From: Naganishia liquefaciens | Lineage: Eukaryota > Basidiomycota > Tremellomycetes > Filobasidiales > Filobasidiaceae | DNA length: 64,000 nt | Assembly: GCA_013423385.1 (NCBI GenBank) | Contig: BLZA01000011.1 | Location: forward strand, 247,174-311,173 | Direction of reading: 5' to 3' | In this document: positions 1 through 64,000 of the stretch, one piece after another | Layout: every line of letters starts with the position of its first letter | Position numbering within the stretch: the first letter of the stretch is position 1 | The notes under the pieces: model-generated | Databases searched by the model: none | What the model was told of the DNA's origin: nothing | The model's input: the letters and a program-made list of their open reading frames with translations, nothing else | Translations under genes and position numbers: made by a program

Positions 1-32
1 AAAGGACGTACGGCGGAGACCGCTGAGTACGC

Positions 33-1016
33 CTAGAACCGACGGCGACCGATGAATCCCCAGCTGGAGAAGACCATGAGCATGGCCGTGATAAAGATGG
101 CAAGGAATGCCGGGTTTGATGCTATTCTTGTAGCAGACGAACAAGACGAGCAGTTCCAATCTGCGGAGGTAAAGATGTCGGTATCAGCGACGGTCCCGAT
201 GCGAAGGGAAGAGGCAGAATTGAGTCTCACCTGAAAGCGGCGTGTACTGCTGTGGCCGATACAGCGCAAACTGCGATCCACTATACGGACTGAACCTTCC
301 TCCAGCAACGGTAGCACCCGGACCACGCTCGTCCCATATACTCAAGGTATAGGTCGCAGCCGCCAACGGCGTCGCGCCCGCCTGCTGCTCGTATTCCCAC
401 GGATTCCAGACGATTTGTGTTGCGGTGCCGGGAACAACGTTGTCGATTTCGCCGGCGGCATTGGTTGGTCCGACTTTATAGGTGTTGCCGTTCTGAGTGC
501 AGGTGGCGATGACCGTGAGGGATTCTGGTGTGACGCTGTCATTGTATAGGTTAATACAGTCTTCGAAGATCACCTTGAGAAACCCACTAAAGACTCGTCA
601 GATTCCATCCGAATGTCACGTAGTTAGCCGAGGCGATTTTATAGTAAGATGCGGCAGCCGTTGATGGCGGTTGCTGAGAGGAAACAGACCCAGCATCAGC
701 TGTCACAGAAGTCGGGCTTCGAGGGAAAGGGACGTACCGTCATCGTCAATCCTCCGGCGGCAGCTGTCCCGGGAATGGACATGGTGCTAGTCCCTGTTGC
801 TCTTGTAGACGACATCTCGATGACGGATTGTCTATGATGGAGAGAATGCGAAGAAGATTGATGTCGTCGACGCGGGGTAGGTAGGTAACTGAAGAAGTAG
901 AATAGGATGCTCGGCACAGCCCGTGATCGACGCGCCTTTTGGCTGGGACGCGGCGATCGCGCCCTTGAGTGAGACATAGCTGACCAGTTAGATAATGCTT
1001 TAACAACTGTCTCCAT
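33..1016 (-). CDS. DUF7137-type secreted/membrane protein (5' end uncertain)
   Basis: Three or more exons on the minus strand give a protein with the pattern of a fungal family I know as DUF7137: a Ser/Thr/Ala-rich start (TMSIPGTAAAGG), then YVTFGWNLTSLYVTPESL, a stretch ending IVWNPWEYEQQ, then SIWDERGPG and SPYSGSQFALYRPQ. An exon after a short intron (donor near 231, acceptor near 168) adds a Cys pair (WNCSSC) and one C-terminal membrane segment (about 20 residues from PAFLAIFITAM) before the stop at 33-35. A further intron lies near 547-595 and another near 690-740. The role is unknown; topology suggests a luminal or extracellular domain anchored by its C-terminus. I could not find a convincing signal peptide: the frame is open back to an ATG at 1016 and the first in-domain ATG is at 815, so a first exon is probably missed. 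Confidence 0.7.
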
Positions 1017-1335
1017 GTATGGCGTCGAGGGTGCAGCTGACGGCAGATGGCGTTATGCAGAGTTTTCAATCACAGTAAGCAGTTCTAGAGAGATTCCAGA
1101 TATGTATCGAGCTTCTACTGAACTCATTGAGGCGAGATTTACTTTCTGCGGCTTGAAGACGAGCAAAGATAGGAAGCTTCTCGAGTCGCAATTATAGATG
1201 CTTTGCGGCACTCTTTCCTTGTTGCGAAGTAACCTCGACCCGCACAAGATCTTGTAGGGAATACCTCAGATTGCTCCACACTAAATTAATTGAATTCATG
1301 TTCCGCTTAACGAGATGACCTATAGAAGCTGTCTA
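1017..1335. other. Short gap between two minus-strand genes
   Basis: This stretch lies between the stop of the aminotransferase fusion and the uncertain 5' end of the DUF7137-type gene. I see no further gene; it may hide the missing first exon (signal peptide) of the DUF7137-type gene. Confidence 0.4.
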
Positions 1336-4300
1336 TCACCCTACACGGTTGCACGCCGCCTGTAAAACACCCGCAACTTTGATAAAGTCGTCCACGTCGT
1401 TCCAAACCTGAGCGGAAAAGCGGGCCATCCATTTTTTGTTATGACAGAACTAAGGTCAAAACCCAACAGTCAGCCTTATGCCACTTCAGAAGTTGGATCT
1501 CAAGTGTACTGACAACTGCGGCGAAAACCTTTGCTTTGAACATCTCTTCCAGTAGGAAATCGTATTGCCTTGCCATCTCCTTCTTCCCTTCAGGCGTATT
1601 TTCTGCAAACGACACCGCAAGGGGGAGCTCAACCGTGACCTTCACAGAGTCAGCCAGGATATGTATGAAGCCTCTCCAACTCACCATGTTGGCTGTAAGC
1701 TCTCCATCGGCCGTATCCACGACATTGGTTTTCAGGAACTCCGCCACCTTCCGGCCTCCAGTAACAGCTAGATCATGACAGTACTTGCTGATGCGCTCTT
1801 CCCCACCAAGGAATCTTCGGAACTCGAGAGCTGGAGAGGTGTCAGCATTGGCAACAAGCATATCATTGAGTACAGCTCACCGGCCGAAACCGACAACATT
1901 GGCGCCATGTCTTGCGTGCCAACCCAATCCCACTGAAAATAGTTGGGGTCAAGCGCATATACAAGGGGAAAGAAGTATGCTAACCTGTTTCGCGAAGACC
2001 CATTCCCCGGTAGCAGGATACTTGGCACTTTCGTAATAGTGTGACGTCGGGAGAGTCGATCGAATCAAATGCTGTCGACTGTATAGGGAAACGTAATTTG
2101 CACGAGCATGAAGCACTTACGAAGGCTTCAAATTCAAGTTCCAGGACTTACTTTTTCGCCACATAGAAAAGGGCACATCCACGGTGGCTACAAGCGACGT
2201 TAGTCAACGGCATGTAGCTTGACTTAGAGGATCCTGCATACCTCATCAGCCATTTGTGGCAATTCTTCAGCCCGGAGACACATACGCCATTAGTTTACGG
2301 CACGGTGACTCTGGAAAATAGGCCACATACCGAAAGCCAAAAATCGGGCTGAGACTGCTTCAAGTCAACAGGCAATTGGCCTAGGTGATGAGCCGCATCG
2401 ACGAGACTCAAGACATCATACTCTTTGCACAGGTCCACAATTCGTTCCCAAGGCATGATGACACTATCGCGGAAATTACGTCAGACAAGCAGCCATGTCT
2501 TCTTATGAAAAAGCTTACCCTGGAAGACTGACAATAGAGTCCACCACTACCATCCTCACCCTCTGCGCCCTTGCACCAGCACCGCCATTGTATTCTTTCA
2601 GCACCGATTCCGTCTTGCGAACGATCTCGTCGTGAGTCTCGGGAAAGGCGAGCGGGATCTCATGGTATGTGACGCCTTGGTATTTATCGCAGACGAATTT
2701 TCTGTATATGATCGAGATCAGCATATCCATTTGTGGCATTGCGTCTGTTAGAAACGCACAAGGTTTGCTTGACAGCGGCATAAGTGGTGCTGTCTGGAAG
2801 ATTGTGTCAGCCTCATGGATGCCCTTGTGAGGGAGAAGGGGGCAAAGACGACTTACAACCGACGATGACATCCCCTTCTTGCCAATCAATGTTCCACATT
2901 ACGGTATTCGCTGCAACGCTCGCATTTGCCACCTGCCATGGCTAAGTCAGTCGATCTCTTCAGGAGAATGATCGAGGAAAATGTCACTCACCATGACGCA
3001 ATCGTCCACTTCGGCATTGACCAGCCGCGCCAGCTGCGCCCGCACATCGTTCATGAGCGGAAGGTATGTTTTGCGCATGAAAAGATCCGGACATTTCTCG
3101 CATTCGTCCGAAATGGTGTGCATGGCGGCAATGACGGGTACGGGTGGTGAACCATACGATCCTGTCAGGTTAGAGGATGGCTTAGGAGAGTGCACTTGAC
3201 TTTGTAAAGGTCTTACCGTGGTTGAGATTGATGTCTGAAGGGTAAGAGCGGTGAGACGGTACATGAAATGCAGAACAGCGGATACTCACAATCCGGATCA
3301 AACTTCCAGTATTTGCGCAAACCCTTTCCAAACTCTGGCCACCTATTTTCGCTCGCTGTTTCCGCTTGATCAGGGAAAGTCCGTCCGCCGAGCGCACGAT
3401 GTCTGTCAACATCTGCATACTCTGATTCGTCTCGTCCCTGTGGCGTGTCATTGAAATTGGAAACGGGGAGGCCGGTCCATCGGTGAGATTTGTCCGTAAG
3501 GAACGCTTGAAAGCTTTGGAAGAGAATCATAAATCGGTAAGCGCTCGACAAGAATGACAATCACGATGAAGTACTGCGCGAGTACAAGACTTACTCCCAC
3601 ACTTGCGCGTCGAGCGCTGTGACCCCCGCATCGGTCGTATCCTTCCAGCAATAACACCACGCCTCCGTCCTCTCGAACCCTTCTTCGTGCGCATCGATGC
3701 TCTGCTGAGCGTTTGTTGGGGAAATGTAGGCTCGCGTGGTGGGCGTTGTGAAATCTATGGACAGATTCGCGAGTGACTGGGCCGGGGTGAGGGTGAAGAT
3801 GGAGAGCTGAGTTCGAGTATACTCCTAAAACAGATGATCAGTATGAGTATCCAGTAGGTAAGAATGGGGATGAACCTACGTCGCCTTCAAAGACATCGAG
3901 CGCGCGAACGTCGGTTTGAGTGAGACCAGAGACGTATGTTCCCCTGACACTCGATTCTTCTTCACTCAATTCCCTGAGGCATCAGGTAAGCATCAGGCGC
4001 ATGGCATTACTTCATGATATCAGGATGACACACCTTCCGAGCAATCGCTTCGATGCTTCGACGGGTAAGATCCCGGGATAGTCAGCCCCCTTGACGCAGT
4101 GTCGGACATAACCCTGTGAAGTGCATTAAGAATCTGCTGTTATATGACAGCCGTGGGGTAACATACGGGCAGTATAGCATCCCGGAATTTCAGAGCATGA
4201 CCTTTGTGACCGAGGACTCTGGTCAAGATCTGCGGGACCATGAGTGTTCCAAAGAAGAAGACTGGAATGCAAGCGGTTCAGCGGGGAGAGGGTGCCGGGA

Positions 4301-4359
4301 AGACGGATCTTACAATTGAAGGTCTCCGCATCCTGTTTGGAAGCAACGGGTATTGTCAT
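1336..4359 (-). CDS. AIG2-like / aminotransferase class V fusion protein
   Basis: Exons join into one frame. The N-terminal third is an AIG2-like (gamma-glutamylcyclotransferase fold) domain: FFFGTLMVPQILTRVLGH, GYVRHCVKGADYPGIL, VRGTYVSGLTQTDVRALDV and FEGDEYTRTQL. A linker of about 40 residues follows in the same exon, then a complete PLP enzyme of aminotransferase class V: FGKGLRKYWKFDPDY, INLNHGSYGSPPVPV, VDAAHHLGQLPVDL and the PLP lysine in NCHKWLMSHRGCALFYV, then GGEERISKYCHDLAV; it ends WNDVDDFIKVAGVLQAACN. The enzyme half resembles isopenicillin-N-epimerase-like proteins and EGT2, the C-S lyase of ergothioneine synthesis; I cannot separate these by eye. AIG2-like proteins act on or near gamma-glutamyl compounds, so the fusion may join thiol or gamma-glutamyl steps, but that is inference. 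The start MTIPVASKQDAETFN is followed at once by an intron. It diverges from TAP42, with 262 bp between starts. Confidence 0.85.
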
Positions 4360-4621
4360 CCTGATACGAGCTATAGTCTATCCCTGGAACAGCGAAGATA
4401 CCAGCTCAATACGGCACGTCGGTATATATAATCAGAAACGCACCCGAATCTCGCAGCGTACGCTTCATGCCTTGCATAATTGACTCGACGTGACTGCCCA
4501 AGCAGCGGAGATGTCCGCCAGTGCGATCGAGAGATCACAGCGGGGCTTGTGCTGCCTCTCCAAAGTTATTCAACCTTCTCGTCAGCCTGTCTTGCATATA
4601 CAAGAGCGCAAACAGATTAGG

Positions 4622-6057
4622 ATGTCTTCCACCAACTCCCTGACGCTCCCCGCACTTCTCTCCCAGACGCTCACCTCTCTCCTCCCCATCTTCGATGACA
4701 CCCTCTCCACCTCCCTGCCACAAGCCCAGAGCCTCCTCCGCACGTCGCTCGCGGATCTGGGGCTCGCGAGGCGGATGATCGATGCGCTCGGCATCTTTTC
4801 GGATAATGAATCGATGGAAGATGTCGGGGATGGGGAAATGGTGTATATGTGTGTAGACTGGATTGTCGGAGAGGTGCAAGGGAGGCTGAACGGGGAGGGA
4901 CTGAAGGAGCGAATACAGATACTAGAGAGGAGTCAGGTACATGTATTCCCGTCATCATGATCTCAAAGTCGCTAAATCTCTGTTGCAGGAAGCCTACGAG
5001 GCTTTTCTATGGCTGCTCGAGACGTATGAATTCCCGTTGCAAGACGGTCAGACGTATGGCGGCGCGACGACATCGATCCCACAGGATCCCGCTGGACGGC
5101 GGGAAGCCAAAATCAAGCAGTTCAAGATGGAAAAGGCGCTCAAGGAGAAAGTCTCGGTAAATCTCATCACTTTGTCTGAAGACATTTAAGCTAACATCAT
5201 ACATAGGCAGCGACCGGTGTCTCAATAATCTCCTCCGCCTTTCCCGCCATCCTCGCGCTCATAAACCCCTCGTCCGCGACACCTACATCCGTCAACCCAG
5301 AATCCACCCTGCCTCAACGCGAAGCCACGATTGCGCTCCTCTCCCTCCTCCTCACACAGTCACACACCGCCCTCGCCTCCATCGCACAAGAGCTTTCTCT
5401 GCTTCGAAGCGCGAGCATGAGTGCGCATATCGAGGCGGACGAGCGGGAGCAACTAAAGCGGGAAAGGCGTGAGGCGCAAAGAAAGCAGGAGGGAGAGCGA
5501 AGTGGGCTGAAAGAGGATGAGATGTGGCGATTGGATGCGCCGGTACGGTTTGGGAGAGGCAGGGGCGGCAAAGTGGCCGAGTTGATCGACGACCGGGGCA
5601 AGGTCGGTCTCCTTTTCCTTGACCTGGATGTTCAGGCTGACTAAATCGTGCTATTTGACAGCCAATGCAACCGTTCACAATCCTCCCTTCAACCGGACTC
5701 CAAAACTTGTCGGATCGCGCGCGCCTGCAGTCCGAGGTGTTCAGAAGCTCGCATCGTTTACCGACGATGACGATCGACGAGTACCTAGAAGAGGAGCGAC
5801 AGCGTGGAAACATTATCACTGGTGGAGGGTTCGTTCTAGAGATTTAGACATCACTGTTTCATTACTGACTGTCTGTGTACAGACCGCAGCAAGATAGTCA
5901 GTTGACGGAGTCTGAACAGCTTGCACTGGATGCGGAAGACGACGGGACGCTTGCGGGCGAGAGCAAGGCAGAACAGAAACGGCTAAAGGACGAAAAGTGG
6001 GCGAGGTATACAGATACGCATAGAAAAGGTGAAGGAAACACGCTGAACCGAGGGTGA
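4622..6057 (+). CDS. TAP42: TAP42-like PP2A regulatory protein
   Basis: Five exons encode a TAP42/alpha4 (IGBP1) family protein. Recognisable parts are the helical N-terminal half (LLPIFDDTLSTSLPQAQSLL, then an exon beginning EAYEAFLWLLETYEFPLQ), a charged middle (MEKALKEKVS), the LLLTQSHTALASIAQELSLL helix, the PMQPFTILP segment and the typical end DEKWARYTDTHRKGEGNTLN before RG-stop. The family binds type 2A phosphatase catalytic subunits in the cytoplasm and links them to TOR signalling. The start is the first ATG in a good context after a stop-containing leader. It converges on RPN7 with 116 bp between the stop codons. Intron sizes are about 40-50 nt. I am confident of the family because of the C-terminal motif. 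Confidence 0.92.
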
Positions 6058-6173
6058 ACGCGTGATGCAGCGGGCAATTGAGGCATGTCATGTATCGTTT
6101 GCATATTCTATACCTTTACTCATCATCCGACTACACGGCTGAGTTTTTCAACATCTACCAGATGGGATGAGCA

Positions 6174-7613
6174 TTATGTTTGACCAGCTTGCACACTGGA
6201 CATACCGTTCAAAAGCGAATCACCGGCGTTCAAGACCTGCTCGTACAGCGAATACTTGTCATTTCGCTGGGCACCGCTCGTCTTGGTGATCACGCCCGAC
6301 ACCTTGTCGATGACGCAGCTGACACGGCGGGCTGCGATAAACTTCGACAGGTCGCTGTGGGAAGACATGTCAGCATCAATGTCCCAGACTGAACACATTC
6401 GCACTCACGCGTCGATAAAGCTCGCACTGACTCCGAAAGCCTTGCTCATCCTCTCCATCGTCAGCGACTGATACGATTCCAAGATCTGCGTATACGCCTT
6501 GACTCGCATCTCACGAACGTAGTACCGCGCGTGCGGCGCAAGGATCGGGTTGGGCATCAGGTACTTTTCTTCGACTTGAGCGAGTGCGGTAAATAGTTCG
6601 GCGTAGTTGGTGTCGTACAGGGATTTTATGAGGGTCGTCAAGACGGGCATTTGAGGCATCAAGGCGTTGATCTCGGCGCTGGCGAGAATCTGGGTACCAC
6701 GCCGTCAGTCATGATTGATACTACACAATTCCGTCACGAACCTTGGTCTTGATGGCTTTGCGATCACATCCGATTCCAGCCGCCAGTACAGTCAATTCCA
6801 CGAACTCTTCATACTCCATCAACTCCGATGCCGTGAAGGTGCTCAGCGAATCGATCAACAGGTCGGCAGCCTCTTTGAACTTCCGGATGGACAAAAAATG
6901 CAGTGCCCGGTAGACCTTGAGCCTATTCCTGCGATCCCAGTCGCCTCCCTTTTCAATGAGACTTGAGTGGAATGTCAGAAGAGTCCTGACGAGCATTGTA
7001 ACCGACTTACTCTTGGGCCGTCTTGATGTCGCCCTCGACTTGCGCCTTTTCGTTGTAGAACATGGCCAACCGGATCTTGGCCAAGACGAGATCTATGCGT
7101 GCACCAATTCCGGCCGTCTTCTCGAATGCCGCGTCGATGGCGGGAAGTGCACGTTCCTGTATGAACAGATAGATTAAGGGGACCCGTCATCGCTTTCAAA
7201 AGCTAGGAGTGGACGAACCTTATCTCCGATTTGACACAGGTATCCCGCCTTTTCACGCATGCTCTCCGCCGGATCCGTCTCGCCCAGCGACTCCTCTGCA
7301 CTCTTGATCTTGTCGTCAAACTTCTTGAGCTCTTCTTCGTTCTTGGCTTCAAGCTTGGAGATGAGATCGGATGATGGTGGCTGAAGAGAACTTGGAAGGG
7401 TTTTGGCGTAAGGTGCCATTTCTGGTATCCGAATTAGCTTTGTGAGAAGACGAGGAGGCATCTAGATGACAACTCACCATCTTTCTCGATGCCTTCCCAT
7501 AGTGCCTTCTTCGCCTCCTCGTGTAGACTGCTCAAGTCCTGCTCGTGAAGCTGAAAGACGTATTGCGGCAACTTCAAGTTGATCTTGATCGGAACAGAAT
7601 CTGCGTCAGCCAT
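6174..7613 (-). CDS. RPN7: 26S proteasome regulatory subunit RPN7
   Basis: Minus-strand exons encode a PSMD6/Rpn7 protein of about 390-400 residues, the usual size. Seen in order: MADADSVPIKINLKLPQYVF, MAPYAKTLPSSLQPPSSDLI, the helical repeat exon FEKTAGIGARIDLVLAKIRL, DWDRRNRLKVYRALHFLSIR, then the PCI domain (ALMPQMPVLTTLIKSLYDTN, PNPILAPHARYYVREMRVKA) and the end NAGDSLLNGMSSVQAGQT. It is a subunit of the 19S lid. The start shares a 300-bp divergent promoter with TGS1, and RPN6, another lid subunit, follows TGS1. I looked for an Rpn4-type PACE element in this promoter and did not see a good one. The 3' end converges on TAP42. Confidence 0.95.
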
Positions 7614-7913
7614 TGTTTCGATGCTGGCGTATGTAGCTGGAGATTGTTCGAGAACTACAACAACGTCGTTGTGATCGGTGATAGATGACCGACTAGTGGC
7701 TGCCGGTCCTCGAGACTTGGTGGATGATGATAACGACGAAAGGTGACGAAAGCGCCTGAGCGAGGCGGAAACTAGTGGACGAGCGATCGAGAGGCCAGCT
7801 AGTTTCCCACCCGATCGCCTGAAACACGCGGTTCGCTGATCAAGAGCGCACAACTGGTGTCAAGAAGATGCTTCACACTTGGCAGTAAGCTGGACACGGA
7901 ACCTTTATTCGGC

Positions 7914-9373
<1,460 letters not shown>

Positions 9374-9681
9374 CTTGTGCAATAATGTATAATGCATGGC
9401 TTCCTCTTCATTTGTGTAGGCACCGGATTGTCTACTTAAATGTTAGTACAGGAATTATGTATAGCAGCCGTCAGGAAATGCAGACAGGAAACTTAAACAC
9501 GAAGACCAAGGCGAAGCTCATACGCAGAAGGCCAGAGTTGGCGCGCGCGACTGAACGGCCATGGCGCGCTTCGTCATCATCCATGCTGTCCGATCAATTC
9601 AGAATGGCAAAGCAACGACTTGATCTTCATGCCTTCTGCGTTTGAACTTGATCTTCTCCTATTATTACCATCACCAAAGAC
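9374..9681. promoter_or_regulatory. TGS1-RPN6 intergenic region
   Basis: About 308 bp carry the TGS1 terminator and RPN6 promoter. I see an AATGGCAAAG string at 9602-9611 that faintly recalls the yeast PACE element, but it is too weak to call. No gene is visible. Confidence 0.35.
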
Positions 9682-11488
9682 ATGACCTCTCCCCTTGCAC
9701 GAGCCGACGCTCTCGTCTCGACCGATCCCGCGCAGGCGGAAACCCTTTACAAACAGATCCTCTCTGAGAAAGCAGGTGAGTCATGGTCGTATTGTTCGTT
9801 CCCGAATAGTGGTTTACGTATATGCCCCAATAGCGGATGATGAGGGACTTCGAGAGCAGGAGACGGCGTTGTTGAGGCTCGGTGCCATCTACAAGGCTTC
9901 AGGGTGAGCACTCTCGCTAATCACAACGAAGCGTGGATATTGAACTCGACGCTTCAAATCAGAAATGCCGAAGCGCTCGCCGAACTCGTCACTCAGTCTC
10001 GGAGTTTCATGTCCAACATCGCAAAAGCAAAGACTGCCAAGCTCAGTAAGATGATTGCACTGACTAGCTATGGATCACAGGCTGACAAGACTTACTTCGC
10101 CCAGTTCGAACCTTGATCGATTCCTTCCCGCCAGAGGCTCGTGAGAAGCAAATCACGGTCGTCAAGGACAACATTGAATGGGCACGCAACGAATCTCGGG
10201 TATTCCTGAGGCAAAGCTTGGAGGTCAAGCTGATTGGACTGTAGGTCGAGAAATTGCATTCCGGGAAGAGTCGCTGACACATCCTCACTGCGCAGCCAAG
10301 TTGAGAACCAGCAGTACAGACCGGCCTTGGCGTTGATTGAGACGTTGCTGAGAGAGTTAAAGCGGCTAGATGACAAGATGATCTTGACGGAGGTGCACTT
10401 GCTGGAGAGTCGCGTCAATCACGCTACCAAGAATTACTCGAAAGCCAAGGTAAGTCACGTTTCGCCCGAGTACAAGGGCGACACTGACATTTGAAATCTT
10501 GCAGGCCGCATTGACATCAGCAAAGACATCTGCCGCCGCTATCTACTGTCCGCCTTTATTGCAAGCTCAGCTGGATATGCAGTCAGGAGTCTTGCACACA
10601 GAAGACAAGGATTACAAAACTGGGTGAGTTCAAGTCAGCTCGAAAAAGCTGAGTTTGCTCATGCTCATTTCATTCCAGGTATTCTTACTTTTTCGAGACT
10701 TTCGAGGGATTCTCTGGTCAGGACGATGATCGGGCTCTTCCAGCACTGAAGAACATGTGTCTTTGCAAGATTATGATGAATTTGGTAAGCGGACACAGGA
10801 ATTGCGCCGTTTGGGCCTAGCTGACACTCGTTCAACACACAGCCTGATGACGTTGCACCGATTCTTGGCCTGAAAGCGGCTGCAAAGTACCTGAGTCGGG
10901 AAACAGAAGCTATGCAGGCGGTCGCCAAGGCGCTCAAGGAGAGGAGTTTGGAACAGTTTGAAAAAACCTTGCAGGAATACTCGAAGGGTGAGCCATTCCA
11001 TCCTCTCGGACGACTCTGTCATGCTTATCGAGCTTTATAGAATTGCATACCGATCTTCTGATCCGCACGCATCTCGCACTATTGTATGACACCTTGTTGG
11101 AGCAAAACTTGGTGCGGGTCATCGAGCCGTATTCGGTTGTGGAGCTTGCATACATCGCAAAAGAGGTCGGCCAGCCGTTGAACAGCGTCGAATCGAAGTA
11201 AGTCGTCCCAGCGATGGACTTTCTCAACTTCTGTCCTGACTGACGTGATGACTGGATAGGCTGAGTCAAATGATTTTGGATGGCGTGTTCCAAGGAGTCC
11301 TGGACCAGGAAAAGGGGCGGCTGATTGTGTACGATGAGCCTGAGAAGGATGTAAGTGTCTCGATCGCTGATAGGGATATTCAAGCTGACGTCTCTGTCTA
11401 GTCAACGTATGCTACGGGTCTGGAAACGATCAAACAGATCAGCGAGGTCGTCAACGGCTTGTCGGAGAAAGCTCGAAGATTAACATAG
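9682..11488 (+). CDS. RPN6: 26S proteasome regulatory subunit RPN6
   Basis: At least eleven exons encode a PSMD11/Rpn6 lid subunit of about 415 residues (usual length 420-435). Recognisable blocks are [20 protein letters not shown], the exon [17 protein letters not shown], the repeat helices [14 protein letters not shown] and [20 protein letters not shown], the exon [20 protein letters not shown], and the C-terminal PCI domain with [51 protein letters not shown] and [10 protein letters not shown]. Rpn6 clamps lid to base and core in the 26S proteasome. Introns are 50-60 nt, some exons only 80-110 nt. The gene follows TGS1 on the same strand and converges on the histone H3 gene. The stop falls directly after LSEKARRLT. 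Confidence 0.95.
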
Positions 11489-12551
<1,063 letters not shown>

Positions 12552-14064
12552 TGTGAAGAGTAGTGTTTAAAGTTGGAAAGAGTTGAAGAGTGTTCAAAAA
12601 GAGTCTGGTGAATGTGATGAAGAAAGGCTAAAGTCGACGCCGAGGGGTGGTCCAATGCCTGTCTATATATCGACGCCCTGCAAGCTCGCCAGTCAAGCCA
12701 AGCTCTGGGATGATGCCCCGCCAGCGTCGATCTCCATCCTGCCTGACATTCGACAAAGTAAACAAACAGTCCTGACCAAGATCAAACGCGCGTTTCATCA
12801 GATCCCCACGTGACTTGGGAGGAGGATCACCCTGGCGCGTTCCCGCGAACAATCAGCGACCGTCGACGGCCTCGACAGCGGCCTCGGCTGGTGCTCGGTT
12901 TTCCATCATGGCCCTCACATGACGGGGAAGGGGGGGGGGACTGTCCTCGCACATGGCGATTATCTTGCGTGGAGTGGAGAGCTGTACAAAGATTCTTCAA
13001 AGATACTCTTCTGAGCCACTTTTAAAAGATCATGTTCAGCTGAATGCCTTGCTGTGCTCTTTGTGTATTCCTCTCTATTACCCAATTTCTCATCTATAAT
13101 TCAACGGATGCTCATGGCATAAGGCAGATTATGATTTCATCGGGACTCTGCTTGCCCATAAAGTCATGGTCTACGAAAGACTCCTGATCCTCCTAGACCA
13201 GCAGTAACACTGGCGTTAGCACGAGTCGTATAGATGTCGAGGGCTGTTTCGAACGCTCTCAGATTTCTGGGCAAAGCTGTATGGAGAGTTCGATATTCAA
13301 TAGCCATCCTCTATTATCACTGTATGCCGGTCCTACGGACGAGACGGGACGGTTGATGAGTGATTACGAGAACTGCTACAATTCATTTCTTTCGTGGCAA
13401 ACAGTATGATGGGCCGATACTGGAACGTGAACTCAGTAGCTGTACAATGCGGTAGAGACAATGCAGCCTTATGCAAAGACAATTCGGTCGTCGACTCTCA
13501 GCAACAACCACGTTGCCTTCCGGTCTCGTGATTTTAGACTTTGATCGAGAAGTGCTATCCACCCCCTCGACCACGAGCCTGACATTACACCGACCCGCGG
13601 CTCATTCCGCCCTGATGTGCCCGCCATCATTTGATCAGAAACCGGGCGAAAATCAAGAAATCAAGGAGAGCACTCCCGGGCAGAGGCGCTAGTTTGAGAT
13701 TCGTAACTTGCTTCCGGTTCAGCAGCTTGATGGTTTGAATTGTAAACAACAGCCGAGCAAAGGCCCTCCCTCACTTATACTGTGGGCCGGTCGGGCAGTG
13801 CGCGGGCGGGCATATGCCCTTTTGGTTGACTTGCTCGAATTATTGCCTTCTTTGCTCTTCGTTTTGCTCTTGCTTTCACTGTCGCTCCACTCGGTAAGTC
13901 GTCTGAATCTGCGATTCGTATCGACCTAGTTGTCCTGTGTCGCTGACAACGAGCTCCCCATCTCCTTGCGCGTCGTTTTCCCTTTCGCCTCGTCAACAAC
14001 CCTTGATTCGCCAATCTCAGCCATCCATTTTCAGCCACTCAACAACCCAAACCTAACAACCACA
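12552..14064. promoter_or_regulatory. Divergent H3/H1 promoter region
   Basis: This 1.5-kb spacer separates the starts of the two histone genes, which are transcribed away from each other. It contains a TATA-like box near the H3 end, a run of nine G at about 12931-12939, and pyrimidine-rich leader sequence before the H1 ATG. I found no convincing gene. Shared regulation of the pair through S phase is inference from the arrangement. Confidence 0.5.
12664..12670 (-). promoter_or_regulatory. TATA-like box of histone H3
   Basis: The string TATATAT lies 113 bp upstream of the H3 ATG, a fitting distance for a fungal TATA element with a short leader. Confidence 0.5.
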
Positions 14065-15502
14065 ATGGCCCCTACCAAGAAGACTACTACCGTGGCCAAG
14101 CCCAAGGCTGCTTCTGCTCACCCTCCGTTCGCGGATATGATTAAGGTAAGCACCGACTTTGATTTCCAGGTGGTGCGCCGTGGTTTGTTGTTTGTGTTAG
14201 ATCTTTCGGGGCATTTGGGCAATGACATCGCTCGTGCTCACCGAAGATGGGCAGATGGCCCTGCAAGTATTCCTCTAATGGGGAATCTTAGACCAGCTCG
14301 ACACCGATAGGAGTCGGTCTGGTGACGGCCGACGTGTCATTTCCCAAAAAGGAAATCTCGCGTTGGTGCGATTTTCGCGGCTCGACCTTTCTTTCGGTCT
14401 TTGCTTTTGGATATGTCCTTGTCATCGATGGAATACCACCGATGTCGCCTGTCAATTTGCGTTCTTGAAGGACGAAGGTTGTCTCGCGAGCGTGTTAGCG
14501 ATCGTTGCCGAAACCTGTCGCCATCGCTGGTCGAATCAGACGCGTGTCAATCACGGATTATCATCAACCAACTTCATCTGCTTTTTTCTTTTTATGGTTG
14601 CCGTCGTCGTGGATCATCGTGGCATACCATTAGGTCGCGAGCTGCGGGATCCTATGCATCCGGTCGATCAGCTAGAGCTGTCATTGCACCTTGTGGCTTT
14701 TCACAACTTTGGACATTGCTGTGGACATTGCTGTGTTTTGGTTCTTGGGATCTTTGCACGACGTTGACTAATGCACGACGTTGACTGATCATATCCCACC
14801 TCTAGCAATGCATTGTCGAGACTGCTGACCGACAAGGTGTATCCCGACCTACCATCAAGAAGTAGGTTCCAGTCTGATATTGCGTTTTTTTGATCCCCTA
14901 CTTATACGCCTAATCAGGTTCTTGGCTGAGAAGCACCACATTGACTGGTCCCCCGCCAACCTCAACCACTTGAACAAGGCCATCTCGAGGGGTGCCGAGA
15001 ACGGCACTTTTGACCTGCCCAAGGGAAGCGGTGGTCGAGTCAAGTTGCAGAAGAAGTCCAAGACCGTCGCCGCTGATAAGGAGGTGAGTCAGTCTTCCTC
15101 TGTAGGATAATTGAGACTGACCGATTCTGATAGAACTCGCCTCCGGCCAAGAAGGCTGCACCTGCCAAGAAGGCTGCCCCCGTCAAGGAAGCTCCCAAGA
15201 AGGCTGCCGCCACCAAGGTATTTATGTTTCCTTGCACCTCTCTACGTTCCCTTCTGATCATCCGCTCAACCAGACCGCTACCAAAGCTGCCCCAAAGAAG
15301 GCTGCCGCGAAGCCCGCTGCCCCTGCCAAGAAGGCCGCTCCCGCAAAGAAGACTACTGCCGCCGCAAAGAGTACGTCGTGACGACGCACATTACCGACAG
15401 CGATCGCTGATTGGTCCATTCTACACAGCCAAGGCCGCTGCTACCGGCAAGAAGGCTGCCCTTACGAAGGCCGCTCCCAAGAAGGCTGCTGCCAAAAAGT
15501 AA
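14065..15502 (+). CDS. Linker histone H1
   Basis: Six exons encode about 185 residues. The globular winged-helix (H15) domain is clear: HPPFADMIK, QCIVETADRQGVSRPTIKKF, LAEKHHIDWSPANLNHLNKA and ISRGAENGTFDLPKGSGGRV. The C-terminal tail is a repeat of KKAAPAKKAAP-like units spread over three small exons and ends APKKAAAKK. It binds linker DNA in chromatin. The first intron (14146-14805) is 660 nt long, ten times the local norm, and splits the H15 domain right after MIK. The other introns are 40-60 nt. The gene diverges from histone H3. The start has the context ACAATGGCC. Confidence 0.95.
14146..14805 (+). other. Long first intron of histone H1 with short tandem repeats
   Basis: The intron starts GTAAGC and ends CTCTAG. 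Near its 3' end there are two tandem doublets: TGGACATTGCTG twice from about 14710, and a 17-nt unit GCACGACGTTGACTRAT twice (about 14757-14790). The latter duplicates a branch-point-like CTAAT/CTGAT. I see no ORF or RNA motif that explains the length. Confidence 0.8.
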
Positions 15503-16168
15503 AGGCAACCCGCTGTTTCTTCGCGCCCCCTTGTCTCTGGCCTCAGTTTCGGCCTCTCGTGTATCACCCCGCATACGCCAAACCCGGGTGTCTATCCAAC
15601 CCTTTCACCCTTCGATTTTTTGTCTCGACTTATTCGACCACCGTCAACCACGTCTTCGCGATCAATCAGCAGAAAGTTCATTGATTTGAGAGCACGTGTG
15701 TATGACCTTGTTTTGCCAACCTTTGGAACACCCGTCTTTGGTTGTATGCGAATGTTTGTAATCATAGGATTGATATAGCAATTTTCATGTCAATCTTGCC
15801 TTTGTGAAGACTGCATCGATGTTCGGCCCAACGATTGCGTAAGGCCGCGCATTATTCTCGTGATCAGTGGGTGTGAGCGATGTGGAGAAAAGGTGGCCAG
15901 CGAAAGAGGATACCAGCCACGATGCAACGGTGTCAACGGTGATGAGGCGGCCGTTGCGGGAGCGCGGATGCAGATACCCAGGATGATGGTCGATCAATAT
16001 CATACAGTTGATGCATAACCTTTGAATTGCAAAGTGCGTAAAGCCGATACACAATCCACGAGACAACACAGGTGCACTCAAAGGAAGCCACTTCATATGG
16101 AAGGCCAGACATCGGGATCGTCGGCCGAGGCTTCCCGGCAACCACCAAGTCATGCAACCGCCAACACC
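15503..16168. other. Intergenic region between histone H1 and TAF7
   Basis: About 665 bp with the H1 3' end and TAF7 promoter/leader. In-frame upstream codons of TAF7 include an ATG at 16097, so part of this stretch may be coding if that start is used. No other gene seen. Confidence 0.5.
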
Positions 16169-18418
16169 ATGCCTCCTCCGCCTGTTCCAAAGCCCAAGCC
16201 CGGAGCAGAGGTCTCCTACTTCAATCAACACGGTGAAGCGTCAACGCATCACAATGTCGGACAGAAAGCGCCAGCAAAGCGTCCAGGGAGGATCACTATC
16301 AAAAAGTCCGGCACTGCTGCTGCTGCATCAGGTGCCGCCCCGGTGGCCGTCCGACACAGCGCACGAATCCCCGTCAGATCTGCAAAAGCAAGGGACAACG
16401 CGGCCCAGTCCGCACGAATCAAACTCAAGTTCAGCTCCAAGGGAGAGCAGCAGAAGCTTGCTCCGGGGCATTTTATGAGTCCGTTTGGCGAGTATACACG
16501 CGAGCTCGATGAGGACCCGGAGGAGCCGATAGCATTTGAGGAGCAGTTCATCTTGCGGGTGCCCAAGGAGGTGGCGATGGGGGATCCTAAGCGTGGCGTG
16601 AAGGGGTTGAATCAGCTGCTGGATGAGCGGAAAGAAGTCGATGGTGTTTGGTTCAGATTTAAAGGTACGAGGGCAACGAATTCCAGCCGGGCAAAGTTGA
16701 CCCTTCTTGTGGCATAGACGCTCGTCGCGCAGTCTTTCATCATGCGGATCAGAATTACGCTGCCAAGCTAGTGGATCTTCCTTGTATCATCGAGTCGCAG
16801 AAGACGCTGGACAAGAAACGCTTGTTCAAGGTGGCGGACATAAGCCAGGTGAGTGGTAAATTCTGCGCAATGGTCAAGCCTGACCCTCGTCGGTAGATGA
16901 TGATCGTTGAATATCCGGTGCCGTCGGAAGATAGCGTGGTAGCGGGCAATCAGGATCCCGAAGCGTTCGTCTGGCAGCATGGTCTGACACCGCCATTACA
17001 TTATGTCAGGCAGCGGCGTTGGCGGAAACGGAAGATCGGAGACAAGGTCAGTTCCCGAAGCGATTACGAATACCTATGCCTGATGTGACCATCGTTTCAG
17101 GAAGGTGCAAGGATAGAGACAGAAGTAGAGAGACTGCTCAAGCTTGACAACGAGGCAAGAAATTCCTCCCTAAGTGAGCCGACCAACGGTTGGGCCATTC
17201 GATACAGCTAAACTCGCTTAATTTAGGCTTTGTGGACGTGGAACCGGCAGCAGGCGCCAGTCAGGATGAGCAGGATTATGACGAGGACGGCGACTTCGAG
17301 GGTTCGCAGTGGGACGGGTCGGAACTGCAGAACGGCACACCTCGCAGTGTCAACGATGGTGAAAGCGCATTTGGAGACGATGTGGCTGAAGGGGACGTGG
17401 GAATGGAATTGTCGGCTGCGCTCAACGACGAGTGAGTGATAAATGTGCGTACTGACCGTCCTGTCAAGGCTAAATATGCTTTGATTTGCAGACAAGAAGA
17501 GATGGAAGAACATTCAGAGGATGATGAAGATGAGGAAGAAGATGTGAGTCTACGATGATTCTGTGAGGCCATCTGCAATACCTAATTCTGCGAGCTCTTA
17601 CAGGACGTCGAAGACGAAGAGGAGGACGAAGATGAGGAAATGGCCGAACTCAGACAACACCAAAAACTATTCGATCAAGAGGTCCGAGATCTTCAGCAGA
17701 TTGTCGACAGGAAACAAGCCGAGATACAGAGTATCAGCAGTGTCATTCTCAAGGTATGAGCCGGCGTATGCGTTGAGCCAGTGTTTCACTAACTATTGTG
17801 CTAGGTTCGAGCTCAAAACGGACTGGCAAGACCGATGCAAGAACTACGTGCCAAGACCCAGGCACGAGACGAGAACCAGGCGAGAATCGACGCCAAGATA
17901 CAGGCAAAGGAAGCGGCCAAACTGCTGGAAGCCGAACGCAGGGCCGCGGAAAACGCAGAAAAGGAAAAAGCTGCCGCTGCCGCCGATGCAGCCAAGGAAG
18001 CGGGTGGCGACGAAGCCGAGGATGACGAGGACGATCTGTTTGGCGAGAACGAAGACGATGACGACGCCGAAGCGGCAGCGACATCTCAGCCCCGACCAGA
18101 AAGGCATGATTCGGCGGAGCAGCCAGAGGTACGTCTCTCTCGCTTTCAATGGCCTTGCTGCATCTTGACCGCTTTCTGCAGGTCGATGTGTGGGCCGAGG
18201 ATTCAGACGAAGGTGAATCAGACGATGATGACGAAGACGATGCCGACATGCCCGTCGAAGTTGCAAATGATTTACCAGGTCAAGCTGAGCATAACACGAC
18301 TCCGCCCGATGAGCAGCCAGTAAAGGCAGAACCCGGGCCGGAAGCAGCTCCCGCGCCTGCCCCGGCTGCTATACAATGGGGCTTTGACGTGGATGAGGAT
18401 GATGACGAGGAGGATTAG
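16169..18418 (+). CDS. TAF7: TFIID subunit TAF7
   Basis: About ten exons. The N-terminal half carries the TAFII55 core: FEEQFILRVPKEVA, LNQLLDERKEVDGVWFRFK, DARRAVFHHADQNYAAKLVD, LPCIIESQKTLDKKRLFKVA and MMIVEYPVPSEDS, then HGLTPPLHYVRQRRWRK. After this come long acidic stretches, a coiled coil (HQKLFDQEVRDLQQIVDRKQ and a K/E/A-rich helix) and an acidic C-terminus that ends DVDEDDDEED. TAF7 is a TFIID component that binds TAF1 and modulates its activity at RNA polymerase II promoters. I start at the ATG in context ACACCATGCC; an in-frame ATG at 16097 would add 24 residues. The stop codon lies only 32 bp from that of the convergent ceramide glucosyltransferase gene, so the 3' UTRs must overlap. 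Confidence 0.9.
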
Positions 18419-18450
18419 CATGAGCGATTGGCGTTGTGAATATATTTATA

Positions 18451-20110
18451 CTAGATTACAACTCCTGCTATGGCATATTTTCCACCAGTTTGACCGCTTC
18501 GCCTGTGGAATCTCCAGTGAGCCCTACCGTCCAGGTTGTGGAAACACTGCTTACCAGATGGAAGAATCTTGTACGTGACGCCCCGCCACACAACCGTTTC
18601 GCCAATGATGGCCCGCAACCAGATTGGCAGCGCCAGCGCCTCTCTGCATATCCAGGCAACGAAGAATTCCCAAAACTCCCCTGCTTGCAGGCCCTCGCCC
18701 TTGAGCGCCTTCATGACCTTGAGATCAACCATCAACCACGATACCTGATGCACGACAAAGAACAACGCTGCCGGAATCCCCAAAAGCGTGGAGAATGCCC
18801 AGCTGCCGAGAAGGCCGAGGAGAAGCGATTCTGTCAACGGCTCAATGAGCGTTGCGGCGAGGACCATTCTCCGCCGGACGCGTATCCACCTGACCCTGCG
18901 CGCGATGTAAGCACGCACATCGACGGGCCCAAGACAGTCGAGCGCGAGGTCACGCGTGAGTCGGTGCCGCAGGTGCAGCTGGTGCATGATTCCGTGGGCG
19001 ATCATATTGTCTTCCGGGAGGAAAGGGGCGTATCCGGCAATGCCTTTTGGGGGATCGGGAAGGGCTCGGAGTGTTGGAGAGGGAGTAGCGAGGCGCGAGA
19101 GAGTCGAACGCCGGTAGAGATTGGATTTGCCGACGACGCATGAGTCGAGAGCTGTCGCATTCTGAGGGCGGGTTGTCAGTTCGTTGTGGAAAAGATCCCG
19201 GCGAGCAGCTTACAATGGCAAGATACATCTTGGCGTGCGTGCTGTTGAGGTATGCCTGCTCGAGTCTCGAGCCAAAGCTCTTTTCTGGGACCCAAGCAAA
19301 CGGGACATGGTGAACGAGGCCTACACCGGAAACCTCGGCCGAGAATGCGGGATCGTTTGGTTCGCGTTTCTCCGTTGGGTTGAAAAGCAGCGACGAGTGC
19401 TCCGTTTCTAGATCGGCGGAAGGGTCCGTTGGAGAGGTGAGCGCCGCGACCGAGTGTAGTAGGGATCGTTTGTTGACGGAGATGGTGGCGTCGAGAACCC
19501 AGAGGATGTCGTATTTCGCTTGATCGATGGGGTTGTAGATGTTGTTGATTTTTGGGTTGACGCCGATGGCTTCGGTTGCTGTGACAAGGGTCAACAGGGG
19601 TCAAGCGGACGAAACGACGGATACGCACTCACGACGACGCGTGTATCAACGTCGGTATACTTGTCCAGCAACTGCCTCACGACATCAAGCGCCTGATCGT
19701 TCTCCCGCTGGAGCGCAAAGATGACCTCGTACCGGTCGCGCGGGTAGTCGAGCGCGAGTGTGGATTCGAGATTGTAGTAGAGGTTCGGGTCGAGTCCGCG
19801 CAGCGGCCGAATGATCGTGACGCCCGGAAGACTATGGGCGGGTGGAATGTCGGGCTCTTTGCGCGGGACGTTGGAAAACTTCTTAACCCTGCGGAGCATA
19901 TGAGTCTTTGCTTGGAGTTTGTTCAGGTTTAGCTCACGCTGTATACATGCCCAGCAGGCAGATGGACCATATTGTCGTCCAGAGCGTGACCGTTCCACCT
20001 GCAAGGACGAGCTTGAGAGCAGAAGCTCCAGATGCTGCGGATAGGAGTGAGCTTGGAAAGATGAATATGCGGGATGACGTACGGTTCCATGATAGCCCAA
20101 GGAGTGACAT
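18451..20110 (-). CDS. Ceramide glucosyltransferase (glucosylceramide synthase)
   Basis: A GT21-family enzyme with an N-terminal membrane anchor (LVLAGGTVTLWTTIWSICLL) and all the diagnostic motifs: PGVTIIRPLRGLDPNLYYNL, the D1 region YEVIFALQREND, D2 in YDILWVLDATISV, D3 in FLPEDNMIAHGIMHQ and the RRVRW form of (Q/R)XXRW, then hydrophobic C-terminal segments (LLGLLGSWAFSTLLGIPAAL). It transfers glucose from UDP-glucose to ceramide in the Golgi; in Cryptococcus the homologous Gcs1 is needed for growth at neutral pH and for virulence. At least three introns are visible. The start is uncertain: an uninterrupted frame begins at 20110, while ATG at 20088 plus a 31-nt intron would give MEPSLLSAA. 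It diverges from YTH1 with about 210 bp between starts. Confidence 0.93.
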
Positions 20111-20318
20111 GACAGACGTGCCGAGGGGGAAATGTGAACCGTAGGTCAATGCAAATGATTTCAAGCAGATTAATGAACGAGAGGAGACGTTACAAGAGTC
20201 TTCGACTGACAAAGTAAACAAGAGCGATCGGACAGGTCAAAGCTCATTAATGAGGAGAAGTCGACGGGATGAGGTGGGGAGTTCTGGTGGAATGTATTCT
20301 CGCTCCCACATCCAGACC

Positions 20319-21664
20319 ATGGCCGGCGCAGGCGAGAGAGAGTCATGGGCAGACTTGGTCGATCCGGACTTTCACCAGGTCAATCTCGAGATAGAAGACT
20401 ATCTCAAATTTACGCGAGGTTACAAGCTTGACGCCGGTAGGTCTTTATTATCCATGTGCTCCTTTCTTCTCTGCTGATTCCTCATCAGATGACCAGATAT
20501 GCAGGGACAATCTCTCGCCCGAAGGATGCCCCCTTGGTCCCGCTGCATGTCCCAAGCGCCACACCATGCCGTCCGTCACAAACTTTGTCCCGCCGCCACC
20601 ACAGCCGTTCCATCCTCGAGAAAAGGAAAAGGTCAATACAATCTGCAAGCACTTCATTCGTGGGCTGTGCATCATGGGCGACAAGTGTGAATTCCTGCAT
20701 GAGTATAATCTGCGCAAGTTTCCCGAATGTTGGTGGTGGTCGACGTATGGATTCTGTACGGCCGGCGACGAGTGTCTGTATTACCATCCGAAAGTAAGGC
20801 AAAGGGAATGCGAGGATTTCAATCGGGGATTCTGCAAGCTCGGTCAGTGACGCCCACTTGAGCGTAACCCACATAGTCTGACCAGCTCTGAAGGTCCCGA
20901 TTGTCCGAGGAAACATATTCGCCGAGTGCTTTGTCCGTTATTCGTTGCCGGCTTTTGTCCGGATGGCCCGGACTGTAGCTTTGGACAGTAAGTCGTCGCC
21001 TTTATTCCCACATATTTTCTGCTCTACTGACGCCTTATATAGCCCCTCATGGGACCTTCCGCCACCAGAAGCCTACGAACCGCCCACACCGCCCATCACA
21101 CACGACGTCGGCCCCCCGCCACCGGGCTACGGACGTTACCACCTTTACACGCCATACGATCCGGCCCACTGGCAAGTATGGCACAAGGGCGGCATGCCGA
21201 ACCGGGATGGTACATTTTCCGGCGGACCAGCCGGACAGCCACAGGGAATTTCGGTTTACGAGGATATGTCGCTTCCAACTGCTGCTCCGGACGAGATTCC
21301 GCCGGATATGGGCAAGAGTCAGGGCGGGAATGCGTGGCGGTATGCGATGATGGTCAATAAGGGCTTTATCAAGCCGGTGGAGAAAGGACAGCGCGGATGG
21401 AAGAGCGCCGAGGAGATGCAGGGGATTCTGTGTTTTGTAAGTCCACCTTCAGAAGCGGTTTGGCGGTGTTGGGAATCGCACTGATGAACCGGGATCCAGA
21501 GATGTAATCAATACGGGCATTATGCTTCAATGTGCACGAATGCGGTGAGTCGCTCGTTGTCCCGTCTACTATGCGTTGACTGACGACATGCGGTGCAGCC
21601 TGTTGCGGGTGATCGCGGCGGTTTGTCAAGACGGAAAAAGTTTGGGGAAGAGGATGGTCAATAG
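20319..21664 (+). CDS. YTH1: CPSF30/Yth1-type mRNA 3'-end processing zinc-finger protein
   Basis: Exons encode five CCCH zinc fingers in series: [80 protein letters not shown] and [21 protein letters not shown] Pro-rich and Gly-rich linker follows ([15 protein letters not shown]), and after two more introns a CCHC zinc knuckle appears, [14 protein letters not shown] (C-x2-C-x4-H-x4-C). CPSF30 binds the AAUAAA signal and Fip1 in the cleavage/polyadenylation factor; the knuckle is present in animal CPSF30 but missing in budding-yeast Yth1. The chosen start [20 protein letters not shown] could be preceded by nine in-frame residues from an ATG at 20292. It converges on the GH36-like gene. Confidence 0.93.
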
Positions 21665-21823
21665 ATCTATCTCCAAGGGGGTTGGTCAATCATCGTCATT
21701 CTGGTTGTATACATGGCACTATAAATATTGCAGTTTTCGCTAAAGATTCCTCGAACCTTCTGGAGACTTTTGAGTACATTGGCTCTGTTCTTGTATCGTC
21801 CTTGTTTAGTTATAGCTAGACCC

Positions 21824-24341
21824 TCATTGGTCGCGGCCTATCGGTACCATATCGTCCTCCAATGCTTGTGCCATATTGGTCTTCAGGTCAACTGTCCAAT
21901 GATCGCCGCCTTTGCCCGTCTGCTGGATCGGAGTCTTCAGCAACCAAGCTCTTTGACCTTTTGCTTCTTGTTGGGGGGACCATGCGACCAGGGACGATTC
22001 CCAGGAATCATCTTTAATGTCTTGTCTATCGATAACACCGCGGATCATATCTTGTGGGCTCATCGAAACAGGACAAATGACGAGGTATCCCAGTGTGCCG
22101 TCAGAAGTGAGTTCGCAGGTGATGGAGTCTGGTTGATCATGTCAGTCTGGCTCGGTCTTGGAGCGGAGTCATTTTCTTACCTTTGGTTGCCCTCAAATTG
22201 CGCAGGCCGGAAAGTCCGGCAAACTTGTCGACAAGCCCCAAGCAAGCGACTCGGACTTCGTGATCTTCGTACCGCAGCGCGTGTAATCTTGCAATTGTAA
22301 AGGCTTCGCACGCGTTGTGTTCAAGAGTGCCCGCCATAAACGGTTGATCGGCATCGATGTCGGGCGTGAGGACAGCGACTTGTCGATCTCGAGAATTATC
22401 CAAGCCATTCGTGTACCCGTGCCGATACACAATGTAAGCTTCTTCGAGAGCCTTTTGCAATGCAGGCCGCTCGAGCGCATCCAAAACATCGAGTAACGTC
22501 AGAGCAAAGGTGGACTTGCCGGGATGGTCCCGGTCGCGAGTGTTCCACGCTGCGAGGATAGCGGATTCGAGTTTGGGATACGCTACGTAGCCGATGACGG
22601 GAGGGCCATCCGCGTTGCCGACGGGATGCTGCGAGATCGTGGATGGGAAAACCCGATTCGCAAGCGTTCGACAAGCTCGGGACGCCTTGATCACGGTCGC
22701 TTCACCGGATGTGGTATGGCCGACGAGGGCGCCAACGATACCGAGGTCATGCTCGTCCTTTTTGTCGGTAAAAAGCAGCGGGCCAGGATAAAGAGCGCGC
22801 AAGAGGGCGTGGTAGAGCGGAAGTTGTGCGGCCGTCATGACCATGTCGGCATCGGGGACGTGGCAGAGCTGCGACGTGAGAATCGAGGTATAGACGTTGT
22901 GGAAGATGTGCAATTCATGCGCGTTGTGTCTCCAGAGCAGCCCAAAGTCGTCCGAGTTCCTGAGAAACGGCATAAGAAAAACGCTCAGAGACAATTCGCG
23001 CGACTTACCGGACCACGATCTTTCTCCCCTTTGTCGCTAATCCCAGCGCGGCATCCCCATTGTACATCCTCTCGGAATGACTCATGCAGTACACCACCGA
23101 ACCAGGACCCCACACCTCTCCCGCCGCACGTGTCATTCCCTCCCACATGGCCGTGTGCGCCTCGGCACCTTCAGTCCCGGCAAGGAAGCTTAGACTCGCC
23201 TGATTATCAACCTTGACCCACGTGATACCCTGTCCGGCCAGATACGTAAACCAGTCATGCCAGAACGCAAAAGCGTACGCCGGAGAAGGGAGGTACCACG
23301 TTCCATGACCCGTCGGCAGGTAAGTGACGTTTCCCGGGTGATTATCAATCCCCGGCATGTACGCCCGGTCGAGCGCGTACCCCTTGAATTCGTATTTTCG
23401 CGCGAGCGGTGAGTCGGGATGAACGCCCTTCCAGTACCCCTCGAGAGTCATCCAGACCCCGACATCACGCACTGTCGGGAGGTGTTTCTTGACCAGGGAA
23501 ACGACACCGGCAAGGGATGTGCCCAGGGTAGACGAGGCGGAAAAGTCCCATAGGGCAGCGTTCCATCCCGCGTTTTCGGGGTATTCTGTGCCGTCAGATG
23601 AGTCAATGTATGGGCGGGTGTCGAGCCATCCGTCATCGAGCATGAATGACTGAATGGGAATCGAGGCGGAGCTGAGCGACGTAACAAGTGTCGTGAGGTT
23701 GTCAACGGTAGGTTTGACGCCTGGAAGCCGGTTTGAGCCCAGATGCCCTAGATGATCCGAGTACAGCAGGACGTACCTTCTCCAATACTGCTCCACGTAC
23801 AGAATCCCACGCCCTCGAGTGGACTTTTCACTTCCAGCTCGACCCAAGGCTCGGGAGCTCCGGAACCCTGCACGCGGTAAAGCCAGTCCCGGGCCACCTC
23901 TACCGCTTTAGCGACGACATTGTGCACGTCCCGACTCCCTGCGTCTGAGCGAACGACAACAACGCAAGTCCTGAGGGCATCTTCTGCTGCTGAAGAGGAT
24001 ACTTTTCGAGCCCGGAGGTAGAATCCTTTAGACTCGGACTGTTCCGTGCGTGCTGCGGAGATGGTTGCGTGGACGCCGCGAGAGCAGACGGGATAGATCG
24101 CGACGATCTGGGCTTCGTCCCCTATATTCCGAAGCAGGATGAGGTGTGATGTGATCCAAGCCTCGAGATCGTCTAGTTGAGCAAGGTACCGCGGCTCAAT
24201 CCATGTGGTATGAATCCGTTCCCAGCTCCATCCGGACCAGTTCCCCGATGCAAGGAGCGCATCGATGGGCTTGAGGGCAAAGTCTTGGAGGTCATGAACG
24301 GTGGCGGTAAAGGGATACTCGTGTACTGTCTGATGTAGCAT
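21824..24341 (-). CDS. Raffinose synthase/Sip1-like glycoside hydrolase (GH36 clan)
   Basis: About 790 residues with the seed-imbibition/raffinose-synthase pattern: MLHQTVHEYPFTATVHDLQD, GFCTWSSIGE joined after an intron to TVDNLTTLVTSLSSASIPIQ, SFMLDDGWLDT, GVWMTLEGYWKGV, the nucleophile loop WVKVDNQASL, SVVYCMSHSE and the acid/base motif RNSDDFGLLW, then HIFHNVYTSILTSQL and PDADMVMTA. The C-terminal beta domain follows after an intron (DSITCELTSDGTLGYLVICP). The family includes alkaline alpha-galactosidases and galactosyltransferases best known in plants; both catalytic aspartates are present, so it should be active on alpha-galactosides. There is no signal peptide, suggesting a cytosolic enzyme. 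The exact 3' end is less sure. A TATA-like run lies 63 bp upstream of the ATG. It is divergent from NTF2. Confidence 0.88.
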
Positions 24342-24679
24342 TGTGAATGGATCCCTTTGCTGGATCAAAGCCCTGAAGGATGGAGGCGCGGGCCATTGAG
24401 CGCTATATATATACACATCCAAGGACACGCACAGACAATGGCCCCGACTCGGCGGTCCAGGGCAAGGAGCTCGTGTCTCAGATCTCTTCCGAGCATCCAT
24501 CGAAATTACTCCGGCGGGCGCACCGCGGATGAGCTGCTCTCGGCGGCCGAGATGAGCTGCCATCCACGGGCGGCGCGATCGAGGGGGCAGGGCTGCTGTT
24601 TGGGTGTCGACTATTATGCGTGTCGAGTCGAGCAGGCGTCGGGTAGGCTGGGAGAGAGAGGACACACACATCATTCACC
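24342..24679. promoter_or_regulatory. Divergent promoter of the GH36-like gene and NTF2
   Basis: 338 bp between two start codons. A TATATATATA run at 24404-24413 is placed 63 bp from the GH36-like ATG and 267 bp from the NTF2 ATG, so it more probably serves the former. Confidence 0.5.
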
Positions 24680-25763
24680 ATGGCAGACATCCAAGCTATC
24701 GCTCAACAGGTACGTACAGGGTACGCTCATACATGTCTCCCAAGCTGATCCCTGCGCCTTCTTCAGTTCACCAGTGAGCATCTGCGCACATAAACACGCT
24801 GTTGCACAGATGGACCGTCTGACTTTCCGCTGCACAGACTTTTACTATCAGACCTTCGATGCCGCCGGTAAAGACCGATCGGCATTGGCCTCGCTCTACG
24901 TGGGTATCTCCTCTCCAAAACTTGCAGTTTGAAGGTATTGATCAACTACCTTTGCCCCGACGCTGCAGAGGGACAACTCGATGATGACGTGGGAAGGCAG
25001 TCAACTCATGGGCACCCAAGCCATCATCGAAAAGATCAACGCAAGTACTCCTCTCTGCTCTACCGCGTCCCCCTTACTCACCCTCGGCTCCTCACGCACA
25101 CAGTCTCTTCCATTCGAGCAAGTTCAGCACAGGGTATCCATGATCGATGCCCAGCCCTCGAGCGCTACCGTCGCCAGCTTGATCGTCCTCGTTACGGGTC
25201 ACTTGATCGTCGATGGAAACGCCGATCAGCCGATGCCGTATAGTCAGATGTTCCAGGTGAGTCGCAGTGTAGCGTCAGCAGACACATGGATAGGGTTGGG
25301 CAGGATAGAAGAGGTGATGAGCGAGGGGCAGAGGCGGTAAAATTGGGGGACAGGCCTTGGTGCGAATGCGGCGGCATGAAAGGGATAGGCGGGAGGAGTA
25401 AACGTCAAATAAGCGAGATCACGCTTGGAGCGGGAACGGACCACGGCTGGCTCACGCCGGTATGATCTTCGCTTTACGCAACCGAGATATTTCCTGCAAG
25501 GAGTCTCCCATGATGACCGCTGCTAGTCCACTCGAAGAATGCGGATTGGGCATGATTTACTTGCGGTCGACGTGGTACCGTTTGTCTTTTTTCGCTTGAC
25601 GCTGATACCTCTTCCGCAGCTCGTTCCGGACAACGGCTCCTACTACGTGTACGTTCGGCCGGAAATATGTTCGCCTGCATCATTCTTACATTCTTGCGCT
25701 TCCCTTGCTGCGATGTACTTGTACATTCACGATAATAGTCAGAACGACGTTTTCCGACTGTAA
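24680..25763 (+). CDS. NTF2: Nuclear transport factor 2
   Basis: The spliced product has 125 residues, exactly the length of yeast Ntf2: MADIQAIAQQ, FTN, FYYQTFDAAGKDRSALASLY, RDNSMMTWEGSQLMGTQAII, SLPFEQVQHRVSMIDAQPSS, SLIVLVTGHLIVDGNADQPM, YSQMFQ, LVPDNGSYYVY, NDVFRL. It carries RanGDP into the nucleus. The second exon is a microexon of seven nucleotides (24767-24773, TTCACCA) that completes the FTN of the conserved FTxFYY motif. A 360-nt intron splits the C-terminal half (about 25258-25618), and the last intron appears to use the weak donor GTTCGG to give YYVYNDVFRL. It diverges from the GH36-like gene and is the last recognisable gene before the gene-poor island. Confidence 0.94.
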
Positions 25764-27223
25764 GTCTCCCGCCCGAGTCGCGATTACTTTTCAGCTGACG
25801 AAATTTTTATTCCCACGATAGTGTCTTGGGTTAAGCGTCTTTGTAGGGTTTTTCACTGTAGAAGAGTACAGACTATTGACAGATGGTTTGCAATGGGAAC
25901 GATTCCCAATCATCCTCATCACAGGGCCCTGAGCACATTGCTTTGAAATTTCAAGCTGTGATTGTGAATTAGCGTCGTCAGAGACCATTCGAGGTACAAA
26001 GCGCGTTATCTCGCATCTTCCCTCTTCTCGATACGATACTAGCGATGAGGCGGAAGACCACACTTGCTTCTCGCATCAGCCGGGTTTTGCCCCATTCGTG
26101 ACGTTCATATATAGCTTTTCCATCACATGCTCGAGTCGCAAGGAAGACAGAAAGTCGTGTCGAGCTTATCGAGTCGGGCATGCATGCGTACCTTGTGCCC
26201 GAGTGATACAGAATCTGACGGTCATCGTCTAGCTAGATCGCTCTGATAATACCAGCTGTTGAGGGGAAGTCACGGACAGGCGACACCGAGCCCATACAAG
26301 CGGCGATTTTCCGCTCCGATGCGTTGGAAGCCGCCTCTTGCTTGGTGAAACGACCTTTCATCGAAATTAAGAGAAGTATCACAAGCATCAATCGAAGATG
26401 AACGTGTGTAAAGACTTCCCTCACGCAGTGTTACGTATGTCAACAAGGTTGTCGCCTATATGTCCGTTTGTCCGGTGGTAGCAAAACTTGTTTCGTGTTT
26501 ATGCTTCAGGCTTCAGCATTTAACTTGGTCGCAGAGTAGGAGAATGTTGCCGAAAAAGGGATCTGAAAAGCTGAAAGACTTCGAGGTGTACGAGAACACA
26601 GTACGAAGCTGCTCAATGAGAGAGGCCCAGCCAGAGATTCGGAAACTAATGTGATACGATGTGACACGAATAATTCCCTCCGCTGAACATGAAAGAAGGA
26701 CCGAAGGCCGAAAAGCTGTCGCTCATGATAAGACGCTAATCTTGTGAACCTGTGCTTTGGTCCTCGGGTTGCAGATTTCATGGGTCCATGGAGGCTTTGA
26801 GTGGCTACTACTCAACCTGTGTAACATCGGGAAAGCTGCAGGATATGATCAGGCATTCGATCGCCCAGACTGTCCGACAAACAGGGATGTCAATCCGAAA
26901 ATTCACAGCTTTTAGTCTAGCCTATCGTAGCTAAGATTGCTGGTGGTGGTCTTCATACTTCACGCGGCGAACTCCTCGTGGGCAGCTAACTTGTAAGAAG
27001 AACAATGAACCTTTGTCTACGTATAAGAGTCACTGTCTTTCGGATCGCATCTGACAATTTGGGCATGCGCGATGACAATAAATCTGTCGGAAATTCAAGC
27101 AGTCAATGATTTGCGCATCAAAATGTGTGTAGATCAGTGCCCTTGCGGGAATACACTAGTGGTGATATTTTTAATCACGCCCTACAGACTTGACTCGGAA
27201 ATTTTTACCTATAAGACTCGTTT
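25764..27223. other. Gene-poor left part of the island
   Basis: About 1.46 kb with only short, stop-broken frames on both strands. I see no RNA gene, no terminal repeats of a transposon and no conserved protein piece. Base composition looks more AT-rich than the flanking housekeeping genes by eye. Confidence 0.5.
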
Positions 27224-28265
27224 TCAACTGTAAGGCTGCAAGCAATCTATCGTGGGAACTTCTGGAAAGGTAACTTGGGGGTTCAGAAACACCTGCTTTG
27301 CCTTGTCCTGCATTCGCTTCATCCGGGTAATCCAGCACGTATCAGGCGAGCTGTCTCGACAAGGCAACCAGACGGACTCCTCCAGCTCATAGCCAATTCC
27401 TTCATTGGAAATCTGAACGAGAACATTCGCAAGCGTCCTCAAAAAGAGGGCCTTCTTCCTTTTGAGTCGGTTCTTGCACTTGTCGTCACGCTCGTCATTA
27501 CACACGCGAAATTGCCAAGACGCCTCAGCGCAACGGATCATCGTGGCCAAAGTTTCTGACACAAAGTTGACCACAATATCGCTTGTCTCAGCACTCGGCA
27601 CAGGCTGATCGAGGCGCAAGCTCTCTAAGAGCTGGCTAGCGGTGATAATTTTGTGCGATTTGTCCTTGTTCATGCACACCATCATACGGTAGCCCCTTGC
27701 CTCTTTCTCGAATTTGGTACGAATCGGCGATTTCGCAATGACTGCTTCTCGGAATAGTCTGGGAGCCCTCACGCGCCCGGTACGAGCAGACTGATGGCTC
27801 CATTGGCTGACCTCCTCCATTCTGCCGAAGGATGTCACGGAGATGTCATTGGAAGGACAAGAGACATTGAATGGCAGATTATACCTGCTCACCACAGAGC
27901 AACCCGGAATCGTTGTGAGTGAGTGAGTGTCTACGATGACCCGGAGTGAGGTCAGCTGCAAAGCCGAAGCCGTCGAGTCCCCCTGCCAAATTCTCACTAT
28001 GAAACTGTTGTGTATACTGCTGACTTGAGGGTGAAGGCTGCTCCAACGCATGCATCGGCGAGTCTTGGCATGCCCCAAGATCCGTTTCAGTATTGGGTGG
28101 AATATCTGTAATAGTGTATCCATACGCCTGATATGGGATCCCTGTGTAAGATCCAAAAAAAGTTCGCAAGGATACGTCTGGCGTCACTGGATCATATTGA
28201 GATTGTAAATTCCCGGAGAAAAGGTACTCGAAGAATTTCGATTCGGGGTCGGTTAATGTCGTCAT
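27224..28265 (-). CDS. Unrecognised protein, left half of a divergent orphan pair
   Basis: Two exons appear to join: MTTLTDPESKFFEYLFSGNL to QQYTQQFH, then a 75-nt intron with donor GTGAGA and acceptor CGTAG, then a long second exon ending TIDCLQPYS. The spliced protein has about 320 residues. It is rich in charged residues, with a basic cluster KCKNRLKRKKALFLR in the last third and four scattered cysteines; I see no membrane segment, signal peptide or known fold. The frame is intact over about 900 nt of a stop-dense region, which argues that it is a real gene. A TATATATA lies about 75 bp upstream of the ATG. It is transcribed away from the decayed gene that starts near 29163. Confidence 0.55.
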
Positions 28266-28335
28266 TCTTCAAATCTTTATGAAAGAACAGTTTAGAAAAT
28301 TGAGCTTGCTAGAGGGGCGATGGTGGTCGATCTTT

Positions 28336-28459
28336 GCTATATATACCGGGTAATGCAGATTATGACACATATAATTACTATCAAGATTGGTTGCGGGCGC
28401 GTTAGGTTATTCGGGCGCCGCGCGACAGAAATTAAATCTTTTCTGCCCCGGTATATAGC
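28336..28459. repeat. Inverted repeat pair around 95 bp, MITE-like or paired TATA elements
   Basis: GCTATATATACCGGG at 28336-28350 is matched in reverse orientation by CCCCGGTATATAGC at 28446-28459. The pair could be the ends of a very small non-autonomous element or two TATA boxes facing opposite ways. I see no clear target-site duplication. Confidence 0.45.
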
Positions 28460-28489
28460 GAGCTCATCCTTGCTAATTTACATGTTGTA

Positions 28490-28590
28490 CACCTGCTTAC
28501 GCTAAGGCTATCAGTAGTTGACCTTAGCGTAACAGGTGAGTAGTACTGTTTATGATATCAAGGCTATCAGTAGTTGACCTTAGCGTAACA
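28490..28590. repeat. Duplicated 31-bp palindromic element
   Basis: A 31-bp unit (AAGGCTATCAGTAG... ending TTAGCGTAACA) occurs at 28504-28534 and again at 28560-28590, identical, with a 56-bp period. The first copy lies within an inverted repeat: CACCTG-C-TTACGCTAAGG at 28490-28507 pairs with CCTTAGCGTAA-CAGGTG at 28522-28538 around a 14-nt loop, giving a 17-bp stem with one bulge. Confidence 0.85.
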
Positions 28591-29162
28591 ATTACCTTCA
28601 TATTGCATCGACTGAGATTACAGAAATGAGCACTTCCTTCTATTACTCCCCTTTGTTCATTTTTCTTCTACTAAAAATGGAGATCTGAGCTACATTGGCT
28701 TCTGACATATGCTGTGCAGAGAAATACGAATGGAGTATCTGAGCTATGCATTGAAGGTGACGTTTCAAGGGCCTTGTGCTTGATTGACGATCCTTTATAC
28801 CGTTGGCGATCTCGGACAGTTGTCGTATCACAGCATTACGGTCCAACGAAAGGTTTGGCTTATGCGATCGCTTTGCTCTGCAAATGCAGCTTCGCTTCTG
28901 CCTATCTTAGAGTACAGATCAAGCGATGGTGACTCGTGAGAGAAGCCTGAAATATTGCATTGAAGTGAAGCTACAACGTGACAAACCCGCTCGCATTGAC
29001 GGTTCCGCAAACACTTCCTGTTATCCCCAGACAGTTCATGTAGGGTTAAAGGCGCACATCGGCATGGCTCGCTGTGCTCTTCTCTTCGAGATCGATATTG
29101 AATAATATATGACGGTTCGCGCATGCGTCTTCCTTTCTCCTTCAATATTCTCCGCTAGACCA

Positions 29163-30897
29163 ATGAACGGATATAATCTGTAAGTATAGACCGCTGTTTC
29201 TTTGCTGCTATCCCCAATTTCCGCGCCATCCTGCAGTCTTCCTTGAACATTCGCATCTGACTTTGATTTTATCTAATGCCATGCAAGTCTTTCAACGGAT
29301 GGGCGTCAACGAATAGACGAGGTTCGGCGACTGCTGCGGATCATCGTTGACCCTAAGAAACCCACAATCGGTAGCTTAATGGACTTTCGAGGTGGCAGAG
29401 ACTGGGTTATCAAAGCAGATTCAGGTTGATAACGAGTTGACATTTTCACAGGGAATAGAGAGCGTGAGCTGAGTCAGTATCGCTGCTAAATCTACTTCGA
29501 AGCGCCAGAGCCAATTTGCAGATTTGCTGGCCATTGAAAGCAATTACTACTCTTGGGATTCGGCGTTCGACACCATCCCAGGACCTAGTAGAACTGATGG
29601 ACACTTTGAACTTTGCGAGTCCTCACTGTCAAGACTGGGATCGTTGCAATCTTCGATCAACCCGTCTTTCAGCGAGAAGCAGTGTCGGGAGAACGCTATC
29701 CTAATCGATCTCAGCACTCTGGAGGAAGACGCTAAAACATATCTCGGCTCAGGATGCTATAGGAGAGAAGGTCCACCCTTACTGGAAGCAACTGCAAAGG
29801 TTCATACAATGCGATCTTGGTCGCCACTGCCTGGGCTTGGGAGGGGAGACAGGCGGATTTTTAAAGATCAAAGATCGGAAAAAGGAACAACTTCAGGTCA
29901 ACAACGTTTCCAAATTATATTACGCAGCCGCAATCAGATCTATCGCACGATTTATACTTATTTGGACAGGTAGCTCCAATGTACCTGCAGCGAGACACAA
30001 AGCCCAACAAGAACTGCCGGTCCGTAAAGGACATTCGCCGCTTGCTGATATTGGCACATTAAGAAAACATGGGATGAAGGGCTTACTGCGGCTCAGAGAC
30101 TGTGGAGAAGGCTGCGAAGGTACTGGAAGATATCACCGGAGAAAAACAGGGAATATCGAGAGCGGCGCAACCAGCTCAGGAGGTCTAATCATAAATCAGT
30201 ACTTTTTAAACCTGCTGTGAGCCTGCGCAGAGCCCTGCAAGCTTTGTCAACTCGTCATCGGGGAATCAGGTATGTATCCATCGATTCATGCTGCACGCAC
30301 ACAAGGTAGACAAAGCTAACATAACCGCTCGGACTACAGTTCAGGCTTCGAGCGTCTTGAAAACCACTGTGCCTTCGATATTGAGATTAATATGTCCGTC
30401 TCAGTCCAAATATCAATCCCGAATTACTTCGACGCCTGGGAGTCTTGTATGAGCAGCTCGTCACGGGCTGCAAAGAGGAGAACTCGGCAGCAACTAGTTT
30501 CAGTAGCGCACTTGCTGAGTTCCCCTTCGTAAGCAATTATATCACGGAAAAGCTGGCTCCCTATATTTTTCATACGAACACGGAGTCTGAAGGCTATGAG
30601 CCTTCATTGGCACTGCTTGGGTTCATGTAGGATCTGCTCAGGGGAGTCATCATCACGGAGCCAGACGATCAGCTCGATTCGGAAATGATTGGACTGTGAT
30701 TGCACGCCGGAAACTATTGGCTGGCGAAGCAAAAGCATCAGTTCAAGCATCGTCCGAAGTTCGTCACTCAAATCTTCCACCCTCCGCATGTAGCCGTTCT
30801 CTCCTCGGAGGAAGATGAAGCCAGGCTATCAAAGCTGAAAAAGAGGGAGTACAGATCAATGCAGGTAGACTTGTTCCCTGTTGCTGAAATCTAGAAG
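29163..30897 (+). pseudogene. Unrecognised multi-exon gene, apparently decayed at its 3' end
   Basis: Several coding segments line up on the plus strand with plausible splice sites: a start MNGYNL followed by GTAAGT, an exon with RIDEVRRLLRIIVDPKKPTI and SLMDFRGGRDW, an exon DLVELMDTLNFASPHCQDW, a clear exon DAIGEKVHPYWKQLQRFIQC to DRKKEQLQ, a short exon VAPMYLQRDTKPNKNCRS, then a 40-nt intron and an exon KTWDEGLTAAQRLWRRLRRY to ALSTRHRGI, and finally NPELLRRLGVLYEQLVTGCK and VTQIFHPPHVAVLSSEEDEA. The 3' part has a few interruptions of the frame, so I regard it as broken or breaking down. I do not recognise the family; the middle is basic and helix-like. Exon joins in the first half are tentative. 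It diverges from the orphan gene at 28265. Confidence 0.45.
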
Positions 30898-31267
30898 AGA
30901 GCAATTAGGAATCACTTTGTTTTATTCAGGGGGGTCTGCCTGTGGAAGTCGGTGTAATCGTTTCTAGTGCTGTCTGCCCCTTCGAACTTCAGCTTTGACG
31001 CGGCCGTATATGCAGATAAAGCTTGTTGCTGTTACGAAGCAAAAATTCGCCTGCTAGAAGGTCTTACGGCGGATATCTTACCCAAGGGCAAACAGAGTTC
31101 CATCCGCAGATGATCATAGAAGTCGAGATTGGCTATTTCCAGGAGCATAGTCAAGCGGTAGAAGCTTCCAGGTATTCAAGGCGAAAGTCTGGCGGTGGTC
31201 GCATATGGAAATCTATGGCATGTATTAGAAATCGGTGGAGAAGGCCTGATGCCAGAACAATCACATT
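30898..31267. other. Right border of the island
   Basis: About 370 bp between the end of the decayed gene and the TRP4 stop codon. No gene, RNA or repeat seen. Confidence 0.4.
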
Positions 31268-32961
31268 CTACTGCTTCCCATCTGTAGTCTTCTTCTTCTG
31301 GTGCTCGTGATGATACCACGCTTCGACAGCACCTCCCTTAGCAGCGACTCCACCATCGTCCTCGGGTTCAACTATGCCCCCATTGCGCTTCATTGCTTCT
31401 GCACCGGCATCGATGAATCCCTGGAAGGCGCGCCATGCTGAACCCGACGCAAGCGATTCGCGTGCAAGCTCGACGCCTTCCTTGTACGATTTCACTCGTC
31501 CGGAAACTTTCAAGAGCGCGGCGGCATTGAGGAGGACGAAGTCGCGGATGCTGTCGATACACGGCGAGGTGATATCTGGTGGTGCCGACAGGTGGGCTGG
31601 GACCGGCGTGTTGGGTTGAAGAAGAGCGGTAAAGGTCTGCGCGTTTAATTGCGGGGTCGCGCCACGAACAGAAGTGAGCGGATGTGTTGGAAGACCAAAA
31701 TCTCGCGTGGGATGAATGACGCCTTCTGTAATCTCGCCATTGGCGAGTTCCCAAACCCAGGTCTCGCCTTCCGGTGAAATTTCGTCAAGGCCTTCCTTGC
31801 CGCAGACAACCATTGCGCGGTCGACTTTGAGCAGTTGCAAGACACGCGCGAAGGTGTCTCCGAGTTCACGTTTGGCAACGCCGAGGACCATTCGTGCGGG
31901 ACGCGCAGGGTTGATGAGCGGACCAAGAACATTAAAGACTGTGCGGAAGTTGAGTGCGCGACGTATGGGCGCAATATGCGCCAAAGATGGATGGTAATGC
32001 GGTGCGAAAAGGAACAAGAAGGGCGTTTGCGGCAAAATCGTTGGAAGCTCCGCTGGTGGAAAGGTGAGAGTGCATCCGAGGGAGATGAGGAGGTCCGCTG
32101 ATCCCGAAGACGATGTAGCAGCTTTGGAGCCGTGCTATGAGCGAAAAGAAGCATGAGATTAGCGAAGTCCACAGACGGAGTAGCTGACAAAGTTATCGAC
32201 GCAAGTCATGGCCCATGCAGAACGAGATCACAATGGCAGCGCGCGATGCGTTTCCAAATCTAGATCCTCCTAGCTAGCTTTAGAAAAAGAGCGTAGCTAT
32301 GGCGCAACTCTGCCGCTGTGAGCACAGCTGATGATTCCACGCCACTTCCGCGTGAACTCATGGGTGCAAGGATGACGCAGGAGCGGTACCCAGCTTTCTC
32401 TAATTTGGCTCGGCTGTGCTTCCGAGCACTACCAGAACAATAAAGCCTTCACCGTGGTGAATACCCAGAGACCCAAGAGGGTGCGTATGCTAATCCGAGC
32501 AAAATTGTGAAACTCACCTTTGCAACCCTTACGCCAGTTCCGGCAACAACGACCGCCGCCGTCGTAGACACGTTGAAAGCATCGTGTCCATCTCCACCAG
32601 TCCCGACGACATCGACCAATCCACGATACCCATCTCCCTCCTCATCCGTTTTGCTGTAATCCCACAAACCTGCACCCTCGTTGTTGACCCCTTCCGCAGG
32701 CTTGAGATCTGCCACCTTGACGGCGTGTTCTCGCAGCACCTGTGCGCAGGCTGCGACGACCTCCGGATCGCTGTCGATGCCCGACAACGTTAAAGCCGTC
32801 AGGAATGCGCCAACCTGGGCATCTGAAGCACCGGCTGTCGGGGTTTGGCACAAGTGACGGAAACAGTCGGCGACGTCTTCAGGCGAAAAATCATCCGGAT
32901 GCTGCACGAGCTTTTTGAGCAGGACTTTAAATGTGTCCGGGGAGACTTGCTGATCGGGCAT
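31268..32961 (-). CDS. TRP4: Anthranilate phosphoribosyltransferase
   Basis: Two exons of 148 and about 288 codons encode the second step of the tryptophan branch, transfer of phosphoribosyl from PRPP to anthranilate. Motifs: an N-terminal helical domain ([20 protein letters not shown]), the glycine loop [20 protein letters not shown], the continuation [10 protein letters not shown] joined to [40 protein letters not shown], and [20 protein letters not shown]. All PRPP and metal-binding signatures are present. The single intron (32135-32517) is 383 nt, much longer than usual here, and splits the VAK-HGS motif. A perfect Gcn4/Cpc1-type TGAGTCA stands 142 bp upstream of the ATG, fitting general amino-acid control. 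Confidence 0.95.
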
Positions 32962-33471
32962 GATGGGGAGTTGAAGTGATCAAGGCGAAACCGTTCGTGG
33001 GGAAAGGCTGCCAAGCTGTCCGAGTCTTATTGCGGCCGATTCGTCAAGTCGTCAGTCACTTAGCGATCGAGCATCGGAGCCAAATTCCGAAGATTAGTGT
33101 GGTGAGTCATACCATCGCAGAGCTGGTTGCAGCGAACTACAGTAAACATGTGAAAGTAATTACTGTGGGGCAGCCACATGAAGGGCAAGTAACGGCATTA
33201 TTCTGTCGCAGCTATAGCGTATGAAATCCATACATGCGATCAAAGAGACATCGGTGAAGCGAGCCAATTTCTCCTGAGTCCAATGCCATTACCGACTCGC
33301 GGAAGCGGACTCCTGTAAACGAAGCGAAAGCTTTCCGTTTTATATAACGACCGATCATCTGGCCTGATTCTCGGTGATACTCACAACGTCGGATCTTCCG
33401 AATTATCAGCGCTTCATCGCACGAGGCTGGCCAAGCACTGTCGATGACCATGTTCTGTCCTGCTGCAAGAC
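32962..33471. promoter_or_regulatory. TRP4 promoter region
   Basis: About 510 bp between the TRP4 start and the stop of the elongin A-like gene, both on the minus strand. It contains the GCN4-type site described separately; no gene is visible. Confidence 0.5.
33103..33109 (-). promoter_or_regulatory. Gcn4/Cpc1-type site (TGAGTCA) upstream of TRP4
   Basis: TGAGTCA is the consensus of the bZIP activator of general amino-acid control in fungi. It lies 142 bp upstream of the TRP4 start, a usual position for such elements. Confidence 0.6.
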
Positions 33472-35532
33472 CTAGTGTACTTTACGCCTTTTCGGTACAA
33501 ATAATGCTGGGTCCCTTCTACTGCGGGAACCTTCTAGGGTGTGCGGTACTGGGATTGCTGTTGTAAGTGATGTGCCGCAGTCGCCCAACGCTGGCCGAGA
33601 TATGCGTTCAGAGAGGTTCGACCTAGATGACATTTGGGTCGGCTTTTCGGCCACGACATTGTCGGCTGCTTGTATGATACTGGATGTCGGAGTAGATCCC
33701 TTCCGCGGATTCTGTCGAGAAGACGCAACCGATGCACTGGGCACGCTGAAGAAGTCCATGTCAACTGGCCGCTTGCCCTTTCGATCTTTAATGACTGGGG
33801 ATGTTGGCGAACGGAATGTTGACACAGTTGGTTGCGCGACAAGTGGGCTCTTGCCCTTCGACGATGATGCGGCAACGAACGTTACCTCGTCAGAGTCCGA
33901 TTCATCATCCAATCGGCGTTTGAGCAAGCGTGGTCGTTCACCAACGGTCCCGTTCGCTGGGATTGCAGAGGAGGATGCATCTTTGGAAGGTCCTGTCGCC
34001 TGTCGGATTTGCGCACGGAGATCGTGACTCGGAAACACGAAAGGCGGAGCAGGTAAAGCTGATACTTTGGTTGTTTTGCTGCCGGTGATCTTTGATGCTG
34101 CTGAGGGATGGAATGCGCCGAGTGTGGCATACGGACCACTTGTTGGAAAGATCAAGCTTTCCAAGGTGGCAGCCCGGGGGGTTGGCAAAGAAGGGGGAGC
34201 GCGAAATTTTCGGTCCTGTATGGTCTTTTCCCTAACTTTACCCAGCAGTGTTGTCTGTTTCGCTGCGATAACCATTAGCACCGAGATCGTCAAGCACCGA
34301 CTTGTAGAATGACTCACCTCGACTGGAGCCCGCGGATGCTGCCTTTTTGCGATACCCTAGATCTTGCAATGACGTCGTTGTCATCTGCGTCCTCTTCGCA
34401 CGTTTCTCCATTTCTTCCGCAGCGTAGAAAGCCTTCATATCCTCGGCTGCCTGCAGAATTTTCCGTTGTTCCTCGCGTAGTAGATGCTAAGCGGAAAATT
34501 GAGCGAAGTGAGACTTTGTGGATTCGGCTGCATTCATACCTTGTATACCCTGCGCCATGATTTCGGCGGGTTCTGATCGTAGGTTTTATAGTCGGGCAAA
34601 CTCTTCTGCATAACGAATTGCTTCCAAAGATCTAGATGACGGCAATGTTACATGACTTGGCCAGACTATTCGGAGCAACAAGGTCAACTTACGATCTGTA
34701 TCAGGCTTGATGGCCTGAAACGGAGAAAGCTGTCAGCAAGAGTCCAAAGACATCCAGTATTTAATGACCTACAGGTGAATGGCTTTCGATTTCTTCAAGC
34801 TGCTTGGCGGACATGGTTTTGAAAAATAACGGATGCTGCTGGTATTGCAGGTCACCAATGTCGTCATACCGCGGCTGCAGGCGCATCACGACTGAAACGA
34901 GGTTCAGTATCGGCACCAACGGGATGAACAAAAGCCTGGATGGACTTACTGCCCCTACAATGGTCCAACAGAGACCTCGCACCTCGCTCGCCGTCATCCC
35001 ATAGATCGTCATCCGTCTGTCCATGGCTGGTCGCATCTTGCAGCTCCGCTGCCACCAGTTCATCACTTTTCGGAATTTCGTATCCGTTTTCATCGACTTC
35101 GATAATGAGGTCTCCGCTTTCTCCCGTTCCCGTCCAGCGGACTTCGACAATGTTGCCGTTCTGAATGCGTTGTGGCTCCTGGTTGGTGTCGAGGGGATCG
35201 TTGCGGACGGTTGAGCGTTCTTCGAGTATCGTCACCTCGTCTTCCGCTACTTCCAAGAAAGTGGAACGGGTCGGCTGAGTGAAATACTGGCGCGTGTCGT
35301 CCACGTCGACAAGTTGAATGGCTTGGACGGAGGGCGCTGACTCGGACCGGTCTTCGATAGCTTCTTGGGCCTCCGAGATGACAAGCTCGGTCGGCTCTTC
35401 TTGAGTTGTCGGCAAACGCACCTCACTGGGCACTGAAAGCGGTAATGCAAGCGGTTCCGGGCTGCCAGGCGGCTCACTGAGGTCCGATAGCGGTGAGGAC
35501 ATCGCTGTCAGCGGTGAGGACGTGTCCGACAT
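33472..35532 (-). CDS. Elongin A-like transcription elongation factor
   Basis: At least five exons. After an acidic, Ser/Pro-rich N-terminus (MSDTSSPLTAMSSPLSDLSE) comes the elongin A region: a BC-box-like SLLDHCRG, IVMRLQPRYDDIGDLQYQQH, PLFFKTMSAKQLEEIESHSP, KPDTDLWKQFVMQK, SWRRVYK and a K/E-rich helix (MKAFYAAEEMEKRAKRTQ). The long C-terminal exon is low-complexity and basic at its end (DPALFVPKRRKVH, a likely nuclear signal). Elongin A stimulates RNA polymerase II and serves as substrate receptor in an elongin B/C-cullin ligase. The order of motifs and spacing match the Pfam elongin A domain as I remember it; the N- and C-terminal extensions are not conserved. Some short exons (AIKPDTD, the YK exon) were placed by motif continuity. 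Confidence 0.85.
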
Positions 35533-36277
35533 GATATTTTAGTCGTCCTTCTTGTATGCTTGAGTTCCGAGAGGCAGATATCGGTGGTCGGTTTGTGAGC
35601 GAGCAAGACATAATTGATAGCACAAGCTTATGAAGAGTCAACCTCGAAGCGCTGATGAGATGGATATACTGAATCGGACAGACAGAGTGGGAGTATGGCA
35701 GAGGCGATCTCCCAATAATTGTGCTTCCGCTTACATCCGTGCCGGCACCGCACGCGGACGGCGATGACGGCGATCAAACCAAGAGAACAATAGCGAATTG
35801 GGTCGTCCTTCTTGCTCCGGTTGTCTGCCAGCCACAGGCGCCGATTGAGCCTTGCAACCTCCTCGTTGTTTTATCTGCAATATGTTCATCGATATCGTGT
35901 CAGCTCGGACGCTCGGACATGACCCTAGCGTATCTGTTCGCTCGTCCTGGTAAATCACCAGGTCAATTCAGAGAGCCATCCATCCAGAAGCGGAAGGCAA
36001 GAGGTGCAAGCAGCCACGGAGAGATCGCCCATCAATCTGCGAGCAGTCTGGAGTGATCGAAACTCTGGCTCGCATCCACAGACTTGTTGAAACCCAAATT
36101 CCATCATCGTGCGTTATTTACTTAAAGGCCGTCAGACGACTTGAAGTCACTTCGCCAATCAAGTGATCAGACGGTGTCCCGTCAACCAGAGTGCTGTTAT
36201 ATCAAGAGCCGATAGTTCATCGACATCAACCATATCTCGGCCGCAAAGACACAAAATCCTCAAGACTCACTGTCACC
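35533..36277. promoter_or_regulatory. Divergent spacer between elongin A-like gene and G-gamma
   Basis: About 745 bp between two start codons on opposite strands. It has open frames of up to about 110 codons on the plus strand without recognisable sequence. I see no supported gene. Confidence 0.45.
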
Positions 36278-36639
36278 ATGTACTCTCGTCCACACAAACA
36301 ATCCATGTCAGAGCTCAAGCTCCGGCGACTCACTGAACACAATTCTCGACTTCGTGAAGATCTCCATCGACCTCGAATCCGAGTCAGCGAGGCGTCCATG
36401 TCGTATGTCTCTGTCTTTGCGCAAAGCAATGACTTGGTGCTGATGCTATCCTTCAGCTTGATTCGATATTGTAAAGCCACGAGGGATCCGCTGTTGCCTT
36501 CCGTATGGGGTCCTCTGCAGAAGGGCGAAGATCCGTATGCCCCGCCGGAGCAGGCTGGTTGCTGTATCAGTAAGTGAGACAACCCTCATTGTCAGTCCAT
36601 GTGGTTGATCAACGTCAATGCTGTCGCACAGTCATGTGA
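36278..36639 (+). CDS. Heterotrimeric G-protein gamma subunit
   Basis: Three exons give about 81 residues: [42 protein letters not shown], then [20 protein letters not shown] and [19 protein letters not shown]. This is a GGL-domain gamma subunit (the [11 protein letters not shown] block is typical) with a double cysteine and a CaaX box CIIM. The final exon supplies only the last two codons and the stop (36632-36639), so the CaaX box exists only after splicing. The protein should be palmitoylated and farnesylated and anchor the G-beta/gamma dimer that carries pheromone signals. A Ste14 methyltransferase gene for CaaX proteins is 13 kb away. A second in-frame ATG (MSELKL) lies nine codons downstream of the chosen start. 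Confidence 0.9.
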
Positions 36640-37100
36640 ACCAATACTGGACAAGAGAGAAGATAGTCTGGATCATTGGCAAACGAACTGTTGGGTTGGG
36701 ATAGGGATAGGCTCGCACAAATACGATTGCGGGCATCTGCCCGGCCTATACACAACATTCTTTACGTTGCACGAGCACCAGTCATCTCACTCGCTGTATC
36801 GTCAGACGGGATGGGCGGGGCTAAAGGTTTTGGACATGGAATAAAGTTTGGCCGCCAAACTACGCTCGATTGCAATGCAGCTTTGCGAGTGAGGGATGCA
36901 GTGGGCCAGATGAAGAAACTTACTACTCTATATGCCATCTTTCGAGTCAGCAAGATATCGACCGAGTCGAATTTGTGTCAAAAGGCTTTCCGAATGTTTT
37001 TGTTCGCTTTGCTATTATATACAACTTCTTTGATTTTGCTCTAAGCGTCAATGCAGATGTTACCTCCTACACCCGACAAGGGTAAACTGACAGTCTAATT
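36640..37100. other. Convergent spacer between G-gamma and RPB7
   Basis: About 460 bp between convergent stop codons. Open frames of 80-120 codons exist but none resembles a protein I know; no RNA or repeat seen. Confidence 0.4.
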
Positions 37101-38057
37101 TTACTGATCCAGGAGACCCAAGAAGTCTCCCTTGATGCTACCGATTGCGAACAATTCGGTCTGATCCGTCCTGATACCCATCAGTCGTATTCTAACTTTG
37201 GACCCTCGCTTAATGCTCTGTGGGACACAATCAGCTTTTGGGCCTCAAGAAGGTGGATTTCTAGCACAAACCTCGCCGGCTTGATCCGAAACAAATGATG
37301 GCGGGTTGGATTCAGGCTGGAAACGGAGGTCGTCGGGGATGTACTGCAGGAAGAGCATAACGGTTAGCGTCTCGCGCTGTAAAGTACCATTGAGTATTCC
37401 TGCCACTGCCAGGCCAATCAAGCCTTGCGAGATATTGTCAGGACATAAGCGATCCAATCTACTACGATGGATCTTCCGTACATAAAACATCATCACCCGA
37501 AGGCTAAGATGTCCCTATGCTAATATATCATCACTCAAGTATCTCGCAAGAACTCGGGACAAGGCAAGTGCAGAGAAATTGGGAAGGCAGAAGCGAGACT
37601 CACAAAGGTTGATACGAAGATCTGCATCGGACCGAGGTATGCGAAGAACCCGAGCTGCGGGGAACACGTCAGGCGACTGCAGAAGAAGCGAGCAGAGTAG
37701 AAGCTCACCTTTCCGACCTTGTCAACAACGGCATCCACGACTTCCCCCTTGAAAGGCTTCATCACAATAGCAGAATATCGCAAAGTGAATTCTGCATCTC
37801 CCGACCCGTAAAGGATACGACTTCCTGCCTGCAGGTCCCCCAGATTGTCAATTCCGTTGACGGCGACAACATAACTGTATGGCCATTCTTAGTCAGCGGA
37901 CAATTCGCGATGAGACACGAGCTGCTCACCCGTAGCGACCGTTGGTGGTGCCCTCGACATCCGCGTACAGCTTTTGCAAAATGACCTCCTGAATCTTTGG
38001 ACCAAAGTACGACGGATGCAGGTGAATCGTATGTGAAAGCTTTTTCATGAAAAACAT
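37101..38057 (-). CDS. RPB7: RNA polymerase II subunit RPB7
   Basis: Five exons encode 177 residues, the usual size. N-terminal tip domain: [76 protein letters not shown] and VVDKVGK. The S1/OB domain follows: [57 protein letters not shown] and [14 protein letters not shown], ending LLDQ. Rpb7 pairs with Rpb4 to form the stalk of RNA polymerase II. The intron between VSTF and YIPDD is about 240 nt, again longer than the local norm. The gene diverges from the giant APSES-domain gene across a 1.06-kb spacer. Confidence 0.95.
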
Positions 38058-39117
38058 GGTGAGCGGAGGAGCGGTTTGGAAATGCAGGAAACCGGGGAGA
38101 GAACCCTCGTGAGGGGGTCACTCTCCGTCAGACAGCAGCGCGATTTCACGCGTTGTTGCTGGACGGACGACCGTGGAGAGAGGGTGGAGGACGAGGCAGC
38201 GGTGGAGTAGTCGCAATCCGGGCCCTTTTGTACCGTTTGGAAACAACGGAATGGGTCGGGCGATCGTGTCGGTCTGCATGAAAGGCTGTGGATGTTCCTG
38301 CTCGGCAGGCGCTTGTGAGTGCGCTTTTGTGGCTCGCTAGGTGCCTCCCGGCGGGAGAATCTTAGGTAAGCGATCTCGACAGGACACATGGCTTCAGTGG
38401 CTTTAGTCTTTCCCGCGTCAACTCGGCACTTTCGCATTGTTGTTGATTGCTTCTGCTCGCGTCTGATAAGTGGATTACCTGATGCTTTGCAGAGTCGTAA
38501 GTATGTTCGATATCCGACGACTCCATGCTCAGGCCGGCCAACTATGTAGAAATTCTTGAAAATGCAGAAGATAGCGAGCGAAAGAGGGAGGATCAGCGGA
38601 AGTCGTCATGTTCAGCTAGCGGATTTCCCGACTTGTCACGCGCGGCACGCTTCCCGAGCCGGAGTCACTTCGATCGCCTGGAGAACCACATCAACTTTTT
38701 GGCAGATGGTCCTTGTGGTTCTCTCTATCGCTGAACTATCTCAGGACATGGACGAATCTCTTGCTTAAGTGTGGTTCCACAAGCCCATTCACGATATAAT
38801 CTCGAGACAAGCTCGGCAAAGGACTGATACGAAGTTTACGACATTGACGATATTCGAGCACCGGAAAGGGGCAGGAAACGTGATTTGTGGCATTCGCAAT
38901 CCAACGCCCTGGTAAGCTCCCGTGGCCCTGAGACCTGACACACCTCCAAGGCCGAATCACGAGGTTGCTGATGTGGAAACTTAACAGAACAAACGCGCGG
39001 CCGAAACAAGCGTACAGATGGGGGAAATTGAAATTGGACGATACGTTATTCGCGACCTTGGCATTCAGTGAATGCCTACCGGGGGATCGCACAAACTTGC
39101 CAACTTACGTTGAATCA
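38058..39117. other. Divergent spacer between RPB7 and the APSES-domain gene
   Basis: A 1.06-kb spacer. The only frame that looks at all protein-like is a 69-codon one at 38525-38734 (listed separately). The frame of the APSES-domain gene is open upstream to 38965, so its leader could be partly coding. Confidence 0.45.
38525..38734 (+). CDS. Possible small protein, doubtful
   Basis: A 69-codon ATG frame with a sensible composition: MLRPANYVEILENAEDSERK, then a Ser/Arg-rich part and HFDRLENHINFLADGPCGSL. It has no recognised family. A donor-like GTAAGTATG stands just upstream at 38496, so it could be an exon of a larger transcript. It may equally be chance. Confidence 0.2.
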   Translation: MLRPANYVEILENAEDSERKREDQRKSSCSASGFPDLSRAARFPSRSHFDRLENHINFLADGPCGSLYR

Positions 39118-42100
39118 ATGCCACAAGACACTCAAGCAATCGATTTGACGCTCGTGATCTCCGACGACGAGGACGACTCGTTGCCCATCTACCTCACATC
39201 TTCGACATCTACACCTCAGCGAGTAGGCCCATTGGAACCGGATGAGATCCAAGTCATTGAGTCACCTATTCATCCGCTGAACAGAGTGGCAGCTAGGACG
39301 CAAACAAGGAAAAGCAGTCGACCGAAGCCTAGGCCCCGCAAACGACATCTCGAGGGCGATGTGCCCGCCATCTCATCACTTGACGCCGCTGCGTTAAATA
39401 CTTTGACCCAGGATAACGATAACGCAGAGCTCTTTGCGAGGAATTTGGGGAGGAAGGCGCATTGCGGGGAGGCACGGGGTGCGCTGGGCGAAGATTCTCT
39501 GTTTACGCCGGAAATCGGAGCTACTTCGATGCCGAACGCCAACGTCCCTTGCGCGTCTTCAACTGCATCGAAGTCCAGTCGAAGCTCAGTACTGCACAGA
39601 CACACTCAGGTGCTGGATCAGGCTCTCGCTGAATTCAACCATACATACGGGGATGCAGAGCGTTCCGCCCAGAACAAACCAATCGATTCGGATCCCAATC
39701 CAGCAGGAATCGAGGTGATTTTAGCAGATGCTCGAGATATCGATATCGCATCGGCAGCGGCATCACTTTCAACCATTACGGAAACCTCGAAGCGCGGTCG
39801 GAAACGTTCTTCCATGGTGTGGCAAAACGCCGAAACACCAGTCATGTCACCACACCGAATTGCCGAAACGACTAATGGCGATGGGCCGCCCACACCAAGG
39901 CGCAGCACTCGAACTAGGAAGAAGACTGAGGCAATGAAGCAGTATAACGAAGAAGTCGGTCCGCAGTTCACAAAGCGGACATCGAGAAGAGCCAGGGCTG
40001 TTGAACCTGATCAATCTTCTCAGGGCCTCCCTGCGCCTCCGCCCTTGCCCTCAGGATCAATTGATGACGATAGGGAGGGTCCACTTGAGTCACCGAGGCC
40101 GACTTTGCATTCGGAAGTTTCTTTTCTCAATGACCGTTCTGGCTTTTCTCTGCCATCTTTACCGCCTGATCTACCGACATCCGAAGCCTCCGGAACACCA
40201 GCAACAGCCATGGTGGTTACCGTGGAGAATGCCTCTTTGAAAGTAACGGGCGCACAACGAAAGGGACTCCCAAGAAAGGCGAAAGATCGCGTGGTGCCTG
40301 AACGTTCAACAGCAACGCATAAACTATCCCGTCCGCCACCAGCGTCCATACCCATTGGAGCTGTTCATCTCTCGCCCGCGCCGCTGGTGGTGAAAAGGTC
40401 ATCAGAAGAAGCGCCAATGAGGAGCATCCCATTCCCTCCATGCAGTCCGGAAGACGGAGAGAACGAATATCTCGAAGCTGCTGACTTTGCCGACGCTAAG
40501 CTTATGGCAGCTTGTGCCGCCTTAGACACCAACGGTAACAAGGCCATGAGCGCAGAGCAGGTTGCAACGTTGTGTATTAAGCGAGGATGGCTATCCAAAG
40601 AGTGAGTCGAGGTCCGCCTTCCGCTTTGCATCCGACTAACATCTGACCTGTAAGCCTCGGTGCCAGCGCACAGGCATGTATATCACACGCGATATCTAGC
40701 TATACCCGCCGATGTCAGAAAGCCGCAAAGCCTCGAATACCCATCATCTCAAAACGTATTCTGAATGGCGGATCCTCGGAAGCAAGGCTATACCCAGGGC
40801 TGGATGAATTACTGCTGAAAAGACCTCGTATATCCGCTAAGGAGCGCTTAAGTGGCACTTTCTACTATCTGGATGGTTGGGTCGGCTCCGCTAGATGGAG
40901 CAGCCCTTTTGCGGGATTGGACCCCGGTTTGTTCGCAGTGGTGAACATCAAAACTCAAGCTAATTCAAACATAGCAGGCACATTAACAAATGCGCCATCA
41001 GTGTCTCAAGCGGAGCCCGGACCTCGAAGCGCAGAACCTGTTTCCCAGGTCCCGATGCCGGTGGTCCCGGTCGCAAGTCGAGGTCGGCCACGTCGTTCAA
41101 CAGCAATGAAAGCGGTAGCAATGTCTTGCAAGACGGCCGCGCACACATTCAGAGCTACGCGAAATGAGAGCGATCCGTTCCCAATTGTTGAATTGCTGGC
41201 GCAGTCGGACCGTAGTCGCAAGGTTGGCTCCAACGTCCCGACGCAGGTCTGGAATTCACGGAAAAAAGCAACATCGGCCCGCAAACGACCTTCTGCGCGT
41301 ATTACGGCTTCACGTGCGACCGTCGGCGGCGCGACGTCAACAGAGGAAAGCGACTACGACATTTCGCTCAACGCCGATGACATGGGTGAAGACTCTAGCG
41401 TCTTCCGCCGAACTCAAAGACTTTTGAACTTGGAGACCGATTTCGCTTTTGAAACTGATTTTGGGTCTGGCTTCGTCTCTGACATGGGCATATCCGGCGA
41501 TTCCAGCGCTGATGCGTCGTCGACAGGGACGTCTATGTCAGTGAATGCCAAAAAGGTAGACCGCAAAGTGAACAGCAATCCGACAATCTACCTTTCGCTT
41601 TCAGATGATGCCAAATCTGCCGTCTTTCCCGACAATCCACTCGGCCCTGTCGTCTGGGATGCACGTCCGCATGCGATTCCGTCGAAATACGTATTCGAAG
41701 AGGTTTCATTTGTCGATTCGACCAGCAGGGATAACGAGGATGATGCTGTCATGCGAGACTTGTCGAAAGAAGGATTTGGCGTTTATCAGCCGACAAGAGC
41801 GTCGTCGACAGCAAAGAGTACAGTAACGGGAATTACCTGGCCGAAGGATAGAACTGCTTTCCGAGAACCGCCCGACCTATGTCACGGAGATATGGACACG
41901 CCACCAACATCGCCCGAGTCATTCAGCGATGCAGCAGATGACGATGTCTCCATGGCCGAGGCAAACGATATCTTTTCGGTTGAACCCTTTGCAGGCGAGG
42001 ATGAGATGACGGATAACTCGCTTGTCGACGCTGTACGAACGCTGCGTGGTCTTCTCACGACGAAACCGAAACTTCTAACACCAGATCCTGTCGATTTCAC

Positions 42101-44265
42101 CGTTACACAAATACGAGAGTTGCATAACGAGCCAGTCAGGCCCTTGCGTTCATGGAGTAACCAGTCGAACAAAATCTCTCTCGCGCCACCGCCGTGCATC
42201 CCTTCACCATCTTCATCACCTCGAAGCGCGTCTTCTTTTTCGGCCATTGGCGCATATCCTGGCTACGGAAATCCACCAAGTCTACCAGCTGCGCAAGAAG
42301 AATCGAATGATCGCTTTACCTGCAGTTGGGATCTTTCAATTGGAATACAAGAGCAACTCACTCCCTGTGAAGTCGAGACTCCGGAGATTTGCGCGTTCGA
42401 CGCAGCGGCGATGGAGCAAGGAGTCCTAGATGATGTGAAGAATGTTCATCGTCTTCTTTTCGACGCAGTGAACAATCTGCCAGAATCCGTTGTGCTCTCC
42501 GGCCCTGAAAGTGTGGACATGGAGGAATTTGACAACTTTTGGAATGCCAACGAGGACGACCCATCTCCGTCGACGATATACCTGTCAGTCTCTTCCGAGG
42601 AGACCAACTTGGGCGTTGCGTCAGAGGGTCTTCGCAGCTCCAGCTCCCGTCTTAATGATCTGGCAAGCGATACAGCAGCTTCGCACGTGAAGGGGCTTGC
42701 CGTCCAGCATGTGGACTCACGCGCCACTTCTATCATAGCTGATATGGCAGACACAACGCAAGTGGTCATTGATGAAGGCGATCAAATTGGAATCAAGGAA
42801 GTCGACGATGCGATGCTGTGTTCTTGGGTGGAAGAGGAAGACGCGCCCCAGAAAGTCACAGATGCCGCCTTCTCCCCAAGACAAGAAGCTGTAGGCAAAA
42901 GCGGTCGCAATGGTTATTCTGAGTCTCAGGCACCTTCGACGGCGGTAGATCCCAATCTTTTGGGTATAACAAAGCCCATTGCCATTGACGTGCCCCGCTT
43001 GTTACCGAATGCGCCCTTGCTTCGGAGCTCAAGAAATGACGGGTTGGCCACCTGGATTACCTCCAGTCTCCTTTCACAAGGTTCTAAAGCGATACCGCCT
43101 CTGGCTGTCCGACCACGAGCCATGGTACATTGTCAAACGGTCTCACAAAATCCCTCGAGCAGTTCAGCCAACGACACATCTGAGAAATCGTCCGCGGCTC
43201 AACCCATCACCGAACGGTTAGAAGAAAATCGCAGAAAGGATCGTGCTCCTGTCCCGCTCGAAGATAAATTAAGATCCATAATAGTGGATAATGTTGCTGT
43301 ATACGCTTTGCCATGGGCCGGCATATTTCTCCTGAGAAGGATCGACACTGACTTCAGTGAGTTACTGATCTTGGGGATAGCTCCATCGTCACTGATCATG
43401 ATGTCTGCCTCTAGTTAACGTCAGCACACTCTGTCGATCTTTGAGAAAGCCTGAACTGGAGACGGAACTTCAAACGCTAGCTGGTGCAGTCGAAGTGAGG
43501 GGAAATACGAGATCCATGGTCAACGGCTTTTGGGTTCATCTTTCATTGGTGACTGCAAAAGCCAAGCGGTTAGAGATGCCCGAAAGATTGAGACAAGTAT
43601 TGTTGGACCCTCACCTCGTCAGGCGTGTAAGTCGCTTTGAGACTGGGAGGTCGCTTGCTTCTGATGCTCCGCGTAATCCCCAGTACCCAAAGCTTTTGGC
43701 TACCTTGGAAAATCTTAGGATCATTTCAAAGGGTCTTCCAAAGTTCGGGCCACCCTTCGGTTACGGTTATAATAACGTCGCTGCAGTGGCTCAAAAAGCT
43801 GGTCAAAGTCCAGTGGTCAATTCCGCTCCTCCTTTCCAGCCTGTGCAAACAAAGATGTTGACAGGCGCTCCTCGACAAATCGGCCAGATGTCCGATTTGC
43901 GATCCGTTCCGCCCGTCTCGGCGAGCTCCACTCGACCGGTCTCCGGCCTTGCACAAACTTCTTTGGCTTCTCCAGCTCTGAACCCGTTGACCAGCGAAGC
44001 TGGTATCATCACGTTGACGGGCATGGCGAATCGCCGGAATCCCACTGCCATCAAACGAGCCAATCCCCTCGCCCCTCCAGATCTGCCGCATGCAGCTGAG
44101 CCACCTTGTAAACGACAGCGACCCACTGAAACATCAGCTACGACGAGTACAACATCGGTCTCGCGTAGCATCCGGCCCATCATTCCCGTCGGGGTGACAA
44201 CCACACTAGGAGCATCTGTTATCGAATCGAGCTCAATGCCTGCCACGTATGTCAGCAATTGTTAA
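39118..44265 (+). CDS. Very large APSES/KilA-N-like regulator with GDS1-like winged helix
   Basis: Three long exons (39118-40601, 40655-43356, 43415-44265) give about 1,680 residues. The start MPQDTQAIDLTLVISDDEDD contains a SUMO-interacting-type motif. Around residues 480-590 lies a compact domain (AMSAEQVATLCIKRGWLSKD, ACISHAISSYTRRCQKAA, RISAKERLSGTFYYLDG) that looks like the GDS1-type winged helix. Around residues 1,370-1,480 is an APSES/KilA-N-like fold: VYALPWAGIFLLRRIDTDFI, NVSTLCRSLRKPELETELQT and RGNTRSMVNGFWVHLSLVTA. The rest is low-complexity, Ser/Pro/acidic. A 57-nt stretch inside exon 3 (43627-43683, GTAAGT...CCCCAG) looks like an intron but keeps the frame. APSES factors regulate cell-cycle and developmental genes; the exact role here is unknown. 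The 3' end could extend past a donor-like GTATGT at 44248. Confidence 0.75.
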
Positions 44266-45181
44266 CGTCGTCGTTACCAACGGTCCGACACGACCTCCAA
44301 GGTTCCATGTATATGCATCTGCGTTGACAACGTGTGTACAATTTCATAGGCTATCTTGGCGTTCTATCTCTACCCAATGTCGTGAACTGAACTTATCAAT
44401 CTGGTGTGCCCTGCGTCCAAAATCTTTCGACAGTAGATGCAGATTGTTTCTGCCAAAATAGTCAAAACAGAGCATATGGGTTTGTCCTGTTCCCGCTGCT
44501 ACATCGGGTATAAGATAGCTGAATCGATATACCAAAAGGCCACGATAAGTCGCTTGTGATCGACACCTTTCTGGCTCGATGTGCTCAGATTCTTGCAAGG
44601 ACAGTCATCCCTTGCCGAAACACGCATCGTTGCTTGTGCCAGCAGAAAAACCTGGCGAGCTTCTCAAGGGGTTGTTGTTATTGACGCATATGCAGGAAGC
44701 GACTCTGGACTAATGGAGCGGCTAGCTGCAGACAGGACTTTGGAAATATGAACTTGGATCACGATCGTCCGGTATTGTCTCGGAAGGCGGAAGCTGATTC
44801 GCCTATTCCCGATCGACGAGCGAGCTGAGCTCCTCATTCAGTAGACAGTGGCGTCGGGCTGCTGTGGCGAGTTCTGTGGCCGTCAGCGACTCAAAATACT
44901 CTCGGCCTGTAGTCATCTCACTTGAGCGCCATGCCTCAAACACATATACCCTTGTAACATCACTTCACCTTGCCGCTTGAACACCTCATTGGCCTTGACA
45001 ACTCCTTATCGGACGGATTCCGTTACATTCACTTTCTTTTCGCCCTCATCGTCTCGCTTGTCATTTCGTTAGGTTAGATATTCTCGTGAGTCGGTCCTCT
45101 CCCGAATTTCACTATCGTCCAATTGTCGGTTGATCAACCATCACGCGTTTACCAGTGGATCCACCTTGTCCGACCATTCTC
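44266..45181. other. Intergenic region before the NYN gene
   Basis: About 915 bp with no supported gene. The last 120 bp contain CTCGTGAGTCGG and pyrimidine-rich sequence that may be a leader intron of the downstream gene. Confidence 0.4.
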
Positions 45182-47278
45182 ATGTCAAGCGAGTACCTGC
45201 AATGCATCATCAGTGACTTTGCCCTACGTGAACAAGCCCGGCATCAGTCAAAGTCTTCTGCCTACAGCACAGCATCTAAAAAAGACGTTGCCAGCCAATA
45301 CCTACATCAGACTCCAACATTGTTGCTGACGCCACCGTCAAGCGATGCCGAATCTGATGAATCCGTTCGTGCCCTCAATCCGCCGGACTGCTCAGAACTC
45401 AGTATCATGTCTGGGCTGAGCGACATGGCCAAGAAGGAGCAGATATCAATTTTGCTCGATCGGAAGAAGATGCTCGAGGCATATTTGCAATCGTTGGCCA
45501 CCGACGGTCCGCAGCTTCCCGACCAGTCTACACACCCCAAAGGCGAAATGCAAGCCGCAGAGTCTATTTCTTGCGGGAGGCTCAAAACACTCAAGTCGCG
45601 GATACACAAGCCATATAAGCTGCCACGCGTCCGTCGGGTGCGAGTATCGGTGAAGGATTCAAGGCTGCTTCAAGTATCACCCCCTTTGCAGGTCGCTTTC
45701 GTCAACTACGTCCAAGTCCAGCAGGGCGACATCAACCGCCTCGAGGGTACTGGAACAGATGATGAAGAGGAAGAGGAATTAGTCTTCCAGGCATATCCAA
45801 GGGCGAATCCCAGATCTGTCTCGAGGGCGATATTTGAGACTTCTGCATTCCCATCGTCGGCATCGAACTTGAAGGATCGTCAAGCGGAATTGCTCCGGTT
45901 GCAGTTCGCACATCTCGTCAAGAATGGTCCGTCTACAGGGAGCAATCAGCCTCAATCGCTTTACAGCACCCCGAGGTTGAACCATGCAACAATCTCGCGT
46001 CAACTTCGCGAAACCCGTCTGAAAACCGCTATTGACGCTGATAACAATCCCATTCGTTATCCGCGAGGTCAGGTCGTCAAGCCTAGCATCTTGCAGCCAT
46101 ACCTCGGACTCGATATGTCTGATGAGGACGCAAGCGACGAGATCGCACCGGTAATCCTTCCGCCACCACGTGCCGAGATCCTCGATCGAATCGAATCGGT
46201 TGCGAAGTCGTTACAGGAGAGCTTCCCGCTCGAGTCGGAACTGCTCGAGCCGTATATCCAGAATCCGGAGCAAGGTTTGTCGATGGTGGATGTCGATCTG
46301 CCAGGAGGCCCGCACGGGGATGTCTTCTGGGACAATGGCGTTGGCAAGTTGCGCCTCGATCAGACGGTGCGGGAGACGATTCCGATCGGCAAAGTGCATA
46401 TCTTTATGGATCACTCCAACGTCTTTCTATCATGGAAGGCGACCATTCAAGAAAATCCGCCAGTTGGTTTACCGCCTACATCGCGCATGATCATGTCGCT
46501 GCCGATACTATCGCTTATTTTGCAGCGAGGCCGTCCAGTTCACTCCAAGGGCATGCACCTCGCCGGAAGCAGCCCGTTGATGCAGAGTTTCGACCCTGCC
46601 ATTAAGCTCGGTTGGGAGTGCTCGATCCTCAAGCGCGTTCCGGCCGGAGGCGTCATGCACGATCTCAAACGTGGAGCTATTGATGATATCAAGCAAACAC
46701 GGCAGAGCTCACATTCGCACAACCGTAAACACCCAATTGTACACTCTCACGACTTTGCAGATCAAGTCAGCACGAATTTGCTGATACCATCATCTGTTGG
46801 ACCGGCAATTACAACAACAACATCAGGCTATGACACGATCTCCAGCTCGGAAACTGAAGCGGAAGCGTCGGCTAGAGTCGTCAACGCCTTACCAGCTCAG
46901 TCTCCCAAGAACCGTGCAAGCGTTGCGCGCTATTCCAAGGGATCCCCAGCGGACATGTATCGTCAGAAAGAACAAGCAGTCGACGAGCTTCTGCACCTCA
47001 AGATTCTTCAAACGATTCTCAGCGGTCGAGGCAAACGTCCTGGAACCATCGTCCTCGCTACGGGCGACGCTCGTGGTGGACAATACAACGAACACGGATT
47101 CCTCGGATGTGTCCGTGAAGCAATTACCAGGGGATGGCATGTAGAGTTGTGGGCGTTTCAAAATGGAATGAGCCGGAGCTGGATTGATTGTGCCAAGAAA
47201 GAAGGGTGGATCAAGACCGGCAGGTTTGCTGTCTGGAATCTCGATCACTGGCTCAAGGAGTTGACGCAAGTTATCTAA
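45182..47278 (+). CDS. NYN-domain (LabA/PIN-like) putative ribonuclease
   Basis: A single uninterrupted frame of 698 codons, the only large intronless gene in the window. The N-terminal 390 residues are low-complexity and contain an acidic run (GTDDEEEEELVF). From about residue 400 a NYN fold appears: GKVHIFMDHSNVFLSWKATI (first catalytic Asp), FDPAIKLGWECSILKRVPAG, then after an insert of about 100 residues EQAVDELLHLKILQTILSGR (second Asp), GTIVLATGDARGGQYNEHGF (third Asp), CVREAITRGWHVELWAFQNG and SRSWIDCAKKEG. This arrangement matches MARF1/LabA-type endoribonucleases; all acidic positions I would expect are there, so nuclease activity is likely. The first in-frame ATG of a good context is used (an upstream GTG also lies in frame). 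Confidence 0.85.
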   Translation: MSSEYLQCIISDFALREQARHQSKSSAYSTASKKDVASQYLHQTPTLLLTPPSSDAESDESVRALNPPDCSELSIMSGLSDMAKKEQISILLDRKKMLEAYLQSLATDGPQLPDQSTHPKGEMQAAESISCGRLKTLKSRIHKPYKLPRVRRVRVSVKDSRLLQVSPPLQVAFVNYVQVQQGDINRLEGTGTDDEEEEELVFQAYPRANPRSVSRAIFETSAFPSSASNLKDRQAELLRLQFAHLVKNGPSTGSNQPQSLYSTPRLNHATISRQLRETRLKTAIDADNNPIRYPRGQVVKPSILQPYLGLDMSDEDASDEIAPVILPPPRAEILDRIESVAKSLQESFPLESELLEPYIQNPEQGLSMVDVDLPGGPHGDVFWDNGVGKLRLDQTVRETIPIGKVHIFMDHSNVFLSWKATIQENPPVGLPPTSRMIMSLPILSLILQRGRPVHSKGMHLAGSSPLMQSFDPAIKLGWECSILKRVPAGGVMHDLKRGAIDDIKQTRQSSHSHNRKHPIVHSHDFADQVSTNLLIPSSVGPAITTTTSGYDTISSSETEAEASARVVNALPAQSPKNRASVARYSKGSPADMYRQKEQAVDELLHLKILQTILSGRGKRPGTIVLATGDARGGQYNEHGFLGCVREAITRGWHVELWAFQNGMSRSWIDCAKKEGWIKTGRFAVWNLDHWLKELTQVI

Positions 47279-47631
47279 GAGCACCATATTGTAAAGATTT
47301 CTATCAATCATGACTTTGAATCACAGCGATTACACCATGCTGTTGTTCAAAGAGTATGCTACGGCCTCAAATTCTGTTCATCACCGACGCCAGACCCGGT
47401 GCCCTCGCTTCTAATCATTCCGGCGGCATATCGGGTCAGCTGACCTGCTCGCTTCGACGGGAAACTTTACGTAATCCGCTCCGCTCCAAGACAACTCGGA
47501 AGCAACCAGAAAAAATCGGGGCGTGCGTGCGATCGAGCCGACCCGAATACCAATTGCCGGTGACTCGCCTTCTTCATGTACGGACGGCATTCTCCTCTCA
47601 AGGCTTTGAACTCCGCGAGAACCCATACACC
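47279..47631. promoter_or_regulatory. DAHP synthase promoter/leader
   Basis: About 350 bp. A half-matching Gcn4-type core TGACTC is at 47561-47566. The reading frame of the downstream gene is open from an ATG at 47356, which would add 92 residues rich in Arg and Ser. Confidence 0.4.
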
Positions 47632-48922
<1,291 letters not shown>

Positions 48923-49491
48923 ATGTCTTTCCCCCAATTCTCCAAAAGAGATCTGATCTCGCATATGTCTCCATTGACGTCGCTTGTCTCGTCTAGAGAG
49001 CCGTCGGTTGTACCTTGTTTCTCGCCAACAGGCGTAGGATGTAGCCTTTATCGCATTGAATCGCCTCAGTAGCCGTGAGACTACTTCCCAGCTCGGCCAA
49101 GAAGGCTCGCCCAAGAAGAGTGAAAGTTACATCAACCTGTGTGGTTGCCATAGGATTGCGTTGTGATGTATCGCCTTGCCGTGTCTGGGAGGTCTAAGCA
49201 GGAGGAGTATTGAATTGAGCAAGATTGAGCAAGATCCATTTGGTATGTCAATCGCGAAAGCTGTTGCGACGGCATGATCGAGGTGTTTGCTTTTGTATCC
49301 GAGACAGCCAGAGTTCAAAAGTCAAGGCATGTCTCCTATTGTCCTCCGATCTGAGCATTCTCTTTTGTCTGCTTAGCGTCCGCACTGCCACCTTGGCTGG
49401 ATTCATATGACACAAAGGACCAGAACCTGCGAGGACAGAAAGCAGAATTGCTCGACAACACTGACAGGCGATCTCGGTACAGGCTTCCGAA
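48923..49491. other. Intergenic region between DAHP synthase and Ste14
   Basis: About 570 bp with DAHP synthase 3' end and Ste14 promoter. No gene, RNA or repeat seen apart from a small ATTGAGCAAGATTGAGCAAGA doublet near 49213. Confidence 0.4.
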
Positions 49492-50773
49492 ATGTCGATG
49501 AGCGGAAGAGCGTCAATGCGAAACATCTCCCGACCGATAACAACCCCGCTAGGATCCCTCGAAGCGGATGATGCACTCGCCAACAGTCCTTCGGCAACGA
49601 GGCTAGCCTCAAATCCCGTGCTTCCAAAGTCTACAAGATATGTCCCGACGGGAACGATTGCCAATACGCCCTTTCGTGCGTCATTCATTTCGTGGGCGCT
49701 TGGCGGTCTTTTCTGGACCAGCCTCCTCGGCGGTGTAGGTGCGCTCTGTCTCAGGCAGGGATGGCTCGTCGAGGTCACTATCAAGGATGTGTTCGGCGAT
49801 GCGAGGTGGACGAGGTGTCTCCGGCCTCAATTAGGATTTTACCTTGCGAGTTGGTCGTTGTTCCACATTCTCGAGTTCTGGACGACGGCCGCATGCAATG
49901 TAGAGAAACTGAGCGTCGATGGTAAGTCTCGACCTAGCCTGTAGAATTCCACACCTTCTTGCCGACCAGACCTTGCCCCGCATCTGCATAGCCTTTTTGC
50001 TAAACAACGGCGTTCAGTATCACGCAGCCCACATTATCGGCCTGCTGGAATACTTTATCACCGCGTTCTTGATTGACGAGAACGCTGCAACCTCAAGCGA
50101 TCTAATCCTATTCAGAAGATGGTGGATGGGATACGGCTCTTTAATGATTGGTGAGTTTCCTTATTTTATCTTGCTTTCCTTAGCAACTCATTCAGGATTC
50201 GCTTCCTTGGAAAGCCTTGCCCCTTGTCTGCGCTGGACAAGCTTTACGGTCCCTCGCCATGATCCATGCTGCGGACTCATTCTCGCACGTTGTTAGCCGG
50301 ACGACGGACAAACAGGAAGGACATGTCCTTGTGACGTGGGGCGTCTATCGGTAAGTTGTGGAGGGAAACTGTACGAAGTAGATCAAAATCTGAATCATGA
50401 CCAGAATCTCAAGGCATCCTTCATACACCGGCTTCTTTTATTGGGCGCTCGCAACGCAGATGCTGTTGGGTAATGTAGTCTCATTCGTCGGGTTCTGGCT
50501 CGTTCTTAGCCGATTCTTCAAGTTCCGAATTATCGGTACGTCTTTCTCTCCTTCTCGCCAATGGCGGAAGAAAAGCTGATCTTTCCGCACGCTCCATCAA
50601 CTTTCTTAGACGAGGAGATTCATCTGGTGCGATACTTTGGTGACGCCTACATCAATTTCCGAAAGAGGACCGGTCACTGGTTGCCAGTAAATACCACATA
50701 TGCCGCCCCGAAACCGCGGCATACTGTTCCTGGGACTGCATCCCATACGGAGAATGGCCAGAAGACTCAGTAA
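49492..50773 (+). CDS. STE14: Protein-S-isoprenylcysteine O-methyltransferase (Ste14/ICMT)
   Basis: Five exons. The N-terminus is a hydrophilic tail of about 60 residues (MSMSGRASMRNISRPITTPL). The membrane enzyme follows: SFISWALGGLFWTSLLGGVG, LGFYLASWSLFHILEFWTTA, AFLLNNGVQYHAAHIIGLLE, the exon GQALRSLAMIHAADSFSHVV, SRTTDKQEGHVLVTWGVYR, then ISRHPSYTGFFYWALATQML (the RHP-S-Y-GFF-W methyltransferase motif) and FRIIDEEIHLVRYFGDAYIN, FRKRTGHWLPVN. It methylates the prenylated cysteine of CaaX proteins in the ER. The last intron removes the segment beginning AEEKLIF so that RII joins DEEIHLV exactly as in the family. The G-gamma CaaX protein of this window is a probable substrate. Confidence 0.93.
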
Positions 50774-52292
50774 GACTTCGAGTGCTGAATGATGACGTGT
50801 ATATAAATACGGATGGACCGATGTACAACGTTTCTCGAACCGTTGATGGCAGTCACAATGAGAATGCATCTACGCTGAAAAATGCCTTTACAGTCTTTTA
50901 CACTTGGTGCCCGTCAGCATTATGACGCGATGAAGGAATCACATGCTATGGAATATGGTCTTCATGTTATCTGCCTGATGCGTTAAGAGGAACTGCCCAG
51001 AGATGCTAGGTGTCCGAGTCGCGTTCATCTTCCTGTGTGAATCGATCGTCAGTCCGCTGCCTTCATCCTCCTGGATTGATGTTCCGATCAAGGGGTTCTA
51101 AAATGCTAAATCTAGTCCGGAACTACAACCTATCCGCACTATCTCACAGTCGATCTCGATTTTTAGGGAACCAATCAAATGCCTATCGGTAAAGGACCTC
51201 TTAGCCCTCTGAACAGTATACCTGAATGCCCTCCCTAGAGAGGACAACAGCGAGGAATGCCAGGAGAAGATTTGTCATTTCCTGCTCCAGCTAGAAGGCC
51301 ATTTAGGCTGAGTAGCGTGACTACCAAAGAGTGTATGCGTTTCAGGCTGTCCAGAGACTACAAGAGATGGATGTAGCCTCTCCTGTTTTTTCCCGAGCCG
51401 TATGAAATGGGAGGGTCGACGAATTACTTTCTCAACCGCTCAGCGTCCTTCGTTCTCGTGTGACGGCCGTTGAGGCATCAGTACTCAGCATTCTGACCTG
51501 CCCCTCATCTAAAAAGCGCATCTGAACTCAGTGGCGGGAACGAAAAGAAGGGCCAATCCATCGCATACGGTAGCTTCTGAAAGCTGTCTTTACTCTCAGG
51601 CCAAACCCTGCAAGCTGCCTTTTCGGGTCTCTCAGAGTATGGAATAATGAAAGAGGACACTGTCTTTTACGGCACGCAATACGATTGCGATCTGACAAGA
51701 TCGTAGGAGGTGTTGTATCGACGCTTCGAATTGGATTGTCGCCATATCCCACAAATCGAGCCTCACATTCATTTTGCTAGGGAGTAAACTCGAGCGCATC
51801 GTAAGGCAGCCTTCCTATATCCTGACAACCGATACCTTAACGGATCGAGCCAAGCCGAGCATTCCGCATCACCTCTGCCGATCTTAAAAGAGTTCAGACT
51901 TGGTTTGCGATCTACAAGAAGCCGCATTCCGAAGGGGCAAAGCACACGAACAAACAGGTGGTCATATTGTCCCCGCCAATGCGTCATCAGTCATACACAA
52001 TATCCGAACCCGGGGTTGGCGCGCTAACAATCCGGCGATACCTCGTAAACAACCCGGAATCCGGAACCTCGATCACTTGTCTAGCTTCTTGCGTAATTAC
52101 TTGATGAGGGCCCGAGGGCCCGCGTTTAAGGTTGTCAGACGGGTTTGGCAGCGTTTGCATTGGAAGGAGAATATCGGGTTGCCGACCGCTGAGCGTTCAG
52201 GTACAAGAACATGGTCGAAGTCTCTCATCCAGTTCCACAACTTCAACGTCAATAAATTCGATAAAGTCTACACCGATATTAAAGTCATCGCC
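50774..52292. other. Gene-free 1.5-kb stretch before the alpha/beta hydrolase
   Basis: Only short frames occur on both strands. The frame of the downstream hydrolase is open back to about 51900, but that upstream part is Arg-rich and unconserved-looking, so I treat it as leader. A small GC palindrome GGGCCCGAGGGCCC is at about 52109. No tRNA or other RNA gene was recognised. Confidence 0.45.
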
Positions 52293-55200
52293 ATGGTCGG
52301 ATTCTCAGCACCGCTCGATCCGTCTTCGCCTCCACCTTCAGTCCTCGTTCAGCTTCCTCCCATCAGCGAATCAACCGGAACGTCGCCAACGCAGCAACTT
52401 CGTTCGCCCGTCATCAGCGATGAACAGCTCCAGACGAGGCTCCTCCTTTCGCACTATGACTCGTCTCTAGGCGCCCAGGGCAAACTTCCCCCGCTATCAC
52501 GCATTGATCCGCAGAAGGTCCAGAAGAAACCGCCGGCGCCGTTGCGATTCGGGCTCAGGAGCATCAGCTCGAGTCGAGCAGACTCCAGGAATAGCTCTCC
52601 GGCGAGATGGGGAAGGGATGCTTCTGCCGCTAGACAAGGCCGACCACGAAGTTCGCAGCGTACTGAAGACGGTACACCGTTCGAAAGCAAGACGGTTCTT
52701 CAAGATGGATCGCAAATCATTCCAGAAACATCCGGAAATCAAAGTGGTGCGGTATATCAGCCCGATGAGAGCAACGAAGGCTTGACGACAGACGATAGGA
52801 AAGCAATTGATGCACAACGTCGTGATGAGCAATTACCGCCATTCACCTCGATCGCCTCGGTTTTTCATCCTACTCGCCGGTCTTCGGACACTGAGGGCGA
52901 AGAGGATGATGCGGATAGTACCGGTGAAGTGGTTGGCGAAACGGCGAGGGGACTTGTTCGATGGGTGTACGATAATTGGTACGCGCTCGGATGGATGCTG
53001 GGGAAGAAGGGGTTCGACATCGGATGGAGCGTGCTCAAGTATGGTATTGCGGGCGGACCGAAACCATCGTGGGGACTAGAGTGAGTGAGAGTACCCATCC
53101 GGGGTGGGGTTGGTATTGACATGTCTTCTTTCAGGATGACTGTAGTGGCCGCGGTTATGCGTAACTTGTCCGCGCATTCTTCGCTCGCCGATATTGTGAC
53201 TTCTCAATCCCCTGTCTGTGTGTCGAAAGTAAGACTGATTGTCATCAATTCAGACCCTCGTCAGAAACTTGATCTCAATTCACCACCTTTTACCGTTACC
53301 ACCGGATGCAATCGTAACGCCTATCACATTCAAGATCAGAAAGCGAGGCAAGCAAGAGGCGCTGCCAGGATTCCTCAGGTCGGTGGACTCTCCCCACCGT
53401 TGCGCAATATTTTGCACTGAGCCAGTCTCCCACTTCATCATAGCGAGCTCGACGCACGCAATAGCGGAAATCGCGAGTTATCCGGCGAGTGGGTCGTCAA
53501 TAAGACGGTCTGGGCGCGATTGAAGGCGGAGAAAAAAGAGCGGGATAGAGAGAGGTTTCGCGAGCGCGAGAGACGAAGTTCGGGACAAAATTGCATCAGC
53601 CTGCCTACAGATTCCCAGGCTCAGATATCACCTCAAGCTCGAAGCACTAATAAGCTAAAGGGCGAGAAGATCATTTACTATATTCATGGCGGTAGGTCTT
53701 GCCGCAGCGGGTACGCAACTCAACGTGACTGACACTCTGTATAGGTGCATATTATGTTGGACAAGCTGCAACGCACCGACTGATTACAATCGCGCTGAGC
53801 AAAGCGTGTAACGCTAGGGTGTTTGGTGAGATATATCGGCCTCGCGAAAAGAAAGCGACTGACACTCCATTCAGCCCTGAATTATCGGCTGGCCCCAGAG
53901 GTCAGGTTCCCGGAGCCACTCTTGGACGTCGTTTACGGCTACTTCCGTCTGATCGAAGGTTTGAACATAGATCCGTCAAATATCGTGAGCGAGATGTCAA
54001 TCCAACGAGAACATCATTGCTGACGCTCTTCTTGCACAGTTCGTCATGGGAGATTCTGCTGGAGGCGGCTTGAGTCTTGCACTGGCAATGTATCTCCGTG
54101 ATGCGGGATTGGGACACCTCATGCCCCGCGCTCTCGTTCTAATGAGCCCGTGGGTCGATTTGACAATGAGTTGCGGGAGCTGGGACGAGAATGCACCATA
54201 CGATGTGGTTCCGCAACCAGGTCAAGACGGTAAGTCTTGTCGAAAGACTTCCACGCGTGTCGTTCAACTCTTCTCTGGCAGATCACCTGAATCCAGTTGC
54301 CTGCTACCTTGGACCAGAAGGCATCAAGCAGTATTTAACGCATCCATATGCGTCGCCGCTTTTCGGAGACTTTAACGATTTACCACCGATGCTGATACAA
54401 GCGTAAATATCGCTCTTATCTTGCTCGTCCGATCCGCTGACCATATCACCTCCCAGAGGAGACTCCGAAGTATTACGGGATGAGATCACTCTGCTTGCGC
54501 ATAAAGCCTCCATGGCTGGCGTCTTGGTCAAGCACGAGATGTACGTGGACCAGGTTCACGTATTCCAGTCATTTCCATTCTTGGAAGCAGCACACACGGC
54601 CTTCCGCTCCATTGCCAAATTTACAACCACTGTGCGCGATGCAGCACAGAGACAGCCTGTCCACACACCTGAAAGGCCGATCAGCCCCATCCCATCCCGC
54701 CTTGCGGAAAGCTCGGTTAGCCGCTCATCGACCCCGACGGACGTTGATACCGTCGCAACCGAAATGGCTCATGGGTTGACTAGACTGGTCAAAGGCGACG
54801 GAACGGAGATCGATATCGCGGCTTTAGACGACACTTCGGAAGAGAACGGCACGGTACCGTTACCAAAGAAGGCCATCACGCCGTTGCCCGACCTGCCGGC
54901 GCCGAAACCAATATTACGCCGAGCTTTCTCGTCTTTCAGCCGTGGCAGTACTCCACCATGGACGGCGACACCTATATCTCGCTTTGAAGATGGTTCTCAC
55001 ATAACCGGTCACTCACCGGTCGATTCTAAGACTTTGGACAACAAGGGCGCAACGACCCTACCGCTCAATCGACGTCGTCGACGCCCAACACTTTCTGCAC
55101 AACTCACTTTGTCTCCTGCTAAACCGACAACCCGTTTGCGCGCAAGCAGCCATGCTGACATGATCCAGCTTATGTCGACCTACTCGGCCGGAGCCGCCAA

Positions 55201-55309
55201 TCAAACGACCGTCTATTCGCCTGCTCATGAAACGAATCCATTCGATCACACACTAACCGCTCCTCTGCATGACAATGTTTCAGACTTGGATTTGAAGCCA
55301 AGAAAGTGA
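52293..55309 (+). CDS. Alpha/beta hydrolase of the HSL/Say1 (steryl acetyl hydrolase) type
   Basis: A large multi-exon protein. A disordered N-terminus (MVGFSAPLDPSSPPPSVLVQ) leads to a hydrophobic/amphipathic region (WVYDNWYALGWMLGKKGFDI), then a charged linker and the hydrolase core: IIYYIHGGAYYVGQAATHRL (oxyanion HGG), VNYRLAPEVRFPEPLLDVVY, FVMGDSAGGGLSLALAMYLR (nucleophile GDSAG), LVLMSPWVDLTMS, DHLNPVACYLGPEGIKQY, LPPMLIQAGDSEVLRDE (acid) and DQVHVFQSFPF (His). The C-terminal 200 residues are Ser/Pro/Thr-rich and unordered. Fungal relatives deacetylate sterols or hydrolyse lipid esters at ER membranes or lipid droplets; substrate is inference. The triad Ser-Asp-His is complete. It converges on NAA35 with a spacer of about 300 bp. 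Confidence 0.88.
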
Positions 55310-55611
55310 CACGTCTCCCGCGTCGCTTTTACATTTCCCGTTGTTCCGGACAATCACATGTAGCATATAGCACGCGCCATGCTTCTCGTCATCTGCATCG
55401 ACTTCAAGTTGTATACGTACTGCACCGGTGTTGTATAAAGTGGCTGCCCAGCATATCATCATAATGAACGCATCATCGTGCGCATACTGTCGATGGGCGG
55501 TAGCCATCTAGTAGCGCGCGAATTTGGGCTTGAAGGCGTTTCGGCTGAGTCACTTATGTAGGCTTCGATCGTGTTCTGAAGATATGCGCATATTGCCTAC
55601 GGAATTAGAGA
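55310..55611. other. Convergent spacer between the hydrolase and NAA35
   Basis: About 300 bp between two stop codons. I see nothing beyond presumed 3' UTRs. Confidence 0.4.
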
Positions 55612-58105
55612 TTAGCAGAGTTTCCAAGATACCAGTCTTTCGGAGGCAAGCCATACCTCATGTTCCCGAACCGACTTTTGCTGTTGGATTCCGGGTCCGA
55701 CGCCCTGTTCATGCAGTTGCAGGTGGACCTGAGCGAAGGCCCCTCGAGCAGAATCAACCATTGAATGAATCGTTTCTCGCACAGACTCCCGCTGAAGGTT
55801 TGTAATCAAACAGGTCAGTATGTGTTTCCCGCCGTTAACGGATAGCGCACGTACAGATTTCTTTCGCGCCATCAATGTGGATTGCTTGAAAGCATCATAA
55901 GAGACTTTACTGTTCATGAATGTGATCGACGATGCTTTGGGCTGCAATGGCGCAAAGCGATGCTCGAACACAGCCCGCGCACGCTGTTCATTCTGCTCAT
56001 CCGACGTTTCACTTGTGACCGACAAAGCCTAAAACCAAAAGAGTCAGTAGTGCATTCAGGCGACAAGATGGACGCTTACCAGGTGTATGGCTTCAGAGAC
56101 GTCTGCCCAGGCACTAGCCCAAGATGCTCGCCATGACTGTGATCGTTCTACACTTTCCGCCATCCGAGCCCGCGCGATCCGCGATATGAACCAATACAAG
56201 GACGACCATTCCTTACTCTCCACCAATTCAAGGTCCAATCCTTCTAAGAGCGCGTCCAAAACAGTATCTGCGCGCCGCGCTGAGAGACCACGAGCGAGGT
56301 TTCCACGCTCTCCGTCGTCGAGTATATCCAGCTTTGGCAGGCATAGATCCAGATCGTCCCATCGCCGCGCAGCAAGCGAGTTTAAGCGGTGTTGTCTCGG
56401 TCGATTTTGACAGCGATCGTGCGCATCCAATCGTATGAACTGGAAGATGATGATTAGCAGGGAAAAGACAGGCTGGCTGATTCAGACTCGCCTCGCCGAG
56501 CGAATGGAAGAATTCTCTGATTTCGAATAGATAGTTCATGCTCCGTGCTGAAGCCCGATATAACGTTCGATCCAGATTAAATTCTTTCGCATCCTCCGCC
56601 GAATACTCGCTCATCCACTGATTCAGTAATGTGTTTTGCTGATGTGGGTAGTTGAAGCCCTCCATCTGAAACGGCGGCTTCAGCAAAGCCAAGAAAGGGG
56701 GAGAAGAGAACAGACGCACTAGGGACCAGGTCATGCAAGATCTCACTACCGGCGGCCAACACGCATCTATTCCTTCCAAATTCGGGCCGAGAGCGAAAAT
56801 CCACGCTTGACGTTCCCGAGCCGCCAGTGAAGGAGACACGGTCCAATCTCTGACTTCGCATACCCAATGAAGGCCTTCTGATATTCTGTCGACCATCTCG
56901 TACGCACGTGGAGGGTTGAGTAACGGGACGTTAGGAACAGGCATGGTTTGACGAAATCGACGGGGAATGTCGTTGTCGAAAAAGGGCTCGCTGATGGCGG
57001 ATGCGTCGTCGTAATATTCCAGATTCGAGATGAGCTTGGTGATCTCGTCGCAACGACGAGATGGTGTTCCTCCTGACATTGTGATTGTAAGGATCTCGAG
57101 GAACAACTGTGCGGGGTGATTGAATCAGGTCGAGATCGTTTCCATTGTAATAGTGAGGCGGGAGTTACCTGTCTGATTTCTAGCCGTATACGAAGCTGGT
57201 GTGGTAGTTCGGAATCTGGTTCCAATGATTTGTTAGCAAAGAGAAGCCGATGTTGACATGAATTTGATATCTGCTTTCATCTAGCGGTTTTTCATGCTCG
57301 AAGCAAAGGTTCAAGGCTAAACTCCCCTTCGGCCGCTTCGGGCACGTCTGTCAGACCCGATAGGATAATGATCAAACGCGTCGTGCCCTTGATTTTATGC
57401 TTCGCCCATTATAAGAGTTGCAAGACATGCAAGGCATGACTGAGTCCACGCTCCTGAGTCATATCTGTGTCTATCACGTGCTTCCCGAGTGCCGTCTCAC
57501 GAGAACCAAGAGCCGATACGCCAAACTCACCTATCTCCATCAATCCCTCGTCCTCGTCCGCGTCCTGCCAGTCTGCTCCATCGCCCCAAAGACCGCCCAG
57601 ATCCCCCATCCAATCCTCCCCCTCATACAACGCTCCCTTTCCGAGCTCCTGCCATGCAAGCCCGAGGCATTGCTTGAATGATACGAGGTAGCTGATCAGT
57701 GCGCGTTGTGCGGATGTAGGTGACGACATGCGTAAGAGGAAGGGAAGGTGGAGGAGGTGACGGGAGGTGAATATCGTCGGAACGAGCGGGGAACCCGTGT
57801 GAAACGCTATCTGAGCGTACAGGTTAGCATATCACAAGCATTCCTGATTGGGGACAAGGAGAACAACGTACTTCATTTTGCACAAGTCGATCGATGACCG
57901 CACAAACCTCCCTCACATCGATTTCGTGCTCCTCTCTCTGTGCTGGAGGAGCGCGCCGGACACCGGTATCCATCCGAGCGTCACCGATGGTAAGGGCGTT
58001 CATGGCGTCGAGCATGTGTAGGTTCGGCGCCTTGATGGTTTCGCCATAGGGAATATCGTGGCAAGCGGCGAGGAACGAAAGGGTGATGTCTGTGGCATTT
58101 TGCAT
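55612..58105 (-). CDS. MAK10: NatC auxiliary subunit NAA35 (Mak10)
   Basis: Minus-strand exons encode a Mak10/NAA35 protein. The N-terminal block is diagnostic: TDITLSFLAACHDIPYGETI, LHMLDAMNALTIGDARMDTG (compare the family's LFDAM..IEIMDPKMDSG), then VREVCAVIDRLVQNE, LLISYLVSFKQ-like helices (RALISYLVSFKQCLGLAWQE) and GALYEGEDWMGDL. Later exons carry LPHQLRIRLEIRQ, PLLNPPRAYEMVDRISEGLH, RSMNYLFEIREFFHSLGE, ESKEWSSLYWFISRIARARM and FMNSKVSYDAFKQSTLMARK. NatC N-terminally acetylates proteins starting Met-hydrophobic; this subunit anchors it to ribosomes. The N-terminal ATG at 58105 gives MQNATDIT. It shares a 294-bp divergent promoter with the FCP1-like gene. Joins in the C-terminal third are less certain. 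Confidence 0.87.
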
Positions 58106-58399
58106 GCTGCTAGTAGCCTCCAAGTTAGGGAACAGCTGTTCAAGCAGGAGAAGAGGGGGCTGAAATCTTGTAAAACCTAGCTTCTATGAGTCTATCTCCG
58201 TCCGTGAGTATGTGAATTATGTGAATGTGGATGCATCATTGGCGGAAGCAAACAGGAGTTATCTTCGTCATCTTCAAAAACAGCAGAGCTAGCAATCGAA
58301 GCATGGACTGATGAATGAAATGCAAGCAAGGACGATGAGAGTCGATGTGATGGCCTGTAGAATAGGAGCTCCTCGTCGCAGCATCAAGATCGCCATTTC

Positions 58400-60618
58400 A
58401 TGAAGCTCCGGTTGCTCCCCTCTATACCGGACCGGCTTTGCGACATTATGCATCGCTCTCAAATCCACAATACTGCGCATTACCTCGGCCGAGAAACGAG
58501 ACCGAAACCCAGAAAAAATGACAGCTCGCGACTTCAGAATGCACCATCATCAGGTATGCAGGGCATCTTGCGTGGTATGGAGAACGTATCAGTGACCGGA
58601 GAGGTTGCTTTGACGCCGCAGAAGTCAGGTTCTCGTGGAACTTATGAACGTGAAATAGATGAAAGGGGTTTAATAAACGGTATGAATAAAGGTCGGGATT
58701 CGGGCAGTCGAGGGTCGAGTCGCGAAAGCGATAGGACTTCGAGGCCTGCTGCGCACTCGCAGGCGGCTGAGGATTGGAAGCGGGAAGCGATTTCTTCACG
58801 CAGTGCTCTACCTCAAAGCCAGCGATACGACGAGCATCATTTTGGCCATGATGAGACATTCTCGCACCGTTCTCGAACTCAAGATCAACAATCATGGCGG
58901 CCGCCTGCAGCTTCGAGATCAGGTGATTCATTTCAAATCGATTCTGCTGCGATCTTGTCTCCGCATAATGGCGGTGCACGATTCCCGCAAGAGGGACATT
59001 CGCGAGCCGATTACTTTCCGAAATCCCGTGGTACAGACTTAACGAGCGGGAGGAGTGCTTCGCCAGTAAATCGACAGGGACGTCGAAGTTCGAGTCCCGT
59101 TGGCCTAGCGGGCTCCCTACCCCGCTCGATTGACGGCGTCAACCCATTACCAATAAATCACGCTACGAAGTTGATCCCAATAACGAGGACGTCGGCCGTG
59201 CCAGCGCATCTGCAGCATCCATTCCGCATGCTCGAACCTGGAACGAGATTTGACATCAGCGCTGCTCTGAGTGCAGAACGCGTGACTGAACGACAACCCA
59301 CGCCGGAGGTCATTGCCATGGCGCAAGTTTCACCGAATATCTATTCCGCTCGACCTTTAGAGAAAGGATTCGATGCTCGCAGTACGCGTAAGCTCGTCGT
59401 GCTAGACTTGAACGGCGCCCTCCTCGTGCGCTCCAAACGCTCCAACATTCCGCTCGAAAATGTGCGCCGGGAAGTCTATCCGCGGCCCTTCCTTGCGCCA
59501 TTCCTTGCGTACATACTCGAAGCCGCGCGACCCATCGGCTCACCTTCAAATCCCCGCGATCTGGATGAACAAGTGATGCGACCCTACGAGGCATTTGTTT
59601 GGTCAAGCGCGCAGCCAATCAACGTGGATGGAATGATCCGAAAGGCGTTTCGAAAGTGGGGGATGCCGTCGAGTCCGCGGGCAGAGGACCGAGAGATGTG
59701 TGAGCGGATGTTGAGGCGATTTGACAGGGTGGAGAATCGGCCCGGAAGGGTGTTGGGTGTTTGGACTCGGGATGAGATGGATTTGACGAAGGCACAGTAT
59801 GGTGAGCTTTGCTCGAAATCATTGTCATCGAATCAGCGCTGAATTGCGAATGTGTAGGGCAAAAGTCGTTAACGTATAAGGACCTCCAAAAAGTGGCGGA
59901 ACATTTCCAGACCCTCGGCTACATGTCCGCCCAGGCGTCGAGATCCTACCGTCCGGATCCCGACTTCAGTCCATCGCTACATTCGACTTTGCTCGTGGAT
60001 GACTCGACCGTCAAGGCGTGCATGCAACCATTCAACCATATTCCAATACCGGAATATACGCTCGAGTCGCTGAATGCCACCCAAGCTGTTCTACAAAGGT
60101 ACCAGGCTCGGGCAGGCAAAGAGGACGCCAGCAGGGATCCTTCGGAATATGTTCATCAGGCCACAAACTCCTCGGTCGGCATCCTGGAGCAAGTGTTTGG
60201 GCCCGCATCCGCTTTCTTTCCAGATGCCACGCGCACGGCAGGACGAGACAAAGCGCCTAAGCTGGACGGCATTCTCCTCGGGGTTATCGGAATCCTGGAC
60301 GAGCTGAAGGACGTCGTCAACTTGCCAGCTTGGATCGCTGCCGGTGGTTTGACACCAACGATTGAAGAGACTTTCACCCAAGAGATCGCGGCTAGAGGTT
60401 GGCAGTGCGTCACATCTCTAGATATGGGCCCTCAGGCATCGGTCCCTGTCAGTGATAATGGATATCAGAAACGCCCCCCGCATATGGTTCCCACTGTGTT
60501 GCCGTCACATCCCGAGTACAACCATTGGTACGAATCGCCGCAACACTTATTGTACTGGGTTCGAAGGGGACTGGTGGCTTTGCAGGAACGGCACATAGAT
60601 CCGTTGAACCTAGAGTAG
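58400..60618 (+). CDS. FCP1/NIF-like HAD protein with altered catalytic motif
   Basis: Two exons, about 720 residues. The first 290 residues are low-complexity, Ser/Arg-rich. The FCP1-homology (HAD) domain follows: KLVVLDLNGALLVRSK, VYPRPFLAPFLAYILEAAR, YEAFVWSSAQPINVDGMIRK, FRKWG, and GVWTRDEMDL, then after the intron SLTYKDLQKVAEHFQT and HSTLLVDDSTVKACMQPFNH. In active FCP1/SCP phosphatases motif I is DXDXT; here it is D-L-N-G-A, so the second Asp and the Thr are missing. The motif IV DDS is kept. Fungal NIF-domain relatives with DLNGTL exist as far as I recall, so this may be a subfamily trait. The protein could be a pseudophosphatase that binds phosphorylated partners. A C-terminal region of 190 residues (PKLDGILLGVIGILDELKDV) is unassigned. 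Confidence 0.82.
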
Positions 60619-60972
60619 GAATGTCAGGTTGATACCAATTTTACGTTTTAATGACGTATCATGAGAAGGCATATTGATCTGCCTCCAGCATAGGCTGTAC
60701 ACTGCAGCTGCTTATCTGGAATCAAAGGCAGTAAATACTGCCAGCGGGCCTTGGTCATGCCAATGAGTAGACAGTAGATATGGGTGAACCGTAGCGATAC
60801 CGAGCTAGAATGATAATGAGCGCGTTCCAAGCGGCCGATCGCAGTTCCGATCACTCTTCGCAACTGCTCTTCACGCCTTGCATCTTGTCCAGTATCTGCG
60901 ATTCTGTCCTGAACCCTCTGCACCTACAGCTGACCAGAGAACCAACTCGTACATCGAATAGCAACGTACAAA
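60619..60972. other. Spacer between FCP1-like gene and the SERF-like gene
   Basis: About 350 bp with FCP1-like 3' end and the promoter of the tiny SERF-like gene. Nothing else seen. Confidence 0.4.
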
Positions 60973-61553
60973 ATGGCTCGTGAGTGGCGGAACGCCAGAA
61001 CTTAAGGTAGAAACCTGAACGCTTAATCGGCTCCATTACTTAGGCGGGAATCAACGGGACAAGGTGGGTGAACGCCAGAGGTTGTGGCTAGTGATGTAAG
61101 GCTGAGGGGAAGTACGATATCGGTAGGCTCGGGAGAAGAACTTGAAAGCGTGAGTGCCAGTAAAGCTCCTGGTTTTGATGTGACGTTAATTGCTCCATGT
61201 TCTCGAATCAGACAAGAGGGTGTCGCCAAGAAGCAAACTGGTGATCCAAGGAAGCGTCTCGAGGAGTAGGTCCTACTCTTTCGGAAGAAAGGAAGTAGGC
61301 ATGCTGATGCAAGATGGTGCAAATAGACAAGCCAATGCCTTGAAGGCAAAGTAAGTCCATTCTGCTATCATGGCATTTAGTTTCTTCCAGCTAACGGTCA
61401 TGTACTTTAGAATCGCTGTAAGTAGGCCTGAACTTCACTTCTTCGTCCTTTCCAGCCATTCTCACAATCAATCGCTGTTCCTCTATGTTTTCATCACCTC
61501 AGGCGAAGCAGGCGGCAGCGGCGAATGGTGGAGCGGAGGCGGCCAAGAAATAG
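60973..61553 (+). CDS. SERF/4F5-family small basic protein, seven coding exons
   Basis: Seven exons with coding lengths 7, 20, 23, 54, 24, 7 and 51 nt (60973-60979, 61044-61063, 61127-61149, 61212-61265, 61327-61350, 61411-61417, 61503-61553) join to 61 codons and a stop: MARGNQRDK, AREKNLKAQEGVAKKQTGDP, RKRLEEQANALKAKI and AAKQAAAANGGAEAAKK. The start is the MARGNQRDKAREKN signature of the 4F5/small EDRK-rich factor family. Human SERF and worm MOAG-4 promote amyloid aggregation and bind nucleic acids; the fungal role is unknown. Every intron starts GT and ends AG and every phase fits. The first coding exon is ATGGCTC only and the sixth exon is a 7-nt microexon, so simple gene finders would miss the gene. 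It converges on the dienelactone hydrolase with 87 bp between stops. Confidence 0.88.
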
Positions 61554-61640
61554 TTACGCTCTCGAAGCCAGCATCCGACGAATCTCATAGGGGCTTCTTT
61601 TTATACTATATGATACACCGCATGTCAGGCCTTCGACCAT

Positions 61641-63079
61641 CTAGCATACGTGCTCGACTTTACTTCGCCCCGCGGCACGAGGACCGAGATCACGCACAAC
61701 CGTCCTGTCGAACAGTTCCATCATCATTCCGAAAAGGCCACGCGTGAGGGCGGCATCCCATCGGCCCTTGGAACTGTTGTCGCGGATGAAGGCGTGTTGG
61801 GCTTGCACTTCCATGAGCTATGAGAAGGACGTGTATAAGCAAGACCACTTTCTTGACGATAGAAACGGAAGGGAAGACTCACAGTGAACGCGATGTCGCG
61901 GTCTTCCAATGTCTTTCGGATCAGATCTCTGCCCTCCCTTGGCACGTGGGTGTCCTGTAATGAGGCAATTTCTTATTGAGCACACGATAAGTGATGAGGT
62001 GAAGCAGGCTCTCGCGGACCTGTTTTCCAAAGACTAATGTCACTTCACCCTTCCCGTCCATATCGCCGTTCTTGATTTTGATCAGCGTATCATCGGACTG
62101 TCCCTTGCCAAGGGTTGCCGAATGAACGCTAACGAGAGCCGGATGATCAGTATCGCATTTGTAACAGTACGTGGGTATGCGAGACGTACTCTGTTGCGAA
62201 CCAGCAAAATGTTGCGAGGACTCGAGCATCGAATGCCGCCTAGGTTGCAACTCATGTCAGCACATGGTATTCCGAGAGGTAAGGAAAGGGGATACCGACT
62301 CTGAGGGCCTGTGCGAAGCAGATTTGGTCAGCCCGAATGAGATCTGGCTCAGCATTGTGACAGGCATATGATACGCACAAGGTGACCTCCAAGACACATT
62401 CCTGTAGCGGCAATGCGGCCGGTACATTGCGGAAGCGATGTCAACAAGTCGACAGAGAGCGTGCAGTCCTGCAAGGGTAATCAGTGCTGCTTGCAATGTA
62501 TGTGAAAGGCACACACCTCATCGTAGCCCTCGATTGTCTTCTCAAACTTGTACTTGTTTCCCCGATCCGTTCCTGATGGTTGCTGCAAGTTCAATACTCG
62601 TACTGGAAGACGATACTCAATGCTGAACTTGCCTTCGGTGTCATATGGAATGGGCTCCGGGCCTTCGAATTCATGGAATGAGGACGGACATGCGACCACA
62701 AAGCCTGGAAGCGCGACATTACATATGTGATCTGAAGAGCATGCTCATGGGACGCTGATCTCACCTTGAGATGCGATGTTTCCGGCGAAACGTTCAACGG
62801 GACCTGCATGGCGGCATAGTATGTCAATCAGCTCAGGGTTCTCTCACAGTTCGAATGGACTAACCCGTCACTTGATAGATCTAAGCCCACCGAGCATATT
62901 ATAAATGTTAGTTTCACTGATACAGCCAGCTAATGATACGCCGTGCACACCTCACTGAACACGACACATCCAGGGAACTTGGCCGAGGGGTATTCCGGAA
63001 CATGCGGCTCGATGATAATGATCCGCATCGTTCCACCGGTCTTGGTCTCAACATCTCGGTAGGATTCCTTGATCAGCAT
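61641..63079 (-). CDS. Dienelactone hydrolase family protein
   Basis: About ten exons encode a cytosolic alpha/beta hydrolase of the DLH type: MLIKESYRDVETKTGGTMRI, FPGCVVFSE, IYQVTG, PVERFAGNIASQGFVVACPS, FHEFEGPEPIPYDTEGTDRG, NKYKFEKTIEGYDE, RIAATGMCLGGHL (nucleophile Cys in GMCLGG), ALR, AAFDARVLATFCWFATDVHS, VTLVFGKQDTHVP (Asp) and EVQAQHAFIRDNSSKGRWDA (His). DLH enzymes hydrolyse dienelactones in aromatic degradation; most fungal paralogues have unknown substrates. Two exons are tiny: 16 nt at 62865-62880 and 9 nt at 62300-62308, and a 60-nt segment at 62573-62632 fits a GC-AG intron (GCAAGT...ATCAG) that restores TEGTDRGNK. The start is the first ATG in frame. It diverges from the gene that runs off the right edge. 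Confidence 0.9.
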
Positions 63080-63376
63080 GGCGAGGATCTTGTGAGATTG
63101 AGGTGGCTTGCAGTGAGCAAGTAGTCGAGCTATCAAGCATGCATGTCCCCTTGAATCTACAACGACCGCTCGAAGCCGGAATCTAAGCCGGCAACCCGCG
63201 CGGAACCAGATACTCGCCGGCCGCCGCTTCTCGATCGCCTATCTAGGCGAATGATGAGGTACGACGTGGTGGGGCGAGATGGGTAACCTGTTGTCTGTCT
63301 TTCAACCGAATTACAAACGCAACGTTGAAGCTCACATACGTCGAATCGTTGTCACCCGCAGACCCAAAAAGCTGGA
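63080..63376. promoter_or_regulatory. Divergent promoter of the DLH gene and the right-edge gene
   Basis: About 297 bp between opposite start codons. No distinct motif recognised. Confidence 0.4.
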
Positions 63377-64000
63377 ATGTCTGACATTGACGAAGATATT
63401 CTCGACCTCGCGGAACCGTCCGCTGCGAGTGACTCGTCTCGTTCGAAGAACAGGAAGAGAAAGGGCGGGAACGCCAGTGCGTCTTCAAAGAATCGGACGA
63501 CGAAGAAGCGAAAGGTCGAGTGAGTCGGTATCATGGATCTTGCAGGTCTTAGCGCTCATATATCATTAGGCTCAGCAAAGAGACCATTGACGATGATGAC
63601 GACGAGACCGAGGACGAGATCCCGCAGAGGGATCCATCTAGGCTTTCCCCGCCAGGAGGCGAATACGATCGCAAGACGGGAGACGTTTCGGATGATGTCG
63701 AGGACGACGAGGAGTATGATGAAGACGATGCCGATGAGATGGATCTAGAGTCCGAGGATGGCTATTCCGCACCTCCGCCGGGAACGCATTTGAAGGAGGA
63801 AAGAACGGCCTCAACAGCATCTGCAAAGCGGCCCGTAGTTCCGAAGCGCGAATCGTCCAATGCGAAGAAACCTAACGCGTCTGCCGCGAAGAAGGCTTCA
63901 GCTGCCAAGGAGAAAGCCGCGGGTAAGGCTGTTGGACGGGCTGTCAAGAAGGTCGCCGGTGGGGCTTCGGCGAAGAATGTTGCTAAGGCGAAGAGTAAAG
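63377..64000 (+). CDS. Acidic then lysine-rich nuclear protein, 3' end outside window
   Basis: Two exons so far: MSDIDEDILDLAEPSAASDS with a basic cluster (SKNRTTKKRKVE, a likely nuclear signal), then after a GTGAGT...TTAG intron of about 45 nt LSKETIDDDDDETEDEIPQR, an acidic run DDVEDDEEYDEDDADEMDLE and a Lys/Ala-rich part (KPNASAAKKASAAKEKAAGK, then KAVGRAVKKVAGG). The MSDIDEDIL start recalls the Paf1-complex subunit Rtf1, but the diagnostic Plus3 domain would lie beyond the edge, so I do not name it. The partial product is a charged, disordered chromatin-type protein. Confidence 0.6.

Follow-up and report, generated by a model that had tools for sequence, protein, structure and literature searches.

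Removal of a gamma-glutamyl group ahead of C-S bond cleavage has a described precedent in mycobacterial ergothioneine synthesis, where EgtC, reported to be an Ntn-type amidohydrolase that removes glutamate, acts before EgtE. A second precedent comes from reports on gliotoxin synthesis, in which the gamma-glutamyl cyclotransferase GliK is a separate protein acting upon a glutathione conjugate. The C-S lyase GliI acts later than GliK in that pathway, and BtrG provides a further precedent. For fungal EGT1, published accounts (PMC11089744, PMC11993508 and others) name cysteine as the substrate, although one review states the reverse for N. crassa EGT1. Reported ergothioneine makers include Rhodotorula mucilaginosa and Sporobolomyces salmonicolor (PMC11993508). 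The locus described here lies within a 64,000-nucleotide window of the Naganishia liquefaciens genome and is similar to the mycobacterial system in the proposed order of steps, with gamma-glutamate removed and the C-S bond cleaved afterwards. However, EgtC and EgtE are two bacterial proteins, whereas a single protein is encoded here, and in place of an Ntn-type amidohydrolase it carries a member of the GGACT family, which would release 5-oxoproline. Like GliK, this would be a gamma-glutamyl cyclotransferase in fungal sulfur chemistry, albeit one that is fused rather than separate.

The fusion gene is encoded on the minus strand and its coding sequence fills 1336-4359 exactly, from the ATG at 4359-4357 to the TGA at 1338-1336 (Table 1). 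The single frame and good splice sites described in the original prediction are borne out by our own splice model, in which every intron of the 19-exon gene is bounded by GT..AG and one frame stays open throughout. The resulting 657-residue protein is identical to the deposited N. liquefaciens protein NliqN6_1666 (P0001), which is a prediction too. Pfam detects both GGACT/AIG2 (40.2 bits; curated cut-off 22.8) and Aminotran_5 (66.5 bits; curated cut-off 21.5), to which an E-value limit of 0.001 adds Aminotran_1_2 below its cut-off, while the matches of four fused proteins to NCBIfam all fall below the curated cut-offs. The proposed fusion of an AIG2-like domain to an EGT2-like class V enzyme recurs in 37 of 83 homologs. 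Since both Pfam domains exceed their curated cut-offs and the parts occur in the same order in these homologs, the fusion lies far beyond chance, and the joining of the two in a single predicted gene is confirmed as real.

Table 1. Coordinates of the fusion gene and its features within the window.
Feature	Position	Strand	Remarks
Whole fusion gene	1336..4359	-	19 exons, 657 aa; own splice model
Exons 1-7	4359-4314, 4261-4167, 4113-4034, 3973-3880, 3824-3595, 3513-3290, 3234-3217	-	
Exons 8-13	3161-2992, 2932-2857, 2793-2760, 2701-2519, 2463-2331, 2264-2242	-	
Exons 14-19	2187-2152, 2078-1985, 1932-1881, 1830-1685, 1639-1514, 1449-1336	-	
AIG2/GGACT part, residues 1-224, exons 1-6	3387..4359	-	PF06094 at 16-134; gamma-glutamyl cyclotransferase family
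E103 codon, putative catalytic Glu (FEGDEY motif)	3886..3888	-	motif match to GGACT Glu82
Junction exon 6	3290..3513	-	AIG2 end, linker, EGT2 start; no in-frame stop; 224 bp
Linker, residues 225-241	3336..3386	-	poorly conserved; low model confidence
EGT2 part (predicted PLP-dependent C-S lyase), residues 242-657	1339..3335	-	5uts match
Y349 codon = N. crassa EGT2 Tyr134	2780..2782	-	alignment; Y in 37/37 fused
K465 codon, PLP lysine (NCHKWL) = K247	2253..2255	-	K in 36/37 fused, R in one
R630 codon = N. crassa EGT2 Arg438 (substrate site)	1420..1422	-	R in 37/37 fused

Among proteins of known structure, the best match is N. crassa EGT2 (5uts, E 2.9e-75 over residues 242-656), and Foldseek searches with the predicted structure likewise returned EGT2 as the best matches (TM 0.87 by target length). 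The PLP lysine of the original prediction was found as K465, along with the other EGT2 residues. The features in common with N. crassa EGT2 (5uts, 5v12, 5v1x) comprise the fold, the PLP lysine and the equivalents of Tyr134, Arg438, for which a substrate-site role is reported (PMC10805701), Arg75 (R292, kept in 36 of 37 fused proteins), Ser196 (S414, 37 of 37) and Thr307 (T518, 37 of 37). Unlike N. crassa EGT2, the window protein carries an N-terminal AIG2/GGACT part of ~225 residues and has Tyr, His and Trp in place of Phe48, Gln224 and Phe304. On the hercynyl side, Phe48, His276 and Phe304 correspond to Y265, H494 and W515, and His occupies the H494 column in only 22 of the 37 fused proteins and in 24 of the 44 unfused ones. 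A second EGT2 locus was not found in a six-frame search of the genome, performed exon by exon on the best candidates with fused and unfused queries; the next-best EGT2-like match is at C11:535496 (E 0.079). Taken with the presence of EGT1 in the genome, the sequence, residues and predicted fold indicate that the C-terminal domain is very probably EGT2, a predicted hercynylcysteine sulfoxide lyase.

The N-terminal domain shares its profile, the (Y/F)GTL motif and the catalytic Glu and Tyr motif with GGACT/AIG2-like proteins (PF06094; plant 2jqv and 2g0q, GGACT 3juc), with the plant AIG2-like protein 2jqv matched at E 1.1e-14. It differs from them in being fused to a PLP enzyme and in having Phe at the position of GGACT Tyr7 in two Naganishia proteins. 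Equivalence of E103 and of the YGTL motif was set by motif and by alignment to plant AIG2, rather than by superposition. E103, the counterpart of the GGACT catalytic glutamate Glu82 (PMC2954230, PMC7022552), is Glu in all 21 fused proteins of one alignment and in 36 of 37 in the larger set, with a single gap; Y107 is kept in 37 of 37 and Y163 in 36 of 37, and Tyr occupies the Tyr7 position in 33 of 37 (both Naganishia proteins read FGTL). In the predicted structure, ten-residue blocks from 11 to 190 have pLDDT values of 70-94, and structure searches with the whole model gave lists filled by PLP-domain matches, with none for the N-terminal domain. Neither a ChaC profile (PF04752) nor an Ntn-type class II amidotransferase domain of the EgtC type was detected in the protein by Pfam at E up to 0.001. 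Across 20 relatives, identity to the window protein is 28-67% in the AIG2 part and 41-74% in the EGT2 part, with the linker unconserved. Conservation of the catalytic residues suggests that the N-terminal domain is probably an active AIG2/GGACT-type gamma-glutamyl cyclotransferase.

When examining the distribution of this architecture, it is evident that it runs through the Tremellomycetes and beyond, a domain survey that the original prediction had called for and that has in effect been carried out. The 37 fused proteins belong to 20 Tremellomycetes, 16 Microbotryomycetes and one Ceratobasidium; 35 have both Pfam labels, and the other two, P0020 and P0021, are without the first strand and receive no GGACT label, yet the rest of their AIG2 domain aligns. 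Separate genes in close relatives were not clearly seen, and N. albida, which is the closest of those with a complete model, has a fused protein of 70% identity. Cryptococcus neoformans has the fused gene too (P0016), as do 9 of 9 homologs from Rhodotorula and Sporobolomyces, S. salmonicolor not being among them. In an EGT2 tree built by a quick method with SH-aLRT support only, which covers 81 of the 83 homologs (all but P0057 and P0083), the Microbotryomycete fusions form one clade and the Tremellomycete fusions another, with P0046 inside the latter, while the Ceratobasidium fusion groups with unfused proteins of the Agaricomycete clade. This topology fits either one old fusion with subsequent losses or several fusions. 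P0046, the single entry at odds with an absence of unfused Tremellomycete proteins, has 406 residues, no AIG2 part and a start unlike that of EGT2, and is taken for a truncated model. A search for standalone AIG2 relatives gave four matches among 406 candidates (P0084, P0085, P0086 and P0087), from which the source of the AIG2 domain was not traceable. P0086 and P0087 are fragments that span the junction. P0085 (281 aa, JGI) may be either an AIG2 protein in its own right or a fusion whose model was cut short, since its last stretch contains PSFGHG and resembles the start of EGT2. Within the N. liquefaciens genome, a second AIG2 protein was not found, but one may have been overlooked, given that a PF06094 search missed even the window gene, probably owing to its introns; a separate ChaC-family locus lies on C7.

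EGT1 is encoded at C13 with methyltransferase, DinB and FGE-sulfatase domains. As a separate observation, a choline kinase is nested within its methyltransferase domain, an arrangement on which nothing was seen among the literature matches listed (titles and abstract starts). In the best 120 of 822 matches, EGT1 was found for eight of the nine other fusion-bearing Tremellomycete genera or groups (Naematelia, Tremella, Kwoniella, Vanrija, Cryptococcus, Kockovaella, Cryptotrichosporon and Cutaneotrichosporon). The ninth is Tremellales sp. Uapishka_1, for which the candidate match is P0110, whose name is truncated after 'Tremellales'. Those 120 matches held no Microbotryomycete EGT1, and RtEGT1 has been annotated in R. 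toruloides (PMC11089744). The EGT1 motif reads RNFYQ here, as opposed to RNWDHP in MthEgtB, which prefers gamma-glutamylcysteine. We presume that the Asp of that motif contacts the substrate. The motif could be obtained in 22 of 25 Tremellomycete EGT1s (including P0090 and P0098, placed there by us) and is either RNFYQ or RNWYQ. Among the best 120 of 822 matches, the 95 remaining EGT1s yielded a motif in 86 cases, and in none of them is Asp found at that place. Since the motif lacks Asp in both groups, the fusion-bearing lineages do not differ in this respect. Neither here nor among the EGT1s listed does this motif give a sign of gamma-glutamylcysteine use, and the EGT1 of this genome looks by sequence like the ordinary fungal form.

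Based upon these features, several proposals can be made regarding the function of the fusion. The broadest, which we regard as evenly balanced, is that it represents an ergothioneine enzyme with two domains, EGT2 and a deglutamylating one, that is conserved in basidiomycetes and mainly in their yeasts. The original prediction is supported as to the single gene, the two domain types and the conserved catalytic residues on both sides, whereas the consecutive or coupled steps that it suggested for the domains are a conjecture. The EGT2 domain would convert hercynylcysteine sulfoxide with PLP to ergothioneine, pyruvate and ammonia, and the N-terminal domain would remove the gamma-glutamyl group from gamma-glutamylated cysteine compounds near the lyase, presumably as 5-oxoproline. 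Should EGT1 take gamma-glutamylcysteine instead of cysteine, gamma-glutamyl-hercynylcysteine sulfoxide would be formed, and the fused domain could rescue it for EGT2, in effect performing the EgtC step by an unrelated fold. By analogy, an EgtC-like substrate, with gamma-glutamyl-hercynylcysteine sulfoxide as the best fit, is tentatively suggested. The corresponding branch in basidiomycete yeasts, in which EGT1 partly accepts gamma-glutamylcysteine and the EGT2-fused cyclotransferase deglutamylates the product before C-S cleavage, is put forward with considerable reserve. The reported use of cysteine by fungal EGT1 counts against an EgtC-like role, since a gamma-glutamyl intermediate would then not be expected. 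The N-terminal domain is presumably dispensable for the lyase reaction, because EGT2 works unfused in other fungi.

Other explanations concern the reality of the fusion and the identity of its C-terminal enzyme. Wrongful joining of neighbouring genes by the gene model or the assembly would be in keeping with N. onofrii P0084, which is annotated as AIG2-only, and with the stop codon just past VWE that read-through into intron 5 would reach in the window. However, P0084 (186 aa) also ends at VWE and has an N-terminus unlike AIG2, for which reasons it is taken as a faulty model. The two peptides originally quoted as continuous across the junction do lie in the same exon (exon 6) and frame with no stop between them; a second frame of this exon is also open, and the first is the one that the fused relatives use, as seen in an alignment of 21 of the 37. 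Residues 24 to 275 of the window protein include no Met, and a separate EGT2 starting at an internal ATG would therefore lose the conserved NLNHGSYG; in 18 of 37 fused proteins Met is absent between the F186 and F243 columns, and in 19 it is present. With the same domain order in so many homologs and with P0086 and P0087 spanning the junction, an artefact is exceedingly improbable. On the basis of the splice model, the fused homologs and the junction reading, we reject both a splice error and a pair of separate genes. It is also very unlikely that the PLP domain is a relative of LolT or of another C-S lyase or cyclase instead of EGT2. LolT scores below EGT2 (205.2 vs 256.9 bits) and carries E, F, C and A at the positions of R292, H494, Y265 and H262 in the window protein, a test which assumes that the Arg75 and His276 positions (E and F in LolT) define LolT; moreover, EGT1 is present in the genome, with a second EGT2 not found.

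For the N-terminal domain, a role in supply is possible, if doubtful: it could free cysteine from gamma-glutamylcysteine or related peptides as the sulfur donor for EGT1, tying ergothioneine output to cysteine supply or glutathione turnover without a common intermediate between the domains. Such a role would agree with the reported use of cysteine by fungal EGT1, with an EGT1 motif that differs here from that of MthEgtB, and with an ergothioneine increase reported in A. fumigatus, which suggests that the two pools influence one another. Cysteine is consumed by EGT1, however, whereas the fusion partner is the next enzyme, and the separate ChaC locus (ChaC enzymes are described as glutathione-acting) means that general glutathione turnover need not rely upon the AIG2 domain. 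Another case, though an unlikely one, is that the substrates of the domain are gamma-glutamylamines or other small gamma-glutamyl compounds with no connection to ergothioneine, and that the two parts stay fused for reasons of stability, dosage or location. Fusions maintained across two subphyla usually mean a shared pathway, which is weak evidence against it. In favor of that case are the Pfam family itself, GGACT, whose human member is reported to act on gamma-glutamylamines (PMC7022552), and the linker, where identity to 20 relatives ranges from 0 to 53% in an alignment of no more than 17 residues and pLDDT is below 50 at residues 223-238, leaving no hint of tight coupling. Finally, the Tyr-to-Phe change of YGTL in both Naganishia proteins could point to a catalytically dead domain with a binding or scaffold role, but this is improbable given the retention of E103, Y107, Y163 and the YGTL Tyr among the fused proteins.

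Among the literature matches listed (titles and abstract starts, mostly without subscription papers), nothing was seen on an AIG2/EGT2 fusion. The fusion could bear on efforts to produce ergothioneine in Rhodotorula toruloides if its RtEGT2 (RHTO_04309) is the fused form; overexpression of RtEGT1 and RtEGT2 in this yeast has been reported (PMC11089744). A cyclotransferase-type domain on the sole ergothioneine lyase found, in an arrangement shared by two basidiomycete subphyla, brings the question of deglutamylation in fungi within reach of a direct test on a single protein with a single substrate. If true, an EgtC-like role for the N-terminal domain would supply the deglutamylating step reportedly missing from fungi, and would have evolved independently of EgtC in bacteria.

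The fusion of an AIG2-like domain to an EGT2-like, PLP-dependent C-S lyase is a real and conserved architecture, and the function of one of its halves remains a proposal. The predicted protein is identical at every residue to NliqN6_1666 of Naganishia liquefaciens (Tremellomycetes, order Filobasidiales), although this is agreement and not proof of a transcript, since the deposited entry is itself a prediction. As originally observed, both domains share one frame across their junction. Methionines occur at positions 1, 23 and next 276, and if translation of a separate EGT2 began at an internal ATG, the conserved NLNHGSYG would therefore be lost. Among the 37 fused proteins, a methionine between the F186 and F243 columns is absent in 18 and present in 19. 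Judging from the sequence, retention of intron 5 would leave a product with the AIG2 part alone. Model P0084 of N. onofrii terminates exactly as read-through of this intron would, after VWE.

Coordinates of the genes, gene parts and protein domains discussed
Feature	Location	Strand	Description
Fusion gene	4359 -> 1336	minus	splice model; 19 exons, all introns GT..AG; 657 codons + TGA
Exon 6	3513-3290	minus	AIG2 end, linker and PLP-part start in a single stop-free frame
Intron 5	window 3514-3594	minus	read-through reaches a stop immediately 3' of VWE
TAP42-like gene	window 4622-5641	plus	PF04177, first piece 56.6 bits
EGT1	L007:283-5614, G000:C13	minus	splice model, 1653 aa
GGACT/AIG2 domain	residues 16-134		Pfam, 40.2 bits vs cut-off 22.8
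Aminotran_5 domain	residues 298-582		Pfam, 66.5 bits vs cut-off 21.5

With the window protein as query, the top PDB sequence match was N. crassa EGT2 (residues 242-656, E 2.9e-75), followed by LolT, a Mannich cyclase (E 1.3e-59). The plant AIG2-like 2jqv matched residues 8-119 at E 1.4e-4, improving to E 1.1e-14 with a profile built from eight AIG2 domains. An AlphaFold2 model, for which 21 of the 37 fused sequences were the input, reached a mean pLDDT of 83.3 and a pTM of 0.63, with pLDDT below 50 in the linker (223-238). Foldseek placed EGT2 structures at the top of its ranking for this model, but VIA-align tied LolT and EGT2, so the fold cannot tell the two apart. At the residue level, LolT differs from the window protein in having E at R292, F at H494, C at Y265 and A at H262.

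Residues of the lyase half were mapped by anchoring at the PLP lysine, which we take to be number 247 in N. crassa EGT2, a numbering consistent with 5v12 being labelled Y134F. The residues that PMC10805701 names for substrate and cofactor, Tyr134, Arg75, Ser196, Lys247, Thr307 and Arg438, align with Y349, R292, S414, K465, T518 and R630, conserved in 37, 36, 37, 36, 37 and 37 of the 37 fused proteins, respectively. The positions of Phe48, Gln224 and Phe304 are Y265, H442 and W515, identical in all 37 fused proteins and shared by 32, 41 and 19 of 44 unfused ones, while the equivalent of His276, H494, is His in just 22/37 fused. For the cyclotransferase half, the literature gives the GGACT site as Tyr7, Gly8, Thr9, Leu10, Ile50, Glu82, Tyr88, Tyr115 and Tyr143 (PMC2954230), with Glu82 as acid/base (PMC7022552). 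Counterparts at F19-G20-T21-L22, E103, Y107 and Y163 were assigned by motif and plant AIG2 alignment, leaving Ile50 and Tyr143 unplaced. E103 is conserved in 21/21 fused proteins of a first alignment and in 36/37 of a larger one, the remaining protein having a gap. Both Naganishia proteins have Phe at the position of Tyr7.

Both parts are present in 37 of 83 homologs (E<=0.001), although weaker unfused copies may have escaped, as just 7994 candidates, those with the most words in common, were scored. By source name, the fusions comprise 20 Tremellomycetes, 16 Microbotryomycetes and one Agaricomycete (Ceratobasidium sp. AG-I), with the class of six sources confirmed in the taxonomy database and that of the others presumed. 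Both Pfam labels occur on 35/37; the other two, P0020 and P0021, are counted as fused although they have no GGACT label and the domain's first strand is missing from them. None of the remaining 46 homologs bears a GGACT label or a Tremellomycete or Microbotryomycete source name, and the AIG2 columns are filled in none of the 44 that entered the alignment. A quick tree of 81/83 homologs groups the Microbotryomycete fusions in a single clade (support 100) and the Tremellomycete fusions in another (support 99), the latter enclosing P0046, an unfused protein of 406 aa with an aberrant start and no source name. The Ceratobasidium fusion sits in an Agaricomycete clade (support 99) whose other members are all unfused. 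A single early fusion plus losses and several fusions are both possible origins. The EGT2-related scallop protein P0057 (Argopecten irradians, 806 aa) has two class V aminotransferase stretches. Both domains are individually known and the joined form is already in public annotation, the homolog P0012 being named hercynylcysteine S-oxide lyase; the AIG2/EGT2 fusion is described nowhere among the literature matches listed, subscription papers lying mostly beyond that search.

In the N. liquefaciens genome (19.4 Mb in 28 contigs, including the window), neither the fused protein nor an unfused EGT2, used as queries, found another convincing EGT2-like locus. An AIG2 query, in a search of low power, matched the window gene alone, and a ChaC-family locus lies on contig C7. 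The TAP42-like gene is divergent from the fusion, their starts ~260 bp apart, and no pathway gene adjoining the fusion was seen within the window's first 6 kb. EGT1, on contig C13, combines methyltransferase, DinB and FGE-sulfatase domains. Nested in its histidine methyltransferase domain is a PF01633 choline/ethanolamine kinase (E 3.1e-65, matching positions 2-288 of the 300-position profile) with HNDTQYGN and DFEY motifs, and both share one unbroken 937-aa open frame. The same order occurs in the EGT1s of N. cerealis (P0088) and N. vaughanmartiniae (P0089) and in P0090, and is absent from the other 24 of 27 compared. The kinase (C13:667392-668492) is the sole PF01633 match found genome-wide, in a search that an intron-split gene might escape. 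In seven other Tremellomycete EGT1s (P0092, P0093, P0095, P0108, P0111, P0112 and P0120) the site holds a variable stretch, 59-141 residues as excised, with no significant similarity to the insert (best E 0.096). In the 1125-aa EGT1 of Rhizoctonia solani (P0091), a portion of the EgtB region matches twice, reflecting either duplication or a faulty model. The extra Pfam labels of P0089 and P0155 (PF01212; PF01529) are possibly from joined neighbouring genes.

EGT2 cleaves hercynylcysteine sulfoxide, and GGCT-fold enzymes free 5-oxoproline from gamma-glutamyl compounds. With a single frame, two domains, conserved active sites and EGT1 in the genome as the observed basis, the leading reading is that the N-domain strips a gamma-glutamyl group off a cysteine compound next to the lyase. 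Among the best 120 of 822 EGT1 matches, eight of the nine other fusion-bearing Tremellomycete genera or groups have EGT1 by name, and the ninth, Tremellales sp. Uapishka_1, has a match (P0110) named only 'Tremellales'. None of these 120 is from a Microbotryomycete, so co-occurrence in that class is drawn from the literature, which annotates RtEGT1 in R. toruloides (PMC11089744) and reports ergothioneine in Rhodotorula and Sporobolomyces (PMC11993508).

One motif bears on whether EGT1 would supply a gamma-glutamylated product, RNFYQ in N. liquefaciens, as opposed to RNWDHP in MthEgtB, whose Asp presumably binds substrate, and RNFFP in CthEgtB. Within the same best 120 of 822 matches, the 25 Tremellomycete EGT1s (two placed there by us without a source name) have RNWYQ in 19, RNFYQ in three and no motif in three, and the other 95, mostly Agaricomycetes, have RNWYQ in 58, no motif in nine and six Asp-free forms in the rest. 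MthEgtB prefers gamma-glutamylcysteine and CthEgtB cysteine, according to PMC10903977. The motifs of the Tremellomycete EGT1s do not differ from those of the other 95, which, like the RNFYQ of N. liquefaciens, counts against the gamma-glutamyl reading. A role in the main pathway would require an altered EGT1, whereas rescue of an occasional gamma-glutamylated product would not. Deglutamylation by the N-domain would have precedents in bacteria, where EgtC deglutamylates the EgtB product before EgtE acts (PMC10805701 among the sources), and in gliotoxin synthesis, where the cyclotransferase GliK removes the gamma-glutamyl group from a glutathione conjugate. Fungi apparently have no deglutamylating enzyme for ergothioneine, according to PMC5066259, and the fused N-domain is a candidate for that enzyme.
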